Positions 1-64,000 of a DNA stretch of 64,000 nt are shown in pieces. The position numbers and the translations under genes were made by a program. The notes under the pieces are model-generated. The model was not told the origin of the DNA, made no database searches, and saw nothing but the letters and a program-made list of their open reading frames with translations. Within the stretch, counting starts at the first letter, position 1. Each line of letters begins with the position of its first letter. This DNA is from Enterobacter huaxiensis (lineage in GTDB: Bacteria; Pseudomonadota; Gammaproteobacteria; Enterobacterales; Enterobacteriaceae), in assembly GCF_003594935.2 (NCBI RefSeq), contig NZ_CP043342.1, positions 1,674,001 through 1,738,000 on the forward strand, read 5' to 3'.

Positions 1-1284
1 TTTAACCGCGTGGCCGTTTGCGATGGTCGGCTGTATGAGATGAACGACGAGGATTATTTCGAAATTAACAGCGCCAGCGTTAAAAGCCTGAGCATCACGC
101 CGGCGCTGGATCTGAATCCGAAACTGAACGAATTCACCACGGGCTGGGTTGACGATATCTGGACGGCGTTTGGTGAAAAAGGGTATGTGGCGCTGGCGTT
201 CTGGCTGGGGTCGCTGTTCGCTGAGCAAATCCGTGAGCGTGACAAGTCTTTCCCGTTCCTTGAAATCGTGGGCGAACCCGGCACAGGTAAATCCACGCTG
301 ATTGAATTCCTGTGGAAACTTGCCGGCCGTGAAGAGTATGAAGGGTTTGACCCGTCCAAATCGACCGCTGCCGCGCGCGGCCGTAACTTCGCTCAGGTCG
401 GCAATTTGCCGGTCGTACTGATTGAGGGCGACCGCACCACAGATAACGCCAAACAACGCGCTTTTGACTGGGACGAGCTGAAATCACTGTACAACGGTCG
501 TGCTTCCCGCGCCGTGGGTATCAAATCGAACAATAACGAGACCTACGAGCCACCATTCAGAGGCAGCATAGTGATAGCGCAGAACGCCGACACAGACGGC
601 AGCAAGGCGTTCCTGGAGCGTATCATCCACATTTATACCGACAAGCGCGGCCAGTCCATTCAGACCCGCTATGCCGCCGAACGCCTCGAGCAAATACCTG
701 TTGGCCACGTATCTGGTTTTACGCTGCTGGCCACCATGCGCGAAAGAGAAATTATGAAAGTGTATGGCCAGGGCTACGAACGCGCCCGTAGTGAACTGGA
801 GTCCAACACCAATATTCGCCATATCCGTATTGCCAAGAACCACGCTCAGCTGGTCGGTTTGCTGGAGGCGCTGGCGCTGGTTGTGCCGGTACCGCTGGAA
901 CGCATTGAGAAGACACGCGAGGCCATCACGGCACTGGCCGTGGAACGCTGTCAGGCACTTAAAAAGGATCACCCTCTGGTACAGGGGTTCTGGGAGCTGT
1001 TTGATTACCTCGACGAGCTGGCACCGCACGGCATTAACCATTCATCAGATGAAGGGGAGATTGCCGTCAACTTCAACCATCTGGAAGAAGTCGCTGCCGC
1101 TCACCGTCAGCGCATTCCGTTCACGTTAACTGAGATCAAAAAGCTGCTTAAAAACGGCAATGAGCGCCGTTTTATCGACACCAAAACCACGCGTAGCGCG
1201 TTGAGTGAACGCCACAACCGTGGCAAAGGTGAAATGCAACGAATGCCGGAAACCTTCCGGTGCTGGATTTTTAAACGAAACTAA
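1..1284 (+). CDS. Phage replication helicase/primase, C-terminal part (cut by window edge)
   Basis: This is the C-terminal part of a phage replication protein. The frame is open to base 1, so the true start lies outside the window and the GTG at 10 is probably internal. The visible part has a Walker A motif GEPGTGKST at about residues 88-96 counted from that GTG, and a Walker B-like VVLIEGD about 40 residues later. This is the layout of the helicase half of P4-alpha-type or toprim primase-helicases. In this position in P2/HP1-like phages the gene unwinds and primes phage DNA. The stop is followed by a perfect palindrome (1316-1349) and the phage accessory gene. The ATPase fold is well supported; the presence of a primase domain upstream is inferred. 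Confidence 0.75.
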   Translation, partial: FNRVAVCDGRLYEMNDEDYFEINSASVKSLSITPALDLNPKLNEFTTGWVDDIWTAFGEKGYVALAFWLGSLFAEQIRERDKSFPFLEIVGEPGTGKSTLIEFLWKLAGREEYEGFDPSKSTAAARGRNFAQVGNLPVVLIEGDRTTDNAKQRAFDWDELKSLYNGRASRAVGIKSNNNETYEPPFRGSIVIAQNADTDGSKAFLERIIHIYTDKRGQSIQTRYAAERLEQIPVGHVSGFTLLATMREREIMKVYGQGYERARSELESNTNIRHIRIAKNHAQLVGLLEALALVVPVPLERIEKTREAITALAVERCQALKKDHPLVQGFWELFDYLDELAPHGINHSSDEGEIAVNFNHLEEVAAAHRQRIPFTLTEIKKLLKNGNERRFIDTKTTRSALSERHNRGKGEMQRMPETFRCWIFKRN

Positions 1285-1315
1285 CTGCGTTGTGTCTTTT
1301 ACTTGCATTTAAAAA

Positions 1316-1349
1316 CTGTGACATAATGATGGAAGATGTTATGTCACAG
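1316..1349. promoter_or_regulatory. Perfect 11-bp inverted repeat (operator-like or terminator-like)
   Basis: CTGTGACATAA (1316-1326) and its exact reverse complement (1339-1349) are separated by 12 bases. No T-run follows, so a protein-binding dyad upstream of the 1421 gene is more likely than an intrinsic terminator. The half-site TGTGAC also recurs in the repeat element at 23781-24073. The 12-base spacing resembles the dyad geometry of P2 Ogr sites, but the half-site differs from the P2 TGTTG. AT-rich DNA with TATGATATTAT-like sequence follows (about 1361-1372) and could be a -10 region. Confidence 0.5.
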
Positions 1350-1420
1350 CTTTCGAACTGTATGATATTATCCGCTTATCAATAACTCTGCTTATATAAA
1401 TAATGGTTGGTAAACATAAA

Positions 1421-2419
1421 ATGAGTGAAACCATAGATAAAGTTTTGGATGCGGCAAAAGCAGTTACAACAGAACCAGTAATGAAGGTTATAAATCAGAG
1501 GTTGTCAAATCCTTTTTTTCTGTGTTTTATATCATCCTGGATAATATGTAATTGGGATCGCGTACTACTACTCTGTTTCTCGTTTAGCTTGGGCATGGAA
1601 CAACGTATTGAGAAAGTAAAAGCATTGCCGTCAAATAGCGTTTTTTGGGGAGTTAGTCTTCCTCATGCTCATACGTTTTGGTATCCATTTATTATCACTG
1701 TTATATTTGTGGTTGGCACTCCGTTTCTTTCATATATTGTCGATATCATTCAAAATGAAGTGCTCACGAAAAAAAACACGAATGACAGTCAAAGAAAAAA
1801 GGACGTTCTGGATTTAAAGATAAATGAGATCAATAAAAATGTTGAGTATGAGTATGCTGACGCAAAAGCACGATTGAATGCTGAGAATGCGAATAAGACT
1901 ATTGAATATAGCACGACAGCTCTCGAGGAAAAATATAACGATATGAGTGTAAGGGTTAGGGATTTAAATATTTCCATAAAAGAAAAGGAACAACAAATTA
2001 AAGCTCAAAATGTTTCTTATACCCAGGCATCTGACTCTTTGTTAATGATAAGGGGAGAGCTGGACTTAAAAGGGAAGGAGTTGGTTGAACTAAATTCAAA
2101 AATTATCTCCAATCAAAAGAAACTTGATGGTATAAAAAACGAGATATCAAAGAACACTCTACCTTTTACAACTTTAGGTAATATCGCTAACTTAGTTGAT
2201 GGGAATGGTATAAGTAGTTTAAGTGGTTTAGGCTTAAGTGGTTTGGATTCTCTGAAGCTTAATAATGCAAATGGCCTAAGTAATGATGCTGTTAAACTTT
2301 CTTTAGCTGCTAAAGCTTTGAATGCCACAGATTTGAAACCAGCCCACACTAAAGCCGAGCCTAACAAACAAGCTAAATTAGCTGCTAAAAATCCCGGCAA
2401 GAATGACAAGAATAATTAA
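1421..2419 (+). CDS. Accessory membrane-anchored coiled-coil protein of unknown function
   Basis: I do not recognise a named family. The 332-residue product has an N-terminal block ending in NPFFLCFISSWIICNWD, a first hydrophobic segment, then a second strong transmembrane segment around WYPFIITVIFVVGTPFLSYIV. About 150 residues of heptad-like charged coiled coil follow, then a Gly/Ser/Leu-rich stretch and a Lys/Ala-rich tail. ATG 1421 is preferred because it gives a natural N-terminus (MSETIDK); ATG 1403 in frame is possible, and neither has a strong Shine-Dalgarno. The gene is markedly AT-rich compared with its phage neighbours. It sits between the replication gene and the ogr/portal block, which is the tin/old accessory hotspot of P2-like phages. 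A superinfection-exclusion or defence role is inferred from position only. Confidence 0.7.
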   Translation: MSETIDKVLDAAKAVTTEPVMKVINQRLSNPFFLCFISSWIICNWDRVLLLCFSFSLGMEQRIEKVKALPSNSVFWGVSLPHAHTFWYPFIITVIFVVGTPFLSYIVDIIQNEVLTKKNTNDSQRKKDVLDLKINEINKNVEYEYADAKARLNAENANKTIEYSTTALEEKYNDMSVRVRDLNISIKEKEQQIKAQNVSYTQASDSLLMIRGELDLKGKELVELNSKIISNQKKLDGIKNEISKNTLPFTTLGNIANLVDGNGISSLSGLGLSGLDSLKLNNANGLSNDAVKLSLAAKALNATDLKPAHTKAEPNKQAKLAAKNPGKNDKNN

Positions 2420-2431
2420 TTATTTATAGAG

Positions 2432-2455
2432 AAGGCACCAGGATGGTGCCTTTTT
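2432..2455 (+). terminator. Intrinsic terminator after the accessory gene
   Basis: The stem GGCACC (2434-2439) / GGTGCC (2445-2450) has a 5-base loop and is followed by TTTTT (2451-2455). It lies between the rightward accessory gene and the convergent leftward ogr-like gene, whose stop begins at 2456. It is strong for rightward transcription and weaker in the other direction. Confidence 0.8.
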
Positions 2456-2725
2456 CTATGCGGCCAGACCGGCCTTCAATAAATCCAGCGTCATTTGCTT
2501 CTGTTCTGGCGAGAAAGAATTAAGGATCGTCTGCACCATCAAGTCCCCGGTTTTGGCACTGGGGCTTAACGTGTGCGAGAACGTCAGGTTAAGCACGAAG
2601 GTATGGCCGCATTCCACATCTGAACACGCGCAGTAGATATCTGAGATATGGGGGTGCTTGGGATTCGTCTTTTTGATGATCGCCTTTGCCCCGCACTCCG
2701 GACATTTTACTTTTAGTACCCGCAT
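2456..2725 (-). CDS. ogr: Ogr/Delta-like zinc-finger late transcription activator
   Basis: This 89-residue protein has the P2 Ogr zinc-finger spacing. C8-x2-C11-x22-C34-x4-C39 matches the C-x2-C-x22-C-x4-C of Ogr/Delta; an extra Cys sits at 32. In P2-type phages this protein binds upstream of late promoters and contacts the alpha subunit of RNA polymerase to switch on head, tail and lysis genes. The start at 2725 is chosen because GGAG lies 8 bases upstream and the metal-binding domain follows at once. It is the last gene of a leftward operon behind portal and terminase. In P2 itself ogr sits near attP after gene D, so the location is different here. Confidence 0.85.
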   Translation of the reverse strand: MRVLKVKCPECGAKAIIKKTNPKHPHISDIYCACSDVECGHTFVLNLTFSHTLSPSAKTGDLMVQTILNSFSPEQKQMTLDLLKAGLAA

Positions 2726-2778
2726 ATTCTGCGCTCCATGACCCTGAAAACGCCTATATTTTAGCCTTTTTGGGCGCA

Positions 2779-3798
2779 TTAATCACCTTCCAGCTCGCTG
2801 TCCTTCAGGAAATTCAGGTACAAATGCTGTGGAATTTCTGGCTGATTAGCGACAGCCGCCGCAAACATGCGCTGAATGGGTAAAATTTCAGCCTTACGGT
2901 AGGTTTTAGCCGCTTTCTCAATATCTCCCATTACTGCACCGTTCGTCGGGATAATCCCCGCCAGCCCGGCCGGGAAGCGGTGCGCGGTGAGAACATCCTG
3001 GGCGCTGATGCTCTTGATATTCTGAAACTCATCTTTGGCACTGATATCGCCAATCGGGATAAATTTGATGCCATCCGGATCCCCTTTGGGGATATTCACG
3101 AACATGGTGCTGAAGTTCCCGATCCCCTTCGACTGTTCCAGCTTGCTGATAATTTCTTCTTCCACCTCGTCGGTCATGTTCGGGTCGTTACAATAAATCA
3201 TACCGCCCGTATGGCCACCGTTGTGGTAATAGCGGCGGCGGAAGATTGTTGCCTCACCGTTCAGCAGGGCGGAGTGAATCCCGCTGATGTAGTCCGGCAG
3301 GCCATAGATTGCCTGCTGCGGATCGTACTGTTTCAGGAAAATAATATCCTCCTCCGGGTAAATCATCGGTTCAGCCTGTTGCAGTACGACGAATTCGCCT
3401 GTTTTACGCTGGCGGGTATACAGCGCCGGCAGCGGATACAGCGCCACCACATCCCCCCATCCGTTACGCACTTTCAGAATAGCCACATCACCGAACGTGA
3501 GCCAGTCGAATACGGCAGCGCCGAGCTGCTCATGCGTCAGCCCGCCATTCTCATAGTTAGCCGTCACCATGTTACGGCGGGCATACAGTACACCGCCGTG
3601 CTGTGCATTCAGGTTAACCAGCTGCGCCAGCGCCAGCCGGTCAATCGGCAGCGTCCAGTGTTCTGCCTCGTTGTCGTACCAGACATCGGTATAGTTTGTG
3701 CCGGTGGTCAAAATGGGTTCTGGTTTACCCAGGCTGATAAGGCTCATATGACGAGGTTTTGGGGCGCTGCGGCGCTCCCGGAATTTGCGTTTCTTCAT
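2779..3798 (-). CDS. Q: Phage portal protein (P2 gpQ family)
   Basis: This 339-residue protein has the length and order expected of the P2 gpQ/PBSX-type portal (gpQ about 344 aa). It forms the dodecameric ring at the unique capsid vertex through which DNA is packaged and to which the tail joins. Recognisable stretches include a basic N-terminus (KKRKFRERR) and the motif RRRYYHNGGHTGGMIY in the middle. Its start overlaps the end of the terminase gene by 4 bases, indicating translational coupling, and the ogr-like gene follows downstream in the same leftward operon. Confidence 0.93.
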   Translation of the reverse strand: MKKRKFRERRSAPKPRHMSLISLGKPEPILTTGTNYTDVWYDNEAEHWTLPIDRLALAQLVNLNAQHGGVLYARRNMVTANYENGGLTHEQLGAAVFDWLTFGDVAILKVRNGWGDVVALYPLPALYTRQRKTGEFVVLQQAEPMIYPEEDIIFLKQYDPQQAIYGLPDYISGIHSALLNGEATIFRRRYYHNGGHTGGMIYCNDPNMTDEVEEEIISKLEQSKGIGNFSTMFVNIPKGDPDGIKFIPIGDISAKDEFQNIKSISAQDVLTAHRFPAGLAGIIPTNGAVMGDIEKAAKTYRKAEILPIQRMFAAAVANQPEIPQHLYLNFLKDSELEGD

Positions 3799-5579
3799 GC
3801 TGCTTTCCCTAAGTTTCCCCAGCGGGATTTGCGCTGGTTTCCGTAATTAAGTGGTTCATTGTCGATAGCGTGGGCGATAGCCCAGAAACTGTCTGCGTGG
3901 CCAGTCTCTGCTGTGCGATCAGCAACGAACGTCATAGCGTTGCCGCTGGCCGTGGACGTGCGGCGAATGGTCATAAAGCTGGCGGCGATTTCCGTCTGCT
4001 CCTTGTCCCATTCCACGCGTCCATCTTCGATAACGTCGATCATCTTCATCACCAGGCGGTTTTTGGTTTCGACACCGTAACGGATAGCGACAGTCTGACG
4101 CATGGCAAAGTGCTGAACGTCTTCAAAGACACCGCTACCCAGCCCGGTGATATCAATGCCGATATAGGTCATGTTGTACTGGCCAAACAGCTTCTTAATC
4201 TGCGCCGCCTGCCACTTCCAGTTCATTCCCTGCCAGTGAAAGACCCGAAGTACGCGGAAGTTTTCGACGGCCAGTACGGGAGGCGCGACAATCACAAAGG
4301 TGGACGTGTCGCCGCTGCGTGCCGGGTCGTAGCCCGCCCACACCTCGCGGTTGCCGAACGGCCGGGGCAGGTTTTCGTCATGGTCTTCCCAGGTGGCAGG
4401 ATCCACACAGCAGCGCTCAACGTGGGAAAACGAAAATACGCTGTCCTTACTGTCCACAAACACGCACATGTAAAGCATGTTGAACGTATCGCGGTTGTAG
4501 CGATTGCGTAGTTTCTCGATGCTGGCCAGGTGAAAACCGCCTGCGATCGCGTCTTCCATCGTGATGATATAGCGCCACTGGCCGTCAGGGCAGAGTCGCC
4601 CGCCGTCACGCAGCTGCTTCTCTGTCGGAAATTCGACCCGGGCGCGTTTTTTGTCGCCGCGCTTCCATTCTTCCCCCGTCCAGAACGGGTACGCCTGGTG
4701 GGTTTTGCTACTGGGCGTGGAAAAGTAGGTGGTGCGCCATTTGTCGTGTGTGGCCATCGCACTGGCCACTTCGTTAAGTTTGGCGAAGTTCGGCACCCAG
4801 AAATATTCATCACAGTACAGGTGGCCGCTGTAGGACTGGGCGGTATTCTTGTTGGTGGAAAGAAAACGCAGCTCCGCGCCGTTGGACAGGCGGATGGGGT
4901 TGCCGCTGAGTTCCACACCAAAATACTTCTCTGCGATGTTCACGATGTAGCTGCGGAAGACTTCCGCCTGGGCTTTGGATGCCGAGAGAAAGATTTGCGG
5001 ATCGCCCGTCATCACCGCATTTTCGAACGCTTCTATTGCAAAATACCAGGTCGCGCCAATCTGACGGCTCTTGAGGATGTTCCTGATTTGCTGATGAAGA
5101 TTGGCACGCAGGTGCTTCTGGTACCCAAAAAGGGTCTCCTGCGCGAACCGGTCAAAGTCCTCCTGGGTGAGCTTGCTGATATCGTTCTTTTTGTATTTTC
5201 CGCGCTTACGCGATTTGTCCCCGTCACCAGACTGGCGCGATGCAGCTGCGTCACCTTCGCTGTGCTTAATTTCGGCCAGCTTTTCCTGATGCTTATTATG
5301 CTGCGCACGGAGTTTCACCAGATGCGCCACAAGACTGTCCAGCTCGCGCAGCTCCAGCTCCGATTTACCCTCACGCAGCGTCAGCGACTGCACGCGGCGA
5401 TTGAGCGCGTCTTCCGTAGACTCATGACTGAGCAGCTCCGCCCAGGCATATTTCTCCGCCCAGTAATAAACGATTCGCCGGTTTGGTAAATTAAGTTCGC
5501 TGGCTATTTCCTGCGGGGTATAGCGTTTCAGATATAGCGCCCTTGCCACTCCTTTTAGTTCTTCGCTGTATTTCGCCAT
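3795..5579 (-). CDS. P: Terminase large (ATPase/nuclease) subunit (P2 gpP family)
   Basis: This 594-residue protein is the packaging motor and cos-cleaving enzyme of P2-like phages (gpP about 590 aa). An N-terminal helix-turn-helix (TPQEIASELNLPNRRIVYYW) is followed by a deviant Walker A region SRQIGATWY, a Walker B-like HLYCDEYFW, and a C-terminal nuclease domain with GYDPARSGDTS and DITGLGSGVFED. It is the first gene of the leftward ogr-portal-terminase operon, divergent from the capsid operon. It should act with the small subunit at 7657-8355. Confidence 0.95.
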   Translation of the reverse strand: MAKYSEELKGVARALYLKRYTPQEIASELNLPNRRIVYYWAEKYAWAELLSHESTEDALNRRVQSLTLREGKSELELRELDSLVAHLVKLRAQHNKHQEKLAEIKHSEGDAAASRQSGDGDKSRKRGKYKKNDISKLTQEDFDRFAQETLFGYQKHLRANLHQQIRNILKSRQIGATWYFAIEAFENAVMTGDPQIFLSASKAQAEVFRSYIVNIAEKYFGVELSGNPIRLSNGAELRFLSTNKNTAQSYSGHLYCDEYFWVPNFAKLNEVASAMATHDKWRTTYFSTPSSKTHQAYPFWTGEEWKRGDKKRARVEFPTEKQLRDGGRLCPDGQWRYIITMEDAIAGGFHLASIEKLRNRYNRDTFNMLYMCVFVDSKDSVFSFSHVERCCVDPATWEDHDENLPRPFGNREVWAGYDPARSGDTSTFVIVAPPVLAVENFRVLRVFHWQGMNWKWQAAQIKKLFGQYNMTYIGIDITGLGSGVFEDVQHFAMRQTVAIRYGVETKNRLVMKMIDVIEDGRVEWDKEQTEIAASFMTIRRTSTASGNAMTFVADRTAETGHADSFWAIAHAIDNEPLNYGNQRKSRWGNLGKAA

Positions 5580-5764
5580 CGGCTTCCTTGCCTTTATTTT
5601 TGCCTTAGTTAATAAGCGAATTATTCAGCAATTCAGCCGCAAATTTCGAAAATTAATTCTTCTTAATTCGGTTAACAGGCATATCCGAATTTCTCCGAAA
5701 TAACTGGAGTGCGTGAACGTCTTTTATTGGTGATACTGAAACTCGCAGCATGAACGGAGGCAAT
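5580..5764. promoter_or_regulatory. Divergent intergenic region between terminase and scaffold genes
   Basis: This 185-bp AT-rich gap separates the leftward packaging operon from the rightward capsid operon and must hold the start signals of both. I see a good Shine-Dalgarno (GGAGG, 5756-5760) for the scaffold gene but no P2-style TGTTG-N12-CAACA late-activator dyad. The activator site used by this phage therefore remains unidentified. Confidence 0.45.
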
Positions 5765-6583
5765 ATGTCAGGTTCACAACTGGCAACAAACTGGATTTGT
5801 ATCGCCACTGCGGGTGAAACGGTTGATAAGCGAGCCATTGAAGAACAGTGGTTACTTGATGCAGCTGAATTATATGACCCCAATGTATATACCGCGCTGT
5901 TATGGCCGGAACATACCCGAAACTTCGGAAATATGGGTGAAGTGCTGGAAGTAAAAACCGAGCGGGATGATGAAGGTATTCTTCGTTTATATGCCCGTCT
6001 CTGTCCGGCAATTGCATTGCTTCAGGCAAATGCGAAAGGTCAGCTTTTATTTTTATCACCGGAGTTTACACCGGACGGCAATTTCAGAAGTACAGGGAAA
6101 ACCTATCTGGAAGGGCTGGCTGTTACTGACAGTCCGGCCGGGGTAAACACCACACGGCTACGTTTCAGCCGCACAAAAGGAAAACGCGTGGGGCCATATA
6201 AGCCGCTGGCGTTTGATGAAGTCAGGGAATTTAAAAAGGAAAAGGGAATGTCAAAAACAGCGAAAAAAGGCTGGCGTCATTTTTTCAGTATCGAAGAACC
6301 GGAACAGACGCCTGACCCGGATCCGGCACCGTCCGATGTCTTGCAGGCGCTGGCGGATGCGCTGGCCGCACTGGAAGACCGCGTAAGCGCGATTGAATCC
6401 GCTATGACCGATGTGCAGGACGATGTGGATACCGTGAAAGAGGTGGTGGATACCGAAGATTTCGCTCGTCTGGTCGGCAACCTGCCGGAGCTGGTGAAGG
6501 GCTTCAGCAAGCTGAATGAGAAGGTCACTCAGTTGCCTAACAAAAAGTTCAGCAAGGACAAAAAAGGCTTCAAGTTCCTGTAA
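5765..6583 (+). CDS. O: Capsid scaffolding protein / prohead protease (P2 gpO family)
   Basis: This 272-residue protein combines an N-terminal serine protease with a C-terminal scaffold. The segments LLWPEHTRNFGN and LFLSPEFTPDG supply the conserved His and Ser of the gpO protease, and YLEGLAVTDSPAG is also typical. The C-terminal third is charged and helical with a coiled coil (LADALAALEDRVSAIESAMTD), as expected for the scaffold released after assembly. ATG 5765 is chosen because GGAGG lies 4 bases upstream; an in-frame ATG at 5750 has no such site. It heads the rightward head operon. Confidence 0.93.
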   Translation: MSGSQLATNWICIATAGETVDKRAIEEQWLLDAAELYDPNVYTALLWPEHTRNFGNMGEVLEVKTERDDEGILRLYARLCPAIALLQANAKGQLLFLSPEFTPDGNFRSTGKTYLEGLAVTDSPAGVNTTRLRFSRTKGKRVGPYKPLAFDEVREFKKEKGMSKTAKKGWRHFFSIEEPEQTPDPDPAPSDVLQALADALAALEDRVSAIESAMTDVQDDVDTVKEVVDTEDFARLVGNLPELVKGFSKLNEKVTQLPNKKFSKDKKGFKFL

Positions 6584-6617
6584 GGGATGATGCTGGTTTT
6601 CTTTAAGGAAAAAGAAT

Positions 6618-7646
6618 ATGCAATTGAATGCAAAAGCCCGTCAGTTTCTGCGTCAGTACCACACCGGGCTGCGTGAATCCTACGGCGCTAATGAAGATGA
6701 CCGCTGGTTTGCGCTGACCGACCCGAAAGAGACCCAGCTGCGCAATGCGCTGATGGAACAGTCTGACTTTCTGAATCTGATCACCGTTGCAGATGTTGAC
6801 CAGTTACAGGGGCAGGTTGTGCCGGTTGGTAGTTCTGGCCTGTATACCGGTCGCGTGCAGGATGGGCGTTTTCGCAAAAAAGTGGGCGTGAGCGGTAACG
6901 ACTACAAGCTGGTCGAAACCGATTCATGTGCGGCGCTGACCTGGCAACTGCTGTCTGTCTGGGCGAATGCCGGCGATGAAGGTGAGTTCTTCCAGCGCGT
7001 CCAGGAATTTACCAATCTGTCCTTTGCGCTGGATATGTTGCGTATTGGCTTTAACGGTAAAACCATTGCCGAAACCACAGACGCCGAGAAGAACCCGAAC
7101 GGCGAAGATGTGAACAAGGGCTGGCACCAAATCGTTAAAGAGTGGAAGGATGGCCAGCAGATTATCACCGATGCGGTTGTGCTCGATGGCGACGGTAAAG
7201 GCGATTATGTCTCGCTCGATGCAATGGCATCCGACCTTATCAACGCCAAAATCCCGGCACAGTACCGTAATGACCCGCGTCTGGTGGTGCTGGTTGGCGC
7301 TGACCTGGTGGCGGCTGAATCTTTCCGCCTGTACCAGAAAGCGGATAAACCGACCGAGAAGATCGCCGCGCAGCTGCTGTCTGACAGTATCGCCGGTCGC
7401 ACGGCTTACGTCCCGCCGTTTATGCCGGGTAAACGTATGATCGTCACCACACTGCCTAACCTGCATATCTACACCCAGCGCGGCACGCGCCAGCGTAACG
7501 CTGAGTTTGTAGAAGACCGTAAACAGTACGAAAACAAATACCTGCGTAATGAAGGTTATGCGGTTGAGTATCCGGAACTGTACGCCGCGTTTGATGAAAG
7601 TGCGGTAACTATCGGGGCACCGGTCGTGCCACCGGCAGGGGAATAA
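6618..7646 (+). CDS. N: Major capsid protein (P2 gpN family)
   Basis: This 342-residue protein is in the position of gpN and of similar length (P2 gpN 357 aa). It is the HK97-fold shell subunit, matured by the gpO protease. The N-terminus, with RQFLRQYHTGLRESYG and DDRWFALTDPKETQLRNA, is characteristic of the family, as is RNDPRLVVLVGADLVA in the middle. An AAGGAA Shine-Dalgarno precedes the start. It is followed 10 bases later by the small terminase gene. Confidence 0.95.
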   Translation: MQLNAKARQFLRQYHTGLRESYGANEDDRWFALTDPKETQLRNALMEQSDFLNLITVADVDQLQGQVVPVGSSGLYTGRVQDGRFRKKVGVSGNDYKLVETDSCAALTWQLLSVWANAGDEGEFFQRVQEFTNLSFALDMLRIGFNGKTIAETTDAEKNPNGEDVNKGWHQIVKEWKDGQQIITDAVVLDGDGKGDYVSLDAMASDLINAKIPAQYRNDPRLVVLVGADLVAAESFRLYQKADKPTEKIAAQLLSDSIAGRTAYVPPFMPGKRMIVTTLPNLHIYTQRGTRQRNAEFVEDRKQYENKYLRNEGYAVEYPELYAAFDESAVTIGAPVVPPAGE

Positions 7647-7656
7647 GGGGATCTGA

Positions 7657-8355
7657 ATGCAACTGTCACCAGCACAGCGCCACAGCGCACGAATTGAAGC
7701 AGAGCGGTTACTTCGACGGCAGCAGGCGCTGGACACGGAAACCAGCCTGCATGTTCAGCTCGTGGCGCTCGAAAAAGATGTTGCCGCAGCCGCGTCCATC
7801 GAGAGCCGCGCCGAACGTATGGCGTTCAAGCGGGATGTACTGCTGCCGCGCTGGATGCCAACGGCGCAGGAGTGGCTTGACGGTGACGGTGCGAATCAGA
7901 ATCCCGTTTTTGCCTGGTGTGTCGTCTGGCTGTTTGATACCGGCCAGTTTGACCAGGCGCTGGACTGGGCGGACGTGGCCGTAGCACTGGGGCAGGAAAC
8001 CCCTGCCGCGTTCGGCAGTACGTTCCCGGTGTTTGTGGCGGATACGGTGTTGTCCTGGGCGGAAGCGGAAGCCGTTGAGGGACATGATGTAGAACCGTAT
8101 TTCGGCCGCACGCTGGAGAACGTGATGCAGCACTGGAATGTGTATGAGGTCATCAAGGCCAAATACCTGAAGTTTGCCGGTCTGCACCTGCTGCGCGATG
8201 AAAACGGAGAGCCACGCGCAGCGGCAACGGAAGACAGGGACGTATTGCTCAGGGCGAAGGAACTGCTGGAGCAGGCGAAGGGATTCGACCCTAAATGTGG
8301 TGTTGGCACGATGTTGCAGCGTATCGCTGCACGTCTGCGGGTACTTGATAAGTAA
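7657..8355 (+). CDS. M: Terminase small subunit / endonuclease (P2 gpM family)
   Basis: This 232-residue protein is in the gpM position (P2 gpM 247 aa). In P2 the gpM-gpP pair recognises and cuts cos during packaging. Family-typical stretches include LPRWMPTAQEWL, NPVFAWCVVWLFDTGQFDQALDWADVA and a C-terminal EQAKGFDPKCGVGTMLQRIAARLRVL. AAGGGG lies just upstream of the start. A long inverted repeat occupies the gap to the next gene. Confidence 0.93.
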   Translation: MQLSPAQRHSARIEAERLLRRQQALDTETSLHVQLVALEKDVAAAASIESRAERMAFKRDVLLPRWMPTAQEWLDGDGANQNPVFAWCVVWLFDTGQFDQALDWADVAVALGQETPAAFGSTFPVFVADTVLSWAEAEAVEGHDVEPYFGRTLENVMQHWNVYEVIKAKYLKFAGLHLLRDENGEPRAAATEDRDVLLRAKELLEQAKGFDPKCGVGTMLQRIAARLRVLDK

Positions 8356-8370
8356 AAGGCTACCGACCCG

Positions 8371-8434
8371 AAAGCGGGCGCGGTGGAGGGGATCGCATAA
8401 GCGTATCGCCCGTGGAAACCGGTCTGCCCGCTTT
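8371..8434 (+). repeat. Intra-operon inverted repeat with T-tract
   Basis: AAAGCGGGC (8371-8379) pairs perfectly with GCCCGCTTT (8426-8434), with TT directly after, in the 96-base gap between the small terminase and head completion genes. It could fold as a long-loop hairpin and act as an attenuator or mRNA-processing site. The gap is the largest within the head operon. Confidence 0.5.
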
Positions 8435-8451
8435 TTATCCGGAGAAACAGG

Positions 8452-8904
8452 ATGTTCAGCGGAACCTCGATTGATTTTGATGATGCCATTTTGACGAATG
8501 ATGGCTTCTGGCCAGACCTGAGCGTGAAGGATTTCCAGTCCCAGCGCACCATTCCGGCCGATATCGACGCGGCCACCATTCGCCAGGCGCTGCTGACCGC
8601 AGCCGGCGAAATCAATGACGATCTCGTTAAGGTCGCCGCTAAATATCAGGGTGATGGCCATACCCGCGCAGAGGCCGTGCCGGGAGTGGAGATCGACGGC
8701 GAAAATCTGCTGTGCGCCCGCTACCGCAAAGCGGTATATGCCCGCGCCAAAGCTGACCTTATGGGGGAGTTTGCATCCATTGGACGGCGTGAGAGCCATC
8801 CAGGGCAGGAGAGCGACGAAACGCGTTCAAGCCTGATTGCCGAATCCACGCTGACGGTACGGCGTATCAAGGGGCTGAAACGTATTACGGTGGCCATGGT
8901 ATGA
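8452..8904 (+). CDS. L: Head completion/stabilisation protein (P2 gpL family)
   Basis: This 150-residue protein is in the gpL position (P2 gpL 169 aa). It is a head-tail connector component added after DNA packaging. The segments LTNDGFWPDLSVKDFQSQRTIPADI and YRKAVYARAKADLMGEFASIGRRE are typical of gpL-like proteins. GGAG precedes the start. The stop overlaps the following gene by 4 bases (ATGA). Confidence 0.9.
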   Translation: MFSGTSIDFDDAILTNDGFWPDLSVKDFQSQRTIPADIDAATIRQALLTAAGEINDDLVKVAAKYQGDGHTRAEAVPGVEIDGENLLCARYRKAVYARAKADLMGEFASIGRRESHPGQESDETRSSLIAESTLTVRRIKGLKRITVAMV

Positions 8905-9383
8905 GCCAGCTTAAGCAACTGACTGACTTTCTCATTGCGAACATGCCAAAGCGGGCAATGCAGGGATTTGACAGCCAGATGGACGAAATCATGTTCATTC
9001 CGGCGCAGCGGGATAACGGGCTGGGGCAGTATCGCCTTGCCATTATCCGCTATAACGCCGTCCTGACGTGGGAGCGTTATCCTTACCGTGAGTACGATCC
9101 CAAAATCCTGATGGCGCTGTTTATGTCCTGGCTGACGCAGGATGAGCGGGGGCTGCTGGAGGAAACCGGCATTGACAGCGAGCTGCCGGAATTCGATATC
9201 GAAACCATCGACCAGGAGACGGCCATCATGGTGGTGACGCTCCCTATGGCGGAAGAACTCAACATGGTTCCCGATCCCAAAGGTGAGATCCCCTTCGATG
9301 GCCAGCGCTGGCGGCTTGATGAGCCAGAGGTCTGGACGGCGGAGGAAATGACCATTATCCCGCTTACTGAGGGGCAAAAATGA
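8901..9383 (+). CDS. R: Phage tail completion protein (P2 gpR-like)
   Basis: This 160-residue protein sits where P2-like phages encode gpR, which is needed to finish the tail end that joins the head. The N-terminus MSQLKQLTDFLIANMPKR is the usual gpR-type opening. The middle holds an acidic segment rich in Glu and Asp. It overlaps both neighbours by 4 bases, consistent with coupled translation in the head-tail joining block. Confidence 0.82.
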   Translation: MSQLKQLTDFLIANMPKRAMQGFDSQMDEIMFIPAQRDNGLGQYRLAIIRYNAVLTWERYPYREYDPKILMALFMSWLTQDERGLLEETGIDSELPEFDIETIDQETAIMVVTLPMAEELNMVPDPKGEIPFDGQRWRLDEPEVWTAEEMTIIPLTEGQK

Positions 9384-10084
9384 TTCAGGGAGAGCTGAAT
9401 CAGGAGCAGTTCCGGCAGCTTCAGGCGGCGCTGGCCAGCCTGGAGTTACCGCCACCGAAGCGCCGCCGCCTGCTGTGGCGTATGGCCAAATACGGCGTGG
9501 AGGCAGCGGCTAAGCGAAATGTGCGTAATCAGCAGTCTCCGGAAGGGGATAAGTGGGCGGCAAGGCAGACGCGGCGCAAAGGCAAGATGCTGAGCAACAT
9601 GCCAAAACTTATCCGCATCCGGGAGATGCCGGAAACCGAGTCCGTCAGGCTCTATCTTGCCGGCGGTCATTACCGCAACGCTAAGGGGAAACTCTCTGCC
9701 GGCGTCGTGGGGTATATCCAGCAAAACGGGATGAGCGTCACCGTCAACCGTAAGCAGGTGGCAGGCCGTGAGCAGGGGGATAAGCCTGCCTCACTGCGAC
9801 AGGCGAAGCGCCTGCGCAAAGCCGGGTACAAAGTCAGGCGCGGTAAGCGCTGGCGTAAACCCGGTTATAAGGAAATACAGGAAAAAATGACCGCTCGTCA
9901 GGCTGGTCTGCTTATCCGGAAACTGGAGGATAAGCCGGTCAAAACCTCCTGGCAGATTGATTTACCTGCCAGGGCGTTTCTGGGGATTGGTCAGGAAGAT
10001 TTTAACAAAGCGCTGGCGCGACAGCTTCAGGCTGTCGGGTTCGGTCTGGATGTTAACGCGCAGGATATCAGGGGGAGAACATGA
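9380..10084 (+). CDS. S: Phage virion morphogenesis protein (P2 gpS-like)
   Basis: This 234-residue basic protein (RQTRRKGKMLSNMPKLIRIRE, repeated RK/KR clusters) matches the gpS / phage virion morphogenesis family, which completes the tail terminator ring. It is longer than P2 gpS (150 aa). The extra C-terminal region (LPARAFLGIGQEDFNKALARQL) is typical of the Mu gpG/gpS-like group. Start and stop overlap neighbours by 4 bases. Confidence 0.85.
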   Translation: MIQGELNQEQFRQLQAALASLELPPPKRRRLLWRMAKYGVEAAAKRNVRNQQSPEGDKWAARQTRRKGKMLSNMPKLIRIREMPETESVRLYLAGGHYRNAKGKLSAGVVGYIQQNGMSVTVNRKQVAGREQGDKPASLRQAKRLRKAGYKVRRGKRWRKPGYKEIQEKMTARQAGLLIRKLEDKPVKTSWQIDLPARAFLGIGQEDFNKALARQLQAVGFGLDVNAQDIRGRT

Positions 10085-11208
10085 CCTGGCCAATTGTAAC
10101 CGTGAATCAGGTAAACCAGCTGTTGGGCGAAACCAATGAGGTGGAGCGCACGCTGCTGTTTATCGGTAACGGTTCAACAAATGTAGGGAAGACGCTGACC
10201 GTCAACGCGCAGAGCGATTTTGACACGCTGCTGGGTGACGGAGACAGCCCGTTAAAGAACGATGTGCTGGCCGCACTGGCTAACGCCGGCCAGAACTGGT
10301 GGGGATTTGTCCATGTGCTGGCAGAAGACAGCGAGCCGGATGCGTGGGTGGCAGCGGTTAAAGCCGCGCAGGTGTCCTGTTCGGTTGAAGGTGTGGTGCT
10401 GTCGGATGATGTTACCGCAAAAGCGACCATTAACCAGGCGGCAACGCTGCGATCGGAACTGACGGCGAAATATGGCCGCTGGGTCTGGTTCATTCTGGCG
10501 GTGCAGGGGATGCAGGATGAGGAGGCGCAGGCCGATTATCTGACCCGCCTGTCCACGCTTCAGGATGGCATTGCCGAGAAAGCTGTACAGCTGGTTCCCC
10601 GCCTCTGGGGTAACGAGCCGGGCGTGCTTGCCGGCCGACTGTGCAATCGTGCTGTCACCATTGCCGACAGCCCCGCGCGGGTGAAGACCGGGGCGCTGCT
10701 GAGCATGGGGAGCGATGAGCTGCCGAAAGACGGTACCGGTGCGGTGCTGGAGCTGGCCACGCTTCAGGCACTGGAGGCACAGCGCTACAGCGTGCCGATG
10801 TGGTATCCGGACTATGACGGTTATTACTGGTCTGACGGTCGCACGCTGGACGTCGAGGGCGGCGATTATCAGTCCATTGAAACGCTGCGTATTGTGGATA
10901 AAGCCGCGCGTCGCGTGCGTTTGCTGGCTATTGGCAAAATTGCCGACCGTGCGCTTAACAGCACGCCGGGCAGTATTGCCGCACACCAGACGCTGTTTGC
11001 CCGTCCGCTGCGCGAAATGTCCACGGCCGCAAACATTAACGGCGTGTCCTTCCCCGGCGAAGTGAAGCCGCCGCAGGATGGCGATATCACGATCGTCTGG
11101 AAGAACAAAAAGGCCGTCGATATTTACATTGTGGTGCGGACGTATGAGGTACCGCTGCAAATCACGATCAGCCTGTTGCTGGATGCCAGCCTGGAGACAA
11201 ACTCATGA
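10081..11208 (+). CDS. Contractile tail sheath protein (DUF2586-type)
   Basis: This 375-residue protein is the likely tail sheath subunit, which contracts to drive the tube through the envelope. It belongs by sequence character to the DUF2586-type sheath group found in HP1-like phages rather than to classic P2 FI. It contains the repeated aromatic stretch WYPDYDGYYWSDGRTLD and ends in a beta-rich region (ITIVWKNKKAVDIYIVVRTYEVPLQITI). Its position before the tube gene supports the call, and it overlaps both neighbours by 4 bases. Confidence 0.85.
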   Translation: MTWPIVTVNQVNQLLGETNEVERTLLFIGNGSTNVGKTLTVNAQSDFDTLLGDGDSPLKNDVLAALANAGQNWWGFVHVLAEDSEPDAWVAAVKAAQVSCSVEGVVLSDDVTAKATINQAATLRSELTAKYGRWVWFILAVQGMQDEEAQADYLTRLSTLQDGIAEKAVQLVPRLWGNEPGVLAGRLCNRAVTIADSPARVKTGALLSMGSDELPKDGTGAVLELATLQALEAQRYSVPMWYPDYDGYYWSDGRTLDVEGGDYQSIETLRIVDKAARRVRLLAIGKIADRALNSTPGSIAAHQTLFARPLREMSTAANINGVSFPGEVKPPQDGDITIVWKNKKAVDIYIVVRTYEVPLQITISLLLDASLETNS

Positions 11209-11660
11209 CCAGACGTATTTCGGGCATGTCCTTCGACTTCTATATGGATGGCGAGCTGGTACATGCGGAGAAAATCTCTCTCGATATCACCGACAACACG
11301 GCAGCAGCGCAGACGCGCGGCGTGCCGGATGGCTGGGTGGATGGTGACGTGTCCGCCGAAGGTGAGCTGGAGCTGGCTACAAAGGCACTGATCGCCATCA
11401 AAGCCCGCGCGCAGTCTGCCGGGTCGTGGCGCGGCATTCCTGAGCTGGATTTTCTTTTCTATGCCAAAGCCGGCAACGAAGAAACCAAGGTGGAGGCGTT
11501 CGGCTGCAAGCTGCTGCTGAACAATCTTCTGGATCTCGACCCCAAAGGCGGGGCGCTTTCCACGCGAAAAATTAAGTTTCTCGTGACAAGCCCTAAATTT
11601 ATCAACATTGACGGCATTCCGTATCTGGAAGCGGAAGCCACGGAAAACCTGATTGGATAA
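11205..11660 (+). CDS. Tail tube protein (DUF2597-type)
   Basis: This 151-residue protein lies directly after the sheath gene, where the inner tail tube subunit is encoded. The N-terminus MTRRISGMSFDFYMDGELVHAEKISLDITDN and the beta-rich layout are typical of HP1-like tube proteins. The start overlaps the sheath stop. The tube stacks inside the sheath and on the baseplate, and its length is set by the tape measure protein at 13225-15249. Confidence 0.85.
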   Translation: MTRRISGMSFDFYMDGELVHAEKISLDITDNTAAAQTRGVPDGWVDGDVSAEGELELATKALIAIKARAQSAGSWRGIPELDFLFYAKAGNEETKVEAFGCKLLLNNLLDLDPKGGALSTRKIKFLVTSPKFINIDGIPYLEAEATENLIG

Positions 11661-11669
11661 GAGGCAGGG

Positions 11670-11966
11670 ATGCAGGATTACGAAAAGGGATTTATTGCGC
11701 TGGCCATCATGGGCGCCATGATTGCGCTGGGAAAAATGCTGAACAGCGGTGAGCCTATCACCGTCCGTTTACTGGCCGGTCGCCTGATTGTTGGCAGTGC
11801 GCTGTCACTGCTGGCCGGCGTGGCGCTGTATGTGGTACCGGATATTCATCCGCTGGCGCTGGTCGGCATTGGTTCGGGGCTGGGGATTCTGGGTCTGAAC
11901 GGTGTGGAAGCCTGGCTGCGTAAAAAAGGGATCGGCGGTTTTTTGAATGAAGGGGCAGGGAAATGA
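11670..11966 (+). CDS. Phage holin
   Basis: This 98-residue hydrophobic protein has at least two transmembrane segments (FIALAIMGAMIALGKML and LIVGSALSLLAGVALYVV, then a third around LALVGIGSGLGILGL) and a short charged C-terminus. It lies immediately before the endolysin gene, overlapping it by 4 bases. This marks it as the holin that permeabilises the inner membrane and releases the endolysin. AGGCAGGG lies just upstream of the start. Confidence 0.88.
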   Translation: MQDYEKGFIALAIMGAMIALGKMLNSGEPITVRLLAGRLIVGSALSLLAGVALYVVPDIHPLALVGIGSGLGILGLNGVEAWLRKKGIGGFLNEGAGK

Positions 11967-12304
11967 CTCTGAGCGAAAAACAGCAGCTTTTCACCGTAAT
12001 GGTGGCAAATCTGATCCAGTGGGCGGAAGAACACGGCTATCGCCTGACGTTCGGTGAAGCGTACCGCACGCCTGAGCAGGCCGCACTGAATGCGAAAAAA
12101 GGCAGCGGTATCACCAACAGCCTGCATACCCAGCGTCTGGCCGTGGACTTCAATCTGTTCATTAACGGCCAGTACCAGACCGACAGCGCGGCGTACCTGC
12201 CGCTGGGCGAGTACTGGGAGACGCTTGGCGGTACGTGGGGCGGGCGCTTTAAATCCCGTCCGGACGGCAATCACTTCAGCCTGGAACACAACGGGGTTCG
12301 TTGA
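11963..12304 (+). CDS. M15-family endolysin (L-alanyl-D-glutamate or D-Ala-type peptidase)
   Basis: This 113-residue zinc peptidase has the M15 signature SLHTQRLAVDFNLF, which provides the first His and the Asp ligands. DGNHFSLEH supplies the final His and catalytic Glu/His. It cuts peptide bridges in peptidoglycan, like the small endolysins of T5-type phages. There is no signal peptide, so release depends on the holin just upstream. HP1 and P2 use glycan-cleaving lysozymes at this position, so the lysis enzyme appears to have been exchanged. The stop overlaps the Rz-like gene. Confidence 0.92.
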   Translation: MTLSEKQQLFTVMVANLIQWAEEHGYRLTFGEAYRTPEQAALNAKKGSGITNSLHTQRLAVDFNLFINGQYQTDSAAYLPLGEYWETLGGTWGGRFKSRPDGNHFSLEHNGVR

Positions 12305-12633
12305 TGGAACATCCTGTGGTGAGAATTCTTCTGGTTGTCCTGACGTTCTGTAGCGGCTGGACGGTGGCAGGGTGGCAGCGGGACAGTATTGACCTTGCGA
12401 TAAGCCAGGCGGCCACCGCTACCGGTAAGCAGCTGGCAGACGCGGCCAGCGCGTCGGGGCGAAAACTGGAGGAGCAGCTGGAGGCTTTAAAAAATGCACA
12501 ACCGCGCGAAATTCGTACCGAAGTGGTTAAGCCGGTCTTTACCAATCGCTGCCTGTCTGATGATTTTGTCAGCATGTACAACGAAGCCGCAGCCGGTACC
12601 GAACGTGCGCTTTCAGGAAAACCTGAAAACTAA
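12304..12633 (+). CDS. Rz-like i-spanin
   Basis: This 109-residue protein has an N-terminal membrane anchor (VRILLVVLTFCSGWTVAGW) and a periplasmic helical, coiled-coil-like region (ATATGKQLADAASASGRKLEEQLEAL). It follows the endolysin and encloses the start of an Rz1-like lipoprotein in another frame. It should pair with that lipoprotein across the periplasm to fuse the two membranes at lysis. ATG 12304 overlaps the endolysin stop (TGATG); the TTG at 12301 would add one residue. Confidence 0.85.
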   Translation: MEHPVVRILLVVLTFCSGWTVAGWQRDSIDLAISQAATATGKQLADAASASGRKLEEQLEALKNAQPREIRTEVVKPVFTNRCLSDDFVSMYNEAAAGTERALSGKPEN

Positions 12634-12793
12634 ATGTACCGCGCAGCTGCCGCGTCTGGCCGGAACGACGGGGCGTGATGCAGCTGAGTTATTAACCCTT
12701 TATCTGGACTTATACGGGCAGTGTGCTGCCCGACATAACCAGCTTGTTGATGAAATTAATTTAAGAGAGAGTGTTATTTATGGAAAAGATTAA
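12494..12793 (+). CDS. Rz1-like outer-membrane lipoprotein (o-spanin), nested start
   Basis: This 99-residue protein begins inside the Rz-like gene in a different frame and runs 160 bases beyond its stop. It has a lipoprotein signal: a basic N-terminus, the hydrophobic stretch LPIAACLMIL and lipobox LSAC with Cys at residue 28. The mature part begins TTKPQPVPN, Pro-containing as usual for Rz1. It is the outer-membrane half of the spanin. Its end overlaps the start of the tail assembly chaperone. Confidence 0.85.
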   Translation: MHNRAKFVPKWLSRSLPIAACLMILSACTTKPQPVPNVRFQENLKTKCTAQLPRLAGTTGRDAAELLTLYLDLYGQCAARHNQLVDEINLRESVIYGKD

Positions 12794-13037
12794 TCTTACT
12801 GTTTGTGGTCAGGATATTACCTTTGAACCTAACCAGACGGCTTATAACAAATTCATTAATGAAATGGCGATGGATAATAAAGTCGTGCCGGCGCACAGTT
12901 ATCTGACGCGTATTGTGGCTGCGGAAAGCAAAGAAGCACTGGCCGATATTTTAAAACGTCCCGGAGCTGCGCTTCAGCTCGCGGGCAAGGTTAACGAGAT
13001 TTATGCGCCAGAACTGGAAATTGAAGTAAAAAACTAA
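12780..13037 (+). CDS. Tail assembly chaperone (P2 gpE-like), zero-frame product
   Basis: This 85-residue protein lies just before the tape measure gene, where long-tailed phages encode a small chaperone that coats the tape measure during tail assembly. ATG 12780 is preferred over GTG 12771 because AAGAGAGAG lies 8 bases upstream. The last two sense codons, AAA AAC, form the slippery heptamer A AAA AAC with the preceding A. An open -1 frame runs from there to the start of the tape measure gene, so a longer frameshifted product is expected. Confidence 0.85.
   Translation: MEKINLTVCGQDITFEPNQTAYNKFINEMAMDNKVVPAHSYLTRIVAAESKEALADILKRPGAALQLAGKVNEIYAPELEIEVKN
13028..13034 (+). other. Programmed -1 ribosomal frameshift site
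   Basis: The heptamer A AAA AAC is placed in the correct phase (GTA AAA AAC TAA), directly before the zero-frame stop codon. Slipping by one base lets the ribosome bypass TAA and enter a 64-codon open frame. In P2 (E/E+E') and lambda (G/GT) the same gene position uses a -1 frameshift. The perfect phase and uninterrupted downstream frame make this a strong prediction. Confidence 0.88.
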
Positions 13038-13228
13038 CCAGACGAGTCCAGACTATTGAAGAAAATGGACTCGAACAATACCTGATATTGCGCCGTTATT
13101 ATCTCCCGCACGGGGAAGATACCGTGGATGATATTTCCGCTGCCATATGGCTGGATAATCGCCACTGGGAGAATATGCGCGTTGCGGTGGCTAACGGAAT
13201 TAGCACGGCATTTAAAGGCACGGAATGA
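13034..13228 (+). CDS. Frameshift extension of the tail assembly chaperone (E' / T-like)
   Basis: Read in the -1 frame after the slippery site, this stretch is open for 64 residues and ends in TGA at 13226-13228, interlocked with the tape measure ATG at 13225. The translation starts LTRRVQTIEENGLEQYLILR and includes DDISAAIWLDNRHWENMRVA. It has no start codon or ribosome-binding site of its own. The fused gpE-E'-like protein should bind the tape measure protein through this part. The segment is invisible to gene callers that require an ATG. Confidence 0.82.
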   Translation, partial: LTRRVQTIEENGLEQYLILRRYYLPHGEDTVDDISAAIWLDNRHWENMRVAVANGISTAFKGTE

Positions 13229-15249
13229 AACAATTAGATTTTACATTAAGCCTGATTGATAAACTGACCCGCCCGTTAAAACAGGCGCAGGCCAGCGTAT
13301 CCGGCTTTGCGGAAAAATCAAAAAATGCCTTTAAGCAGGTTGGTGCCGGTTCGCTGGCCATGTGGGGCGTTGCTCAGGCCATTCAGGGGGCATTGTCGCC
13401 GGCGATTGAGATGTATGACGCGCTGAACGATGCCGCCGCAAAAGGGATTGATGATACTTCGCTGAAAACCGTGCAGCGTGATGCGCTGCGCTTCAGCATG
13501 ACCTACGGTGCCAGTGCGGTGGAGTTCGTGAAGTCAACGGAAGACATTAACGCCTCCATCGCCGGCCTGAGCACTACCGAGCTGCCGAAGGTGACGAAAG
13601 TCGCCAATACCCTGGCGTTTGCCATGAAATCCACCGCTGCCGAAACCACGGAATTCATGGGACAGATGTTCGGCAACTTTTCCGCTGAGGCGGCGAGGCT
13701 GGGTAAAGTCCCGTTTGCCGAACAGCTGGCGGGCAAGATGGTGTACATGCGCAAAACCTTCGGTACCGAGATGGGAACCATCAAAGACCTGATGGAAGGT
13801 GCGCGCGGCGTCGGGACGAACTACGGCGTCGGGATGGATGAACAGCTGGCGGTGCTGGGACAACTGCAACGCACACTCGGAACGGAGGCCAGCAGCGCGT
13901 ACGAGGGCTTTATGACGGGTGCCATTGATGGTGCCAAAAAGCTCGGGCTGTCGTTTACCGATGTGAACGGCAAAATGCTGTCCATGCCTGACATGCTGGC
14001 GAAGCTACAGAACAAGTACGGTAAAAGCCTGGATGGCAACCTGAAAGCGCAGGCGGAGCTGGATGCGGCCTTTGGTGACAGTTCAGCAGTAGTGAAACAG
14101 CTGTATGGCAATGTTGCGTTACTTCAACGCAATATCACCGAGCTGGGCGGGGCTGACGGACTGAAGCGCACGCAGGAAATGGCGCAAAAGATGGTCAAGC
14201 CGTGGGATCGCTTTGTGCAAATCCTGAAATCTATTCAGACGGTGATTGGCCTGACGTTGATCCCCGTGCTGTATCCGGTACTGAACCGCCTGGCCGATAT
14301 GGGGCAGACCTTTGCCCGCTGGATGCAGATGTTCCCCAACATCGCGCGCGTAATCGGGTATGCCACGCTGGCATTACTGGGTTTTGCTGCCGTGGGGGCG
14401 AGCGCCAATATTGTGATGGGAGTCTCTAAATTCATCATCATGGGGCTGACCGGTGTATGGCGTCTGCTGGTTGCGGTCGTGAAGTCGTACACCGTGGTTG
14501 TCTGGCTGGCGCAGAAAGCAGTTTTAGCCTGGAATATTGTGCTGAAAACCCTGCGCGGCGTGCTGCTGGCGGTGCGTATGGCTGCGATGCTGGCGGGAAT
14601 CAGTTTCAATCTGATGAGCTGGCCGGTGCTTCTGGTCATCGCAGCGATTGCGGCGCTGGTCGTGGGCTGTTATCTGCTGGTTAAGCACTGGGATACCATT
14701 AAAGCCGCCGTCATGGACAGCGCCGCCTTTAAGGCTGCGGCTGATGTAGTGAAGTGGCTGGCGGGTGTGTTCGGCTCCGCATGGGATTCGATCGTCGCCG
14801 GCTGGAACAGCTTCATTGCGCTGCTCACCGGCTTTTCTCCGTCAAAGGCGTTAAGCGGCATCGTGTCGCTGTTTGACAATATCTGGCAGACCATCAAAGG
14901 CGGGTTCCTGAAGTCCTGGAACTGGATTGTCGGCAAACTGAACAAAATCCCCGGCGTGGATATTAAGCTGTCTCCTGTTGTTAATCCCGTAAGTCCTGAA
15001 GTTGCGGGCGGAGTGATGCCGCCCGTTATGCAGAATAATTACGCCGGCAATATTCAGCAGTCGCTGACAGCCAATACGCTCTCAACCGGGGGGCAACTAA
15101 AAGGCGTCGACCGGGGCGGAATCAGCAGCACTATCAGTAAAAATTCAAAAGCCGTAACGGACAACAGCAAGACGATTGGTGAAGTGCATTTCCATACAAA
15201 AGAAGCGCTTTCACCCGCTCAGCTAATGGAATGGCAGGAGCTTAATTAA
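13225..15249 (+). CDS. Tail tape measure protein
   Basis: This 674-residue protein (P2 gpT 815 aa) sets tail length. It has an N-terminal helical region (LSLIDKLTRPLKQAQASVSG) and a TP901-type core with GARGVGTNYGVGMDEQLAVLGQLQ. Several hydrophobic segments follow at about residues 340-490, including NIARVIGYATLALLGFAAVG and WPVLLVIAAIAALVVGCYLL. A Gly/Ser-rich C-terminus completes it. The start overlaps the end of the frameshift extension, and its stop overlaps the next start by one base. Confidence 0.93.
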   Translation: MKQLDFTLSLIDKLTRPLKQAQASVSGFAEKSKNAFKQVGAGSLAMWGVAQAIQGALSPAIEMYDALNDAAAKGIDDTSLKTVQRDALRFSMTYGASAVEFVKSTEDINASIAGLSTTELPKVTKVANTLAFAMKSTAAETTEFMGQMFGNFSAEAARLGKVPFAEQLAGKMVYMRKTFGTEMGTIKDLMEGARGVGTNYGVGMDEQLAVLGQLQRTLGTEASSAYEGFMTGAIDGAKKLGLSFTDVNGKMLSMPDMLAKLQNKYGKSLDGNLKAQAELDAAFGDSSAVVKQLYGNVALLQRNITELGGADGLKRTQEMAQKMVKPWDRFVQILKSIQTVIGLTLIPVLYPVLNRLADMGQTFARWMQMFPNIARVIGYATLALLGFAAVGASANIVMGVSKFIIMGLTGVWRLLVAVVKSYTVVVWLAQKAVLAWNIVLKTLRGVLLAVRMAAMLAGISFNLMSWPVLLVIAAIAALVVGCYLLVKHWDTIKAAVMDSAAFKAAADVVKWLAGVFGSAWDSIVAGWNSFIALLTGFSPSKALSGIVSLFDNIWQTIKGGFLKSWNWIVGKLNKIPGVDIKLSPVVNPVSPEVAGGVMPPVMQNNYAGNIQQSLTANTLSTGGQLKGVDRGGISSTISKNSKAVTDNSKTIGEVHFHTKEALSPAQLMEWQELN

Positions 15250-15578
15250 TGAGTGATGTGCTTTATATCGACCTGCTTATTGAGGGGCGAAACTTTGTAC
15301 TTAATACCGGCAGTGAGCCGGAACTGTGCAATAACCGCAAAAGTATCGGGCAGGATGTTGTGCACTCGATTATCGAAAGCGGGCTGGCCACGCAGTTAAT
15401 TGCCGAGCGCAGCCCGACATTACGCGCAGATATTTTTACTCAGCTGGAACTGCTGGTTGAAAGTGACGATCGCATTGTGCCGGGTACGGTGGAAATCCGC
15501 GATGAGAGCGCGAAGCGGCTGTGGGTGACTGCCGGTACCTATGATTTTGGCAGCATTACTTATCAGGTGAACCTATGA
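15249..15578 (+). CDS. DUF2590-type baseplate protein (possibly gpW/gp25-like role)
   Basis: This 109-residue protein lies between the tape measure and baseplate J genes, in HP1-like order. The opening VLYIDLLIEGRNFVLNTGSEP and the segment SIIESGLATQLIAERSP resemble DUF2590 proteins of these phages. In P2 the equivalent slot holds gpW, a gp25-like wedge protein, so a baseplate wedge role is inferred from position. It overlaps both neighbours (1 and 4 bases). Confidence 0.75.
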   Translation: MSDVLYIDLLIEGRNFVLNTGSEPELCNNRKSIGQDVVHSIIESGLATQLIAERSPTLRADIFTQLELLVESDDRIVPGTVEIRDESAKRLWVTAGTYDFGSITYQVNL

Positions 15579-16759
15579 CGGAAAAGCCACAGGTCGATTT
15601 TGAAGAGGTGGTGAAAGCCAGCGGGATGCCGACCACGGAAGATGAGGTACGTACCCGTTTCGATGCCGTTGTGGCCGATGAAGGGCTGATTACCAACACG
15701 TCACGTATGTCGCCATTCTGGCGGCTTATTACGGCGATTGTTACCGCGCCGGTGATGTGGCTGAAAGACGCGCTGGTAGCGGTGGTCATGCCCGGTATGT
15801 TTGTGGCCACTGCCACCGGTCAGATGCTGCGCCTGCTTGCCTGGGCGGTGAACGTCACGCCAAAACCGGCCAGCGCGGCCGAGGGTGTGATCCGCTTTTT
15901 CAAGGATGATGTAAAACAGGCGGTGACGGTCAAAGCCGGCACGGTGATACAGACCGAGCGTATCAATGGAAAGGTGTATGCCGTATCCACCGTCGCTGAT
16001 GTCACGATCCCCTCCGGTACGGCCAGCGCACTGCTGGCGGTAAAAGCGACGGGAACAGGCGGAGCGTACAACCTTGCGCCGGGCTATTTCCGCATTCTGC
16101 CGGTGGCCGTGGATGGTATAAGCCACGTCGCCAGTGAAGAAAACTGGCTGACGGTACCGGGGGCGGACGAGGAGAGCGACGACGAGCTGCGCGAACGCTG
16201 CCGTAATCAGTTTAATCTGGTCGGGAATTACCATACCGACGCGGTATATCGTTCGATGATTGCCGGCGTTGCGGGTCTGAGTATTGACCGGATCTTCTTT
16301 GAGCATGATGCGCCACGCGGACCCGGTACCGCCAATGCCTATCTGTTGCTGGACAGCGGTGTGGCGTCAGACCCGTTTATAGAGGCCGTCAACGACTATA
16401 TCAACACGCAGGGGCATCATGGCCACGGCGATGATATGCAGTGTTTTGCCATGCCGGAAACCCGTCACGATCTGGTTGCCACGGTCTGGGTTAAAAACCT
16501 GAGCAACCTGGAGCAGGAGCAGCAGAACAACCTCAAAAAAGGGGTTGAAAACCTTATCCGCTGCGCCTTTCGGGAGAATACCGACTATGACGTGAAGAAG
16601 ACGTGGCCATACTCGCGTTTTTCCTTCTCGCAGCTGGGGCGGGAGATCCACAAGACGTTCCCGGATACGGATTCGCTGGAATTTTCGCTGAAAGATATTA
16701 CCAGTGAACTCAGCGTGCCGCGCCTGAACTCTCTAAGGGTGGATTTACAGAATGAATGA
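15575..16759 (+). CDS. J: Baseplate J / gp47-family wedge protein
   Basis: This 394-residue protein matches the baseplate J family (P2 gpJ, Mu gp47), which forms the periphery of the baseplate wedge. Family features include the N-terminal region of membrane-like helices (FWRLITAIVTAPVMWLKDALVAVVMPG), the central beta domain (VKAGTVIQTERINGKVYAVST), GAYNLAPGYFRIL, and GADEESDDELRERC. Its end overlaps the next gene by 8 bases. Confidence 0.92.
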   Translation: MTEKPQVDFEEVVKASGMPTTEDEVRTRFDAVVADEGLITNTSRMSPFWRLITAIVTAPVMWLKDALVAVVMPGMFVATATGQMLRLLAWAVNVTPKPASAAEGVIRFFKDDVKQAVTVKAGTVIQTERINGKVYAVSTVADVTIPSGTASALLAVKATGTGGAYNLAPGYFRILPVAVDGISHVASEENWLTVPGADEESDDELRERCRNQFNLVGNYHTDAVYRSMIAGVAGLSIDRIFFEHDAPRGPGTANAYLLLDSGVASDPFIEAVNDYINTQGHHGHGDDMQCFAMPETRHDLVATVWVKNLSNLEQEQQNNLKKGVENLIRCAFRENTDYDVKKTWPYSRFSFSQLGREIHKTFPDTDSLEFSLKDITSELSVPRLNSLRVDLQNE

Positions 16760-17348
16760 TTTTCTTAAAAAGCTGGCCAGCATGGTTCTGCCGTCATGGA
16801 TGAACCAGGGGGAGCCGCAAAAGCTCCTTAAAGCGGCGCAGACCTTTTGGGCGGAGGTATACAGCTGGATAACGTGGCCGCTGCGTCAGTTTGACCCGCT
16901 GACCTGCAACGAAACGATACTGGGTCTCATTGCATGGGACAGGGATATCAGCCGTTTTAACGGCGAACCGCTGAACCTCTTTCGCCGGCGCGTCGCTTAC
17001 GCCTTTGTGAATGCGGCAGATGCCGGTTCCGTTGCCGGCTTTATTAAAATCTTTGACCGGCTGGGAATTGGCTATGTGGAGCTGCTGGAGCGTCAGCCGG
17101 ATATTGACTGGGACGTGATACTGGTTCGCGTCACTGACAGCCAGATATCCGCCAACACGCAGCTGATGATTCAGATTATTCGCCAGTACGGCCGCACGTG
17201 CCGGCGCTACCAGTTTGAGGTGATTACCTCTGAAACCTTATCCATCCGGGCAGGGTGGGATCAGGGTGAATATGTTGTTTATCCGGCGAGGATTGCCGGC
17301 ACGGAAACCAGCAGCGCGACATTCAGCGCACGCTTACAGGGAGAGTAG
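16752..17348 (+). CDS. I: Phage tail protein (P2 gpI-like wedge component)
   Basis: This 198-residue protein follows baseplate J, where P2-like and Mu-like phages encode gpI/gp48, the wedge protein linking baseplate and fibre. Visible stretches are LPSWMNQGEPQKLLKAAQTFWAEVYSWI, PLNLFRRRVAYAFVNAADAGSV and a beta-rich C-terminus. The tail fibre gene starts 5 bases after its stop. Confidence 0.82.
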   Translation: MNDFLKKLASMVLPSWMNQGEPQKLLKAAQTFWAEVYSWITWPLRQFDPLTCNETILGLIAWDRDISRFNGEPLNLFRRRVAYAFVNAADAGSVAGFIKIFDRLGIGYVELLERQPDIDWDVILVRVTDSQISANTQLMIQIIRQYGRTCRRYQFEVITSETLSIRAGWDQGEYVVYPARIAGTETSSATFSARLQGE

Positions 17349-17353
17349 TTTTT

Positions 17354-19684
17354 ATGTCACAGACCGCTATCACGCTGGTGTTTGAGCAGTGGAAAGCGCA
17401 GCAGGCTGCGACGGGCGAGCCTGTCCTGCTGGATGAGTTCGTTTTTGCGATGGTTCCGGGGCTAGACCCGGCCTTGCCCGTCGATCGCAGTGAAGCGTTG
17501 CCACCGGCCGCGCAGATTGTTTACCGCGCACCCGTCGCCCGTAAGGGGGTCGTGAATGAAAATTCGGTGGTGCATTCGGCGGTTCTGGGCGCTGATGTGG
17601 GGGACTTCTCCTTTAACTGGATCGGGCTGATGAACAAGGCCAGCGGCACGCTGGCGATGATTGTCCATGCACCTGAGCAGCAGAAGCTGAAAACGAAGGA
17701 TGGCCAGCAGGGCAACGTCCTGACCCGTTCTTTCCTGATGGAGTTCACCGGCGCACAGACCGAAACGGCCATTAACACGCCGGCAGAGACCTGGCAGATT
17801 GATTTCACTGCCCGTATGGCGGGGATGGATGAACGTCAGCGTCTGGAAAATATTGATATTTATGGTACGGCGGCGTTTTTTGGTGACGGCTGGCTGGTCG
17901 GTAAATCGGGCAATCAATATTTTGTGTCCAAAGGTGCGGGCTACGTGGCTGGCCTGCGTGCCGGACTGGCTGCGAATCAAAATATCACCGTCACCACAAA
18001 GCCAGTTAAAGTCTGGCTGGACGTGTGCTGGACAGGGGCGTTAACCAGCGTCTGGGCGGTGCAGAGCAAGGTTACGGTTGCCGCTAATCTTGCGGATTAT
18101 GTACAGAATGGCGTACAGCATTACGTGTTTGCGCTGGCGAGCATTGACGCGAACGGGAATATTACCGACCTGCGCCCGAAAGGTTCGCTTAATGACCAGG
18201 CTGCGAGCGATGCGCTGAAAGCGCACGAAAAATCACGTAATCATCCGGATGCAACGACCGGCGAAAAAGGGTTTGTGCAACTCAGTAGCGCGACGAACAG
18301 CGACAGTGAAACGCTGGCGGCAACGCCGAAAGCGGTTAAGGCTGCTAACGATAACGCGAATAATCGTTTGATCGTTGCAAACAATAACCTCAGCGTGGAT
18401 TTGAATACGCTGGGTAAAGCGACAGATGCAGGCATTTATCCGCAACAGCAAAATGCGTCAGCCACAACGGCTAACCATTATCCCGTTAATGCAGCGGGTA
18501 CGCTTTTTGTTACACCGTCTGCGTACGGCTGCCAGCAAATGTATGTTTCTTACAGCAGCCGTATTTTTGTCCGGGCTTTGACCGGTGTTTTTAATGGCAA
18601 TGGTCCCTGGACTGACTGGCTTGAGTTCTTCAGTACTAACGGCGGTACGTTGTCTGGTTCACTGGCGATTGCCATGAATGCGCCCAATATTGCGCTGAGG
18701 AGTACAGGGGACGATACGCGCCAGTACATCATGTCGTATAAAAAAGATGGTTCTAACTCATGGTATGTAGGGAAAGCTAACGCTAACAGCGAATCCCTGA
18801 TGCTGTGGAACTATCAGTCAAATAGCGGCATTGAAATTGATGTAAATGGCCGTATCAGTTTAAGGGCAAACGGGAAAACGGTTATTTTCAACCCGGACGG
18901 TACCTTCGACGGTGAAATCATTGGTAAAACCGCTAATAACTTCCGCATTGCATACGGCAGCTATGGTTCTTTCTGGCGCAATGATGGCAACAATCTGTAT
19001 CTGATGCTGACAGATAGCGGCGCACCTCTTGGGAGCTATAACAGCTTGCGTCCTCTACAGGTGAACCTGAGCACAGGAAATGTAGTTTTCGGGGAGGGGG
19101 TCAACGCCACAAAAGGCATTTCAGCGGGATATGTCGGGGCGTATGCATGGGATCAGCAGTACAACACTACAGCCGCTTACTATCAGGATTTTAGCTCTGC
19201 TGGAACCAGCGAATATCACCCACTTATTAAGCAACGCGCACGACTGAGTAGTAATGCATGGGTGTTTTCAATGGGTGCCCTGATTAGTGGAACAGTATTG
19301 AGCTGGCATTTACATATCCGGGGCAGCGCCGGGCAGGAATATAACCACAAGTGGGACACCAGCGGCAATTACGCCTGCCCGGGGCAAGTCACTCCTGCTA
19401 ACTACGCAAACTTTGATGCACGTTATTACACCAAAACGCTTTCCGATTCGCGCTATTACACCAAAGCTCAGTCCGACGCGGGCTATCAGGCAAAGGGGAA
19501 TTATGTTACCGGCGTTCGTTTTGGGGCGTCGGCAGAATACCAGGAGCGCGGAAATAGTGAGCGTATGACTGGCGGTGTGATGACGTCATTTGCTGACCGG
19601 GGAAGTTCAAATTACTGGATCCGTCTTCGTCCGCTCCAGTATCAGATTAACGGCGGCTCCTGGGTTACTGCGGCCTATTCATAA
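17354..19684 (+). CDS. Tail fibre protein (receptor-binding)
   Basis: This 776-residue fibre has a conserved N-terminal tail-attachment domain (tail-collar/DUF3751-like; MSQTAITLVFEQWKAQQAATG ... DFSFNWIGLMN). The linker LKAHEKSRNHPDATTGEKGFVQLSSATNSDS is the short repeat found in P2/Mu-type fibres. A variable middle and a C-terminal repeat (RYYTKTLSDSRYYTKAQSDAGY) come next. The terminal segment SSNYWIRLRPLQYQINGGSWVTAAYS is typical of fibres that need a Tfa chaperone. The distal half is more AT-rich than the N-terminal half, suggesting modular exchange of host-range segments. Confidence 0.92.
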   Translation: MSQTAITLVFEQWKAQQAATGEPVLLDEFVFAMVPGLDPALPVDRSEALPPAAQIVYRAPVARKGVVNENSVVHSAVLGADVGDFSFNWIGLMNKASGTLAMIVHAPEQQKLKTKDGQQGNVLTRSFLMEFTGAQTETAINTPAETWQIDFTARMAGMDERQRLENIDIYGTAAFFGDGWLVGKSGNQYFVSKGAGYVAGLRAGLAANQNITVTTKPVKVWLDVCWTGALTSVWAVQSKVTVAANLADYVQNGVQHYVFALASIDANGNITDLRPKGSLNDQAASDALKAHEKSRNHPDATTGEKGFVQLSSATNSDSETLAATPKAVKAANDNANNRLIVANNNLSVDLNTLGKATDAGIYPQQQNASATTANHYPVNAAGTLFVTPSAYGCQQMYVSYSSRIFVRALTGVFNGNGPWTDWLEFFSTNGGTLSGSLAIAMNAPNIALRSTGDDTRQYIMSYKKDGSNSWYVGKANANSESLMLWNYQSNSGIEIDVNGRISLRANGKTVIFNPDGTFDGEIIGKTANNFRIAYGSYGSFWRNDGNNLYLMLTDSGAPLGSYNSLRPLQVNLSTGNVVFGEGVNATKGISAGYVGAYAWDQQYNTTAAYYQDFSSAGTSEYHPLIKQRARLSSNAWVFSMGALISGTVLSWHLHIRGSAGQEYNHKWDTSGNYACPGQVTPANYANFDARYYTKTLSDSRYYTKAQSDAGYQAKGNYVTGVRFGASAEYQERGNSERMTGGVMTSFADRGSSNYWIRLRPLQYQINGGSWVTAAYS

Positions 19685-19694
19685 GGAAATGATT

Positions 19695-20213
19695 ATGATG
19701 CTAATGAAAAATTTTAGCGCAACGACAAAACAGCTTGATGACATTTCAATCATGGTGTTTACCGATGAGGACGGCAACGACTGGTATGAATCGCAGGGTA
19801 AATTTTCGGCTACCAGTCTGAAATTCATGTTTGATGAAAAAGGCAATATCGTTGCCGCATCATGGGATGTATCCATGCTGGCGCCAGAAAATTTGTCGGT
19901 TTCGGAAGTCCGAAAGGCCAGCGTGCCGGCTGATTTTTTCGAACCGGGTAAGCGCTGGGTATTTGATGGCAAAAAAATCATCCCGTTTGCTTATTCACAG
20001 GAAGAACTACAGCAGCAGGCCAAAGACCAGCGCGATCGCTTACTGAGTGAGGCAAGGGAAAAGATTGTTGTTCCTCAGACCAAATTGATGGCGGGGAGAA
20101 CGCTGACCGAAGCACAGCTCAATGAGTTAAACGCCTGGCTTGATTATATGGACGCTCTGGAAGCCGTTGATATTTCCGTAATGCCCGTCAGTTTTCCGGA
20201 GGCACCAGAATAA
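19695..20213 (+). CDS. Tail fibre assembly chaperone (Tfa family)
   Basis: This 172-residue protein is of the usual Tfa length, directly behind the fibre gene. The C-terminus (KIVVPQTKLMAGRTLTEAQLNELNAWLDYMDALEAVDI) is the conserved Tfa domain that binds the fibre tip during folding. ATG 19695 is preferred because AGGA lies 7 bases upstream; ATG 19689 is too close to it, and ATGs at 19698 and 19704 are also in frame. The stop is fused to the next start (TAATG). Confidence 0.9.
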   Translation: MMLMKNFSATTKQLDDISIMVFTDEDGNDWYESQGKFSATSLKFMFDEKGNIVAASWDVSMLAPENLSVSEVRKASVPADFFEPGKRWVFDGKKIIPFAYSQEELQQQAKDQRDRLLSEAREKIVVPQTKLMAGRTLTEAQLNELNAWLDYMDALEAVDISVMPVSFPEAPE

Positions 20214-20938
20214 TGTGGCGTGAAGCAAAGATCGCATTTTCTGATGCCATCGCGTCGGTGAGCTGTTCCGTTATTCCCGCGCACCCCTGGGTTTATGGTC
20301 TGGGACAGCAGACAGAGAACGGGGCGTATCTCAGCCCCGTTAATGCGATTTCATACCTGGCTGAGAAGCTGGCCGGGACAGGCGGTAATGCGGAAGTGGT
20401 GATTATGATGGTCGCTGGCCAGACGCATGACAGCTTTATGAACAGTCTCAACCAGCTGGTAGACGTTTTTCCGTCGCCGGCTTTCACGCAGGTAAAGCGT
20501 CTGGCGCAATCCACCGCAGAGCTGGCCTTAGAAAGAATGCAAATCCCAGCGAAGTATACCGCTGGCGTTGCTGATGTTATTCCGCTGTCAATTCCGACCA
20601 GCAGGGCAGCACTGGCAGCAGCGGCAGTAAAAAAAGCGCAGGAAGAAGCTGCCGCAGCGGTGGATATTGGCGCGCTGAAGCAGCAGCTGGACGACTTTAG
20701 CCGGCTGCGCGATAACCTGCTGGGCGACATCTCCGGCAGTCTGGAGGAATTGCAGGGTAAAAGCGCCAGAGCATGGGTATTTACTGGTAGTGGTGATTTG
20801 GCTACCACGTTGCTGGAGCTGGTCAAGGGCATCCCGCTGCAATCGGCGGTTTACTCTGCGGCGATGATGCTGACCGGCGATAATCTCGACGGCATAAAAG
20901 GAATGATACATGACCTCGAACCCGACGCTGGCGCTTAA
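20213..20938 (+). CDS. Conserved phage tail-region protein of unknown function
   Basis: I do not recognise a characterised family. This 241-residue protein has an N-terminal globular half (MWREAKIAFSDAIASVSCSVIPAHPWVYGL) and a long Ala-rich helix (SRAALAAAAVKKAQEEAAAAVDI). A second helical section contains LDDFSRLRDNLLGDISGSLEEL. It lies between the fibre chaperone and two baseplate-type genes, in the slot that HP1-like phages fill with a late structural gene of unknown role. It overlaps the next gene by 29 bases in another frame. Confidence 0.7.
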   Translation: MWREAKIAFSDAIASVSCSVIPAHPWVYGLGQQTENGAYLSPVNAISYLAEKLAGTGGNAEVVIMMVAGQTHDSFMNSLNQLVDVFPSPAFTQVKRLAQSTAELALERMQIPAKYTAGVADVIPLSIPTSRAALAAAAVKKAQEEAAAAVDIGALKQQLDDFSRLRDNLLGDISGSLEELQGKSARAWVFTGSGDLATTLLELVKGIPLQSAVYSAAMMLTGDNLDGIKGMIHDLEPDAGA

Positions 20939-21449
20939 CGGAGAAGCGATCCAGCTGAAAAACATGCGTGTAACCATAACGCAGCAGTTTCAGGATAAAG
21001 ACCAGTCCGGCCAGACCAGCGCTACGACCAAATCCGAACAGGGGGCGAAGGGAAAGGAGCTGCGCGTATCCGGTGAAGTTCCCTTTAAAAATAAGGCTAT
21101 TTTGCGCCGCATCTTTGAGCTGGCCAGCGCCACCGATGCCAGCGGAAAGCGGCAGAAATACCGCGTGGCGCATGAGCAGGCGCGGGCTGTTAATTTTCGT
21201 GAAGCCACCTTTACCGGCACGCTGGATGCCCCGCAGCAGGACGGGAAAATGTCCTGGCTGGTGACATTTACGCTGACCGAGCATATCAGCGTCCAGGAGA
21301 AGAAAGAGGCAAGGGCGAGCAGTAAAACGACGGCGAAAAAGCAGGGAGGCGCGGCGGGAAGCGCAGGCCAGTCTGCTGACGAAGATGATGAGAAAATGAC
21401 GTGGTTTGAGCGAAAAGTCCTGAAGCCCGTCAACGATGCGCTGGGGTAA
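20910..21449 (+). CDS. Baseplate complex protein
   Basis: This 179-residue protein opens with NPTLALNGEAIQLKNMRVTITQQFQDKDQSGQ and has a beta-rich core resembling small baseplate-hub subunits (P2 gpU-like role). A low-complexity linker (KKEARASSKTTAKKQGGAAGSAGQS) and a C-terminal helix with WFERKVLKPVNDAL follow. Start ATG 20910 has AAGGA about 6 bases upstream although it lies inside the previous gene. The hub/spike gene starts 2 bases after its stop. Function is inferred from context and fold character. Confidence 0.65.
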   Translation: MTSNPTLALNGEAIQLKNMRVTITQQFQDKDQSGQTSATTKSEQGAKGKELRVSGEVPFKNKAILRRIFELASATDASGKRQKYRVAHEQARAVNFREATFTGTLDAPQQDGKMSWLVTFTLTEHISVQEKKEARASSKTTAKKQGGAAGSAGQSADEDDEKMTWFERKVLKPVNDALG

Positions 21450-21451
21450 GG

Positions 21452-23131
21452 ATGAAACCGATAAAACGTCTGTACCTGTCAACCGATGAGGTACATCTCG
21501 CTGATGCCAGTCTGGTGCTGGAGCTGAACAGCTGCGGCCGGGGATTTATCACGGCCGAAACTGACCAGGATTATACCGGCAAGCTGGTGCGTCTTAATGT
21601 GGGCTATACAGACCTGCTTTTGCGGTGGTTTACCGGGTATGTTGAACGATCGCAGCCGGCTGATAACGGTTTTCAGCGGCTTTTTGTTCGTGAGCTGGTC
21701 GGCGTGTTTGAACGCCTGTGGCCATGCTCACTTCAGCACCCCACGCTGCGCAGTATTGCGGGCTGGCTGGAAGAGAACAGCGGCATTACGGTGATGGTTC
21801 CTGATGCTGACTACACCGATAAACCGATCCCCCACTTTACCCACAGCGGCAGCGGGTATCAGTTGTTGAATAATCTGGGTAAAGCCTTTGGCATAACGGA
21901 TTACATCTGGTACCAGCTACCGGATGGCGGGCTGTATGTGGGAGGCGCGGAAAAGTCACTCTTTGCCGGTAAGCCGGTGGATATCCCGGCCGGGTTCAGC
22001 CAGGGGGCTGCTGGCGGTAACACCATGACGTTACCCGTTGTTCAGAGCCTGCGGCCGGGGGTTGAAATGAACGGCGAGCGCGTCACAAAGGTACATCTGA
22101 CTAACGATACGATGGCCGTTACCTGGACACCGCGTAACCGCGCCACCGGCAAGCCATTGCAAAAATCACCGGTACAGCGGCAGATTGAAAGCCATTTCCC
22201 TGAGCTGGCGTCCGGGCTACACCTGCCGAAGTTCGCCAGGGTCATCGCGCCGACAGAAGCAGTTAAGAGCGGCAATTTTTCGGATCCGTTCCGTCCGCGC
22301 TACGCCGTGGACGTGCAGCTGCTTGACGCAGACGGAAAACCCGACGCGCAAACGCCCGTTTATTCTGCTGTTCCACTCCCGGTACCGATGGCCGGTAATG
22401 ATTCCGGCATGTACCAGTTCCCGCCTGAAGGTACGCTGGTAGAAGTTGCCTTTACTGACGGCCGGCCGGATAAACCATTTATCCGCCAGACTGTGCCGGA
22501 TGGTACCAGCCTGCCGGATATCAAACCCGGCGAGCAGCTCCAGCAGCAGCGGGCGGAAGTCTCCCAGCGCGTGACGCAGGCCGGAGACTGGGTACGGCAG
22601 ACTGACCAGACAATCAGCGAAACATCGATGGCCAGAACGGTTAAGGCAGATACGGAAAGTCGGGAGCTGGTGAGCCGGGAAACGACCATTAAAGCCACGG
22701 ATAAGACCAGCGTTATCGGTACGTCCACGTTGATGGCCGGAGCCATTCAGCAGGTCAGCACCGGTAAATTTAGCCAGGCGATTCAGGGTAGCCGGCTGGC
22801 CACGGTCGGCGGAAATGATGAACTGGCCGTAGCCGAAAACGCCACCGTTACGATCGGCATGAACCTGACGGAGCAGATTGGCCAGATCCGGAAAAGCGTT
22901 GCGGCCGTACAGCAGCAGATTATCGCGCCAGTGGTATGGATCGGTTCCGGCAGCATTAACGTGGCGCAGCTGATGCTGGATACGCTTGATGTGGTCAGGC
23001 AGCTGGCAGAACTGACGGCCAGCCACACGCACAGCAATACCGGCACGCCGACGAACGCCGGCGATATCCGCAGCACCGGCGCAAAGGCTGACACCTTGAA
23101 CGGTAAATACTCCCCCGTAATCGGCAAGTAA
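21452..23131 (+). CDS. Baseplate hub/spike protein (gpD-gpV-like, VgrG-type)
   Basis: This 559-residue protein appears to combine a hub domain like P2 gpD/Mu gp44 (residues about 1-250; YTGKLVRLNVGYTDLLLRWFTGYVE) with an OB-fold and spike region like gpV/Mu gp45. Marker stretches are RYAVDVQLLDADGKPD, VPLPVPMAGNDSGMYQFPPEGTLVEVAF, a repetitive beta-helix-like segment and a terminal ASHTHSNTGTPTNAGDI. Such a fused hub-spike plugs the tail tube and pierces the outer membrane. It is the last gene of the tail operon and is followed by a terminator. Confidence 0.85.
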   Translation: MKPIKRLYLSTDEVHLADASLVLELNSCGRGFITAETDQDYTGKLVRLNVGYTDLLLRWFTGYVERSQPADNGFQRLFVRELVGVFERLWPCSLQHPTLRSIAGWLEENSGITVMVPDADYTDKPIPHFTHSGSGYQLLNNLGKAFGITDYIWYQLPDGGLYVGGAEKSLFAGKPVDIPAGFSQGAAGGNTMTLPVVQSLRPGVEMNGERVTKVHLTNDTMAVTWTPRNRATGKPLQKSPVQRQIESHFPELASGLHLPKFARVIAPTEAVKSGNFSDPFRPRYAVDVQLLDADGKPDAQTPVYSAVPLPVPMAGNDSGMYQFPPEGTLVEVAFTDGRPDKPFIRQTVPDGTSLPDIKPGEQLQQQRAEVSQRVTQAGDWVRQTDQTISETSMARTVKADTESRELVSRETTIKATDKTSVIGTSTLMAGAIQQVSTGKFSQAIQGSRLATVGGNDELAVAENATVTIGMNLTEQIGQIRKSVAAVQQQIIAPVVWIGSGSINVAQLMLDTLDVVRQLAELTASHTHSNTGTPTNAGDIRSTGAKADTLNGKYSPVIGK

Positions 23132-23142
23132 TCCGCGTCCCA

Positions 23143-23166
23143 CCCGCTCACCGTAGCGGGTTTTTT
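23143..23166 (+). terminator. Intrinsic terminator of the late (head-tail) operon
   Basis: CCCGCT (23143-23148) and AGCGGG (23155-23160) enclose a 6-base loop, followed by six Ts (23161-23166), just after the hub/spike stop. Confidence 0.85.
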
Positions 23167-23780
23167 GTACCCCCCTCAAACGGCACAGAACGCCCACAGC
23201 GCAGCGCACCCTTACATACAGACAAAGACACTCCTTTATTCAGCGCAGCGGCGCACGCCTGCGCCAGCGAATCCTGAGCGCGACGAAATAACGACGGAAG
23301 TAACGAAAACGGCGCTACACCGCACCCGCCTGCGGTTTTCGTGTTGAAAAAGATTTCAGTTTTTCCGGGGGGACAAAACAACCAGCCAGACTGCGCCAGC
23401 GCTGGGGCTTTAGAGTCCGATCTCCAACTGAAATGTGTGAAACAGATTTCAAAGATTTCAGTTTTAGGACAATGGCCAGCAGGTCGGTGCAGAAGGGAAA
23501 GGCTTGCACCATGCGGTGTCAGGTGTGATTACGTAACTTTTTACGTAAGGAGCGGAGCGAAATCTTCTAACTGCCAAAAGACAGAAAGCCACAGCTGGCG
23601 CGGGTTTGCGGGGAATGGTGCGAACTGGCGCAACTGAAATAATTTGCACAGATCCGTCCGCGCCCATCCCAGCGCACACATGCCGCTATCAGTGACCAAA
23701 TCAGTAACAGAGAGAGATACAAACTCACCATCAAATCAGGGTGATTTCTGACCAATCTGGATATTTCCAAAAATTGAAGG
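23167..23780. other. Non-coding prophage segment with small repeats
   Basis: No convincing gene is seen: the short open frames of 60-100 codons lack ribosome sites and recognisable content. The segment holds an inverted pair CGAAAAC (23304-23310) / GTTTTCG (23335-23341) and an exact 15-bp direct repeat. Two copies of the palindrome TTACGTAA (23529-23536 and 23541-23548) are also present. In HP1-like phages the cos site lies between the last tail gene and attP, so it may be here. The G-run in TCCGGGGGGAC (about 23364-23374) is one unproven candidate. Confidence 0.5.
23349..23465 (+). repeat. 15-bp direct repeat pair
   Basis: AAAGATTTCAGTTTT occurs at 23349-23363 and again, identically, at 23451-23465. 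CTGAAAT at about 23428 can also pair with the second copy (ATTTCAG), giving a local hairpin. The role is unknown; protein-binding sites close to cos or att are possible. Confidence 0.55.
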
Positions 23781-24073
23781 GGGGCATCGGAAAAACGTCA
23801 CAAACGTCACAAGATTAAAATTTATCCTCTATCTATATGAAATTTAATAATAAATAGACATTACTGTACCATCACAAAAACATCACAAGAGCATCACAGT
23901 GTGATGGTCTTAAAACATCACAACTCTGTTTTATATGTCACTGAATTTATTGAGTGTGACGGTTTGTGTTACGTTTTGTGATGGTTTGAGTGTCACAATA
24001 TTTATCGAGATAAATCAATAGGATAATAGGTTTTTTCAAGTGTGTGATGGTTGTGACGGTTTTCCGATGCCCC
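23781..24073. repeat. Iteron-like element: 31-bp inverted repeats enclosing TGTGAYG/CRTCACA motifs
   Basis: The outer arms 23781-23811 and 24043-24073 are inverted copies matching at 28 of 31 positions; each carries GGGGCATCGGAAAA and two heptamers. The 7-base motif CRTCACA or its complement TGTGAYG recurs at least ten times. Forward copies are at 23796, 23805, 23870, 23881, 23892 and 23916; reverse copies are at 23900, 23955, 23977, 24043 and 24052. A TGTCACA variant lies at 23991, and a perfect CATCACAGTGTGATG palindrome spans 23892-23906. Between the arms the DNA is very AT-rich. Multiple short motifs in both orientations around AT-rich DNA resemble a replication origin or the P4 crr. Confidence 0.75.
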
Positions 24074-24337
24074 ACTTAGAAATTAAGTGAGTAAGACGAG
24101 ACTTTTTGAAAATTCGGATGGCACTAAATAGAGTGCTACCATGTGTCGCTAGAATTTTCGTAAATGTACTGAATTCAATGATATCCTATGGAGATAGGAT
24201 CCCACGAAAAGGGTGTAGTTGTTAGGCGGAGAACCTAACCCGCTTGGCAAGGACAACATAACGCTTCTCAAAAGCATGTACTGAGCAAGCACATTTATGG
24301 GCAATTTTAATCTGCTTATAGAGGTTGAGATATCATT
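24073..24337 (+). other. Hairpin-rich leader before the SIR2 gene, candidate structured RNA
   Basis: Five perfect or near-perfect stems stand in line. CACTTA/TAAGTG spans 24073-24089. GAAAATTC (24108-24115) and GAATTTTC (24152-24159) enclose GCACT/AGTGC (24121-24136). ATCCTAT-GGAG-ATAGGAT spans 24183-24200, and GTTAGG/CCTAAC spans 24221-24239. GCTTCTCA (24263-24270) pairs with TGAGCAAGC (24282-24290) with one bulge. No gene is visible. The density of stems suggests a folded 5' leader or an independent small RNA; promoter and ends are not identified. Confidence 0.5.
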
Positions 24338-25690
24338 ATGGAATTCAACGAATATCAAGCTGAAGTAATTAAAGATATAAAATCTTGTCTGGAAGGTCTT
24401 CAGGTTCAACCCATTTTATTTATGGGGGCAGGTATTTCTCAACGTTATATGAACTCTCCTTGTTGGGAGGAGTTACTAAAGTATCTGGCAGATTTATGCC
24501 CGCTGATAACACGCCCTTACGGATATTATAACCAGATGCATAATGGCAATAAGCCAATGATTGCTAGTGATTTCTCTGAATTATATGCTGAATGGGCATG
24601 GGATGCAGGAAAAGATAATTTCCCTGAAAAATATTTTACGGAAAATAATTCAAAAGATATCTATATCAAGCATGTGATATCAAACCACTTAAATTCTTTA
24701 TCGGCTGGGGTAGATTTTGACACCCATGAGCATAGAGAAGAAATACAAAAACTCATAAAGATACGACCGCATGCAGTCATAACAACAAATTATGATGATG
24801 TTCTGGAAAGGATTTTTGAAAACTATCAACCAATAGTTGGTCATGATGTAGTTACGGTTAATTATACTTCCTACGGCGAAATCATGAAAATACACGGGAG
24901 TAGTACGGAACCTGAGAGTTTGATAATAACGAATGATGACTACATCCATTTTTATAATAGACGGAAATATATTAGTGCGAAATTGTTAACTTATTTCGCT
25001 GAGCATCCACTGTTCTTCTTTGGGTATAGTGTAAATGACGAAAATATAAAATCTATACTATCTGATATAGATGAGATTATTTCCCCAAACAATGCTCTAA
25101 TACCTAATATTTACTTGGTATCCTTTGATAAGGATTGTGAAAAAACTGGTTCACATCAAAAAGAAATACTTATAGGTGTTGGGGAGAATAAATCAATAAG
25201 AATAAAAGTAATCTACGCTAATGATTTTAGTTGGGTATATGACGCACTTTCATCGAACTCTCCAGAGATTAGTGTTAACCCTAAACTAATCAGAGCTCTC
25301 TTAGCTAGGACATACACTTTTGCATCCCAATCATTAGTTAAACAAGAATTAGCGTATGATTTCGAAATGCTTAGACAAATTGCTGAAGAAGATAGTACTC
25401 TGCCTAAGCTGTATGGAATCGCTGAGCTTAATAATGGGCAGGCATTGAATGCAAACTACCCTTATACAATGTCTGAAGTAGCAAAACTATTAGGTCGGCA
25501 GTCATGGCATGCAGTGCAAAATATAATTGATAAAATTGAAGAAGAAAAACATTTTGATATAAAATCGAGTGATAATAATTACCACATAACAATAATGACA
25601 GGGAAAACAGGCTTTCATAAATATTCTCCATTGGCCCTTGAATTAATGAAAAAGGTCATAAACGGAGATGATTACGAACTGAATTTGTAA
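24338..25690 (+). CDS. SIR2-family protein, probable NAD+-degrading anti-phage effector
   Basis: This 450-residue protein has a SIR2-like NAD-binding domain. It contains GAGIS at residues 30-34, TTNYD at 149-153 (catalytic-type Asn151), KIHGS at 184-188 (His186) and FFGYSVNDENI at about 228-238. This is the pattern of bacterial SIR2 defence proteins, which deplete NAD+ on phage infection, not of classic zinc-containing CobB deacetylases. The C-terminal 130 residues are helical with a winged-helix-like stretch (YTMSEVAKLLGRQSWHAVQNII) and could be the sensor. The gene is strongly AT-rich, sits alone next to attR, and has AGAGG upstream of its start. A defence role is inferred from family and position; the trigger is unknown. 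Confidence 0.85.
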   Translation: MEFNEYQAEVIKDIKSCLEGLQVQPILFMGAGISQRYMNSPCWEELLKYLADLCPLITRPYGYYNQMHNGNKPMIASDFSELYAEWAWDAGKDNFPEKYFTENNSKDIYIKHVISNHLNSLSAGVDFDTHEHREEIQKLIKIRPHAVITTNYDDVLERIFENYQPIVGHDVVTVNYTSYGEIMKIHGSSTEPESLIITNDDYIHFYNRRKYISAKLLTYFAEHPLFFFGYSVNDENIKSILSDIDEIISPNNALIPNIYLVSFDKDCEKTGSHQKEILIGVGENKSIRIKVIYANDFSWVYDALSSNSPEISVNPKLIRALLARTYTFASQSLVKQELAYDFEMLRQIAEEDSTLPKLYGIAELNNGQALNANYPYTMSEVAKLLGRQSWHAVQNIIDKIEEEKHFDIKSSDNNYHITIMTGKTGFHKYSPLALELMKKVINGDDYELNL

Positions 25691-25780
25691 GAATCGTTAT
25701 TGCTTAGTTGCGAAATCGAGACACGCTAACGCAGTTCATCGTCAGGACGCCTCAATGGCAAAGATGCTTCAACACAGATC

Positions 25781-25806
25781 AAACCCCGCTGATGCGGGGT
25801 TTTTTA
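25781..25806 (+). terminator. Intrinsic terminator at the prophage right end
   Basis: CCCCGC (25784-25789) and GCGGGG (25794-25799) form a stem with a 4-base loop, followed by seven Ts. It closes the SIR2 transcript before the att site. A second AT-rich hairpin (GAAATAAA ... TTATTTC, about 25829-25848) follows. Confidence 0.85.
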
Positions 25807-25871
25807 TTAACGATGTGGTCACTATGTGGACGTAGTTTGAAATAAATCCTTTTATTTCATTGTGTTAAATG

Positions 25872-25958
25872 AAAAAAATAAGCCCGCGTAAGGGAGATTA
25901 CGCAGGCTAAGGAGGTGGTTCCTGGTACAGCTAGCATTTATGGGTTATGTTTTTCAGC
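25872..25958 (-). ncRNA. cyaR: CyaR small regulatory RNA
   Basis: On the minus strand the 87-base RNA starts GCTGAAAAACATAACCC at 25958. It contains the conserved CCAGGAACCACCTCCTTAGC seed region, complementary to Shine-Dalgarno sequences, and ends in a hairpin with TTATTTTTTT. CyaR is an Hfq-binding sRNA that represses ompX, luxS, nadE and other targets by blocking ribosome binding. Location beside trhP/yegQ agrees with E. coli. The terminator stem contains the prophage att core but remains intact. Confidence 0.95.
25873..25899. mobile_element. attR: P2-type attachment core within the cyaR terminator
   Basis: The 27-base segment matches the P2 att core as I remember it at 26 positions; the difference is a C in place of T in AAGCCCGCGTAAGGGAG. 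It lies within the 3' terminator stem of cyaR, so recombination rebuilds the sRNA terminator. Phage genes end to its left and the conserved chromosome begins to its right. The matching attL should be left of the window. Confidence 0.85.
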
Positions 25959-25963
25959 GTGGG

Positions 25964-26006
25964 ATAATACCCATATTGAACGAAGCGGTATGTGATCCGA
26001 TTCTAA
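25964..26006 (-). promoter_or_regulatory. cyaR promoter with CRP site
   Basis: On the minus strand a -10 element TATTAT (25964-25969) lies just upstream of the CyaR 5' end. A CRP-like site (plus strand TGTGATCCGATTCTAA, 25991-26006) is centred 40.5 bases upstream of the RNA start, the spacing of class II CRP activation. cAMP-CRP control of CyaR is known in E. coli. Confidence 0.75.
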
Positions 26007-26041
26007 GAATTATCCCGCCACGAAAAAATACCCGTGATTAA

Positions 26042-27403
26042 CTACTTTGCGTGCGGATTACGGGTGTTTTCGCCTTCAAAATTGCGCATCAGCAGCGCAA
26101 ACTCCAGCTCGACTTCTTCCGGAACCGGCAGCCAGACCACGTGGCCGTCGCCCGGCGCGACGTCAATCGCCTCACCCTTTTTGTTTTCCAGGTGCTCCAG
26201 ACGGAAGTTCATGTTGCCCTGCGGGGTCATCAGCTCCAGGCTGTCACCTTTGGTGAACTTGTTTTTTACCGCCACGGCGGCCAGCGGGCCTTTGCGCTCG
26301 CCGGTGAAATCGCCGACAAACTGCTGGCGTTCAGAAATCGAGTAGCCGTGCTCGTAGTTCTGGTAGTCGTCATGCGTGTGGCGGCGCAGGAAGCCTTCGG
26401 TATAGCCGCGATGCGCCAGGCCTTCGAGGGTTTCCAGCAGGGTGGTATCGAACGGTTTACCGGCGGCGGCATCGTCGATGGCCTTGCGGTACACCTGCGC
26501 GGTACGGGCGCAGTAGTAGTAAGACTTGGTGCGGCCTTCGATTTTCAGGGAGTGCACGCCCATTTGCGTCAGACGCTCGACGTGCGCGATGGCGCGCAGG
26601 TCTTTCGAGTTCATGATGTAGGTGCCGTGCTCGTCTTCAAAGGCGGTCATGTACTCGCCCGGACGTTTGGCTTCTTCAATCATAAACACGCTGTCGGTTG
26701 GCGCGCCCACGCCCAGCGTAGGCTCGACGTTGGTGACCGGGATCGGCTCGTGCTTGTGCACGATGTTGCCAATGTCGTCCTCTTTGCCTTCCTGGACGTT
26801 ATATTCCCAGCGGCAGGCGTTGGTGCAGGTGCCCTGGTTCGGGTCGCGTTTGTTGATGTAGCCGGAGAGCAGGCAGCGGCCGGAGTAGGCCATGCACAGC
26901 GCGCCGTGAACGAAGATCTCGATTTCCATCTCCGGCACCTGGGTGCGGATCTCTTCGATCTCTTCCAGAGACAGTTCGCGAGAGAGAATCACGCGGGTCA
27001 GCCCCATCTGCTTCCAGAACTTCACCGTTGCCCAGTTGACGGCGTTGGCCTGCACGGAGAGGTGAATGTCCATCTCCGGGAAGTTCTCCCGAACCAGCAT
27101 GATTAAACCCGGGTCCGACATGATCAGCGCGTCCGGCCCCATATCCACGACGGGCTTCAGGTCACGGATGAACGTTTTCAGCTTGGCGTTGTGCGGCGCG
27201 ATGTTCACCACCACGTAGAATTTTTTGCCCAGGGCATGCGCTTCGTTGATGCCGAGCTGCAGGTTCTCGTGATTGAATTCGTTGTTGCGCACGCGCAGCG
27301 AGTAGCGCGGCTGGCCCGCGTACACCGCATCGGCACCATAGGCGAAAGCGTAACGCATATTTTGCAGCGTTCCCGCCGGGGAAAGGAGTTCCGGTTTAAA
27401 CAT
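26042..27403 (-). CDS. trhP: tRNA 5-hydroxyuridine synthesis protein TrhP (U32 family)
   Basis: This 453-residue protein (same length as E. coli YegQ/TrhP) belongs to the U32 'peptidase-like' family. It has the signature EIFVHGALCMAYSGRCLLSG and further Cys residues (GTCTNACRW) expected to bind an iron-sulphur cluster. TrhP uses prephenate-dependent chemistry to form 5-hydroxyuridine at wobble U34 of tRNAs. It is transcribed alone, leftward, between the baeR end and cyaR, with its own promoter at 27487-27515. Confidence 0.95.
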   Translation of the reverse strand: MFKPELLSPAGTLQNMRYAFAYGADAVYAGQPRYSLRVRNNEFNHENLQLGINEAHALGKKFYVVVNIAPHNAKLKTFIRDLKPVVDMGPDALIMSDPGLIMLVRENFPEMDIHLSVQANAVNWATVKFWKQMGLTRVILSRELSLEEIEEIRTQVPEMEIEIFVHGALCMAYSGRCLLSGYINKRDPNQGTCTNACRWEYNVQEGKEDDIGNIVHKHEPIPVTNVEPTLGVGAPTDSVFMIEEAKRPGEYMTAFEDEHGTYIMNSKDLRAIAHVERLTQMGVHSLKIEGRTKSYYYCARTAQVYRKAIDDAAAGKPFDTTLLETLEGLAHRGYTEGFLRRHTHDDYQNYEHGYSISERQQFVGDFTGERKGPLAAVAVKNKFTKGDSLELMTPQGNMNFRLEHLENKKGEAIDVAPGDGHVVWLPVPEEVELEFALLMRNFEGENTRNPHAK

Positions 27404-27486
27404 GATTGTTCTCGTTCTGATGACAGGTCAGATCCGCGTGCACCTGGTGCAGCGGTAAGGGGAGATCCCCCACTTTAAGGGCGGGC

Positions 27487-27515
27487 ATTGTAGCGCTGCG
27501 GGGCGGGGAGGTAAA
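27487..27515 (-). promoter_or_regulatory. Candidate sigma-70 promoter of trhP
   Basis: On the minus strand TTTACC (-35, 27510-27515) and TACAAT (-10, 27487-27492) are separated by exactly 17 bases, about 80 bases before the trhP start. The transcribed leader contains a GC-rich dyad (GGGGGATCTCCCC). Confidence 0.6.
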
Positions 27516-27524
27516 GCGTCCTTA

Positions 27525-27606
27525 CCCCTCACCCTGCCCTCTCCCCAAAGGGGAGAGGGTGTTTTAGTCCCCTCACCCCTTTGGGGAGAGGGTTAGGGTG
27601 AGGGGA
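27525..27606. repeat. Large REP-like palindrome (CCCTCACC ... GGGGAGAGGG family)
   Basis: Two inverted copies of a CCCTCACCC-CTCTCCCC-AAAGGGGAGAGGG motif face each other between trhP and baeR, making an 80-base palindrome. Related copies occur at about 57836-57869 and 63956-64000, which marks a dispersed intergenic repeat of this genome. It may terminate or stabilise the 3' end of the baeR transcript. Confidence 0.8.
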
Positions 27607-27614
27607 GAATTTTG

Positions 27615-28337
27615 TCAGGCAATCCTGCACGCATCCGCTTCCCAGCGATACCCCACGCCGTACACCGCGCGAATAAACGACTGGTCGGTGTCGAGCGCCT
27701 CCAGCTTGCGGCGCAGGTTTTTGATATGGCTGTCGATGGTGCGGTCGGTCACCACGCGGTAATCGTCGTACAGGTGGTTCAGCAGCTGTTCGCGGGAGAA
27801 CACTTTTCCCGGCTCGTGGGAGAGCGTTTTAAGCAGGCGGAACTCGGCGGGAGTGAGGTCCAGAAGCTTGCTGCGCCAGCTCGCCTGGAAGCGGCTTTCG
27901 TCGACAATCAGCGGGCTTTCCGCGTCCAGCACCTGCAGTTCGCGCTGCGGCCTGCAGCGGCGCAGAATGGTCTTCACGCGCGCAACCACTTCGCGCGGGC
28001 TGTACGGCTTGCAGATGTAGTCGTCTGCGCCAATTTCGAGGCCCAGCAGGCGGTCGATCTCTTCGATTTTGGCGGTCACCATCACGATGGGGACGTCCGA
28101 GAAGCGTCGGATCTCGCGGCACAGGGTCAGGCCGTCGGTGCCCGGCAGCATCAAATCCAGCAGGATCAGATCCGGCGGCGTCTGGCGCACGTACGCTAAT
28201 ACCTGATCGCCATGGCTGATAAGCGACGGGGCATAGCTGGCCGCGCGTAAATAGTCGATCAGCAGCTGCCCAAGCTTAGGCTCGTCTTCCACAATCAAAA
28301 TGCGCGGTGTGTTTTCGTCAATCGGTAACTCGGTCAT
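27615..28337 (-). CDS. baeR: BaeR response regulator (envelope stress)
   Basis: This 240-residue OmpR/PhoB-type response regulator has an N-terminal receiver with acidic pocket EDEP (residues about 16-19), phospho-acceptor Asp in [13 protein letters not shown] and the conserved Lys in [13 protein letters not shown]-terminal winged helix follows ([33 protein letters not shown]). It activates mdtABCD, acrD and spy in response to envelope stress. The start overlaps the baeS stop by 4 bases, at the end of the mdtABCD-baeSR operon. Confidence 0.97.
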
Positions 28338-29737
28338 ACTTCTCTCGATAAATCCCGTTCCAGAGGTAACTCTACTGTAATGCTAACCCCGCCAAAAGGC
28401 GAATGGGCGGCGCGAAGGGTGCCGTTGTGGGCTTCGACGATGTTAAAGCAGATCGCCAGCCCAAGCCCGGAGCCGCCGCTGGCGCGATTGCGTGACCCTT
28501 CGGTGCGGTAGAAACGCTCAAACAGTCTCTCCAGCTGCGCGTCCTGCACGCCGGGGGCGGAGTCCGCAAAGGTGAGGGCGAAGCGCCCGTTTTCCTGCCT
28601 GCCCGAAATATGCAGCCCGCCGCCGCTGTCGGTGTAGCGCAGGCTGTTCTCCAGCAGGTTGTTGAACAGCTGCATCAGCCTGTCTTTATCGCCAAACACC
28701 ACGGCGCTGTCCGGCAGGGAGAGCTCAATTTTCAGGTTGCGGCTGGCGAAGCGCTCGCGGAAGGCGCCGCTGATCACTTCCAGAATGTTGATGACGTCTA
28801 CCGGCGCTTTCTGGTAGGCGAGCGCCCCTTCGTCGGACATGGAGAGCTGATGCAGGTCGTCCACCAGCTTGGTGAGCGTGCCCACTTCAGCCTGCAGCGA
28901 GGCCACGGACTCGGGGGTGAACTGGCGCACGCCGTCCTGGATGGCTTCCAGCTCGCCGCGAAGCACCGCCAGCGGGGTACGCAGCTCGTGGGAAATATCG
29001 GCCATAAAGTCGCGGCGCATCTGCTGGTTTTTCTCCAGCGTGCTGGCGAGCTGGTTGAAGTCCTGCGCCAGCTTGCCCAGCTCGTCCTGGCTGCGGGTGT
29101 CGACGCGGGTGGTGAAGTCCCCGGCGGCCAGCCTGTGCGTGCCTTCCACTAAGCGCTTAACCGGTGCCAGCAGGCCGCGCGCCAGCGGGAAGGTGGCGAG
29201 CGCGGCGAGCAGGGTGGAGAGGGCGACAATCAGCCAGCTGGTCTGGCGCTGCTGGCGGTCAAAGTTGATATCGGTGTTGCGCGTCAGCCGCTCGACCGGC
29301 GAGGCGATCACCCAGCCCACCGTCGCGCCGTTGGAGGTGATGGCGCGCTTCGTGCCGTCCGGCGGCACCGGCGCGCGTGGGCCAACCAGTACGCGCATAT
29401 CCTGATCGATCACCCAGAACTGGGTGCGCCAGCCGTGCGGTGGCATACCCGGGCCCGGACGATCGTCGTCGTTGTCGTGCTCCAGCGAGCGCAGAATTTG
29501 AAAGACGAAGCGATCGTTATTGCGCAAAAACCGCCAGTTGCCGTGCAGCCCGTACTGTTCGCCAAGCGCATCGCTCAGGCCCTGCAGCCGCTGCTCGTTG
29601 CCGTGCTTGATGTAGTCAATAAACCCGCGCTCAAAGCTGACCCGCACCGCCCAGTGCATGGTGATCAGCAGGACGATACAGGTGGCAAAAATCGCCACGA
29701 AGAGTTTTCCGGTGATGCCCGGACGCCAGAATTTCAT
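28334..29737 (-). CDS. baeS: BaeS sensor histidine kinase
   Basis: This 467-residue inner-membrane kinase has two transmembrane segments ([20 protein letters not shown] and a second around [21 protein letters not shown]) flanking a periplasmic sensor. HAMP follows, then the phospho-acceptor His in [22 protein letters not shown] and an HATPase domain ([33 protein letters not shown]). It senses envelope damage by indole, metals and other agents and phosphorylates BaeR. It overlaps mdtD upstream and baeR downstream by 4 bases. Confidence 0.97.
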
Positions 29738-31149
29738 GGTGCACTCCTTTTGCCGCGCCGGATGACGACGTTCTTACTGGTATCATCCGGCACTCTGGCG
29801 AAGATGAAAGCGGGCAGGGCGATAATCACCGCCATGCTGAGATAGGTATATAAAAAGACCTGGTGCGCAACGGGCGTGTCCACGCTGAGGTGATGCTGGC
29901 CGTACATGCCGAGCAGCAGGCCGGCGACCGTGACGCCGACGCTCATGGAGAGCTGCATGATCATCGACAGCAGGCTGTTGCCGCTGCTCGCGAGCTCGTC
30001 CGGGAGGTCTTTCAGCGTCAGGGTGTTCATCGACGAGAAGCGCATGGAGTTGATGATGCCCTGGCAGAACAGCACCAGCGGCAGGACGTAGTACCAGCCC
30101 ATCAGCGCCACGGCCATAAACAGCAGGCTTATTACCGCGAGACCCAGCGTGGCGGCGACCAGCACGTGACGGTAGCCAAAGCGGTTCACCACCTGCACCA
30201 CAATGCGCTTCATTCCCATGCTGCCGAGGACCATCGGGATCATCATCAACCCCGCGTGGAACGGCGAGAAGCCCATGCCGATCTGTAAAAATACGGGGGT
30301 CATAAAGGGCAGCATGCCGCTGCCGATGCGCCCGGCAAAGCTGCCGAACAGGCCAAGGCGATAGGTGGAATTTTTAAACAGATTCAGGCTAAACAGCGCT
30401 TTCTCATTTCCTCTCGCATGCCACAGGTACCAGAGAAGCGCAGTAACACCGAGGGCAACCAGAATGCCCAGCGTCAGAGGGGAAATCCCCAGCCCCTTTT
30501 GCCCGTCTAGCGCCAGCGTAAGCGTCGCCATACCGGCCGCCAGCAGGATAAAACCGAAGAAATCAAAGCGCCGCGTCTGCATTTTGTAGTTCGGCATTAG
30601 CGTCAGGGTGGCGATGGCGCCGATGATGCCGACGGGCAGGTTGATGAGGAAAATCCAGTGCCAGGAGGCGTACTCCACCAGAACCCCGCCCAGCGCGGGG
30701 CCGAGCAGCGGGCCAACCTGCCCGGGCAGCGTCACGAAGGTCATCGCCGCCATATACTGCTCGCGCGGCACAATCTTCATCACCGTTAGCCGCCCGACGG
30801 GCACCATCATCGCGCCGCCGATGCCCTGCAGCACCCGCGCCATCACCAGCTGGTCGAGCGTGTTGGCCTGGGCGCAGAACAGCGACCCCGTGGTAAACAG
30901 CACGATGGCGGTGAAGAAGATATTCCGCACGCCCACTTTGTCCGCCAGCCAGCCGCTGGCGGGCAGCATCACCGCCACCGTCAGCACGTAGGAGACGATT
31001 ACCATATGCATGTGCAGCGGGCTTTCCCCCAGGCTTTTCGCCATGGAGGGGAGGGCGGTGTTGACGATAGTCGTATCCAGCGACTGCATAAAGAAGCCGA
31101 AGGCGACTATCCACAGCTGCCAGCGAACGTTAGCGGGTAGGTCGGTCAT
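29734..31149 (-). CDS. mdtD: MdtD major facilitator transporter
   Basis: This 471-residue MFS protein of the 14-TM DHA2 type is the same length as E. coli MdtD. Family motifs are [19 protein letters not shown] near the N-terminus, [13 protein letters not shown] and [18 protein letters not shown], followed by [27 protein letters not shown]. It is co-transcribed with the MdtABC RND pump but is not needed for its drug efflux in E. coli; iron-citrate export has been suggested. It is adjacent to mdtC and overlaps baeS. Confidence 0.95.
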
Positions 31150-34100
31150 TTACTCGGTCACCGTGGTTCTGTTTTTACGGGAAAAACGCAGCCTCAGGCG
31201 GTCAAAGAACAGATAGACCACCGGCGTGGTGTACAGCGTCAGCAGCTGGCTCATTACCAGCCCGCCGACGATGGTGATCCCCAGCGGCTGGCGCAGCTCA
31301 GAGCCGTCTCCACCCGAGATCACCAGCGGCAGCGCGCCAAACAGCGCCGCCAGCGTGGTCATCATAATCGGGCGGAAGCGCAGCAGGCAGGCCTGAAATA
31401 TCGCCTCTTCCGGCGTCAGGCTGCCGTTGCGCTGGGCGTCCAGGGCGAAGTCCACCATCATGATCGCGTTTTTCTTCACAATACCTATCAACAGCATGAT
31501 CCCGATGAGCGCGATGAGGCTGAACGGGGCGCCGAACAGCTCCAGCGCCAGCAGCGCGCCTACGCCCGCCGACGGCAGGGTAGAGAGGATCGTCAGCGGG
31601 TGAACGTAGCTTTCATACAGCACGCCGAGCACGATGTAGACCGTCGCGATCGCCGCCAGAATCAAAATGATCTGCGAGTTCATCGTGTCCTGGAAGACCT
31701 GCGCCGTGCCGGCAAAGCTGCCGCGCACGGTGGACGGCACGCCCAGCTGGGTCATGGCGCGGTTGATCGCATCGCTGGCTTCAGAAAGGGACGAGCCGGT
31801 CGGCAGGTTAAAGGAGACGGTGGAGGCCGCGGAAAGCCCCTGATGGTTCACCGACAGCGGCGCGTTCGACGGCTGCCAGCTGGCGAAGTACGACAGCGGG
31901 ATTGCCTTGCCGTCGCTGTTAATCACAAACATCTTGTCCAGCGCGCTGATGTCCTGGGTGTAGCGCGGGTCGACCTCCATCACCACCTTGTACTGGTTCA
32001 TCGGCTGGTAGATGGTGGAAATTTCGCGCTGGCCGAAGGCGTTGTTTAGCAGGCTGTTGGCCGCTGCTACGTCAATGCCCAGCCGCGACATGGTTTCACG
32101 ATCGTAGGTCAACGCCATCTCCGCGCCGTTGTCCTGCTGATCGGAGTTGACGTCCGCCAGCTCTGGCAGGGCCGCCAGCGCTTTGCGGATCTTCGGCTCC
32201 CACTCGCGCAGGGCGGCCAGGTCGTCAGAGAGCAGGGTGTACTGGTAGCTGGCGTTGGACTGGCGTCCGCCGACGCGGATATCCTGAACGGCCATCAGGA
32301 ACAGGTTTGCCCCCGGCTCTTTTGCGAGCTTCACGCGCAGGCGATCGATCACCTGCTGCGCGGTTTCTTCACGCTCGCCGCGCGATTTGAGGGTGATAAA
32401 CATCATCCCGCTGTTAACGCGCGAGCCGCCGGTAAAGCCGGTCACGTTATCCACCGCAGGGTCTTCACGAATGATCTTCATAAAGTCCTGCAGCTTGCCG
32501 CGCATCGCCTGGAACGAAATGCTCTGATCCGCCTGAATGCCGCCCATCAGCACGCCAGTGTCCTGCTCCGGGAAGAAGGTTTTCGGGATGGTGATGTACA
32601 TCCAGACGTTGAGCACGATGGTGCCAATCAGCACCAGACCAACGATACGCGTGTGGTTCAGCACCCACTTCAGCGATTTGCCGTAGCCTTCCTGCATCGC
32701 CATCAGGAAGCGACCGAAGCCTTTACGCCGCGGCTGCGAATGGGGCTTGCTGCGCTTGAGCATCCAGCCGCACATCATCGGCGTGAGCGTGAGCGAGATA
32801 ACCAGCGAGATGCCTATCGCCACGGAGAGCGTGACGGCAAACTCGCGCAGCAATCTGCCCGGCAGCCCGCCCATCAGCAGCAGCGGCAGGAACACTGCCA
32901 CCAGCGACAGGCTCATGGAGAGCACGGTAAAACCGACCTCGCGCGTCCCCTGCAGCGCCGCCTGCAGCGGCTTCATGCCCGCTTCCAGGTGGCGGGAGAT
33001 GTTCTCCAGCACCACGATGGCATCGTCCACCACAAAGCCGGTGGCGATGGTTAACGCCATCAGCGACAGGTTGTTCAGGCTAAAGCCGCACAGGTACATG
33101 GCGGCAAAGGTGCCGATCAGCGACACCGGCACGGCAACGGCAGGGATCAGCGTCGCGCGGCCGGAGCGCAGGAACAGGAACACCACCAGGATCACCAGCG
33201 CCACGGAGATAATCAGCGTTTGCTCGACCTCCTCAAGCGAGGCGCGAATGGTCGGGGAGCGGTCCTGCGCAATTTGCAGGTCTATTGCCGCGGGAATAGT
33301 CTCCTGCAGCTCCGGCAAACGCTCGCGGATGCTGTTTACCGTCTGAATGATGTTGGCTTCCGGCAGCTTGCGGATCATCAGCAGGATGGCCGGCTTAGCG
33401 TTGGTCATCCCGGCGTTACGCACGTCCTGCACCGAGTCGGTGACGCTGGCCACGTCGCTCAGGCGCACCGCCGCGCCGTTATTGTAGTGAATAATCAGCG
33501 GCTGGTATTCGGCGGCGGTTTTGAGCTCGTCGTTGGCCTGGATCTGCCAGCGATGGCTGCCGTCCTCAATGGCCCCCTGCGGCCTGCGCACGTTGGCGTT
33601 ACTGATGGCGGTGCGCACGTCGTCCAGCGACACGCCCTGGTTAAAGAGCGCCTGCGGGTTCAGGCCCACGCGCACGGCGGGCAGGGAGCTGCCGCCAACG
33701 CTCACGTCGCCCACGCCGTCGATCTGGGCTATGGTCTGCGCCAGCTGCGTGGAGGCGAAGTCGTACAGTTGACCCTGCGAGTAGGTGTCCGAGGTGAGCG
33801 TCAGGATCATGACGGGCGCATCGGACGGGTTGGCCTTGCGGTAGGTTGGACGGCTCGGCATTCCGCTCGGCAGCAGGCTTTGCGCGGCGTTGATCGCCGC
33901 CTGAACGTCACGCGCCGCGCCGTTGATGTCCCGGTCGAAGTTGAATTCCAGAATGATGCGCGTGCTGCCCAGCGAGCTGCTGGAGGTCATTTCGTTGACG
34001 CCAGCAATCCGCCCGAGCGAGCGCTCCAGCGGGGTAGCAACCGACGAGGCCATGGTTTCCGGCGACGCGCCCGGGAGCGAGGCGCTGATCATGATCACCG

Positions 34101-34227
34101 GGAAATCCACCTGCGGCAGCGGCGCCACCGGCAGCAGCCGGAAGCCCAGCACGCCGCACAGGGTGATGGCGACGGAGAGGAGGATCGTCGCCACCGGGCG
34201 ATAAATGAAGAGGGCGAAAAACTTCAC
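31150..34227 (-). CDS. mdtC: MdtC RND multidrug efflux subunit
   Basis: This 1025-residue RND pump is the same length as E. coli MdtC. It has 12 transmembrane segments and two large periplasmic loops. Proton-relay and family motifs include [21 protein letters not shown] in TM4, [22 protein letters not shown], and [20 protein letters not shown]. It forms a B2C heterotrimer with MdtB and exports bile salts, novobiocin and siderophores through TolC. The start lies directly against the mdtB stop with no gap. Confidence 0.97.
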
Positions 34228-37200
34228 TTACGCCTCCTCTTCACGTTTCGGGAAGCGGCTTTTCGTCCACAGGGCCAGACGGTCAAACAGCAGGTAGATA
34301 ACCGGCGTGGTAAAGAGCGTCAGCACCTGGCTGACCAGCAGGCCGCCGACCATGCCAATCCCCAGCGGGCGGCGCAGCTCCGCGCCGACGCCGGTGCTCA
34401 GCATCAGCGGCAGCGCGCCCAACAGCGCCGCCAGCGTGGTCATCAGGATCGGACGAAAACGCAGCAGGCAGGCCTGGAAGATGGCATCGCGCGGCGACAT
34501 GCCCTGCTCGCGCTCGGCGGCAAGGGCGAAGTCGATCATCATGATGGCGTTTTTCTTCACGATGCCGATAAGCAGGATGATGCCGATGATCGCGATGACG
34601 TCCAGCTCGCTGCCTGCCAGCATCAGCGCCAGCAGCGCTCCCACACCCGCCGTTGGCAGGGTAGAAAGGATGGTGATCGGGTGGATAAAGCTTTCATACA
34701 GCACGCCGAGCACGATATACATCGCCACCACCGCGGCCACAATCAGCCAGACGGTGTTGCCCAGCGCGGCCTGGAACGCCAGCGTGCTCCCCTGGAACTG
34801 GGTCTGAATATCGGACGGGAAGCTCAGCTCTTTTTCCGCTGTCAGAATGGCCTCAACCGCTTCGCCCAGCGAATAGCCGTCCGGCACGTTGAACGAAATC
34901 GTGGTGGACGGGAACTGATCCAGATGGTTGATGGAGAGCGGGGTATAGCGCTCTTCCACGTTGGCGATGGCGCTTAACGGCACAATTCCGCCGTCCTTGC
35001 TGGTCAGGCGCACCGAATCCAGCGCGGCAAGCCCCGGGGTGTTTTCAGTATCGTGCTCCAGCACCACGCGATACTGGTTCGCCTGGGTGTAAATGGTGGA
35101 GATCAGGCGCTGACCAAAGGCGTTGTACAGCGCGTTGTCCACGTCGGACATGGTAATGCCCAGGCGGCTGGCGGTGTCGCGGTTGACGTTCACGTAGGCC
35201 GCCAGCCCCTTGTCCTGCCAGTCGCTGCTGACGTCGGAAAGCTGCGGCAGGGCTTTCAGCTTATCCACCAGCTGCGGTACCCAGGTGCTCAGCGCTTCAA
35301 GCGTGGTGGCCTGAAGCGTGAACTGATACTGCGTGCGGCTCACCTGGGTATCAATGGTCAAATCCTGTATCGGCTGCAGGTACAGCTCAATGCCCGGCAC
35401 GCGCGCGACGGCGCTCTGCAGACGCTCGATGACGGTGTTAACGCGGTCGTCGCGGTCATCCAGCGGCTTGAGGTTGATCTGCAGGCGCGCGCTGTTTAGC
35501 GACGGGTTGGTGCCGTCCACGCCGACGTAGGAGGTCAGGCTCTCCACCGCCGGGTCTTTCATAATAATTTCAGAGACCTGCTGCTGGCGCTGCGCCATGT
35601 TCGCGAAGGAAACCGACTGCGGCGCCTGAAGCGTGCCCTGAATAATGCCGTTGTCCTGGATCGGGAAGAAGCCTTTCGGAATGAAAATCCACAGCATCAC
35701 GCTCAGGGCCAGCGTCCCCAGCGCCACGCCGAGGGTGGCCCACGGATGGTTCAGCACTTTCGCCAGCAGGTGGCCATACCCGGCGATGATGCGTTCGAAC
35801 ATCCGCTCTGAGGCGCGGGAGAAGCGGTTTTGCTTGCGCAGGGACTCAACGCTCAGCATGCGGGCGCACATCATCGGCGTCAGCGTCAGCGAGACCACGG
35901 CGGAGATTAAAATAGCGACTGCCAGCGTGACGGCGAACTCGCGGAACAGCCGCCCGACGATATCGCCCATAAACAACAGCGGGATCAGTACCGCAATCAG
36001 CGAGAAGGTCAGGGAGATGATGGTAAAGCCGATCTCGCCCGCACCCTTGAGCGCGGCGGCTAAGGGTTTTTCACCTTTCTCGATATAGCGCGAGATGTTC
36101 TCGATAACGACGATGGCGTCATCCACCACGAAACCGGTGGCGATGGTCAGCGCCATCAGCGTGAGGTTATTGATCGAGAAATCGAGGAACACCATTACCG
36201 CAAAGGTGCCGACCAGCGAGAGCGGCACGGCGACGGCGGGGATAATGGTCGCCGGAACGTTGCGCAGGAACAGGTAGATGATCATCACCACCAGCGCAAT
36301 CGCCAGCATCAGCTCGAACTGGGTGTCGGTCACCGAGGCGCGGATGTTGGTGGTGCGGTCAGAAAGCACTTTGACGTTCACCGACTTCGGCAGGCTCTCA
36401 ATCAGCTGCGGCAGCATGGAGCGGATGCTGTCGGCGGTGTCGATGATGTTTGCGCCCGGCTGGCGCTGAACGTTCATCACGATCGCCTGCTGCCTGTTGG
36501 CCCAGGCGCCCAGCCAGCTGTTTTCAGCCCCCTGTTCGACGGTTGCCACGTCGCCGAGTCGTATTGGCGCACCGTTCTGGTAGGCCACAATCAGCTGGCG
36601 GTATTCGTCGGCAGACTGCATCTGATCGTTCGCGGAGAGCGTGACCGCGCGGGTGGGGCCGTCCAGAGAGCCTTTCGCCGAGTTGACGTTAGCGCTGCTG
36701 ATGGCGGTGCGGATGGTTTCGCTGGTCAGGCCCAGTGCGGCAATCGCCTGCGCGTTCAGCTTCACGCGCACGGCCGGGCGCTGGCCGCCTGCCAGGGTAA
36801 CGAGGCCCACGCCGGAGACCTGTGAAATTTTCTGCGCCACGCGGGTTTCGACCATATCCTCAACCTGCGTCATCGGCAGGGCGGAGGAGGTGACGGCGAG
36901 GGTCATGATCGGCGGATCCGCCGGGTTCACCTTGCTGTAAACCGGCGGGTTAGGCAGGTCGGACGGCAGCAGGTTGGTGGCGGCGTTAATCGCGGCCTGC
37001 ACCTCCTGCTCGGCGACGTCCAGCGACAGCGTGAGCTGGAACTGCAGCGTGACCACCGATGCCCCGCCGGAACTCTGGGAGGACATCTGTTTTAGTCCCG
37101 ACATCTGGCCAAACTGGCGCTCCAGCGGCGCGGTGATGGCGGACGTCACCACGTCCGGGCTGGCGCCGGGATAGAGGGTGACAACCTGAATGGTTGGGTA

Positions 37201-37350
37201 GTCCACTTCCGGCAGCGCCGAGACGGGCAGGAAGCGGTAGCCGATGATCCCGGCCAGCAGGATCGCCACCATCAACAGCGTGGTGGCAACGGGGCGCAGG
37301 ATAAACAGGCGTGACGGCCCCCCCGTGGAGCCCGGCGGCATGACCTGCAT
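34228..37350 (-). CDS. mdtB: MdtB RND multidrug efflux subunit
   Basis: This 1040-residue RND pump is the same length as E. coli MdtB. It contains the TM4 proton-relay segment [42 protein letters not shown] and the C-terminal [19 protein letters not shown]-like motif of RND proteins. It works in a B2C trimer in which MdtB mainly couples protons and MdtC binds drug. Its start overlaps the mdtA stop by one base. Confidence 0.97.
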
Positions 37351-38597
37351 CAGGCTTTCGCTCCCTGTTTCGCATGCTCACGTTTTGCGGGGGCTTCATT
37401 GCTCGCCGTGCCGTCGTGGGCTTCAACCACTTCGACCTTCGCGCCTTCGGTCAGGCGATCGATGCCGTCCGTGACCACGCGGTCGCCCGCGGAAAGCCCT
37501 GCGCTGATGGCTACCGTCTGGCTGTCCTGAATGCCGGTTTTCACCAGATGCTTGCTGACTTTATTGTCGCTGTTCAGCACCCAGACGAAATTACCTTCGT
37601 TACCCATCTGCAGCGCGGCCGTTGGGATCACCACCGCGTTCTCTTCGGTAGAAACTAACATTCGCGCATTCACAAACTGGTTCGGGAACAGGGCGTCGTC
37701 CTGGTTGTTAAAGCGCGCCTTCAGCTTGATGGTGCCGGTGGTGGTGTCAATCTGGTTATCCAGGCTCAGCAGCGAGCCCTGGCTGAGCTTTTGTTTGTTG
37801 GTCCTGTCCCAGGCTTCAACTACCAGCCCGTTTCCGGCTTTCTGCGCCTGCACGACGGTCGCGATATCGCTCTCCGGCAGGGTAAAGACTAAGTCGATAG
37901 GGTGAGTCTGGGTGATGACCACAATGCCCGTGGTATCGCCGCTTGAGATCTGGTTGCCAATATCCACCTGCTTCAGCCCGACTCGCCCGTCAATCGGTGC
38001 CGTAATGCGGCTCCAGTCCAACTGCAGCTGCGCGCTGGCGACGGCGGCTTCGTCGGCTTTAATTGTGCCCAGTGATTCGCTGACCAGCGACTGCTGGGTA
38101 TCCAGCTCCTGGCGCGAAACGAGGTTAGTTTTCACCAGCTGCTGATAGCGGGCTAAATCGCGCTGGGCGTTGGCGAGCGTGGCTTTATCTTTGGCAAGCT
38201 GACCCTGCGCCTGCGCAAGTGCCACTTTAAACTGGCTTGGGTCAATTTCTGCCAGTAAATCCCCGGCCTTGACCTGCTGGCCTTCCTGGAAGTGAATGGC
38301 CAGTAATTGGCCGTCCACGCGGCTGCGTACCGTCGCAGTGTTGGCGGCGGTAATGGTCCCGAGGCCGGTCAGATAGCGAGGAACGGCCTTGTTCACCGCC
38401 GTTGCCGCCTGAACCGGTGCCAGCGCACCGCCGCGCATACCGCGACGGCCTCCGGCGGCCTGGCCCTGCGACGCGCTCCTGGCACCGTCGGGTGCCGGGG
38501 CGTTAGCGGATTGGCTGTGCCAGTACCACGCGGCGGCAAGGGCCACCACAATGATGCCAGCGGCGATGGCCCAGCGGGATTTGTTACTGCCTTTCAT
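37350..38597 (-). CDS. mdtA: MdtA membrane fusion protein
   Basis: This 415-residue periplasmic adaptor is the same length as E. coli MdtA. An N-terminal membrane segment ([18 protein letters not shown]) is followed by a lipoyl half-motif ([32 protein letters not shown]), a helical hairpin, the second half ([22 protein letters not shown]) and a beta-barrel. It links MdtBC to TolC. It is the first gene of the operon, with a candidate BaeR box upstream. Confidence 0.97.
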
Positions 38598-38659
38598 CGT
38601 TATACGTTCTCATCCTGAAATTCTTCGGGGAATGATACTAGTTTAGTCAGGCAACGCGG

Positions 38660-38677
38660 CAGAAAAATGGAGGAAAT
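38660..38677 (-). promoter_or_regulatory. Candidate BaeR box upstream of mdtA
   Basis: On the minus strand ATTTCCTCCATTTTTCTG resembles the BaeR consensus TTTTTCTCCATDATTGGC at about 13 of 18 positions, keeping the central CTCCAT core. It lies 63-80 bases upstream of the mdtA start, consistent with autoregulated activation of mdtABCD-baeSR. Confidence 0.5.
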
Positions 38678-38849
38678 ATGGAAGACTGTCAGGAATGGTC
38701 CGAATGGTGCCGGCGCGGCTTCGTTGCGTGGCGCTTCGCGGATTCTGTTTAATCCAGGAATATTTCTTTAATCGTGGAATATTCCGAAGTCACTCCGCTT
38801 CGATAAATCATATAACCCGCTGCTCGGTGTTTATTATTAATTAACAGTT

Positions 38850-38863
38850 TAAGAATATTCCTG
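38850..38863 (+). promoter_or_regulatory. RcsAB box upstream of the fimbrial operon
   Basis: TAAGAATATTCCTG matches the RcsAB consensus TAAGAATATTCCTA at 13 of 14 positions. It lies about 450 bases before the pilin gene. In E. coli RcsB controls the ecp/mat fimbria through its upstream region, so the same type of control is plausible here. Confidence 0.7.
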
Positions 38864-39309
38864 TCATTATTAATATTGTCTAGGATTTTTCCACTTCTTA
38901 CTAAATTGATGCATATTTTTAGCAAAAATTTAACAAACATTTTTATTTTACATCGAGTTCAATAGTTAATTGATTCATAATGTTTTTTAGCTTTTTCGCA
39001 TTCTTTTTCTATTTTGATTTGTATCAAAAATTCACAATAGATTTAAAATCCTTAATTTGCGTTTAACGTGGCATTAAAAGCTATTAATTAATTGTTTGTC
39101 AGAGTTTAATGTTGCCGTTGGGTGTTGATAACCTATTATTGATAAGAAAATTCTTATAAATGTTAAGTTTTTTCTTATTTTATGCTGTTGTGAGGAAGGT
39201 TATTTCGAATAATAATTTTTTGGCGCGGCAAATCTCGCTCGCAATTAAATGGAGCATCCTGGTTCTTATAAAGAGTGCCTGGTTGCGCGTTTGTTCTCAG
39301 GAGAAAAAA

Positions 39310-39894
39310 ATGAAAAAATTATTACTGGTGGCCTCTCTGGTTTCTGTGTTCGCAGCAGCAAATGCAATGGCTGATGTAACTGCATCTGCTACAGCGTCAT
39401 GGGATGCAACGGCTACAAAAGATACAACCAGCATGCTGGTTGTTACTCCGCTGAACTCTCTGACTTTCCAGTATGCGGAAGGCCTGAAAGGGTTTAACAC
39501 TCAGGACGGCGCTTTTGACGTAACCATTCAGGGACAAGAAAGTGCGACAGATTTCGAGCTGACTGCCCAGGTCATCAGCAATACTCTGACCAACGCAAGC
39601 GGCGATGCGTCTACGCTGGACGTGGGTGTGGCATGGAACGGCAACGCGCTTTCCAGCGCGTCTGAAACCGTACTGGTTAACGCCTCTTCAACCTCTGGCC
39701 TCGAGAGCCTGATGGCGGATGGTGCTTATAACGGTGCTGAGCGCGTAAGCGATCAGTCCAGCTTCAAGTTCTCCATTTCCTCTGCTACCTCTGACGGTAC
39801 GACTCCGGTAACAGATTACTCAGCGCTGCCTGACGGCTACTGGACTGGCGATGTGAAAGTACAGTTCAACGCGACCTGGACCACGCCAGCGTAA
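39310..39894 (+). CDS. ecpA: EcpA-like major pilin of an alternative chaperone-usher fimbria
   Basis: This 194-residue pilin is the length of E. coli EcpA (195) and is clearly related. It has a signal peptide ending ANAMA, then DVTASATASWDATATKDTTS, SLTFQYAEGLKGFNTQDGAFDV, and the C-terminus VTDYSALPDGYWTGDVKVQF with an aromatic penultimate region. ATG 39310 is chosen because AGGAG lies 6 bases upstream and the signal peptide starts there; the frame extends further upstream without support. It forms the pilus shaft. A strong hairpin after it separates pilin from the assembly genes. Confidence 0.93.
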   Translation: MKKLLLVASLVSVFAAANAMADVTASATASWDATATKDTTSMLVVTPLNSLTFQYAEGLKGFNTQDGAFDVTIQGQESATDFELTAQVISNTLTNASGDASTLDVGVAWNGNALSSASETVLVNASSTSGLESLMADGAYNGAERVSDQSSFKFSISSATSDGTTPVTDYSALPDGYWTGDVKVQFNATWTTPA

Positions 39895-39900
39895 TGAATA

Positions 39901-39930
39901 AAATTCGGGAGAGTCACTCTCCCGAATTTT
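39901..39930 (+). terminator. Attenuator hairpin between pilin and chaperone genes
   Basis: AAATTCGGGAGAG (39901-39913) pairs perfectly over 13 bases with CTCTCCCGAATTT (39917-39929), with a 3-base loop and a T following. It lies between ecpA and ecpB. Partial termination or 3'-end protection here would give an excess of pilin mRNA over chaperone, usher and adhesin mRNA, a common fimbrial arrangement. Confidence 0.75.
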
Positions 39931-39945
39931 CTCAGGAAATAAGTA

Positions 39946-40620
39946 ATGACGAAATATGTGCCAATAGCCATGTTGGTAGGGATTGCTACATCCTTTTCCA
40001 GCTGGGCAATTAATGTGGGTGATATTACATCGATAATGACGTCCGAAGAGAGTTCATTATCGAAAGAAATAATCAACACGACGGATTCTGCGCGCTACGT
40101 GAGTGTGACGGTAAAACAACTCTCCTCTCCGCTGCCCGGCGGCGTCGAGCTGAACGTTAATCCCGGTGAATTATTATCGACACCCGCCAGTCTTATTCTT
40201 CCTGGCGAAGCGAAAGATGTGTTCCGTTTTTTCTATAAAGGTCCGCAGGATGACAAAGAGCGCTATTACCGCCTGCAGTGGATAGACGAGCCTGTCAGTG
40301 AAAGCGCAACAACCAAAGCCGGTAAGGCCGCGACGGCCACGGCCTCGGCGGAGATTGGCACCATTCTGGTGGTTGCCCCGCGCAGGGAGCGCTTCGACTA
40401 CAGCCGTCAGGGCGACCTGATTACCAATACCGGCAACGTCTCATTTCGCGTGATCGCCTACGGCGCCTGCAAGGACAAGGCGCAGGATCAGGGCAGGGGC
40501 TGCCGCGAGCGTTACTACGTCATGCCGGGCACAAAAATAAGGCTGCAAAAAAGCGATGTGTCGAATAGCCGTACGCGTATTGGCATCTGGCACGGCAAGC
40601 AATTTATTACAGTGAAGTAA
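39946..40620 (+). CDS. ecpB: EcpB-like periplasmic fimbrial chaperone
   Basis: This 224-residue protein (E. coli EcpB 222) has a signal peptide ending SSWA and the two-domain chaperone fold of the alpha-fimbria class. DSARYVSVTVKQLSSPLPGG, FRFFYKGPQDDKERYYRLQW and VAPRRERFDYSRQGDLITNTGNVSFRV are landmarks. It caps pilin subunits and delivers them to the usher. AGGAAAT lies just upstream of the start. It shares the segment GPQDDKERYYR with the second chaperone EcpE. Confidence 0.92.
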   Translation: MTKYVPIAMLVGIATSFSSWAINVGDITSIMTSEESSLSKEIINTTDSARYVSVTVKQLSSPLPGGVELNVNPGELLSTPASLILPGEAKDVFRFFYKGPQDDKERYYRLQWIDEPVSESATTKAGKAATATASAEIGTILVVAPRRERFDYSRQGDLITNTGNVSFRVIAYGACKDKAQDQGRGCRERYYVMPGTKIRLQKSDVSNSRTRIGIWHGKQFITVK

Positions 40621-40676
40621 AAGCATAACGCCATTACCGGTATCAAAAATTAAAATGCCGATGTGTAAGGATGCGT

Positions 40677-43169
40677 ATGTCATTTAAATATCTCGTTGGG
40701 GGAAGTGTATTTCTTTCGCTAGCGTTAACACCGGGCTTTGCCCATTCTGCGCCCGTGAAAATCGGGAAATACGTAATTCCTGGCGCGTTTGCCCGTTCGC
40801 TGGAGCAGGGAATGACGGTTCCGGTATTTATCCGCTATCAGGAAACGGACGAAAAGAGTCAGCAGAAAATTGCGGATGCGGTGATCTCTCTGGTCGACGG
40901 AAATATTACCGTGAAGTCGATTAGGGTTTCCGACCTGCCAAATAACGCCGTGCTGTCGGATAAAACCCGCGCCATGGTAGAAAAAATCGCTGACGCTAAG
41001 TTTGTCGATAACACCGCGATTGCCCTGTCGCCGGAAGCCCGCCTGCAGCTGAACGTTTCGTCGTTTCACCTGGAGATGATCGTCAGCCGGGACGCGCTAA
41101 CCGAGGCGGTCGTGGCGCGCAGCACCCTATTAGGCCCGTCCAGCGTGGACAGGCTCTCTAACGTGCTTAATTACAATTTCGGCACCTATTACAACGACTA
41201 TCAGAATGGCAGCAGCTCGCGCAGCTATTTAACGCTGGATAACACCCTGTCGCTTCGGGAGCATCACTTCAATATTAACGGTTCGGTATACGGTATTGGC
41301 GAGAGCAACGGTTCGAGCAAGGTGTATCGGGCGATGTACGAGCGCGACTACGAGGGCTATCGCCTGGCGCTGGGGATGCTGGATACGTGGAACGTGCAGT
41401 CCATTGCTAGCCTGAACGCGCTGAACGGCGGAAAAATCTACGGCGCCAGCTACGGCAATAAAGGCAGCACAGTGGTGGAAAATACCGCGCTGTCGCTGAC
41501 CCCCATTACGGTCTTTCTTCCTGCCGCCGGGGAAGTCCACGTCTTCCGCGACGGGCGCTTGCTGAGCGTGCAGAACTTCAGCATGGGCAGCTACGAGATA
41601 GACACCAGCCGTTTTCCCTACGGGGTTTACGACGTGACGGTGGATATCGTGGTGAATGGTCGCACGGTGAACACCCGCGTCAGCCGCGTGAATAAAATCT
41701 TCGCGCGCCAGCAGGCCGCCGGGCTGGACCAGCTCTCATGGCAGGTGTTCGGGGGATCGCTGGATTACGATCGCGTAAGCTACAAGCGCAATCACTACCA
41801 CAATGCCGGCAGCGAGCAGACCTGGATTGCCGGCGGTGCGGCCTCTCTGACGCTGGCGATCCTCTCCGGCCTGAACGTGAAGTCTACGCTGTACGGCTTT
41901 GATTCCAACGCCGTGAACGAAACCGACCTGACCTTAAACGTCAATGAATACGTGAGTGTGGCCACCCAAACGCTGGTGGCAAACGACGGCACCTGGCGCA
42001 ACGTCAGCAGCGTGAGCCTCAACGCTTCCGGCGGGTTTGGCTCGGTGTGGGCGTCACGCGAGGACAGCAAAATTGGCGACCGTTTGCCGGTGCAGGAGCG
42101 CGATAACTACTCCATTGGCGGCACGATTAACCTCGGACGCTTTATTCCGCACGGGGGATCGCTGACGGTGAGCCAGACGGAAAACCGCTACTCGGGCAAC
42201 AAATATCGCAACCTGGATTACAGCACCACGCTGTACGCCGGGCGTTACGCCACCGTCGGCCTGCGCGCCGGGGTGCAGCGCTATTACTACAACAACCGGA
42301 ATGACGACGGTCGTCAGGAGCGTTACGTCAGCCTCGACTTCTCGCTGCCGCTGGCCTCCTGGCTGAGCGTCGGGGCATCGCGGGATCGTTACGGTGCAAC
42401 GCAGGGCAACATCAGCGCCCGCAAGCAGTTTGAAGACGGGCCAATTACCTCGGCGGGGATCGCGGCCTCCACCCGCCTGAGCGGCGAGCAGAACTACGGC
42501 AACGATTATTCCGTGAACGGCAACATGAGTTACGCCACCAAATACAACGCCGGGACGGTCTCCGTTACCCGATCGGCGGATAACGCCACCAACCTGAACT
42601 TCTCATCCCAGGGGTCGGTTGCCTGGGCGGGGGGCGATTTCGGCCTCAGTAAAGAGCGCCAGCGTTCCGGCATCATCGTGAAAACCGGGCTGGCAGGTGA
42701 CGGCAAGCTGGCGGCAAAAATCAATAACCGCCACTACGTCCTGAGCGGCAAATCGAGCTTTATCGCGCTGCCGCCGTATGCCCAGTACAAGCTGGAGATC
42801 ATGAACGACCGCAACTCCGAGGACAGCTTCGATATCGTCTCCGGGCGTAAGCAGTCGCTGAACCTCTACCCGGGCAACGTTGGTGTGGTGGCGCCGGAAG
42901 TGAAAAGCATGGTGACCGTCTTCGGGCGCGTGCGCTATCCGAACGGACAGCTCGCGGCCAATACCGATATTCATAACCACATCGGTAAAACGCGCACCGA
43001 TGCGAAAGGTGAGTTCGCTATTGATATCGATAAGACATTCCCCGTCATTACCCTTGTTTCGGCGAATGGCAACATCTGCGAAGCCGATTTAGATCTGGAA
43101 AAAGCCCGCGGCGCAGCGTGGGTCGGGGACGTGCAATGCGCACTGCAATCGACTATGGCGCAGAGATAA
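40677..43169 (+). CDS. ecpC: EcpC-like outer-membrane usher
   Basis: This 830-residue usher (E. coli EcpC 841) forms the outer-membrane pore that assembles and secretes the pilus. A signal peptide (KYLVGGSVFLSLALTPGFAHS) precedes an N-terminal chaperone-binding domain. A long beta-barrel rich in alternating aromatic strands follows, then a C-terminal domain with SFIALPPYAQYKLEIMNDRNS and MVTVFGRVRYPNGQLAANTDI, typical of CS1/TcfC-type ushers. ATG 40677 is preferred over 40671 because TAAGG lies 6 bases upstream of it. Confidence 0.93.
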   Translation: MSFKYLVGGSVFLSLALTPGFAHSAPVKIGKYVIPGAFARSLEQGMTVPVFIRYQETDEKSQQKIADAVISLVDGNITVKSIRVSDLPNNAVLSDKTRAMVEKIADAKFVDNTAIALSPEARLQLNVSSFHLEMIVSRDALTEAVVARSTLLGPSSVDRLSNVLNYNFGTYYNDYQNGSSSRSYLTLDNTLSLREHHFNINGSVYGIGESNGSSKVYRAMYERDYEGYRLALGMLDTWNVQSIASLNALNGGKIYGASYGNKGSTVVENTALSLTPITVFLPAAGEVHVFRDGRLLSVQNFSMGSYEIDTSRFPYGVYDVTVDIVVNGRTVNTRVSRVNKIFARQQAAGLDQLSWQVFGGSLDYDRVSYKRNHYHNAGSEQTWIAGGAASLTLAILSGLNVKSTLYGFDSNAVNETDLTLNVNEYVSVATQTLVANDGTWRNVSSVSLNASGGFGSVWASREDSKIGDRLPVQERDNYSIGGTINLGRFIPHGGSLTVSQTENRYSGNKYRNLDYSTTLYAGRYATVGLRAGVQRYYYNNRNDDGRQERYVSLDFSLPLASWLSVGASRDRYGATQGNISARKQFEDGPITSAGIAASTRLSGEQNYGNDYSVNGNMSYATKYNAGTVSVTRSADNATNLNFSSQGSVAWAGGDFGLSKERQRSGIIVKTGLAGDGKLAAKINNRHYVLSGKSSFIALPPYAQYKLEIMNDRNSEDSFDIVSGRKQSLNLYPGNVGVVAPEVKSMVTVFGRVRYPNGQLAANTDIHNHIGKTRTDAKGEFAIDIDKTFPVITLVSANGNICEADLDLEKARGAAWVGDVQCALQSTMAQR

Positions 43170-43173
43170 TGCT

Positions 43174-44787
43174 ATGAAAAATATTAACCTTATTCTTCCG
43201 TTACTCGTTGCGGGCGCATTAACGCCGCCGGCAGCGAAAGCGTTGACCGCGTCCTCGTCCGGCTCGGTCAGCAATAACTTTCTGTTTATTGAAAACGCCG
43301 TGGACGGTGAGTATTTCATTACTCCCTCCGCGCTCGATCCTCGCTTTAGCGGATCCAACACGTGGGTGAAATACGGCACCTCGCAGGTGAGCCTCGGCTA
43401 TCTCGGCTACGTGGGCTGGACGGCTCCGGCGAATAACTATCAGGATATGTGGATCGATAATTCGCCGATTGACGGGCCGTTTAGCGGCATCCGCTGTTAT
43501 AGTGGCACGCAATGCCCAACGTCCGGCTATATCTCGGGCCAGGGCCGGGACAGCAACGGTTTCTACCACGCTCAGGTCGGCTCGGTCGCGGGCGTGGTGG
43601 GCGGGGCGTACGGCTTCGCGTCGCTGAGTGATTCGGCCTACGAATATTTCCGCGCGATGCCGACCGGCAGCAGCGAAACGTATGTCTTTAACCGCTGCTA
43701 TACCTCGGTTAACTATGATTACGCGGGGGGCGAACGCTGTAAGGATCAAAGCACCGGGCGCTGGAACTACGTGAACTACACCTTAACCAAGCGCGGCCAT
43801 CTGGCGCTGGAATCTACCAGCGCTTTCCAGGAGCTGTGGATCGCCAGCGACGGGACGCCAAGCATTACCAATGACTCCGGCGCCTGCGAGTTGGGGGTTG
43901 TCGGAAACGTAAGCGGCGTGATCTGCAAAATGGTCAGCTACAGCCTTCAGCAGACCGCGAACCTGACCGCCTCGCTCACCTTCAGGGCCTATATCGATTC
44001 CACCGCGCTGGGCTTTACCCCGGCGGCGTCAACGGTGCGTTATTCCGGCAACGGCTCGAACTGGTATAACTTCAGCGCGACGACGGCCTATTACAATGTC
44101 TTCTCAACGGACGGCCACTACGTTTATCTCTTTTTGTCGAAGACGTTTCTTAAAAACCTTGTCGACTCGGGCTACAGCATTACCAACAGCCAGCCTTTTA
44201 CCTTTGCCTTCCGCAATAGCTTAACGCCGGAGTCGGGGCATTACGAGTTCACGCCATCGTTGCAGCTGAACATTATTCCGAAGGAGTATGGAATCAGCAT
44301 TGTCTCGTCGAATAACACCACGTCGGCAAGCGGCAGCGGCACCATCGGCGATGATACCCCGATTGGCATGGACTATGTCGTCACCGTTTCCGGCCCGCGT
44401 CAGGCGGACAGTATTACCGCCCAGGTCACGGGGGACACCACGACCATTAACAATACGCCGTACTGCCTGTTTACCTCCGCGCAGGGCGGGATCAGCGTGC
44501 CTATCCCGGCGTATCTGCAGTACAGCAACCAGTCGGGCAGCATGACGCAGGTGCGCAACAGCTGCGGCGACGCGCCCATCAGCCTCAACGATGCGCTGTG
44601 GCAGCAAACGCCGTGGGATGCGAATAACACCGACGACGGAAGCTACTTTAGCACCGGCTTATCGCTGCTGTTCCCGATGAATGACTCCCGCTCGGCGCTG
44701 ACGGTTGCCGGCTCCGACTGGGAAGGCGTGGTTAGCGCCAGCGGCGAAATCAAAGTCACCGCGAACTGGCTGGGTGTCACCAAATGA
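43174..44787 (+). CDS. ecpD: EcpD-like tip adhesin
   Basis: This 537-residue protein (E. coli EcpD 547) is the CblD/EcpD-type tip subunit that starts pilus polymerisation and binds host surfaces. It has a signal peptide (NLILPLLVAGALTPPAAKA) and a large N-terminal adhesin domain with several Cys pairs (GIRCYSGTQCPTSGYISG, FNRCYTS ... GERCKDQS). A C-terminal pilin-like domain ends GEIKVTANWLGVTK. It starts 5 bases after the usher stop, and its end overlaps ecpE by 4 bases. Confidence 0.9.
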   Translation: MKNINLILPLLVAGALTPPAAKALTASSSGSVSNNFLFIENAVDGEYFITPSALDPRFSGSNTWVKYGTSQVSLGYLGYVGWTAPANNYQDMWIDNSPIDGPFSGIRCYSGTQCPTSGYISGQGRDSNGFYHAQVGSVAGVVGGAYGFASLSDSAYEYFRAMPTGSSETYVFNRCYTSVNYDYAGGERCKDQSTGRWNYVNYTLTKRGHLALESTSAFQELWIASDGTPSITNDSGACELGVVGNVSGVICKMVSYSLQQTANLTASLTFRAYIDSTALGFTPAASTVRYSGNGSNWYNFSATTAYYNVFSTDGHYVYLFLSKTFLKNLVDSGYSITNSQPFTFAFRNSLTPESGHYEFTPSLQLNIIPKEYGISIVSSNNTTSASGSGTIGDDTPIGMDYVVTVSGPRQADSITAQVTGDTTTINNTPYCLFTSAQGGISVPIPAYLQYSNQSGSMTQVRNSCGDAPISLNDALWQQTPWDANNTDDGSYFSTGLSLLFPMNDSRSALTVAGSDWEGVVSASGEIKVTANWLGVTK

Positions 44788-45464
44788 AGCGCTGGTATGC
44801 GGCAATCATCAGTGCGGCGCTTCTGAGCTTTTCGGCGCACGCCCTGTATCTCGACTCAACGATTTACGAGATGCCTGCGGACAAGTCATTCATCAGCAAA
44901 CGCATTTTTAACGACAGCAAAAAGCAGAATGTGTATCGCATTTCTGCGGTGAAAATTGATAAGCCCGGGCCGGGCGGGGAGAAGCGCCAGGATATAGAAG
45001 AAGGGGAGCTGATTTTTGCGCCGCTGACGTTCTCGCTGGCGCCGGATACCGGGGAGTTTTTTAAGATTTTCTACCGCGGCCCGCAGGATGATAAGGAGCG
45101 CTATTACCGGGTGCAGTTCACGGAGCTGCCCGTCACGATGTTTCCGGAGCGCAACGGCGGGAAAAGTAGCGAAGCGATACCGGCTATCGCCCTGGATACG
45201 ATACTGGTGGTGCGCCCGAGAAAAATCGACCTGCGCTATACCCTGGATGAGCAGGCCGGGGTGCTTAAAAATACCGGGAACACCTTTTTTAAAATCATTG
45301 TGCAGCTGGGGTGCAATTCAACGGATGATGAGGCCACTATCCGTTACGTTCTCCCCGGAGAAACGTATCGAAGCAGCGGGTTAAAAAAACAAAATAAAAA
45401 ATTCATTGTCGCTTTACACAAGTATATCCCTATTGGCAACGCGTGTTTTAAACCCGACTCATAA
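44784..45464 (+). CDS. ecpE: EcpE-like second fimbrial chaperone
   Basis: This 226-residue periplasmic chaperone (E. coli EcpE 236) is probably dedicated to the tip adhesin. A signal peptide (MKRWYAAIISAALLSFSAHA) is followed by YEMPADKSFISKRIFNDSKKQN, FFKIFYRGPQDDKERYYRVQF and VVRPRKIDLRYTLDE. It is related to the first chaperone but shorter in the middle. It is the last gene of the five-gene pilus operon; a 100-base AT-rich gap then leads to the regulator. Confidence 0.9.
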   Translation: MKRWYAAIISAALLSFSAHALYLDSTIYEMPADKSFISKRIFNDSKKQNVYRISAVKIDKPGPGGEKRQDIEEGELIFAPLTFSLAPDTGEFFKIFYRGPQDDKERYYRVQFTELPVTMFPERNGGKSSEAIPAIALDTILVVRPRKIDLRYTLDEQAGVLKNTGNTFFKIIVQLGCNSTDDEATIRYVLPGETYRSSGLKKQNKKFIVALHKYIPIGNACFKPDS

Positions 45465-45564
45465 AATCTAAATAAAAATATTCATATATTGCTAACCTGT
45501 ATAAGGTAAATATACTCTGTATAGCTTGCTTGTACAATGAAAGAAAATTTAAGAGTTTGTCTGG

Positions 45565-46296
45565 ATGAGAAAGATAATTAATGGTCGGGTTTTGTACGAC
45601 TCTGAGAAACGAGAATTGAACGTAAAAGATCAACAACTTGTTCTTTCCGCTTCGGTGGCGAGGTTACTGGATTTTTTTATTACAAACAATGCTCGCCAAT
45701 TAAGTCGCGAACTGATCATTGAAGAAGTCTGGGCTAAGTATGGCATGAATCCCTCCGGACATAGTCTTAATAAAAGCATTAGTTTGTTACGCAAGGGGTT
45801 TTCTGCGCTGGGGATTGAAGGTGTTATCATTACCATTCCGCGAGAAGGCTTTATTTTTCAGGCGCAGATCGACGATAACCGCGAAGATATATTGGATGCT
45901 ACTGAGGAAGACGTAACGAATGTTAATCATGCAGTGACGTTTCCCTGGAACAAAACATTTTTTGTCTGGTTTGTTTTTTTCCTGGTTTTAGTGGGCGGTG
46001 TGGGTATTTTTCTCACCGTAATGTTTCGCAGCAACGACGGCGTGGTGCATGTTTCAAATACCGGAGTCTGCGAAGTATATACGATGGATGATAATTCGTC
46101 GGAGAAAATTTTTAAGTTTCTGCATTCGAATAGATGGAAAGATTTTAATGCCATTTGTAATGGCACGAAGAAAGCCATTATATTTTATGACGATAACAGC
46201 CTGTCTAAGGGAAATAAACTGAAAGAACATTTTTTCAGTGTTTGTATGATGGGTGAAAAAAGGGTGGCGTATGAGTGCCAAAATTATTTTTATTAG
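45565..46296 (+). CDS. Membrane-bound winged-helix regulator (MarT/ToxR/CadC type)
   Basis: This 243-residue protein has an N-terminal OmpR-type winged helix (about residues 1-105; LVLSASVARLLDFFITNNARQLSRELIIEEVWAKYG ... SLNKSISLLRKGF ... IITIPREGFIF). A single transmembrane segment follows at about 132-152 (FFVWFVFFLVLVGGVGIFLTV), then a periplasmic domain with four Cys. No receiver domain is present, so it should bind DNA while sensing the periplasm, like ToxR, MarT or CadC. It is adjacent to the pilus operon and overlaps a FidL-like gene. A role as pilus regulator is inferred from position. Base composition is AT-rich. Confidence 0.88.
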   Translation: MRKIINGRVLYDSEKRELNVKDQQLVLSASVARLLDFFITNNARQLSRELIIEEVWAKYGMNPSGHSLNKSISLLRKGFSALGIEGVIITIPREGFIFQAQIDDNREDILDATEEDVTNVNHAVTFPWNKTFFVWFVFFLVLVGGVGIFLTVMFRSNDGVVHVSNTGVCEVYTMDDNSSEKIFKFLHSNRWKDFNAICNGTKKAIIFYDDNSLSKGNKLKEHFFSVCMMGEKRVAYECQNYFY

Positions 46297-46744
46297 CATC
46301 ATGGCCGCGCTGGTCGCGCTGTTCTTCATTATACTTCACCGCGGGGCAATCCCAGCGGCGCTGGTCTGTACCTCTAAATATCATCTCGATCTGAACACGC
46401 AAAAAAACGGAATAAAAATAAAGGGAGAGGTGCTCCAGGTATTCAGGATCTCTTCGGAAAAAGACGGGATGCTGTCACAGGTGGGCGTACTGGACGTAAA
46501 TGATAAACAGTACACCGTGAATCGCACAACGTCGCTGCGTTTTTTAGAAAAGGATAGCGACGGATATCTGCGTACAGAGCGCCTGGCAATAGTCAAGAAC
46601 GATAATGACGATCTGCCCGACGCGATAACGGATCTGCTGATGTCAAAGCAGAAGATGTTTTATTACAAGGTTATCCATATCGACGATAATGTGTATGGTA
46701 TCAGGGACTTGCGCCGCACGCTGATGGTCTGCCGTGCGAAGTGA
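46271..46744 (+). CDS. FidL-like membrane-anchored periplasmic partner
   Basis: This 157-residue protein has one N-terminal transmembrane segment (IIFISIMAALVALFFIIL) and a periplasmic domain with two Cys (LVCTSKYHL and the terminal MVCRAK). The layout matches FidL-like proteins next to MarT in Salmonella SPI-3, comparable to ToxS or TcpH beside ToxR/TcpP. ATG 46271 is favoured by AAGGG upstream; GTG 46253 in frame is an alternative. It overlaps the regulator gene by 26 bases, implying coupled expression. It probably stabilises or gates the regulator's periplasmic domain. Confidence 0.82.
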   Translation: MSAKIIFISIMAALVALFFIILHRGAIPAALVCTSKYHLDLNTQKNGIKIKGEVLQVFRISSEKDGMLSQVGVLDVNDKQYTVNRTTSLRFLEKDSDGYLRTERLAIVKNDNDDLPDAITDLLMSKQKMFYYKVIHIDDNVYGIRDLRRTLMVCRAK

Positions 46745-47070
46745 TTCTCTGCTTTACACTGATTTACAGGTGTTATGTTCTGTTTGTTGGTTTATTTATG
46801 GGATTTTGGTTTGTCCGGTTGTGAATGTAAGGGCATTTGTTTGTACTTGCCGCAGCTAAGAAAATTCCCTGTTCTGCTGATGGGAATATTCTTATCATTT
46901 TAACTCTGACCGCAACCGTAGCCCGGGGGATATAAAAAGCTTTCCTTAGCTTTGCATTGATAATATTAATTATCTGACATGTATGTCGTTGGAAACAGAA
47001 TCAATTGTGAATGTTCTCTCTATTTGAGGGAGGGGTAGCCTTTGCAATTAAAACCATGATGGTGATGATT
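46745..47070. other. Intergenic region upstream of the EAL gene
   Basis: This 326-base AT-rich stretch has no gene. It contains a near-consensus RcsAB box at 46881-46894 and a GGGGGATATAAAAAGC stretch near 46925-46940 that may be part of a promoter. Confidence 0.6.
46881..46894 (-). promoter_or_regulatory. RcsAB box upstream of the EAL gene
   Basis: The minus strand reads TAAGAATATTCCCA, 13 of 14 matches to TAAGAATATTCCTA. It is about 175 bases upstream of the EAL protein start and nearly identical to the box before the pilin gene. Confidence 0.68.
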
Positions 47071-48540
47071 ATGAACACGAAAAAGGTCTTCCTGCTGAGT
47101 TATGACATTTATCTTTTCTCAGGGATTAGGTCATTTTTACCTAATCTGATACTGGTGGATACCGGAACCTACATCAACGATTCTGATATCTCCACGCCCC
47201 AGTACAAAACCTGCCTGTTAATTATTGATAGCCGAATGCCATTTGGCCTGGTGAAACGGTGGCTGCAAAGAAACAGCAGCCAGTTTATTAATATCAAGAG
47301 TGTGGTTATTAGGCTGAGTGAAAATAAATGTATTAACCGAGGCTTTGAATACGCGGAGTGTATCGATGCCAAACTGGACGCTGATGACATCATTGATTCG
47401 CTGAAGCAGATTTTGATGGCGAACACTGAAAACGGTGCGCCCGCCAGAATAGGCCTTGTGGATGAATTCCGCCTGAGCGATTTTGAACAGGAGATGCTCA
47501 ATGCCTCATTCACCCGAACCGGCCAGGAGGAATTTTGCCGGGCGAATTCGCTGGCGGTGAAATCGCTTTATCGCTATCGGGATAAAATAACCCATCGTCT
47601 GGAATTTGATAATTTCAACGAGTCTATTATTTTCCTTTCCCGCAACGGCCTGCTGGCAGAGAGAATAAGTGGAAATGAAAAACCGCCGCGCTATGTCTGT
47701 GATAATAACGAGACCGATCGATTGAGCCTGGCGCTGAAAAATGAGGAGATTATTCCATATTATCAACCTATTATGGGCAGCAGTGGAGAGCTGAGCGGGG
47801 TAGAGGTGCTGGCGCGCTGGCCGTTGGGTCATAATTACGCTATCTCCCAGCGTGAGTTTATTCCGCTCGCGGAAAAAAGCGGGCTGATTAATGAGCTGAC
47901 CAGCTATTTGATGAATAAGGTGGCCAGCGACTTGAATCACAGCATTCACCGGCACGGACAGTCTTTTTTTGTCGCCTTTAACGTAAGCCCTTCAAGCCTG
48001 AGCAATCCCGTCTTTTACTGGGAGTGCCTCAACTTTTTAGAGTTAACGGAATCGTTACCGATAAGGCTGATGATCGAAATAACCGAGAACCAGACGCTGG
48101 TGGTCACTCCGGCAATAAAGGAGCTGATCCGCTCCCTGCGCAATCGTGGGGTACTGTTTGCCCTGGATGATTTTGGCACGGGGTATGCGAATCTTTGCTA
48201 TCTGAACGAGCTTGAACTCGATGTGATCAAAATCGACAAGACCTTTATCAACGGCATCCACGCGCATGAGCAGTCGCTGCCGATGCTGGAGTCGATAATA
48301 AACCTCGCCGCCATTCTGGGGCTGCAAACCGTGGCTGAGGGGGTGGAGTATGACTACCAGCGCGACTGGCTTGTGGATAATCAGGTCGACTACCAGCAGG
48401 GGTACTTTTTTATGCCCCCGGTGGCGCTGGCGGAGTTTAAAGGCTTCATGAAGCGGTGTGAAAATATCGCGAGGCCCGTCCGGGAAAAGAAGTCCCCAGG
48501 GCAGGAAAAGCAGGACAATCCCCGCCTTACCGCACCCTGA
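47071..48540 (+). CDS. LuxR-like/EAL-domain c-di-GMP phosphodiesterase
   Basis: This 489-residue protein has an N-terminal receiver-like region (MNTKKVFLLSYDIYLFSGI). A helix-turn-helix-like segment follows at about residues 135-180 (RLSDFEQEMLNASFTRTGQEEF ... SLAVKSLYRYRDKI), then a full EAL domain. Catalytic motifs are retained: EVLARW (E-x-L), FNVSP, EITEN, DDFGTGYANL, VIKIDK, TVAEGVE and QQGYF. It should hydrolyse c-di-GMP and perhaps bind DNA, like PdeL or FimK. The start is uncertain: ATG 47071 gives the most natural N-terminus, while ATGs at 47011, 47056, 47059 and 47065 are in frame. Location suggests pilus control. Confidence 0.88.
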   Translation: MNTKKVFLLSYDIYLFSGIRSFLPNLILVDTGTYINDSDISTPQYKTCLLIIDSRMPFGLVKRWLQRNSSQFINIKSVVIRLSENKCINRGFEYAECIDAKLDADDIIDSLKQILMANTENGAPARIGLVDEFRLSDFEQEMLNASFTRTGQEEFCRANSLAVKSLYRYRDKITHRLEFDNFNESIIFLSRNGLLAERISGNEKPPRYVCDNNETDRLSLALKNEEIIPYYQPIMGSSGELSGVEVLARWPLGHNYAISQREFIPLAEKSGLINELTSYLMNKVASDLNHSIHRHGQSFFVAFNVSPSSLSNPVFYWECLNFLELTESLPIRLMIEITENQTLVVTPAIKELIRSLRNRGVLFALDDFGTGYANLCYLNELELDVIKIDKTFINGIHAHEQSLPMLESIINLAAILGLQTVAEGVEYDYQRDWLVDNQVDYQQGYFFMPPVALAEFKGFMKRCENIARPVREKKSPGQEKQDNPRLTAP

Positions 48541-48543
48541 ATT

Positions 48544-48574
48544 CGCTCGCCCCGTATAAGGGGCGAGCGTAGTT
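48544..48574. terminator. Bidirectional terminator between the EAL gene and yegD
   Basis: CGCTCGCCCC (48544-48553) and GGGGCGAGCG (48560-48569) form a perfect 10-base stem with a 6-base loop, followed by TAGTTTTA. It lies between convergent genes. Confidence 0.85.
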
Positions 48575-49927
48575 TTAACTAAACATCACCTGCGCCCAGC
48601 GCGCTAACCCTGCGGTCACGGATCCAAAATCATCGCCCCCGGCAATCGGAATGCCCGGCAGCTGTTCCGCCAGCGCTTTCTTGATCAGCGGCGAGCGGGC
48701 GCTACCGCCCGTCAGGTAAATTACGTCCGGCTTCTCGTTGCCGTTTTCCAGCGCCAGCTGCACCTGCTCCAGAATGCGCTGCAGCGGCTGGGCGAGCGCG
48801 GTTTCGAGGCCATCCTGGGAAATCGCCGTGGCGAGATCGTTGCTGATGAACGGCAGCGAAACGGCGTGTTCCGCGCGATCCGAGAGCGCAATTTTGCTCT
48901 CTTCGGCGGTGCGTACCACGCGGTAGCTAAGGCGCTGACGCCACACCTTATACAGCAGTGCGACCTTCTCGGCGTCCTGCGCGTCGCGCACCAGGTCGTT
49001 GAGGAAACGACCGTTAGCGGTGCTGTAAAAATCACTCTGTGCGGGAACGTCGTTAATGGCGATCGCGTTCCACCACGGCAGGATCGGCAGGGCGATCCCT
49101 TTTTCGGTTTGCCCGCCCATGCCGAGCAGCGGCATCAGGCTCTTGAAGGCCAGGGCGATATCCAGATCGTTACCGCCCACGCGGCAGCCGCTGTGCCCCA
49201 GCAGGCTGTTTTCACGATCGCGACGATTATGCCACTCCGGGCCCATCAGCAGCAGCGAGCAGTCTGTGGTACCCCCGCCGATATCCACCACCAGCACGCG
49301 CTTTTCTTCCGTCAGGGTGGCTTCGAAATCCAGTCCTGCCGCAACCGGCTCATACTGGAACACCACGTCGCGGAAGCCCGCACGGTGCGCAGCACGCTCC
49401 AGGATCCCCTGTGCCTGCTGGTTCGCGTCATCACCGCCCAGCCCCTGGAAGTTGATCGGGCGGCCAATGACCGCCTGAGTGATGGCGTCCGGCACCTGGG
49501 CCTGCGCCTGATTGCGGATATGCAGCATCATGGCGCACACCAGGTCTTCAAACATCGCCACCTGCTGCGGCTTCAGGCCGCTCGCACCGAGGAATGATTT
49601 TGGCGATTTAACGAAGTAAACCTCCTCCGGGTCCTCTATATAGTGCCCGAGAGAAGAGAGGCCGAACTGCACGCTGGACGGCGTAACGTCGATGTCTTCT
49701 TCACGGTTAAAGCTGACCGCGCGGCGCAGCAGCGCCTGGGATTCCGCCGCCGTGGCGGAAACCTGATGATGGCGGAACAGCCATTCACTCACCGCTTCAC
49801 GGGTTGGGGCGCAGAGCATCGAGGGCAGCAGCGTGCTCTCGTTCTCCATTTTCAGGAGCTGTGGTTGTCCGTTTTGCATAATCGCAACCGAACAGTTTGC
49901 GGTACCGTAGTCAAATCCAATAAACAC
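48575..49927 (-). CDS. yegD: YegD, Hsp70-family ATPase
   Basis: This 450-residue protein, the same length as E. coli YegD, has the actin/Hsp70 ATPase fold. Its phosphate-binding motifs are FIGFDYGTANCSVAI at the N-terminus and VLVVDIGGGTTDCSLLLMG centrally, with an adenosine motif VIYLTGGSARSPLIKKAL. It lacks most of a DnaK substrate-binding domain, and its cellular role is not established. It is divergent from alkA and convergent with the island EAL gene, marking the right border of the fimbrial insertion. Confidence 0.95.
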   Translation of the reverse strand: MFIGFDYGTANCSVAIMQNGQPQLLKMENESTLLPSMLCAPTREAVSEWLFRHHQVSATAAESQALLRRAVSFNREEDIDVTPSSVQFGLSSLGHYIEDPEEVYFVKSPKSFLGASGLKPQQVAMFEDLVCAMMLHIRNQAQAQVPDAITQAVIGRPINFQGLGGDDANQQAQGILERAAHRAGFRDVVFQYEPVAAGLDFEATLTEEKRVLVVDIGGGTTDCSLLLMGPEWHNRRDRENSLLGHSGCRVGGNDLDIALAFKSLMPLLGMGGQTEKGIALPILPWWNAIAINDVPAQSDFYSTANGRFLNDLVRDAQDAEKVALLYKVWRQRLSYRVVRTAEESKIALSDRAEHAVSLPFISNDLATAISQDGLETALAQPLQRILEQVQLALENGNEKPDVIYLTGGSARSPLIKKALAEQLPGIPIAGGDDFGSVTAGLARWAQVMFS

Positions 49928-49999
49928 GCAGGAGTCCCCATGCCGGTGAGAAGGGGCGAGACTTTAGCGAAATGTCCGCGCGGCGACAACTGGAATATG

Positions 50000-50032
50000 A
50001 AAGCAAGGCGTCGCGCGCGCAATCGGTTTATG
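50000..50032 (+). promoter_or_regulatory. Candidate alkA promoter with Ada-box-like sequence
   Basis: AAAGCAAGGCG (50000-50010) resembles the Ada-binding element of E. coli alkA, and GGTTTATGCTG further on resembles its -10 region. It lies in the 131-base gap between divergent yegD and alkA. Induction by methylated Ada would be expected if the site works. Confidence 0.4.
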
Positions 50033-50058
50033 CTGGAGAGAACTGAAAAGGAGACGCG

Positions 50059-50931
50059 ATGTACACCCTGAACTGGCAACCCCCTTACGACTGGCAGTGG
50101 ATGTTTGGCTTTCTCGGCGCGCGTGCGGTGACGGGCGTGGAAACCGTCACGGAACGCTATTACGAGCGCAGCTTTGCCTGCGAAGGGCATCAGGGGATAT
50201 TTCGCGTTACGCCGGATACCCAACGCAATACGCTGACGGTGGCGCTTAGCCCGGGCCTGGAGCCGGTGGCGCCGCGCTGTCTTGAACGTATTGAACGCCT
50301 GTTCGATCTCGCCTGCGATCCAAAGCAAATCGCGGACGCGCTGGGCGAGCTTGGCGCCGCGCGGCCTGGCTTACGTTTACCGGGAGCCATGGATGCCTAC
50401 GAGCAGGGCGTGCGGGCCATTCTCGGGCAGCTGGTGAGCGTGGCGATGGCGGCGAAACTGGCTTCGCGGGTGGTGGCGCTGTGCGGTGAGCCGGTGAAGG
50501 ACGCTCCGGCCTATACCTGTTTCCCCACGCCGCTGGCGCTGGCGGCAGCCGACCCGCTGGCGCTGAAGGCGCTGGGCATGCCGGTTAAGCGTGCGGAGTC
50601 GTTGATTCATCTTGCGCAGTCGGTGGTGGAGGGGGAATTCCCGCTTTTTCCGCCTGAGGATATTGAGGCCGGGATGAAGGCGCTTCAGCAGCGTCCGGGG
50701 ATCGGGCGCTGGACGGCCAATTATCTGGCGCTGCGCGGCTGGCAGGCGAAGGATGTCTTCCTGCCGGATGACTACCTGATTAAACAGCGGTTCAGCGGCA
50801 TGACCCCCGCGCAGATCCGCCGCTACGCTGAGCGCTGGCAGCCGTGGCGCTCTTATGCGCTTTTACACATCTGGTATACCGACGGCTGGTCACCGTTAAT
50901 TGATGGCGAAGTAGCTGGTGTTCAGGAGTAG
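50059..50931 (+). CDS. alkA: AlkA 3-methyladenine DNA glycosylase II
   Basis: This 290-residue repair enzyme (E. coli AlkA 282) removes alkylated bases such as 3-methyladenine. It has the AlkA N-terminal domain (NWQPPYDWQWMFGFLGARA) and a helix-hairpin-helix-GPD core: ILGQLVSVAMAAKL, RPGIGRWTANYLALRGW and the catalytic Asp in DVFLPDDYLIKQRF. AAGGAGA precedes the start. Its end overlaps the convergent dgcE gene by 36 bases. Confidence 0.96.
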   Translation: MYTLNWQPPYDWQWMFGFLGARAVTGVETVTERYYERSFACEGHQGIFRVTPDTQRNTLTVALSPGLEPVAPRCLERIERLFDLACDPKQIADALGELGAARPGLRLPGAMDAYEQGVRAILGQLVSVAMAAKLASRVVALCGEPVKDAPAYTCFPTPLALAAADPLALKALGMPVKRAESLIHLAQSVVEGEFPLFPPEDIEAGMKALQQRPGIGRWTANYLALRGWQAKDVFLPDDYLIKQRFSGMTPAQIRRYAERWQPWRSYALLHIWYTDGWSPLIDGEVAGVQE

Positions 50932-53900
50932 CTCCAGCGGCTGCGGTTCGGCAATGGTATCGCCGTAGATAAAATCAATGCCAATGCCGGAGAGCGTGTC
51001 CATCATGATCGGCTGGTTGCACGGTCCGGCAAGGGTTTTCATCCCCAGACGCTGGGCGTGCCCCTGAATAATGGTCACCATCATCTCGTCCATCAGATTG
51101 CCGTGCACGTTGCTCACCACTTCGGTATCCAGCATCAGATAGTCCGCCATATTGGGGCTGAGGTGATTAAAGACGTCCATATCGCGTCCCACCTGGCTTA
51201 GCACCACCCGACAGCCCGCATGACGAAGTTTTTGCAGGCTCTGATGCACGTTTTCGTCCGGGCTGTGCAGCACCTCAACGGCGATCGTCAGATGCAGCAG
51301 ACGGCCCGGCAGCGGGCTTTTCTCAAGCAGCTCGAGCAGTTCATCCACCAGCGTGACGCTGGCCAGGCCGGCCAGTGAGAGCGGGAGGGCAACGCCCATG
51401 CCTTTTGCTGCCACCGGTGCGGCATACGCCCGGAAGAATTCGCTGAAGATCCGCCTGTCGAGCGCGTGGAGCAGCTCGGGCTCTGCCAGCCCGGAGCGGA
51501 ACGCATGCTCTTCCTGCACTTCTCCCTGGCTGGTCCACAGGCGGAGCGAGATCAGCCAGAAGTTACAGCTTTCCGGAATACGCGGTGAGGCGACGCTGCG
51601 GGCAATCATCAGCAGGTGGTTGTCTTTGATCATGTGCCACTGCTCGTCCAGCGACATCATGCTTCGGTGGCTGTGGATCCGATCCTGCTGCGGTTCGTAC
51701 ACCGTCACCACGCCACGGCCGCTGTTTTTCGAGGCGTAGCAGGCAATATCGGCCTGCGACATCACTTCCGCCGCCTGGTGATTACCGTCGTCTATCAGCG
51801 CGATCCCCGCGCTGGCGCCGATCCGATGCAGGCGGCCTTCCCACATAAAGTGATAGTTGTTGATGGCGTGGATCAGGCGCCCGGCAATGTACCGGGCGCT
51901 TTCGACATTGCAGTCCGGCAGCAGCAGCCCAAACTCATCCCCGCCCAGACGCGCCAGCACATCGCTGGAGCGCAGCAGGGTCAGCATTAACGACGACAGC
52001 TCGCGCAGCAGGGCATCGCCCGCCGCGTGGCCGGCGGTATCGTTCACCGCTTTGAAGCGGTCGAGATCGATAAACACCAGCGCATGGCGCTGACGCGTCT
52101 CCTGCACCGTCTGCAGCAGGCGCTTGAGGTGGCTCTCAAAGCTGACGCGGTTAGCCAGGTGGGTGAGGGCGTCGTGGGAAGCGCTGTAGCTCAGCTGGCG
52201 CAGCATTTTGCGCGACTCGGTAACGTCCTGAATCACCAGCACGGAGCCGATGTTTTGCCCGTCAAGCGTACTCAGCGGGGTGATGCTGTAGTGAATATCG
52301 AAGCTCCCGCCGGTGCGGCAGTTGAGCACCACGTCCTGTTCGATGTCGGAGCGAGACATATCGCCGCTGTGGATGTTCTCCATCAGCGGGCCATTTTCGC
52401 CAAAGGTAATATGCAGCACTTTCAGGATCGGCTGCCCAATGGCCTCCGCCTGCGGCCAGCCGCTCATCTCCTCCGCGACCGGGTTCATAAAGGTGACGTT
52501 CATGTCGATATCGGTACAGAGCACGGCTTCGCCGATGGAATCAAGCGTGATGTGCAGCCGCTCTTTTTCCTGGAACAGCGCCTCGTTAAGCGCTTTAACC
52601 TCGGTCATGTCCATATTGATCCCGAGCAGGCGCTCCACCTCACCCTGCTTGTTCAGCACCCGATTGGCGAGAGAACGAATGTGGCGAACGCCTTCCTTCA
52701 CCCGAATGCGGAATTCCAGCTTAAACGGCAGCCTCGCCATCAGCGAATCGCGGAGCACCTGTTCGGCATGTTCGCGATCTTCAGGCACCATCGCCTCGTG
52801 CCAGAGCTGCCAGGTTGGCTTGATGTGCGGCGGAATTTCGTAAAGCTCGAACATCCGCTTATCCCAGCTGATAACGTCCGGCTCAAGATCCCACTCCCAG
52901 ATGCCGATACCGCCGGCTTCGTTGGCGAGCGTAATCCGCTCCATCAGGCGTTTGTTAACCCATTCGGTCTGCTTGAGATCGTTAATGTCTTCAATCTGAG
53001 CGATAAAGTAGAGCGGGGTGCCGTCGGCATGGCGCACAACGGAGACGGCGAGCAGGGCCCAGACAACCTCTCCGCTGCGGGTGTAGTAGCGTTTTTCCAG
53101 GGAGTAAGTGTTGATTTCCCCGTTGACCAGCTGTTCCAGCTGTTCCAGGTCGGTGTTCAAATCCTCCGGCCAGGTGAGCTGCTGAAAGGTGAGGGACTGG
53201 AGCTCCGTCTGGCTGTAGCCGAGGAAATTGCACAGCGCTTTGTTAGCCTGCAGCCACTGGCCTTCAATGCCGACCAGCGCCATACCAATCGCGGAATATT
53301 CCATCGCATTGCGAAAACGCTCTTCGCTCTCGGTGATGTGTTTACGCTCGGCGCGAAACGCATACATCACCATCGTCATCACGTTAGCGGGCAAAAGCAG
53401 CATCAGGAACGGCAGCCAGGGGGCGTTGAACATGACGACGGTGGTTTGCGGCGATATCACGATCGGGTCTCGCGCCATCATCAGCGAAACCATCATCACG
53501 GTGACTAGAAAGACCAGGAAGGCTTCCATGCGCGGCAGGCGCACGGCGCTCCACATCAGCAGAACGATGACGCAGGTAAACGGCCAGGGCAGCCAGGAAA
53601 TCGCCGCCCAGCTCAGAACCAGCGTTACGGCCAGCGTGACCAGCGTTTCCAGCAGCAGCCTGGGGTTACGATGACGCAGCAGATAGTGCGGTTTAAACAG
53701 CAATCCGAGCGGGACCAGCGCCAGCGCGCCGATGGATTCTGACAAGACCCAGACGAGGAAGGTACGCAGCGGCTCTGCGCTCGGCACCAGAAAATGGACC
53801 AGCACCCCGCCGATGAGAGGGGGGATGAGGGCGCTACCGATAGCCAGGCGGACCCAGTCGTTCAGGTTTTGCAGCGGGTTGTACCAGGGGAGCAGCTTGC

Positions 53901-54225
53901 GCAGCAGTATCGCACCAATGCTGGCCTCGATGATGTTTACAACGGGATAGGTAAGGCTGACGGAGTCCCACGAAAACAGCATCCACGAGGCCAGCACGTT
54001 CCCGAACGAGCAGGCAAGCGCGATGCCGGGCCACATTTTTCCCGCGTGGCGGTAAAACGCCACCATCATAATGGAGGTCGGGAACCAGAGCGGGGCCAGC
54101 AGCGTACCGAAGCGGGTCAGCTCAAGGGAGAATAAGGTGAAGATGAACGTGACCAGACCCAGACAGACAAGCCGCAGTAAAGGATGTGGGGTCGTAACCA
54201 AAACCCGCTGGTATTGTTTATTCAT
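50896..54225 (-). CDS. dgcE: DgcE (YegE) diguanylate cyclase
   Basis: This 1109-residue membrane protein closely follows E. coli DgcE. It has an N-terminal MASE1 sensor with about eight transmembrane segments (residues 1-280) and three PAS/PAC domains (FRNAMEYSAIGMALVG and following). A GGDEF domain with intact RLGGDEFGLLLPD lies near residue 765, and a C-terminal degenerate EAL-like domain lacks the catalytic motifs. It makes c-di-GMP and in E. coli drives curli expression through DgcM/PdeR. Start 54225 (MNKQYQRV) aligns with the E. coli start; ATG 54249 in frame would add eight residues. Confidence 0.95.
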   Translation of the reverse strand: MNKQYQRVLVTTPHPLLRLVCLGLVTFIFTLFSLELTRFGTLLAPLWFPTSIMMVAFYRHAGKMWPGIALACSFGNVLASWMLFSWDSVSLTYPVVNIIEASIGAILLRKLLPWYNPLQNLNDWVRLAIGSALIPPLIGGVLVHFLVPSAEPLRTFLVWVLSESIGALALVPLGLLFKPHYLLRHRNPRLLLETLVTLAVTLVLSWAAISWLPWPFTCVIVLLMWSAVRLPRMEAFLVFLVTVMMVSLMMARDPIVISPQTTVVMFNAPWLPFLMLLLPANVMTMVMYAFRAERKHITESEERFRNAMEYSAIGMALVGIEGQWLQANKALCNFLGYSQTELQSLTFQQLTWPEDLNTDLEQLEQLVNGEINTYSLEKRYYTRSGEVVWALLAVSVVRHADGTPLYFIAQIEDINDLKQTEWVNKRLMERITLANEAGGIGIWEWDLEPDVISWDKRMFELYEIPPHIKPTWQLWHEAMVPEDREHAEQVLRDSLMARLPFKLEFRIRVKEGVRHIRSLANRVLNKQGEVERLLGINMDMTEVKALNEALFQEKERLHITLDSIGEAVLCTDIDMNVTFMNPVAEEMSGWPQAEAIGQPILKVLHITFGENGPLMENIHSGDMSRSDIEQDVVLNCRTGGSFDIHYSITPLSTLDGQNIGSVLVIQDVTESRKMLRQLSYSASHDALTHLANRVSFESHLKRLLQTVQETRQRHALVFIDLDRFKAVNDTAGHAAGDALLRELSSLMLTLLRSSDVLARLGGDEFGLLLPDCNVESARYIAGRLIHAINNYHFMWEGRLHRIGASAGIALIDDGNHQAAEVMSQADIACYASKNSGRGVVTVYEPQQDRIHSHRSMMSLDEQWHMIKDNHLLMIARSVASPRIPESCNFWLISLRLWTSQGEVQEEHAFRSGLAEPELLHALDRRIFSEFFRAYAAPVAAKGMGVALPLSLAGLASVTLVDELLELLEKSPLPGRLLHLTIAVEVLHSPDENVHQSLQKLRHAGCRVVLSQVGRDMDVFNHLSPNMADYLMLDTEVVSNVHGNLMDEMMVTIIQGHAQRLGMKTLAGPCNQPIMMDTLSGIGIDFIYGDTIAEPQPLELLLNTSYFAIN

Positions 54226-54568
54226 TACCGCTTTATCCAGGGACGCCATGCTGTCAGGAGCGAGGTCCGGACGCGCGAAATTAATAATTTGGTTTATGCT
54301 AGTACAAACAATTTACAATTTATATGCCGACTGCTCATAATTTGACATCATAGACTTATTAAATAGTTACTCTGCTAAAAATTCACGTTAAACGCCGAAA
54401 AAGTGCTCGTTAAAATTTAGCTCAGGGCGCGAAAAGCGACTTTACAGCCCGTCTCGCATAACCTGCGCATTCGACTGGTATCATGCCCGCGAAATCCCTA
54501 TAATTGCCGCGTTTGACGCTCCGGCGTCGTCCTTCCTTAACATCCAGGTTAATCAGGTCGCTAAATTT
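54226..54568. promoter_or_regulatory. Divergent dgcE-udk intergenic region with udk promoter
   Basis: A consensus TATAAT (54499-54504) with a weak TGGTAT -35 (54476-54481, 17-base spacer) lies about 65 bases before udk. The part nearer dgcE is AT-rich and holds nothing I can name beyond its presumed promoter. Confidence 0.55.
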
Positions 54569-55210
54569 ATGACTGATAAGTCTCATCAGTGCGTCATCAT
54601 AGGCATCGCCGGCGCATCAGCTTCAGGTAAAAGTCTTATTGCCAGTACGCTTTACCGCGAACTGCGTGAACAAGTTGGTGATGAGCACATCGGCGTCATT
54701 CCCGAAGATAGCTATTACAAAGATCAATCCCATCTTTCGATGGAAGAGCGCGTTAAAACCAACTATGACCATCCGAGCGCGATGGATCACAGCTTGTTAT
54801 TCCAGCATCTTCAGTCACTTAAAAACGGCACGGCCATTGAGCTGCCGGTTTATAGCTATGTAGAACATACCCGCACCCAGGAAACTGTCCGCATTGAGCC
54901 GAAGAAGGTGATTATCCTCGAAGGTATTCTGCTGCTGACCGACGCCCGCCTGCGTGAGTCGATGAACTTCTCGATTTTCGTCGACACCCCGCTGGATATC
55001 TGCCTGATGCGCCGCATTAAGCGCGACGTGAACGAACGTGGCCGCTCCATGGACTCGGTCATGGCGCAATATCAGAAAACCGTCCGCCCAATGTTCCTGC
55101 AATTTATCGAGCCATCTAAGCAATACGCCGATATTATCGTGCCTCGCGGCGGTAAAAACCGTATTGCCATTGATATCTTGAAAGCGAAAATCAGCCAGTT
55201 TTTTGAATAA
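54569..55210 (+). CDS. udk: Uridine/cytidine kinase Udk
   Basis: This 213-residue enzyme, the same length as in E. coli, phosphorylates uridine and cytidine with GTP or ATP in pyrimidine salvage. The P-loop [11 protein letters not shown] is at residues about 12-22, and [14 protein letters not shown] and [12 protein letters not shown] shape the nucleoside site. [21 protein letters not shown] is the lid region. A hairpin without a T-run (55251-55276) separates it from dcd. Confidence 0.97.
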
Positions 55211-55250
55211 GCCGCGCGAATTGTGTACCGTTCAGAGATAACCTGGTTTT

Positions 55251-55276
55251 GCCCTGAGCCTGAAAAGCCTCAGGGC
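55251..55276 (+). other. Stem-loop between udk and dcd
   Basis: GCCCTGAG (55251-55258) pairs with CTCAGGGC (55269-55276) across a 10-base loop. There is no T-run, so it is more likely an mRNA-stability or attenuating structure than a full terminator. Confidence 0.55.
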
Positions 55277-55301
55277 GCGATGCACGAAAGGAGAAAGTGC
55301 C

Positions 55302-55883
55302 ATGCGTCTTTGTGACCGTGATATAGAAGCCTGGCTGGATGAGGGCCGCCTGTCTATCACCCCGCGCCCGCCGGTAGAGCGGATTAACGGCGTGACCGTT
55401 GATGTGCGTCTGGGGAATAAATTCCGCACCTTCAGCGGCCATACCGCCCCGTTTATCGACCTCAGCGGGCCGAAAGACGAAGTCAGCGCGGCGCTGGATC
55501 GCGTGATGAGCGATGAAATCGTTCTCGACGAGGGTGACGCTTTCTATCTGCATCCGGGTGAGCTGGCGCTGGCGGTGACGTATGAATCCGTTACGCTGCC
55601 TGCGGATCTGGTGGGGTGGCTGGATGGCCGTTCCTCACTGGCGCGTCTGGGCCTGATGGTTCACGTGACCGCGCACCGTATCGATCCCGGCTGGTCTGGC
55701 CGTATCGTGCTGGAGTTCTTCAACGCCGGCAAGCTGCCGCTGGCCCTGCGCCCTGGCATGATGATCGGTGCGTTGAGCTTTGAGCCGCTGACGGGCCCGG
55801 CCGATCGTCCTTATAACCGCCGCCAGGACGCAAAATATCGCGACCAGCAGGGTGCGGTTGCCAGTCGTATTGATAAAGACTGA
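55302..55883 (+). CDS. dcd: dCTP deaminase Dcd
   Basis: This 193-residue enzyme, the same length as in E. coli, converts dCTP to dUTP, the main source of dUMP for thymidylate synthesis. Conserved blocks are [42 protein letters not shown] and the catalytic Glu region [27 protein letters not shown] lies before the start. asmA follows 22 bases later. Confidence 0.97.
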
Positions 55884-55905
55884 TTGTTAGACCACTGAGG
55901 ATGCC

Positions 55906-57756
55906 ATGAGAAGAGTTCTGACAACGCTGATGATTTTGCTGGTGGTGCTGGTTGCTGGCCTTTCCGCGTTGGTGCTGCTGGTTAACCCCAACGATTTCCG
56001 TACCTATATGGTGCGGCAGGTCGAAGCACGCAGCGGGTATGAACTCAAGCTGGACGGCCCGCTCCGCTGGCACGTCTGGCCGCAGCTCAGCATTCTCTCT
56101 GGACGCATGTCGTTAACCGCTCCCGGGGCGACGCAGCCGCTGGTCTCGGCGGATAATATGCGTCTTGACGTGGCGCTTATCCCGCTTTTCTCGCATCAGC
56201 TCCAGGTGGACCAGGTGATGCTGAAAGGGGCGGTGATCCAGCTCACGCCTCAATCGGAGGCGGTCCGTGAGGCGGATGCGCCGGTGGCTCCGCGCGAAAA
56301 TACCTTACCTGATGTCCCCTCAGATACCGGCTGGTCATTCGATATCGGCAAACTGAAAGTGGCGGACAGCGTGCTGGTTTTCCAGCATGAGGGTGACGAA
56401 CAGGTTACCGTTCGCAATATCAACCTGAAGATGGAGCAGGACGAACTGCACGTCGCTACCGTGGAGTTCTCCGGGCGCGTCAACCGTGACCAGCGCGATC
56501 TGAACCTCTCCATGAATGCCAACGTTGACGCGTCGGACTATCCCCATCAGCTCACCGCGGATATCCAGCAGCTCAGCTGGCAGCTGACGGGCGCGGATCT
56601 GCCGCTCAAAGGCATTACCGGCCAGGGGACGCTGCAGGCCGTCTGGCGTGAAGAGCTGAAGCAGCTTGAGCTGAAAAACCTTAACCTGCAGGCCAATGAC
56701 AGCAGCCTGAAAGGGCAGGCGAGCGTCACGCTGGCTGAAGAGCCGAAATGGGTTCTCGACCTGCAGTTCGATAAGCTTAATCTGGAGAACCTGCTTCCGC
56801 CGCAGCCGGCGAGCGCGACGGACGGCGACGCCGTTCAGACGGGCCAAAGCCAGCTTGCGAAATCTCGCCCGGTGATCTCCTCCAATCTCGATCAGCCCGA
56901 CTACAACAGCCTGCGCGGGTTTACCGCCGACATTCTGTTGAAAGCCAACGCCGTACGCTGGCGTGGCATTGATTTTACCGACGTCAGCAGCCAAATGTTC
57001 AACCATAACGGGCAGCTGGCCATCTCTGAGCTTAGCGGCAGAATGGGGGCAGGGCATATATCGCTGCCGGGTACGCTGGACGTTCGAAAAGATGTCTCCC
57101 GCGCCGAGTTCCAGCCGCGGCTTGAGAATGTTGAGATTGGTACAATCCTTAAAGCCTTTAATTACCCCATCGCCATGACCGGGCAGCTGACGATGGCGGG
57201 GGATTTCTCCGGCACCAGGATAGATGCCGAGGCGTTTCGTCACAGCTGGCAGGGCCAGGCGCACGTTGAGCTGAAAGATACGCGCATGGAAGGGCTGAAC
57301 TTCCAGCAGCTGGTGCAGCAGGCGGTTGAGCGCAGCAGCAACGTGAAGGCCAATGAGAATTACGACAGCGCTACCCGCCTCGACACTTTCACTACCGAAC
57401 TGTCGCTCGCAAACGGGCAGCTCTCAATGGATAACATGGAAGGAACGTCATCCCTGCTCTCCTTAACGGGTGAAGGCTCGTTGGATCTGGTGAAAGAGAC
57501 GGCCGATACCCGCTTTAACGTCCGGGTCCTTTCTGGCTGGGAAGGGGAAGGCGAGCTTATCGACTTCCTGAAGGAGACCCCGGTCCCGCTGAATGTTTAC
57601 GGCAAATGGCAGGAGCTGAACTACAGCCTGCAGGTTGATCAAATCCTGCGCAAGCATCTGCAGGATGAAGCTAAACGTCGGCTGAGTGACTGGGCGGAAC
57701 GCAATAAAGATTCACAAAACGGCAAGGACGTGAAGAAGCTGTTAGATAAGCTTTGA
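55906..57756 (+). CDS. asmA: AsmA, outer-membrane assembly/lipid transport protein
   Basis: This 616-residue AsmA-family protein (E. coli 617) has an N-terminal membrane anchor (LTTLMILLVVLVAGLSALVLLV) and a long periplasmic beta-rich groove. The AsmA-type C-terminal domain contains TGQLTMAGDFSGTRIDAEAF and GEGSLDLVKETADTRFNVRV. Such proteins act as bridge-like phospholipid carriers between inner and outer membrane. GAGGA precedes the start. REP elements and a terminator follow. Confidence 0.96.
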   Translation: MRRVLTTLMILLVVLVAGLSALVLLVNPNDFRTYMVRQVEARSGYELKLDGPLRWHVWPQLSILSGRMSLTAPGATQPLVSADNMRLDVALIPLFSHQLQVDQVMLKGAVIQLTPQSEAVREADAPVAPRENTLPDVPSDTGWSFDIGKLKVADSVLVFQHEGDEQVTVRNINLKMEQDELHVATVEFSGRVNRDQRDLNLSMNANVDASDYPHQLTADIQQLSWQLTGADLPLKGITGQGTLQAVWREELKQLELKNLNLQANDSSLKGQASVTLAEEPKWVLDLQFDKLNLENLLPPQPASATDGDAVQTGQSQLAKSRPVISSNLDQPDYNSLRGFTADILLKANAVRWRGIDFTDVSSQMFNHNGQLAISELSGRMGAGHISLPGTLDVRKDVSRAEFQPRLENVEIGTILKAFNYPIAMTGQLTMAGDFSGTRIDAEAFRHSWQGQAHVELKDTRMEGLNFQQLVQQAVERSSNVKANENYDSATRLDTFTTELSLANGQLSMDNMEGTSSLLSLTGEGSLDLVKETADTRFNVRVLSGWEGEGELIDFLKETPVPLNVYGKWQELNYSLQVDQILRKHLQDEAKRRLSDWAERNKDSQNGKDVKKLLDKL

Positions 57757-57766
57757 TGTCGGTGGT

Positions 57767-57869
57767 GCCGGGTGGCGGCTACGCCTTACCCGGCCTACAA
57801 AAGCTGACGCGCCGGGTGGCATGTGCGGCCTGATGCCCTCACCCCGACCCTCTCCCACGTGGAGAGGGC
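57767..57869. repeat. REP/BIME cluster with CCCTCACC-type palindrome
   Basis: A classical REP (GCCGGGTGGCGGCTACGCC ... CCGGCCTACAA, 57767-57800) is followed by a partial inverted REP (57811-57830). A CCCTCACCCC ... CTCTCCCACGTGGAGAGGG palindrome (57836-57869) comes next. It lies between the convergent asmA and yegH genes. Confidence 0.85.
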
Positions 57870-57879
57870 GCAAACACTA

Positions 57880-57904
57880 AAAACGGCAACGAGGTTGCCG
57901 TTTT
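57880..57904. terminator. Bidirectional terminator between asmA and yegH
   Basis: AAAACGGCAAC (57880-57890) and GTTGCCGTTTT (57894-57904) form an 11-base stem with a 3-base loop, flanked by A-run and T-run so that it can work in both directions. Confidence 0.85.
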
Positions 57905-57912
57905 GCTTTTAT

Positions 57913-59496
57913 CTACACCTCAAAATCTATCTCATCCTCGCTTCGCAGCGGTATTAGCTGCACCTTCTGCACGCGATGGCTTTCAACCTGCAGCGTTTTG
58001 AGCATGAAATCCCCCACCTGAACCTCTTCTCCCGGCTGCGGGATCCGCTGCAGATACTCCATTAACAGTCCCGCTATGGTGTGGTATTCGCGCTTGTCGT
58101 CCAGCGGCAGCGGTACAAACTGCACCAGGTCCTCCAGCGGCATATGGCCGTTTGCGGTCCAGCTTCCGTCGGCATTCTTCTGAATGTCATGGCGCGCATC
58201 GATCTCATCCACCTCGTTAGGCAGATTACCCGCGATGGTTTCCATCACGTCGCTGAGCGTCACCAGGCCTTCGACAGAGCCGAACTCGTCGACCACAAAG
58301 GCAAAGTGCGTGCGCGCATTGCGGAACTGTTCAAGCGCGGAGAGCAGCGGCAGGGCTTCAGGGAACACCAGGGGCTGGCGCACCAGCGCGCGCAGGTTAA
58401 GCGGTTCACCGTGCAGCTGCTGCTGCAGCAGATCGATCACATGCACCACGCCCAGCAGCTCTTCCTCTTCTTCACCGCCTGTCACCACTACGCGGGTGTG
58501 CTGGTTTTTATCCAGAAGGGCGAGGATCTGCTCTTCCGGGGCCGTCAGGTCGATATGCTCAATGTCATGGCGCGAGGTCATGATGCTGCTGACCGAGCGC
58601 TGGTTCAGGTTGAGCACCCGCTCAATCATCCTGCGCTCCTGCGGGTTGAAAATCTGCCCGTCGCTGTGATCGGCAAGCATCGACGCGGATTCTGCGTCCA
58701 GCTCTGCATCCTCTTTCCGCCCGCTGAGCAGGCGCATCACGGTATCGGCAGTGCGCTGACGCAGGGTCTGGTTCGCCGAAAGGAAGCGGCGACGATTGAA
58801 TATAGCAAGCTGGTTCAGCGACTCAATCATGACCGAGAAGCCAATCGCTGCGTACAGGTAGCCTTTCGGGATGTGGAAGCCAAAGCCGTCGGCGACCAGG
58901 CTAAAGCCAATCATCAGCAGGAAGCTCAGACAGAGGATCACGATGGTCGGGTGGCTGTTCACAAACCGCGTAAGGGCTTTACTTGCCATCACCATCAGCG
59001 TGATGGCGATGATCACGGCGGCCATCATCACGGCCAGATGGTCGACCATCCCGACGGCGGTGATCACCGAATCCAGCGAGAAGACGGCGTCCAGCACCAC
59101 AATCTGCGCGACGACCGGCCAGAATTTCGCCCCGCGTCGCTGGGTGGGGTTGTCGCTGTCCTTCCCTTCGAGCCGCTCGTTCAGTTCCACCGTGGCTTTG
59201 AAGAGCAGGAATAGCCCGCCAACGAGCATGATCAGGTCGCGGGCGCTGAAGCTGAAGCCGCGAACGGAGAAAAGGGGAGTCGTGAGGGTGACCAGCCAGG
59301 AAATCGAGGCCAGCAGCAGCAGGCGCATAACCATCGCCAGCAGCAGACCCGTCACGCGCGCGCGGTCGCGCTGCGATGGGGGCAATTTTTCGGCAAGGAT
59401 GGCGATAAAGACCAGATTATCAATACCGAGAACTAATTCGATAACGACCAGCGTAACCAGCCCGGCCCAGATTGATGGATCGGCAATCCATTCCAT
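57913..59496 (-). CDS. yegH: YegH, TerC-CBS-CorC_HlyC membrane protein
   Basis: This 527-residue protein, the same length as in E. coli, has an N-terminal TerC-type membrane domain with about seven transmembrane segments ([40 protein letters not shown]). A CBS-domain pair ([18 protein letters not shown] ..., [26 protein letters not shown]) and a C-terminal CorC_HlyC domain ([21 protein letters not shown]) follow. Acidic residues in TerC segments suggest metal transport. It is divergent from the colanic acid operon. Confidence 0.95.
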
Positions 59497-59717
59497 AGTA
59501 ATAGCAATACCTTCTGTTATATGACCAATGTCACACTTCGATCATGGATAAAGCTGACCGAAAATGCAATGCCGGGATGAGATTTCTCTTAATAGCCTTC
59601 TAAAAAATCAGCGCAATTCGCCAACGGTGTAAATAAGCTAATGACGTATATTTTATTACGCTGAGGTGTATTTAGGATATATCGCAATAAATGGTTTGAA
59701 TTGATATTTTGTCAATA

Positions 59718-59731
59718 TAAAGAAAATCCTA
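59718..59731 (+). promoter_or_regulatory. Candidate RcsAB box for wza
   Basis: TAAAGAAAATCCTA matches TAAGAATATTCCTA at 10 of 14 positions with conserved TAA, TCCTA ends. It is about 470 bases before wza and 260 before JUMPstart, consistent with activation of colanic acid synthesis by RcsA-RcsB. Confidence 0.6.
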
Positions 59732-59974
59732 AAACGTGAAAATTTTGCGCTTAATATTAATCTTAAAAACCGTTATTAGGACAGTTGTCTCCTTGCCTGC
59801 TATTAGGTTAGCTGCAACAATTCTCCCAGCATCAAATGTTAAATTTCCTTGTTGCTATTATTGTTTCGGTCTTTAGTCACGGTAACGCTTTATCAGCATG
59901 CTTGCTGAAGCTGCTGATATATTTCCAAAAAGACCTTATCCATGAGGGTGTATATCCATAACATATTGTTTAGA

Positions 59975-60012
59975 CAGTGGATTGGTAACTGAAAGCCAAG
60001 GGCGGTAGCGTG
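59975..60012 (+). promoter_or_regulatory. JUMPstart with ops element (RfaH recruitment)
   Basis: The stretch GGTAACTGAAAGCCAAG (59984-60000) followed by GGCGGTAGCGTG (60001-60012) matches the JUMPstart sequence and its ops core. RNA polymerase pauses at ops and recruits RfaH, which suppresses termination through long polysaccharide operons. The match to the ops core is exact. Confidence 0.95.
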
Positions 60013-60190
60013 CCTGAAAGCGTGTGAATCAGCCTCGATTATTCTGTCAATAGCCAATGGATGAATAAGCTTTTTTTAGGACTGATGCCAGTTATATTTC
60101 GAATTGATTAACTGCATTCTGAATGCCAAAACGACCCGCGCTTATTTAAATTGCACAGGATAATTACTCTGCCAAAGTGATAAATAATCA

Positions 60191-61330
60191 ATGATGAAAT
60201 CCAAAATGAAATTGATGCCATTATTGGTGTCTGTGACCTTGATGAGTGGTTGCACGGTCTTTCCCGGCAGCAATATGTCAACAATGGGCAAGGATGTGAT
60301 CAAACAGCAAGATGCTGATTTTGATCTCGACAAAATGGTGAATGTTTATCCATTGACGCCACGTCTGGTAGAACAATTACGTCCGCGTCCGAATGTTGCC
60401 CAGCCGAATATGTCTCTGGACCAGGAAATTGCCGCCTACCAGTATCGCGTAGGGCCAGGTGACGTTATCAACGTGACCGTCTGGGACCATCCTGAACTAA
60501 CAACTCCTGCGGGCCAGTACCGCAGCTCAAGCGACACCGGTAACTGGGTGCAGTCCGACGGCACGATGTTCTATCCGTACATCGGCAAAGTGCACGTGGT
60601 TGGCAAAACGCTGGCTGAGATCCGTAGTGATATTACCGGCCGCTTAGCGCAGTACATCGCTGACCCGCAGGTGGACGTTAATATCGCCGCATTCCGTTCG
60701 CAAAAAGCCTATATCTCCGGCCAGGTAAACAAATCGGGCCAGCAGGCGATCACCAACGTTCCGCTGACCGTTCTCGATGCCATTAATGCCGCAGGCGGCT
60801 TAACCGACGGTGCCGACTGGCGTAACGTCGTTCTGACCCACGAAGGCAAAGAGCAGCGCATTTCCCTGCAGGCGCTGATGCAAAACGGCGACCTGACGCA
60901 GAACCGCCTGCTCTATCCGGGCGACATCCTGTACGTGCCGCGTAACGACGATCTGAAAGTGTTCGTGATGGGTGAAGTGAAGAAACAGAGCACCCTGAAG
61001 ATGGACTTCAGCGGGATGACCCTGACCGAAGCGCTGGGCAATGCGGAAGGTATCGATCTGACCTCCTCGAACGCCAGCGGCATCTTCGTGATCCGTCCGC
61101 TGAAAGGCGAGGGCAGCGCGAAAGGCAAAATTGCCAACATCTACCAGCTCGATATGTCCGATGCGACGTCGCTGGTCATGGCCACGGAGTTCCGCCTCCA
61201 GCCATACGATGTGGTGTATGTCACTACCGCGCCGGTTGCCCGTTGGAACCGCCTGATCAACCAGTTGCTGCCAACCATCAGTGGCGTTCGCTACATGACG
61301 GATACGGCGCGCGACATTCATACCTGGTAA
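60191..61330 (+). CDS. wza: Wza outer-membrane polysaccharide export protein
   Basis: This 379-residue lipoprotein, the same length as E. coli Wza, forms the octameric outer-membrane channel for colanic acid. A lipoprotein signal ([13 protein letters not shown]) has lipobox LMSGC with Cys near residue 21. The polysaccharide export domain follows ([20 protein letters not shown]), then SLBB repeats ([39 protein letters not shown]) and the C-terminal amphipathic helix region [15 protein letters not shown]. It works with Wzc and Wzb encoded next. Confidence 0.97.
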
Positions 61331-61336
61331 TCCGCG

Positions 61337-61780
61337 ATGTTTAACAAAATATTGGTGGTATGCGTGGGGAACATTTGCCGTTCCCCCACGGCTGAACGGC
61401 TGCTTCGCCATTACCAGCCTGGCTTAACGGTCGACTCCGCGGGGCTTGGGGCGCTGGTGGGCAAAGGCGCCGACGAGCGCGCCGCAAGCGTGGCGCAAGA
61501 TCACGACCTTTCTCTCGACGGGCACATCGCCCGTCAGATTTCCGGCCGGATGTGCCGCGAGTACGACCTGATCCTGACGATGGAAAAACGCCACATTCAC
61601 GCGCTGTGCGAGATTGCTCCGGAAATGCGCGGCAAGGTGATGCTGTTTGGTCACTGGGACAATGAGCGCGAAATTCCCGATCCGTATCGCAAGAGCCGTG
61701 AGGCATTTGAGGCGGTATACACCTTACTTGACCAGTCTGCCCGACAGTGGGCGCAGGCACTGAAAGCTCAGCAGGGATAA
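61337..61780 (+). CDS. wzb: Wzb low-molecular-weight protein tyrosine phosphatase
   Basis: This 147-residue phosphatase, the same length as in E. coli, dephosphorylates Wzc so that chain polymerisation can cycle. The P-loop VCVGNICRSPT (C-x5-R) is at residues about 8-18 and the general-acid Asp is in IPDPYRKSREAF. It lies 6 bases after wza and 2 bases before wzc, in one operon. Confidence 0.97.
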   Translation: MFNKILVVCVGNICRSPTAERLLRHYQPGLTVDSAGLGALVGKGADERAASVAQDHDLSLDGHIARQISGRMCREYDLILTMEKRHIHALCEIAPEMRGKVMLFGHWDNEREIPDPYRKSREAFEAVYTLLDQSARQWAQALKAQQG

Positions 61781-61782
61781 CA

Positions 61783-63945
61783 ATGACAGAAAAAACAAAA
61801 CCTTCTGCCGCCCCGATTTCGGGCAGTGATGAAATCGACATTGGTCGCCTGGTCGGCACCGTGGTAGAGGCAAAGTGGTGGGTGCTTGGGATCACCGCCG
61901 TGTTCGCCGCTGCGGCCGTCGTCTATACGCTGTTTGCGACGCCGATCTACAGCGCCGATGCGCTGGTGCAGATAGAGCAGAACTCCGGTAACTCGCTGGT
62001 ACAGGACATCGGCTCTGCCCTGGCGAACAAGCCGCCCGCCTCCGACGCTGAAATCCAGCTCATCCAGTCGAGACTGGTGCTGGGCAAAACGGTTCACGAT
62101 TTAGGGCTGGATATCTCGGTTACCAAAAATACCTTCCCGGTGTTTGGTGCCGGCTGGGACCGCCTGATGGGCCGCAGCAATGACACCGTGAAAGTGACGG
62201 ATTTCGTGCTGCCAAAAGGCGGTGCGGAGCAGACCTTTACCCTTACCGTGCTTGGCCCGAAACAGTATCAGCTGACCAGCGATGCGGGCTTTAGCGCGCG
62301 CGGTGAAGTGGGGCAGATGCTGACCAAAGACGGCGTCAGCATGATGGTTAGCGCGATCAATGCGCAGGAAGGCGGTGATTTTACGGTCACCAAATTCTCC
62401 ACGCTGGGGATGATTAACAACCTGCAGAACAACCTGACCGTCACCGAAAACGGCAAGGACACTGGCGTCCTCAGCATGACGTTCACCGGTGAAGATAAGG
62501 ACAAAATCCGCGATATCCTGAACAGCATCACCCGCAACTACCTTGAGCAGAACGTTGAGCGCAAATCAGCGGAAGCGGCAAAAAGCCTGGCCTTCCTCGC
62601 GAAACAGCTCCCGGAAGTGCGCGCCCATCTTGATGACGCAGAGAACAAGCTGAACGCCTATCGTCAGGATAAAGATTCCGTCGACCTGCCGCTGGAGGCG
62701 AAATCGGTTCTCGACTCGATGGTAAACATCGACGCCCAGCTGAACGAGCTGACCTTTAAAGAGGCGGAAATTTCCAAGCTGTACACCAAACGTCACCCGG
62801 CGTACCGAACCCTGCTGGAAAAACGTCAGACGCTGGAAGAAGAGAAGGCGAAGCTGAATAACCGCGTTACGGCCATGCCGAAGACGCAGCAGGAAATTGT
62901 GCGCCTGACGCGCGACGTGGAGTCCGGCCAGCAGGTTTATATGCAGCTGCTGAACAAACAGCAGGAGCTGAAAATCACCGAGGCGAGCACCGTAGGCGAC
63001 GTGCGTATCGTTGACCCGGCGATTACGCAGCCTGGCGTGCTGAAGCCGAAGAAAGCGCTGATTATTCTCGGCAGCATTATTCTCGGCCTGATGCTCTCCA
63101 TCGTTGGCGTACTGCTGCGCTCCCTGTTCAACCGGGGTATCGAAAGCCCGCATGTGCTGGAAGAGAACGGCATCAGCGTCTATGCCAGCATCCCGCTTTC
63201 CGAATGGCAGAAGTCGCGTGACAGCGTTAAAACCGTTAAGGGCGTCAAGCGCTACAAGCAGAGCCAGCTGCTGGCCGTCGGTAACCCGACCGATCTCGCG
63301 ATTGAAGCGGTGCGCAGCCTGCGCACCAGCCTCCACTTCGCCATGATGCAGGCCAAAAACAACGTTCTGATGATGACCGGCGTCAGCCCGTCTATCGGTA
63401 AAACGTTCGTCTGCGCCAACCTGGCGGCGGTGGTGAGCCAGACCAACAAGCGCGTGCTGCTGATCGACTGTGACATGCGTAAGGGCTATACCCACGAGCT
63501 GCTGGGCACCAACAACGTCAACGGTCTTTCGGAAATTCTGCTCGGCAAAGGGGCGATCGAAGAAAGCGCGAAGCCGACCTCGATTCCGAAATTTGACCTG
63601 ATCCCGCGTGGCCAGGTGCCGCCGAACCCGTCTGAGCTGCTGATGAGCGAACGCTTCAGCCAGCTGATTGAATGGGCGAGCAAAACCTATGACCTGGTGC
63701 TGATCGATACGCCACCGATTCTGGCCGTGACCGACGCCGCCGTAGTGGGCCGCCATGCGGGCACTACCCTGATGGTCGCGCGCTATGCGGTGAACACGCT
63801 GAAAGAGGTGGAAACCAGCCTGAGCCGCTTCGAGCAGAACGGTATTGAGGTGAAGGGGGTCATTCTGAACTCCATCTTCCGCCGCGCGACCGGGTACCAG
63901 GATTACGGTTACTACGAGTACGAATACAAATCTGACTCTAAATAA
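61783..63945 (+). CDS. wzc: Wzc tyrosine autokinase / polysaccharide co-polymerase
   Basis: This 720-residue inner-membrane protein, the same length as in E. coli, has an N-terminal Wzz-like domain. Transmembrane segments are WWVLGITAVFAAAAVVYTLF and ALIILGSIILGLMLSIVGVLL. Its cytoplasmic BY-kinase domain has Walker A GVSPSIGKT (about 533-541), Walker A' LLIDCDMRKG and Walker B LVLIDTPP. The C-terminal Tyr cluster YQDYGYYEYEYKSDSK is autophosphorylated. ATG 61783 is chosen because AGGGA lies 5 bases upstream and it matches the known length. It controls colanic acid chain length and export with Wza. Confidence 0.97.
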   Translation: MTEKTKPSAAPISGSDEIDIGRLVGTVVEAKWWVLGITAVFAAAAVVYTLFATPIYSADALVQIEQNSGNSLVQDIGSALANKPPASDAEIQLIQSRLVLGKTVHDLGLDISVTKNTFPVFGAGWDRLMGRSNDTVKVTDFVLPKGGAEQTFTLTVLGPKQYQLTSDAGFSARGEVGQMLTKDGVSMMVSAINAQEGGDFTVTKFSTLGMINNLQNNLTVTENGKDTGVLSMTFTGEDKDKIRDILNSITRNYLEQNVERKSAEAAKSLAFLAKQLPEVRAHLDDAENKLNAYRQDKDSVDLPLEAKSVLDSMVNIDAQLNELTFKEAEISKLYTKRHPAYRTLLEKRQTLEEEKAKLNNRVTAMPKTQQEIVRLTRDVESGQQVYMQLLNKQQELKITEASTVGDVRIVDPAITQPGVLKPKKALIILGSIILGLMLSIVGVLLRSLFNRGIESPHVLEENGISVYASIPLSEWQKSRDSVKTVKGVKRYKQSQLLAVGNPTDLAIEAVRSLRTSLHFAMMQAKNNVLMMTGVSPSIGKTFVCANLAAVVSQTNKRVLLIDCDMRKGYTHELLGTNNVNGLSEILLGKGAIEESAKPTSIPKFDLIPRGQVPPNPSELLMSERFSQLIEWASKTYDLVLIDTPPILAVTDAAVVGRHAGTTLMVARYAVNTLKEVETSLSRFEQNGIEVKGVILNSIFRRATGYQDYGYYEYEYKSDSK

Positions 63946-63955
63946 AAAAGATCTC

Positions 63956-64000
63956 TCACCCCTCACCCTCTCCCTTCGGGGGAGAGGGCCGGGGTGAGGG
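63956..64000. repeat. REP-like palindrome after wzc (runs to window edge)
   Basis: CCCTCACCCTCTCCCTTCGGGGGAGAGGG continues into GGTGAGGG at the window edge and belongs to the same repeat family as 27525-27606 and 57836-57869. It lies just after the wzc stop, inside the colanic acid operon. Confidence 0.8.

What the first reader, a model, noticed from the sequence alone, without database searches (positions are those of the whole stretch)
1421..2419. Unrecognised membrane coiled-coil gene in the P2-type accessory hotspot
Seen: an AT-rich gene with two membrane segments and a long cytoplasmic-type coiled coil, isolated by a palindrome upstream and a terminator downstream, between replication and portal blocks. 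Known: the same slot in P2 carries tin/old and in P2-like relatives is a hotspot for anti-phage genes. Inference: it is a candidate new superinfection-exclusion or abortive-infection protein.
Basis: partly seen in the sequence, partly recalled or inferred. Interest (0 to 1): 0.66.

Follow-up and report, generated by a model that had tools for sequence, protein, structure and literature searches.

The report
Prophage membrane gene, probable phage exclusion
A virus lying dormant in an Enterobacter chromosome carries, in the spot where related viruses keep genes that fight rival viruses, an unstudied inner-membrane protein; relatives turn up in the accessory slots of unrelated viruses and beside bacterial anti-virus genes, so it is probably a defence protein, but nobody has tested it.

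Summary
Window 1421-2419 (+) is a real 332-residue gene, 35% GC against 54-55% around it, in a Peduoviridae prophage of Enterobacter. It has a membrane hairpin, a long helical rod and a disordered tail. The upstream palindrome is real. The downstream terminator is also real, but it belongs to the slot: it is present in sister phages whose slot is empty.

Protein, structure and defence libraries give no name; the best match is PHROG 4780, function unknown. The family is defined by the first ~110 residues (R27, P31, N44, W45, P89, P101); the rest is variable.

The slot is an accessory hotspot. Sister prophages hold nothing there, small genes, an unidentified gene, this family, or a P2 Old nuclease (PADLOC E 1e-215). 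Relatives occupy accessory slots of epsilon15-like and lambdoid phages, usually opposite to the neighbouring genes. Remote relatives lie beside AbiH plus Hachiman, type I restriction genes (three loci) and DUF4238.

A random-region control limits this last point: 3 of 10 relatives' regions against 1 of 10 random ones hold PADLOC defence genes.

Best reading: a prophage-borne membrane sensor-effector against rival phages. Abortive membrane damage seems likelier than an entry block. Neither was tested.

The parts
1421..2419 (+). Accessory gene of 332 aa: membrane hairpin, helical rod, disordered tail
1511..1579 (+). First membrane segment (residues 31-53), helix broken at invariant N44-W45
1667..1750 (+). 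Second membrane segment (about residues 83-110), with invariant P89 and P101
1757..2155 (+). Helical rod / coiled coil (residues 113-245), continuous with the second membrane helix
2156..2416 (+). Disordered tail (residues 246-332), dN close to dS between carriers
1316..1349 (.). Palindrome CTGTGACATAAT...ATTATGTCACAG, kept in carriers L030, L026 and L027 with paired substitutions in L026
1343..1371 (+). Promoter candidate: GTCACA, 17 nt, TG-A-TATTAT extended -10; -10 part conserved in four carriers (consensus scan alone is at chance level)
2432..2456 (.). Terminator hairpin AAGGCACC...GGTGCCTTTTT; belongs to the slot frame, present in the empty slot too
10..1284 (+). C-terminal half of the phage primase (PHROG 1139), left border of the slot
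2456..2779 (-). ogr/Delta zinc-finger late activator, right border of the slot
2779..3798 (-). Portal protein gene

Best explanation
The gene is an accessory (moron) gene of the prophage that protects the lysogen against other phages. Its product sits in the inner membrane by a conserved two-helix hairpin, with a long helical rod reaching into the cytoplasm and a variable end. Most likely it is a one-protein sensor-effector: the variable cytoplasmic rod and tail sense an infecting phage, and the conserved hairpin then acts on the membrane (leak or depolarisation), aborting the infection. Shown here: the predicted hairpin-rod-tail architecture, strong constraint on the hairpin and little on the tail, the accessory slot, and relatives beside defence genes. 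Inferred: expression in the lysogen, phage protection, sensing and membrane damage. My split: anti-phage function about 0.7; given that, abortive membrane action about 0.6 and entry block about 0.3.
For: Slot: empty, variably filled, or holding a P2 Old homologue in sister prophages; two papers show that the equivalent P2 slot is a defence hotspot (PMC9122126; PMC9519451). Family: same module in the terL-portal gap of epsilon15-like phages and the P-ninB or DnaB-ninB gap of lambdoid phages, on the strand opposite to the neighbouring genes, which implies its own promoter and expression apart from the lytic operons. Remote members directly beside AbiH and Hachiman (L143), type I RM (L144, L146, plasmid L039) and DUF4238 (L081). 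Constraint on residues 1-115 (dN/dS about 0.06) and a tail with dN near dS; invariant N44, W45, P89, P101; exchangeable C-terminal ends, a winged helix in L082.
Against: No assay. The random-region control is weak: 3 of 10 against 1 of 10 regions. PADLOC has no model for the family. The tail may simply be unconstrained rather than a sensor. Some members lie at chromosomal sites with no defence neighbour seen (L079, L082, L147). The sensor-effector step is inferred from modular design only; topology is assumed.
Confidence: 0.42

Rival explanations
1. Entry exclusion: the membrane hairpin binds or blocks the inner-membrane route by which rival phage DNA enters, and the rod contacts the incoming injection complex, in the manner of SieA, HK97 gp15 or SNIPE without the nuclease.
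For: Membrane anchor plus elongated cytoplasmic part, as in SNIPE (PMC13190303); single gene in a moron slot; conserved membrane residues could bind a host membrane partner; variable rod and tail could follow phage proteins.
Against: No sequence similarity to P22 SieA or SieB and no Pfam or PADLOC match. Chromosomal members beside restriction, AbiH and Hachiman genes and a winged-helix end in relatives point to a cytoplasmic trigger.
Confidence: 0.22
2. A lysogenic-conversion or host-directed membrane protein unrelated to phage defence (for example a cell-envelope, division or prophage-stability function).
For: The slot also holds genes that are not known defence genes (small ORFs, the unidentified 239-aa gene), and Rousset et al. 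report partition and toxin genes in the P2 slot (PMC9122126). The control for defence neighbourhood is weak.
Against: Relatives occur in several unrelated phages and beside several different defence systems, which a single phage- or host-specific function would not predict.
Confidence: 0.2
3. A phage structural, assembly or lysis protein (holin/spanin-like or tape-measure-like) carried out of place.
For: Two membrane helices plus coiled coil; BFVD matches at noise level include tape-measure proteins (E 2 and above).
Against: The close relative ESSI2_ev239 has holin, endolysin, Rz-like spanin and tape-measure genes annotated and nothing of this family in its slot; sister phages with an empty slot exist; the AT-rich gene lies outside the late operons; relatives occur on a plasmid and in defence loci.
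Confidence: 0.03

Closest known systems
PHROG 4780 / 13369 / 35327 / 8191 (phage protein families of unknown function)
   Same: Full-length family match, PHROG 4780 E 9e-43; all 20 aligned members match both 4780 and 13369
   Different: Nothing in membership; the PHROGs give no function, and here the family is extended to plasmid and chromosomal members in defence loci
P2 tin/old accessory slot (Rousset et al. 2022, PMC9122126)
   Same: Same place between the replication gene and the late-gene block; a sister prophage holds an Old homologue in exactly this slot
   Different: In this phage the replication gene is a primase rather than gpA and ogr lies between the slot and the portal; the protein has no similarity to Old
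SNIPE (PD-lambda-1; PMC13190303)
   Same: N-terminal membrane anchor followed by an elongated cytoplasmic region; single-gene system
   Different: No DUF4041 and no GIY-YIG nuclease found in the window protein; two membrane segments instead of one
P22 SieA and SieB (superinfection exclusion)
   Same: Small prophage-expressed membrane proteins from accessory genes with their own promoter
   Different: No detectable sequence similarity (hhalign probability 1.2 and 0.3); no long rod

Membership tests
PHROG 4780 family (two-helix membrane hairpin with R-x-x-N-P, N-W, P, P pattern) | Significant profile match over most of the protein | tested here: met
   E 9.1e-43, residues 9-319
PHROG 4780 family (two-helix membrane hairpin with R-x-x-N-P, N-W, P, P pattern) | Conserved N-terminal residues R27, P31, N44, W45, P89, P101 | tested here: met
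   N44, W45, P89, P101 in 24 of 24 members, R27 and P31 in 23 of 24
Prophage accessory (moron) gene in the P2-type slot | Gene absent or replaced in otherwise collinear sister prophages | tested here: met
   Empty 33-bp slot, small ORFs, Old, other gene, or this family
Prophage accessory (moron) gene in the P2-type slot | Own promoter and expression in the lysogen | tested here: inconclusive
   Extended -10 candidate conserved in four carriers, but the promoter scan is at chance level; no expression data
Anti-phage defence or superinfection-exclusion gene | Protects against phage infection | not testable with these tools
   Needs a plaque assay
Anti-phage defence or superinfection-exclusion gene | Family enriched beside known defence genes | tested here: inconclusive
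   3 of 10 against 1 of 10 random regions by PADLOC at E 1e-20; several members directly adjacent to defence genes
P22 SieB / SieA family | Sequence or profile similarity | tested here: not met
   hhalign probability 0.3 and 1.2
SNIPE | DUF4041 and GIY-YIG nuclease domain | tested here: not met
   No such match in Pfam
Phage structural or lysis protein | Homology to a structural or lysis family, or presence in all sister phages | tested here: not met
   absent from sister phages with an empty slot

The most novel reading that the evidence does not exclude
A large, so far unnamed family of single-gene membrane defence proteins: one conserved N-terminal membrane hairpin used as effector, joined to interchangeable cytoplasmic ends (disordered tail, winged helix, others) that set what is sensed. 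Temperate phages of at least three kinds carry it in their accessory slots, and bacteria carry it beside restriction, AbiH and Hachiman genes.
Probability: 0.45. Interest if true: 0.68.

Novelty: new member of a known kind. Interest (0 to 1): 0.5.

Why it matters
If it protects, a family now filed as 'unknown function' in several PHROGs becomes a defence family found in temperate phages of Enterobacter, Klebsiella and E. coli and in other gammaproteobacteria. The invariant hairpin residues give clean point mutants. The swap of cytoplasmic ends on a constant membrane module would make it a simple system for asking how a one-protein defence senses different phages.

Tried and rejected
Pfam, NCBIfam and PADLOC on the protein and on relatives gave only coiled-coil noise. 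PDB by profile: nothing. Foldseek of the window model against PDB and BFVD: no match at E 0.001. A phage-repressor operator reading of the palindrome: the paired 10-base arms do not recur upstream in the prophage or in the first 30 kb of the window; a single arm recurs once, near 17352. A gene-specific terminator: rejected, it is part of the slot frame. SieA/SieB homology: rejected within the limits of comparison with single sequences. A paper search for the PHROG name gave nothing.

Full report
WHAT IS THERE. The gene at 1421-2419 (+) is real and encodes 332 residues. The window lies in a 5.04-Mb genome of the genus Enterobacter: a same-genus genome with a 70% relative is on the contig of E. 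asburiae TN152. The prophage is related to Escherichia phage ESSI2_ev239 (Peduoviridae; 86% DNA identity over 90% of a 12-kb query). The gene is 35% GC in a 54-55% GC neighbourhood. It lies between a primase (10-1284, PHROG 1139) and, on the other strand, an ogr/Delta regulator (2456-2779) followed by the portal gene (2779-3798).

ARCHITECTURE. Hydropathy shows a weaker first and a stronger second membrane segment. AlphaFold gives an N-terminal helix (2-28), a first membrane helix broken at N44 (31-43 and 45-53), a short helix (59-68), then one unbroken helix from 83 to 245 that would pass through the membrane and run on as a rod; the tail 246-332 is disordered. Overall pTM is 0.29, so the relative placing of parts is not to be trusted. 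With the rod in the cytoplasm both ends would be cytoplasmic; charges of the loops are nearly neutral, so topology is an assumption.

FAMILY. The protein falls in PHROG 4780 (E 9e-43) and 13369 (3e-13), both of unknown function; all 20 aligned members match both. In 24 members N44, W45, P89 and P101 never change, and R27, P31 and I63 change once each. In 17 rows with more remote members P31, N44, P89 and P101 are still invariant. Constraint is concentrated at the N-terminus: against the E. asburiae homologue residues 1-115 give dN 0.054 and dS 0.85, residues 116-245 give 0.12 and 1.29, and the tail gives 1.05 and 1.41 with 19 of 82 aligned residues identical. The end of the protein is exchangeable: relative L082 has a predicted winged-helix domain there (Foldseek to MarR-type regulators, best E 6.5e-4), and the end of L145 gives mostly winged-helix regulators as weak PDB matches (E 0.3 and above). 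Pfam, NCBIfam, PADLOC and PDB give nothing but coiled-coil noise for the window protein.

THE SLOT. Forty-six loci with a related portal were fetched, and the stretch between primase and ogr was read where both flanks were found. It is about 33 bp long in L095-L098. It holds small ORFs in several, an unidentified 239-aa gene on the other strand in L090-L092 and in E. coli prophages, an Old nuclease in L102 (PADLOC Old, E 1.4e-215), and this family in L026, L027, L028, L029, L030 and the window. L028 belongs to a more distant phage (primase 61% identical) with the family in the same slot. The terminator hairpin (GGCACC...GGTGCC) recurs in most slots with other contents and in the empty slot, so it belongs to the phage frame. 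The upstream hairpin belongs to the gene cassette: it is kept in L030, L026 and L027, with paired substitutions in L026. Next to it GTATGnTATTAT, an extended -10 candidate, is kept in all four; the promoter scan alone is at chance level.

OTHER HOSTS OF THE FAMILY. In epsilon15-like phages a member sits in the terL-portal gap, opposite to its neighbours (EC.W1-9, BUCT711, L059-L067, L071). In lambdoid phages it sits opposite to its neighbours in the P-ninB gap (ST11-VIM1phi8.2, KO-TP1) or the DnaB-ninB gap (L068). In another P2-like prophage (L074, phage type read by eye) it again lies between the replication side and the portal. In L078 it lies beside a repressor-like gene (read by eye) while a TIR protein (PADLOC ThsB, E 2e-32) lies elsewhere in the element. 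Remote members, found with the N-terminal profile, stand next to defence genes: AbiH (Pfam E 2e-55) and Hachiman HamB in L143, hsdM-hsdS in L144, hsdR-hsdS in L146, a TIR/SEFIR gene two genes away in L148/L149, DUF4238 in L081; the Vibrio plasmid member L039, found by tblastn, stands behind type I RM and DUF262 genes. A DUF4238 protein from the P2 hotspot is a tested defence gene (PMC9122126).

CONTROL. I compared regions of about 11-12 kb around ten members outside recognised prophage slots with ten arbitrary 12-kb regions from the same genomes by PADLOC at E 1e-20. Three against one contained clear defence genes (the control one is L155, a type I RM locus). That difference is not significant. 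Direct adjacency within about 30 bp (AbiH, hsdS) is more telling, but I did not count it in a control of its own. The strongest evidence therefore remains the repeated use of phage accessory slots together with the Old replacement in the same slot.

HOW IT PROBABLY WORKS. A membrane hairpin kept nearly fixed and a cytoplasmic part free to change or be exchanged suggest a constant effector or anchor and a variable sensor. I favour an abortive membrane effect over an entry block. Pairing with restriction, AbiH and Hachiman genes and the winged-helix ends of relatives fit a cytoplasmic trigger; known entry-exclusion proteins mostly lack a long cytoplasmic rod (own knowledge). This step is inference. 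SNIPE (PMC13190303) shows that a membrane-anchored protein can also act at the injection site, so entry exclusion stays open.

VERDICT. Observation confirmed; hotspot inference supported; defence likely but untested; mechanism open. It is a new member of a known kind (prophage-borne membrane exclusion genes) from a family without a known function.

Noticed in passing
window 24338-25687 (+): AT-rich (34% GC) 450-aa gene at the other end of the same prophage with a SIR2 domain: PDB matches to DSR2 (E 1.8e-9) and Thoeris ThsA (E 1e-4). A second defence-type accessory gene in this prophage.
   Followed up: partly
L102:7619-9376: A P2 Old homologue (PADLOC E 1.4e-215) fills the same primase-ogr slot in a sister prophage.
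   Followed up: yes
L129:6043-6762 (also L090-L092, L131): An unidentified 239-aa gene on the opposite strand fills the same slot in E. coli and viral-contig relatives; no Pfam or PADLOC match.
   Followed up: partly
L143:3654-9518: Compact cluster AbiH, member of this family, a further gene (HamA position), Hachiman HamB helicase.
   Followed up: partly
L078:17618-19000: A TIR protein next to a short unnamed gene behind the replication gene of a P2-like prophage that also carries a member of this family beside its repressor; it recalls the AC1 TIR system of Rousset et al..
   Followed up: no
L144:7213-8493 and L143:7251-8558: These two defence-linked members share an extra C-terminal domain (around 'GxMAExxxxxDE') that the window protein lacks.
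   Followed up: no
window 1316-1349: The hairpin overlaps the candidate -35 of the gene's promoter and varies by paired changes between carriers; it has no T-run and looks more like a regulatory site or insulator than a terminator.
   Followed up: partly

Follow-up and report, generated by a model that had tools for sequence, protein, structure and literature searches.

The AT-rich, gene-free element between the tail genes and the right attachment site of this P2-family prophage is best interpreted as the phage's DNA replication origin, bound by the phage's own primase-helicase. A probability of about 0.83 is assigned to this interpretation. Both the binding and the origin activity are inferred, by analogy with SaPI/PICI origins, and no experimental data are available. 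Of the roles suggested in the preliminary description of this DNA (origin, P4 crr-like enhancer, partition site, or a satellite-phage or regulator-binding site), the origin is better supported than the crr, partition or satellite site.

Results

Prophage setting and structure of the element

The window, i.e. the whole 64,000-nucleotide stretch that was analyzed, contains the right part of a Peduoviridae prophage that is Evevirus-like and near Escherichia phage ESSI2_ev239 (ev239; genus Evevirus). A 22-bp direct repeat, AAAAAATAAGCCCGCGTAAGGG, found at L006:11503 and again at window position 25873, represents attL and attR. The element is within the prophage, 1.8 kb from attR, in agreement with its earlier placement at the end of the prophage. 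The prophage begins with integrase, repressor, Cox, exonuclease, an 884-aa primase, an Ogr-like regulator, portal, terminase, capsid and tail genes, and ends with a baseplate gene (to 23131), the presumed cos, the element, a SIR2 accessory gene and attR. On the circular phage genome, these coordinates put attP between the element and the primase gene, with the element ~ 4.9 kb upstream of that gene. A helper-dependent satellite is not indicated, since the prophage carries terminase, portal, tail and baseplate genes and matches the complete phage ev239. Coordinates of all features are collected in Table 1.

Table 1 Features of the element and its surroundings (window coordinates unless a locus is given).
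Feature	Position	Strand	Remarks
Primase-helicase, C-terminal half	10..1284	+	Full gene L006:14630-17284, 884 aa, phrog_1139
Putative iteron-binding domain, winged-helix-like	about 1027-1281	+	Last ~85 residues of the primase
Last tail gene (baseplate protein, phrog_2258), left neighbor	21452..23131	+	Gene scan
Approximate cos region	23315..23329		Overlap of the two ends of the linear ESSI-2 record; element ~450 bp to the right
Complete iteron array, putative origin of replication	23777..24077		Full-length homology to ev239 (81%) and E. coli prophages
Left inverted arm	23777..23820	+	GGGG-CATCGGAAAA box and iterons 23797, 23806
Left iteron-free AT-rich spacer	23821..23870		Position of IHF site 1 in relatives; without consensus match here
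Inner iteron cluster 1	23871..23922		RTCACA at 23871+, 23882+, 23893+, 23900-, 23917+
Middle iteron-free spacer	23923..23954		IHF site 2 in relatives; degenerate in the window copy
Inner iteron cluster 2	23955..23997		23955-, 23967- (one mismatch), 23977-, 23992+
IHF-like site AATCAATAGGATA, right spacer	24013..24025	+	One mismatch to WATCARNNNNTTR; exact match at the same place in several relatives
Right inverted arm	24034..24077	-	Inverted iterons 24043, 24052 and TTTTCCGATGCCCC box
SIR2-domain accessory gene, right neighbor	24338..25690	+	PADLOC PDC-S25, candidate defence family; varies among relatives
attR copy of the 22-bp direct repeat	25873..25894	+	attL at L006:11503

A copy of the SIR2 gene, 93% identical, is present in a prophage remnant (L050:7599-8948). 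Between the primase and Ogr-like genes lies a 338-aa gene (window 1403-2419; phrog_4780) with a weak PADLOC match to LmuB (E 3e-4); ev239 has different, smaller genes in this interval.

The inverted arms of the element (23781-23811 and 24043-24073) are complementary at 28 of 31 positions, and extending them to 44 nt leaves 82% complementarity. Twelve RTCACA/TGTGAY hexamers occur within 261 bp in both orientations, 11 of them as CRTCACA, and one further site, CGTAACA, carries a single mismatch. In an 80-kb stretch containing 42 such hexamers in total, no other 300-bp interval held more than two. AT content between the outer iterons is ~ 0.69, and no gene is annotated under the homologous stretch in ev239 or in E. 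coli. Direct reading thus reproduced the 31-bp arms, the at least ten CRTCACA/TGTGAYG heptamers in both orientations, the AT-rich core and the absence of a gene given in the preliminary description. Its term "iteron-like" is slightly loose, as the repeats are real and occur in both orientations rather than only in tandem.

Phage ev239 carries the element at 81% identity, and homology to the window runs from 23322 to 24083, ending where the accessory gene region starts. E. coli prophages at the pheL-raiA site have the element at the equivalent place, beside an acyltransferase gene, and encode the same Toprim primase as the window. Transposon or MITE ends were rejected on the basis of the single genomic copy and the continuation of ev239 homology past the left arm. 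A regulatory site for the accessory gene was likewise rejected, as the neighboring gene varies (acyltransferase, SIR2, nuclease) and the array elsewhere lies behind the primase gene.

Co-occurrence of the array with the primase

The primase is present in 13 of 392 host-family genomes, and an array was found in the same prophage in all 13, in six by blastn and in the rest by reading or by array scan; in one of these genomes the primase is broken and the array shortened. Blastn hits to the element coincide with the primase in 6 genomes (hypergeometric P = 7e-8). An array is also present in each of the seven complete primase-encoding GenBank phages examined (ev239, Dobby, Smp131, Halomonas 4908, PfPro, phi3 and PaBSM), with scores of 9.4–24, and the partial genome 2F_1, which bears the primase, scored 7.7. 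No array was found in ten gpA-type phages that belong to the Peduoviridae or share the tail module (ESSI2_ev129, ev040, ev015, ESSI-2, YenM_324, SI7, HP1, K139, phiO18P and P2; top scores 4.5–7.9). Arrays accompany the primase in every sufficiently complete case checked and are absent from these gpA-type relatives. The co-occurrence test set in the preliminary description is thus passed, which supports the earlier proposal that the element is the binding array of the replication protein encoded at the left window edge.

Arrays were scanned with a Poisson score, using gpA-phage and shuffled sequences as controls; GC-rich contigs gave false 6-mer matches. A strict scan of 10-kb primase flanks detected few arrays, because the array is often at the other prophage end, and whole contigs were then scanned. 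Scores above 9 were obtained for 19 of 34 primase-bearing genomes or contigs, the remainder being mostly trimmed prophage predictions. Several truncated viral contigs with the primase showed no array on scanning; their ends have probably been trimmed off, which is not proven. Since one shuffled sequence reached 10.3 (gpA-phage controls, up to 7.9), single scores of 9–10 are not conclusive, and the conserved layout described below is stronger evidence than any single score.

According to the preliminary description, occurrence of the element without any such replication gene would refute the link between the two. This situation was met in 4 of 392 host-family genomes, where the whole element or a part of it is present but the primase is absent, and in two Salmonella plasmid records. 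Three of the four genomes hold prophage remnants: a baseplate fragment in L050, an integrase fragment beside raiA in L051, and a baseplate gene with an integrase fragment in L053. Arrays in the four genomes (L050-L053) scored lower, with a maximum of 8.5. The plasmid records, CP053580 (L005:7979-8180) and CP054717, are conjugative plasmids with about half of the element and 8 hexamers; no primase is annotated in their fetched regions.

Prophage A2 of E. coli, a gpA phage with ParM-type genes, retains only a 57-bp decayed array remnant. Tandem GATGAAGC octamers lie beside it, directly upstream of an ATP-dependent nuclease gene (L010:20125-20210), and were rejected as an array, being a microsatellite.

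Location of the array relative to the primase gene

The position of the array shifts among phages. It lies directly 3′ of the primase gene in L054, L055, L062, L063, L072, L073, phi3 and PaBSM, a group that includes Pectobacterium and Samsonia prophages, and 1.3 kb behind it in L074. In the window, ev239 and G392 it occupies the opposite prophage end from the primase, and in Dobby and Smp131 it is likewise not behind the primase gene. Neither the tail, nor cos, nor the accessory gene can therefore be the constant partner of the array; that partner is the primase. As a separate observation, the array of L062 appears to be tandemly repeated behind the primase gene (L062:7650-8510), a complete copy standing between two incomplete ones, whereas the arrays elsewhere are single.

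These locations bear on a packaging function (cos or a terminase-binding site). The annotated cos of HP1 and phiO18P lies just behind the homologous baseplate gene, and the element is within about 0.5 kb of cos in the window and in Smp131 (PMC3931495). However, the presumed cos of the window maps apart from the element, gpA phages with related tail genes have no array, and in phi3, PaBSM and the Pectobacterium and Samsonia prophages the array sits behind the primase rather than in the tail-end cos slot. The element was accordingly rejected as cos itself, and any packaging role is considered very improbable.

Phage P4 requires two separate iteron regions. By this precedent, the element could be an accessory cis site of the same primase, for example a crr-like enhancer or second loading site, with the true origin elsewhere, e.g. 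near the primase gene. The array is indeed far from that gene in the window, and a short TGTGACATAA...TTATGTCACA palindrome sits just behind it. This explanation is nevertheless unlikely: the window prophage, Dobby, Smp131, phi3 and others yielded no second array, and several relatives have their only array directly behind the primase gene, which is the site of SaPI origins (PMC6092414). The palindrome itself, which the preliminary description had reported 3′ of the replication gene, is real and perfect (TGTGACATAATGATGGAAGATGTTATGTCACA; TGTGACATAA-N12-TTATGTCACA, ~ 1317-1348). It includes one inverted pair of the iteron core and may be a terminator or a regulator site, or what is left of an array once adjacent to the primase gene.

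Conserved iteron geometry and IHF-consensus sites

The array belongs to a widespread family of 260–320 bp that travels with the phrog_1139 Toprim primase-helicase and whose iterons differ by lineage (RTCACA, RTTACA, GGTAAY, CTAAC, TGTCAG or GGAACA). The layout is conserved across these different sequences. Iterons of the window start at offsets 0, 9, 74, 85, 96, 103(-), 120, 158(-), 180(-), 195, 246(-) and 255(-), and those of Dobby at 0, 9, 74, 85, 96, 105(-), 171(-), 183(-), 193(-), 205, 259(-) and 268(-). Over ten arrays of different sequence, the fraction of inner iterons matched in both place and orientation was 0.744, compared to 0.342 expected from random placement (sd 0.026, maximum 0.419). 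Only positions were randomized in this null. Part of the conservation is attributable to common ancestry of the backbone, in which case the iterons have been rewritten in place. GGGG...CGGAAAA boxes stand beside the outer iterons in most arrays, and the CGGAAAA/TTTTCCG box recurs in most relatives that have other iteron sequences.

Exact matches to the IHF consensus WATCARNNNNTTR are strongly enriched: the 22 elements contain 21 of them, a density of 3.06 per kb. This is ~ 48 times the 0.064 per kb of the remaining parts of the same sequences, and shuffled elements gave 0.14. The matches form three clusters within the iteron-free spacers (element positions ~ 51-68, 155-173 and 236-250). Nine of the 22 elements, including the window copy with its one-mismatch site, have no exact match. 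Use of IHF by the phage is inferred from this enrichment.

Two other types of site share these features. P1 parS has IHF-like sites flanked by short repeats in both orientations, and the IHF-like sites and two-orientation repeats of the element would also suit a partition, copy-control or incompatibility site of the parS or plasmid inc type. Such a role has very little support, as the constant partner of the array is a primase-helicase and not ParA/ParB, no Par gene was recognized among the window genes scanned, and the A2 prophage, which combines ParM-type genes with gpA replication, keeps only the decayed remnant. The layout of lambda attP, with arm-type repeats in two orientations and interspersed IHF sites, is also resembled by the repeats and IHF sites spread over about 260 bp of the element. 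An attP-like integrase recombination site can practically be dismissed, however. The crossover core of attP is split by integration, while the array remains intact in prophages and the att repeat of the window maps to 25873 and L006:11503, so the element was rejected as attP; the attP of Smp131 is also located elsewhere than its array (PMC3931495).

The primase-helicase and a natural change of iteron sequence

Family phrog_1139 is a separate DNA primase family, and other primase PHROGs match its Toprim region only. A profile search of PDB chains likewise returned sequence-level matches only to DnaG Toprim domains, with none of the full primase to SaPI Rep. An AlphaFold2 model of the L069 primase, 97% identical to the window protein, was obtained with a pLDDT of 88 and a pTM of 0.66. 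The best fold matches of this model were to SCCmec Cch (5dgk, E 2.7e-17) and SaPIbov1 Rep (8tch, 2e-11), followed by DnaG/T7 primases and D5-type helicases. Residues 782-884 are predicted to form a winged-helix-like H-E-H-H-E-(H)-E arrangement; searched alone against the PDB with Foldseek, this C-terminal domain gave nothing significant. In three viral contigs (G404, G425 and G426; L170, L225 and L227), a second, partial match to the helicase region of the primase (27–38% identity) was observed directly behind the primase gene.

A candidate recognition region is suggested by one natural change of iteron sequence. Iterons of L162 read GTCACA, while its close relatives L163 and L165 have GTTACA at the corresponding sites. 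The L162 primase differs from those of L163/L165 at 29% of residues from position 800 onward and at 6% elsewhere, whereas the same-iteron pair L163/L165 shows 6.6% differences before residue 800 and 2.2% after it (Fisher P = 2e-5 for the C-terminal excess of the switch pair over the same-iteron pair). Columns separating TCACA from TTACA proteins are 807, 850, 864 and 875, together with one at 490. The C-terminal domain is somewhat more variable than the rest even in same-iteron pairs, with ratios up to 3.8, and in the wider comparison of the window with L073 the ratio is 1.5 and the C-terminal excess is not distinctive. C-terminal divergence thus accompanies the iteron switch, in what is a single event and a correlation between sequences.

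Discussion

SaPI/PICI origins consist of oppositely oriented iteron sets around AT-rich DNA, adjoining rep (PMC6092414). The C-terminal domains of SaPI Rep and Cch2 bind iterons located beside the respective genes (PMC7581432). The element resembles these systems (SaPIbov1, EcCICFT073) in its oppositely oriented short iterons around AT-rich DNA, and its presumed cognate primase resembles SaPIbov1 Rep and Cch in the modeled helicase fold. In SaPI/PICI the cognate Rep or Pri-Rep is a self-loading SF3/Rep-type helicase or a primase-helicase with C-terminal iteron binding, and the ori is often directly 3′ of rep. Unlike them, the present family has four iteron groups in a fixed layout rather than two sets, three IHF-consensus spacers and conserved outer boxes, and a primase domain of the DnaG-type Toprim rather than AEP class; its array lies directly behind the primase gene in some phages but can be far from it in others (window, ev239, Dobby, Smp131), and, in contrast to PICI satellites, it occurs in complete Peduoviridae phages.

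Similarity to P4 ori/crr lies in two-orientation iteron clusters, a phage primase-helicase and non-gpA replication in a P2-related setting. Unlike P4, the window region and the complete relatives have a single array, of different iteron sequence, and the fold matches listed for the primase do not include the P4 origin-binding domain. The tests that were run, which did not include a direct comparison to alpha, gave no sign that the putative initiator is a P4-alpha homologue; this refines the preliminary description, which cited alpha-type primase-helicases as the precedent. P2, HP1 and K139 belong to the same phage family and share the neighboring genes, but have no array; P2-type gpA rolling-circle replication uses a nick site inside gene A, whereas the window prophage has the primase in the replication slot of gpA. 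Searching the closely related prophages L056, L057/L058 and L060 with gpA yielded no match, and no nickase was recognized among the window genes scanned.

Under the origin interpretation, several copies of the primase-helicase would bind the 12 iterons through their C-terminal domain after excision. The initiator is predicted to combine an N-terminal zinc/Toprim primase, an SF3-type helicase with a fold like SaPIbov1 Rep and SCCmec Cch, and the C-terminal winged-helix-like domain. In most relatives, host IHF may bend the three iteron-free spacers and thereby bring outer and inner iterons together in a single compact complex. Rings of the helicase would then assemble and melt the AT-rich DNA, which the primase domain of the same protein could prime. 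Binding, melting, ring loading and the start of replication at the element are all inferred by analogy.

No earlier description of the array was found in PMC searches, which leave most subscription journals outside their coverage, and the passages searched in the Smp131 genome paper describe cos and att without mention of an origin (PMC3931495). A bolder interpretation, given somewhat better than even odds, is a previously unrecognized family of phage origins. In this family, a DnaG-type primase joined to a SaPI-Rep-like helicase would read a fixed layout of twelve sites and three IHF positions kept across gamma- and beta-proteobacterial phages. The recognized sequence would change at every site together with the C-terminal domain, so that replication specificities become private, and the site as a whole could be relocated within the genome.

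P2-family phages serve in textbooks as the example of gpA rolling-circle replication. In many of their relatives a different replicon is indicated instead, for which an origin, an initiator and a recognition domain are predicted and open to direct testing. The array offers a simple rule for locating the origin in many unannotated prophages, and a clean natural system for studying how the specificity of an initiator and of its dozen identical sites shifts jointly. Arrays in prophage remnants that lack the primase might still serve as decoys, or a related phage that infects the cell might replicate them.
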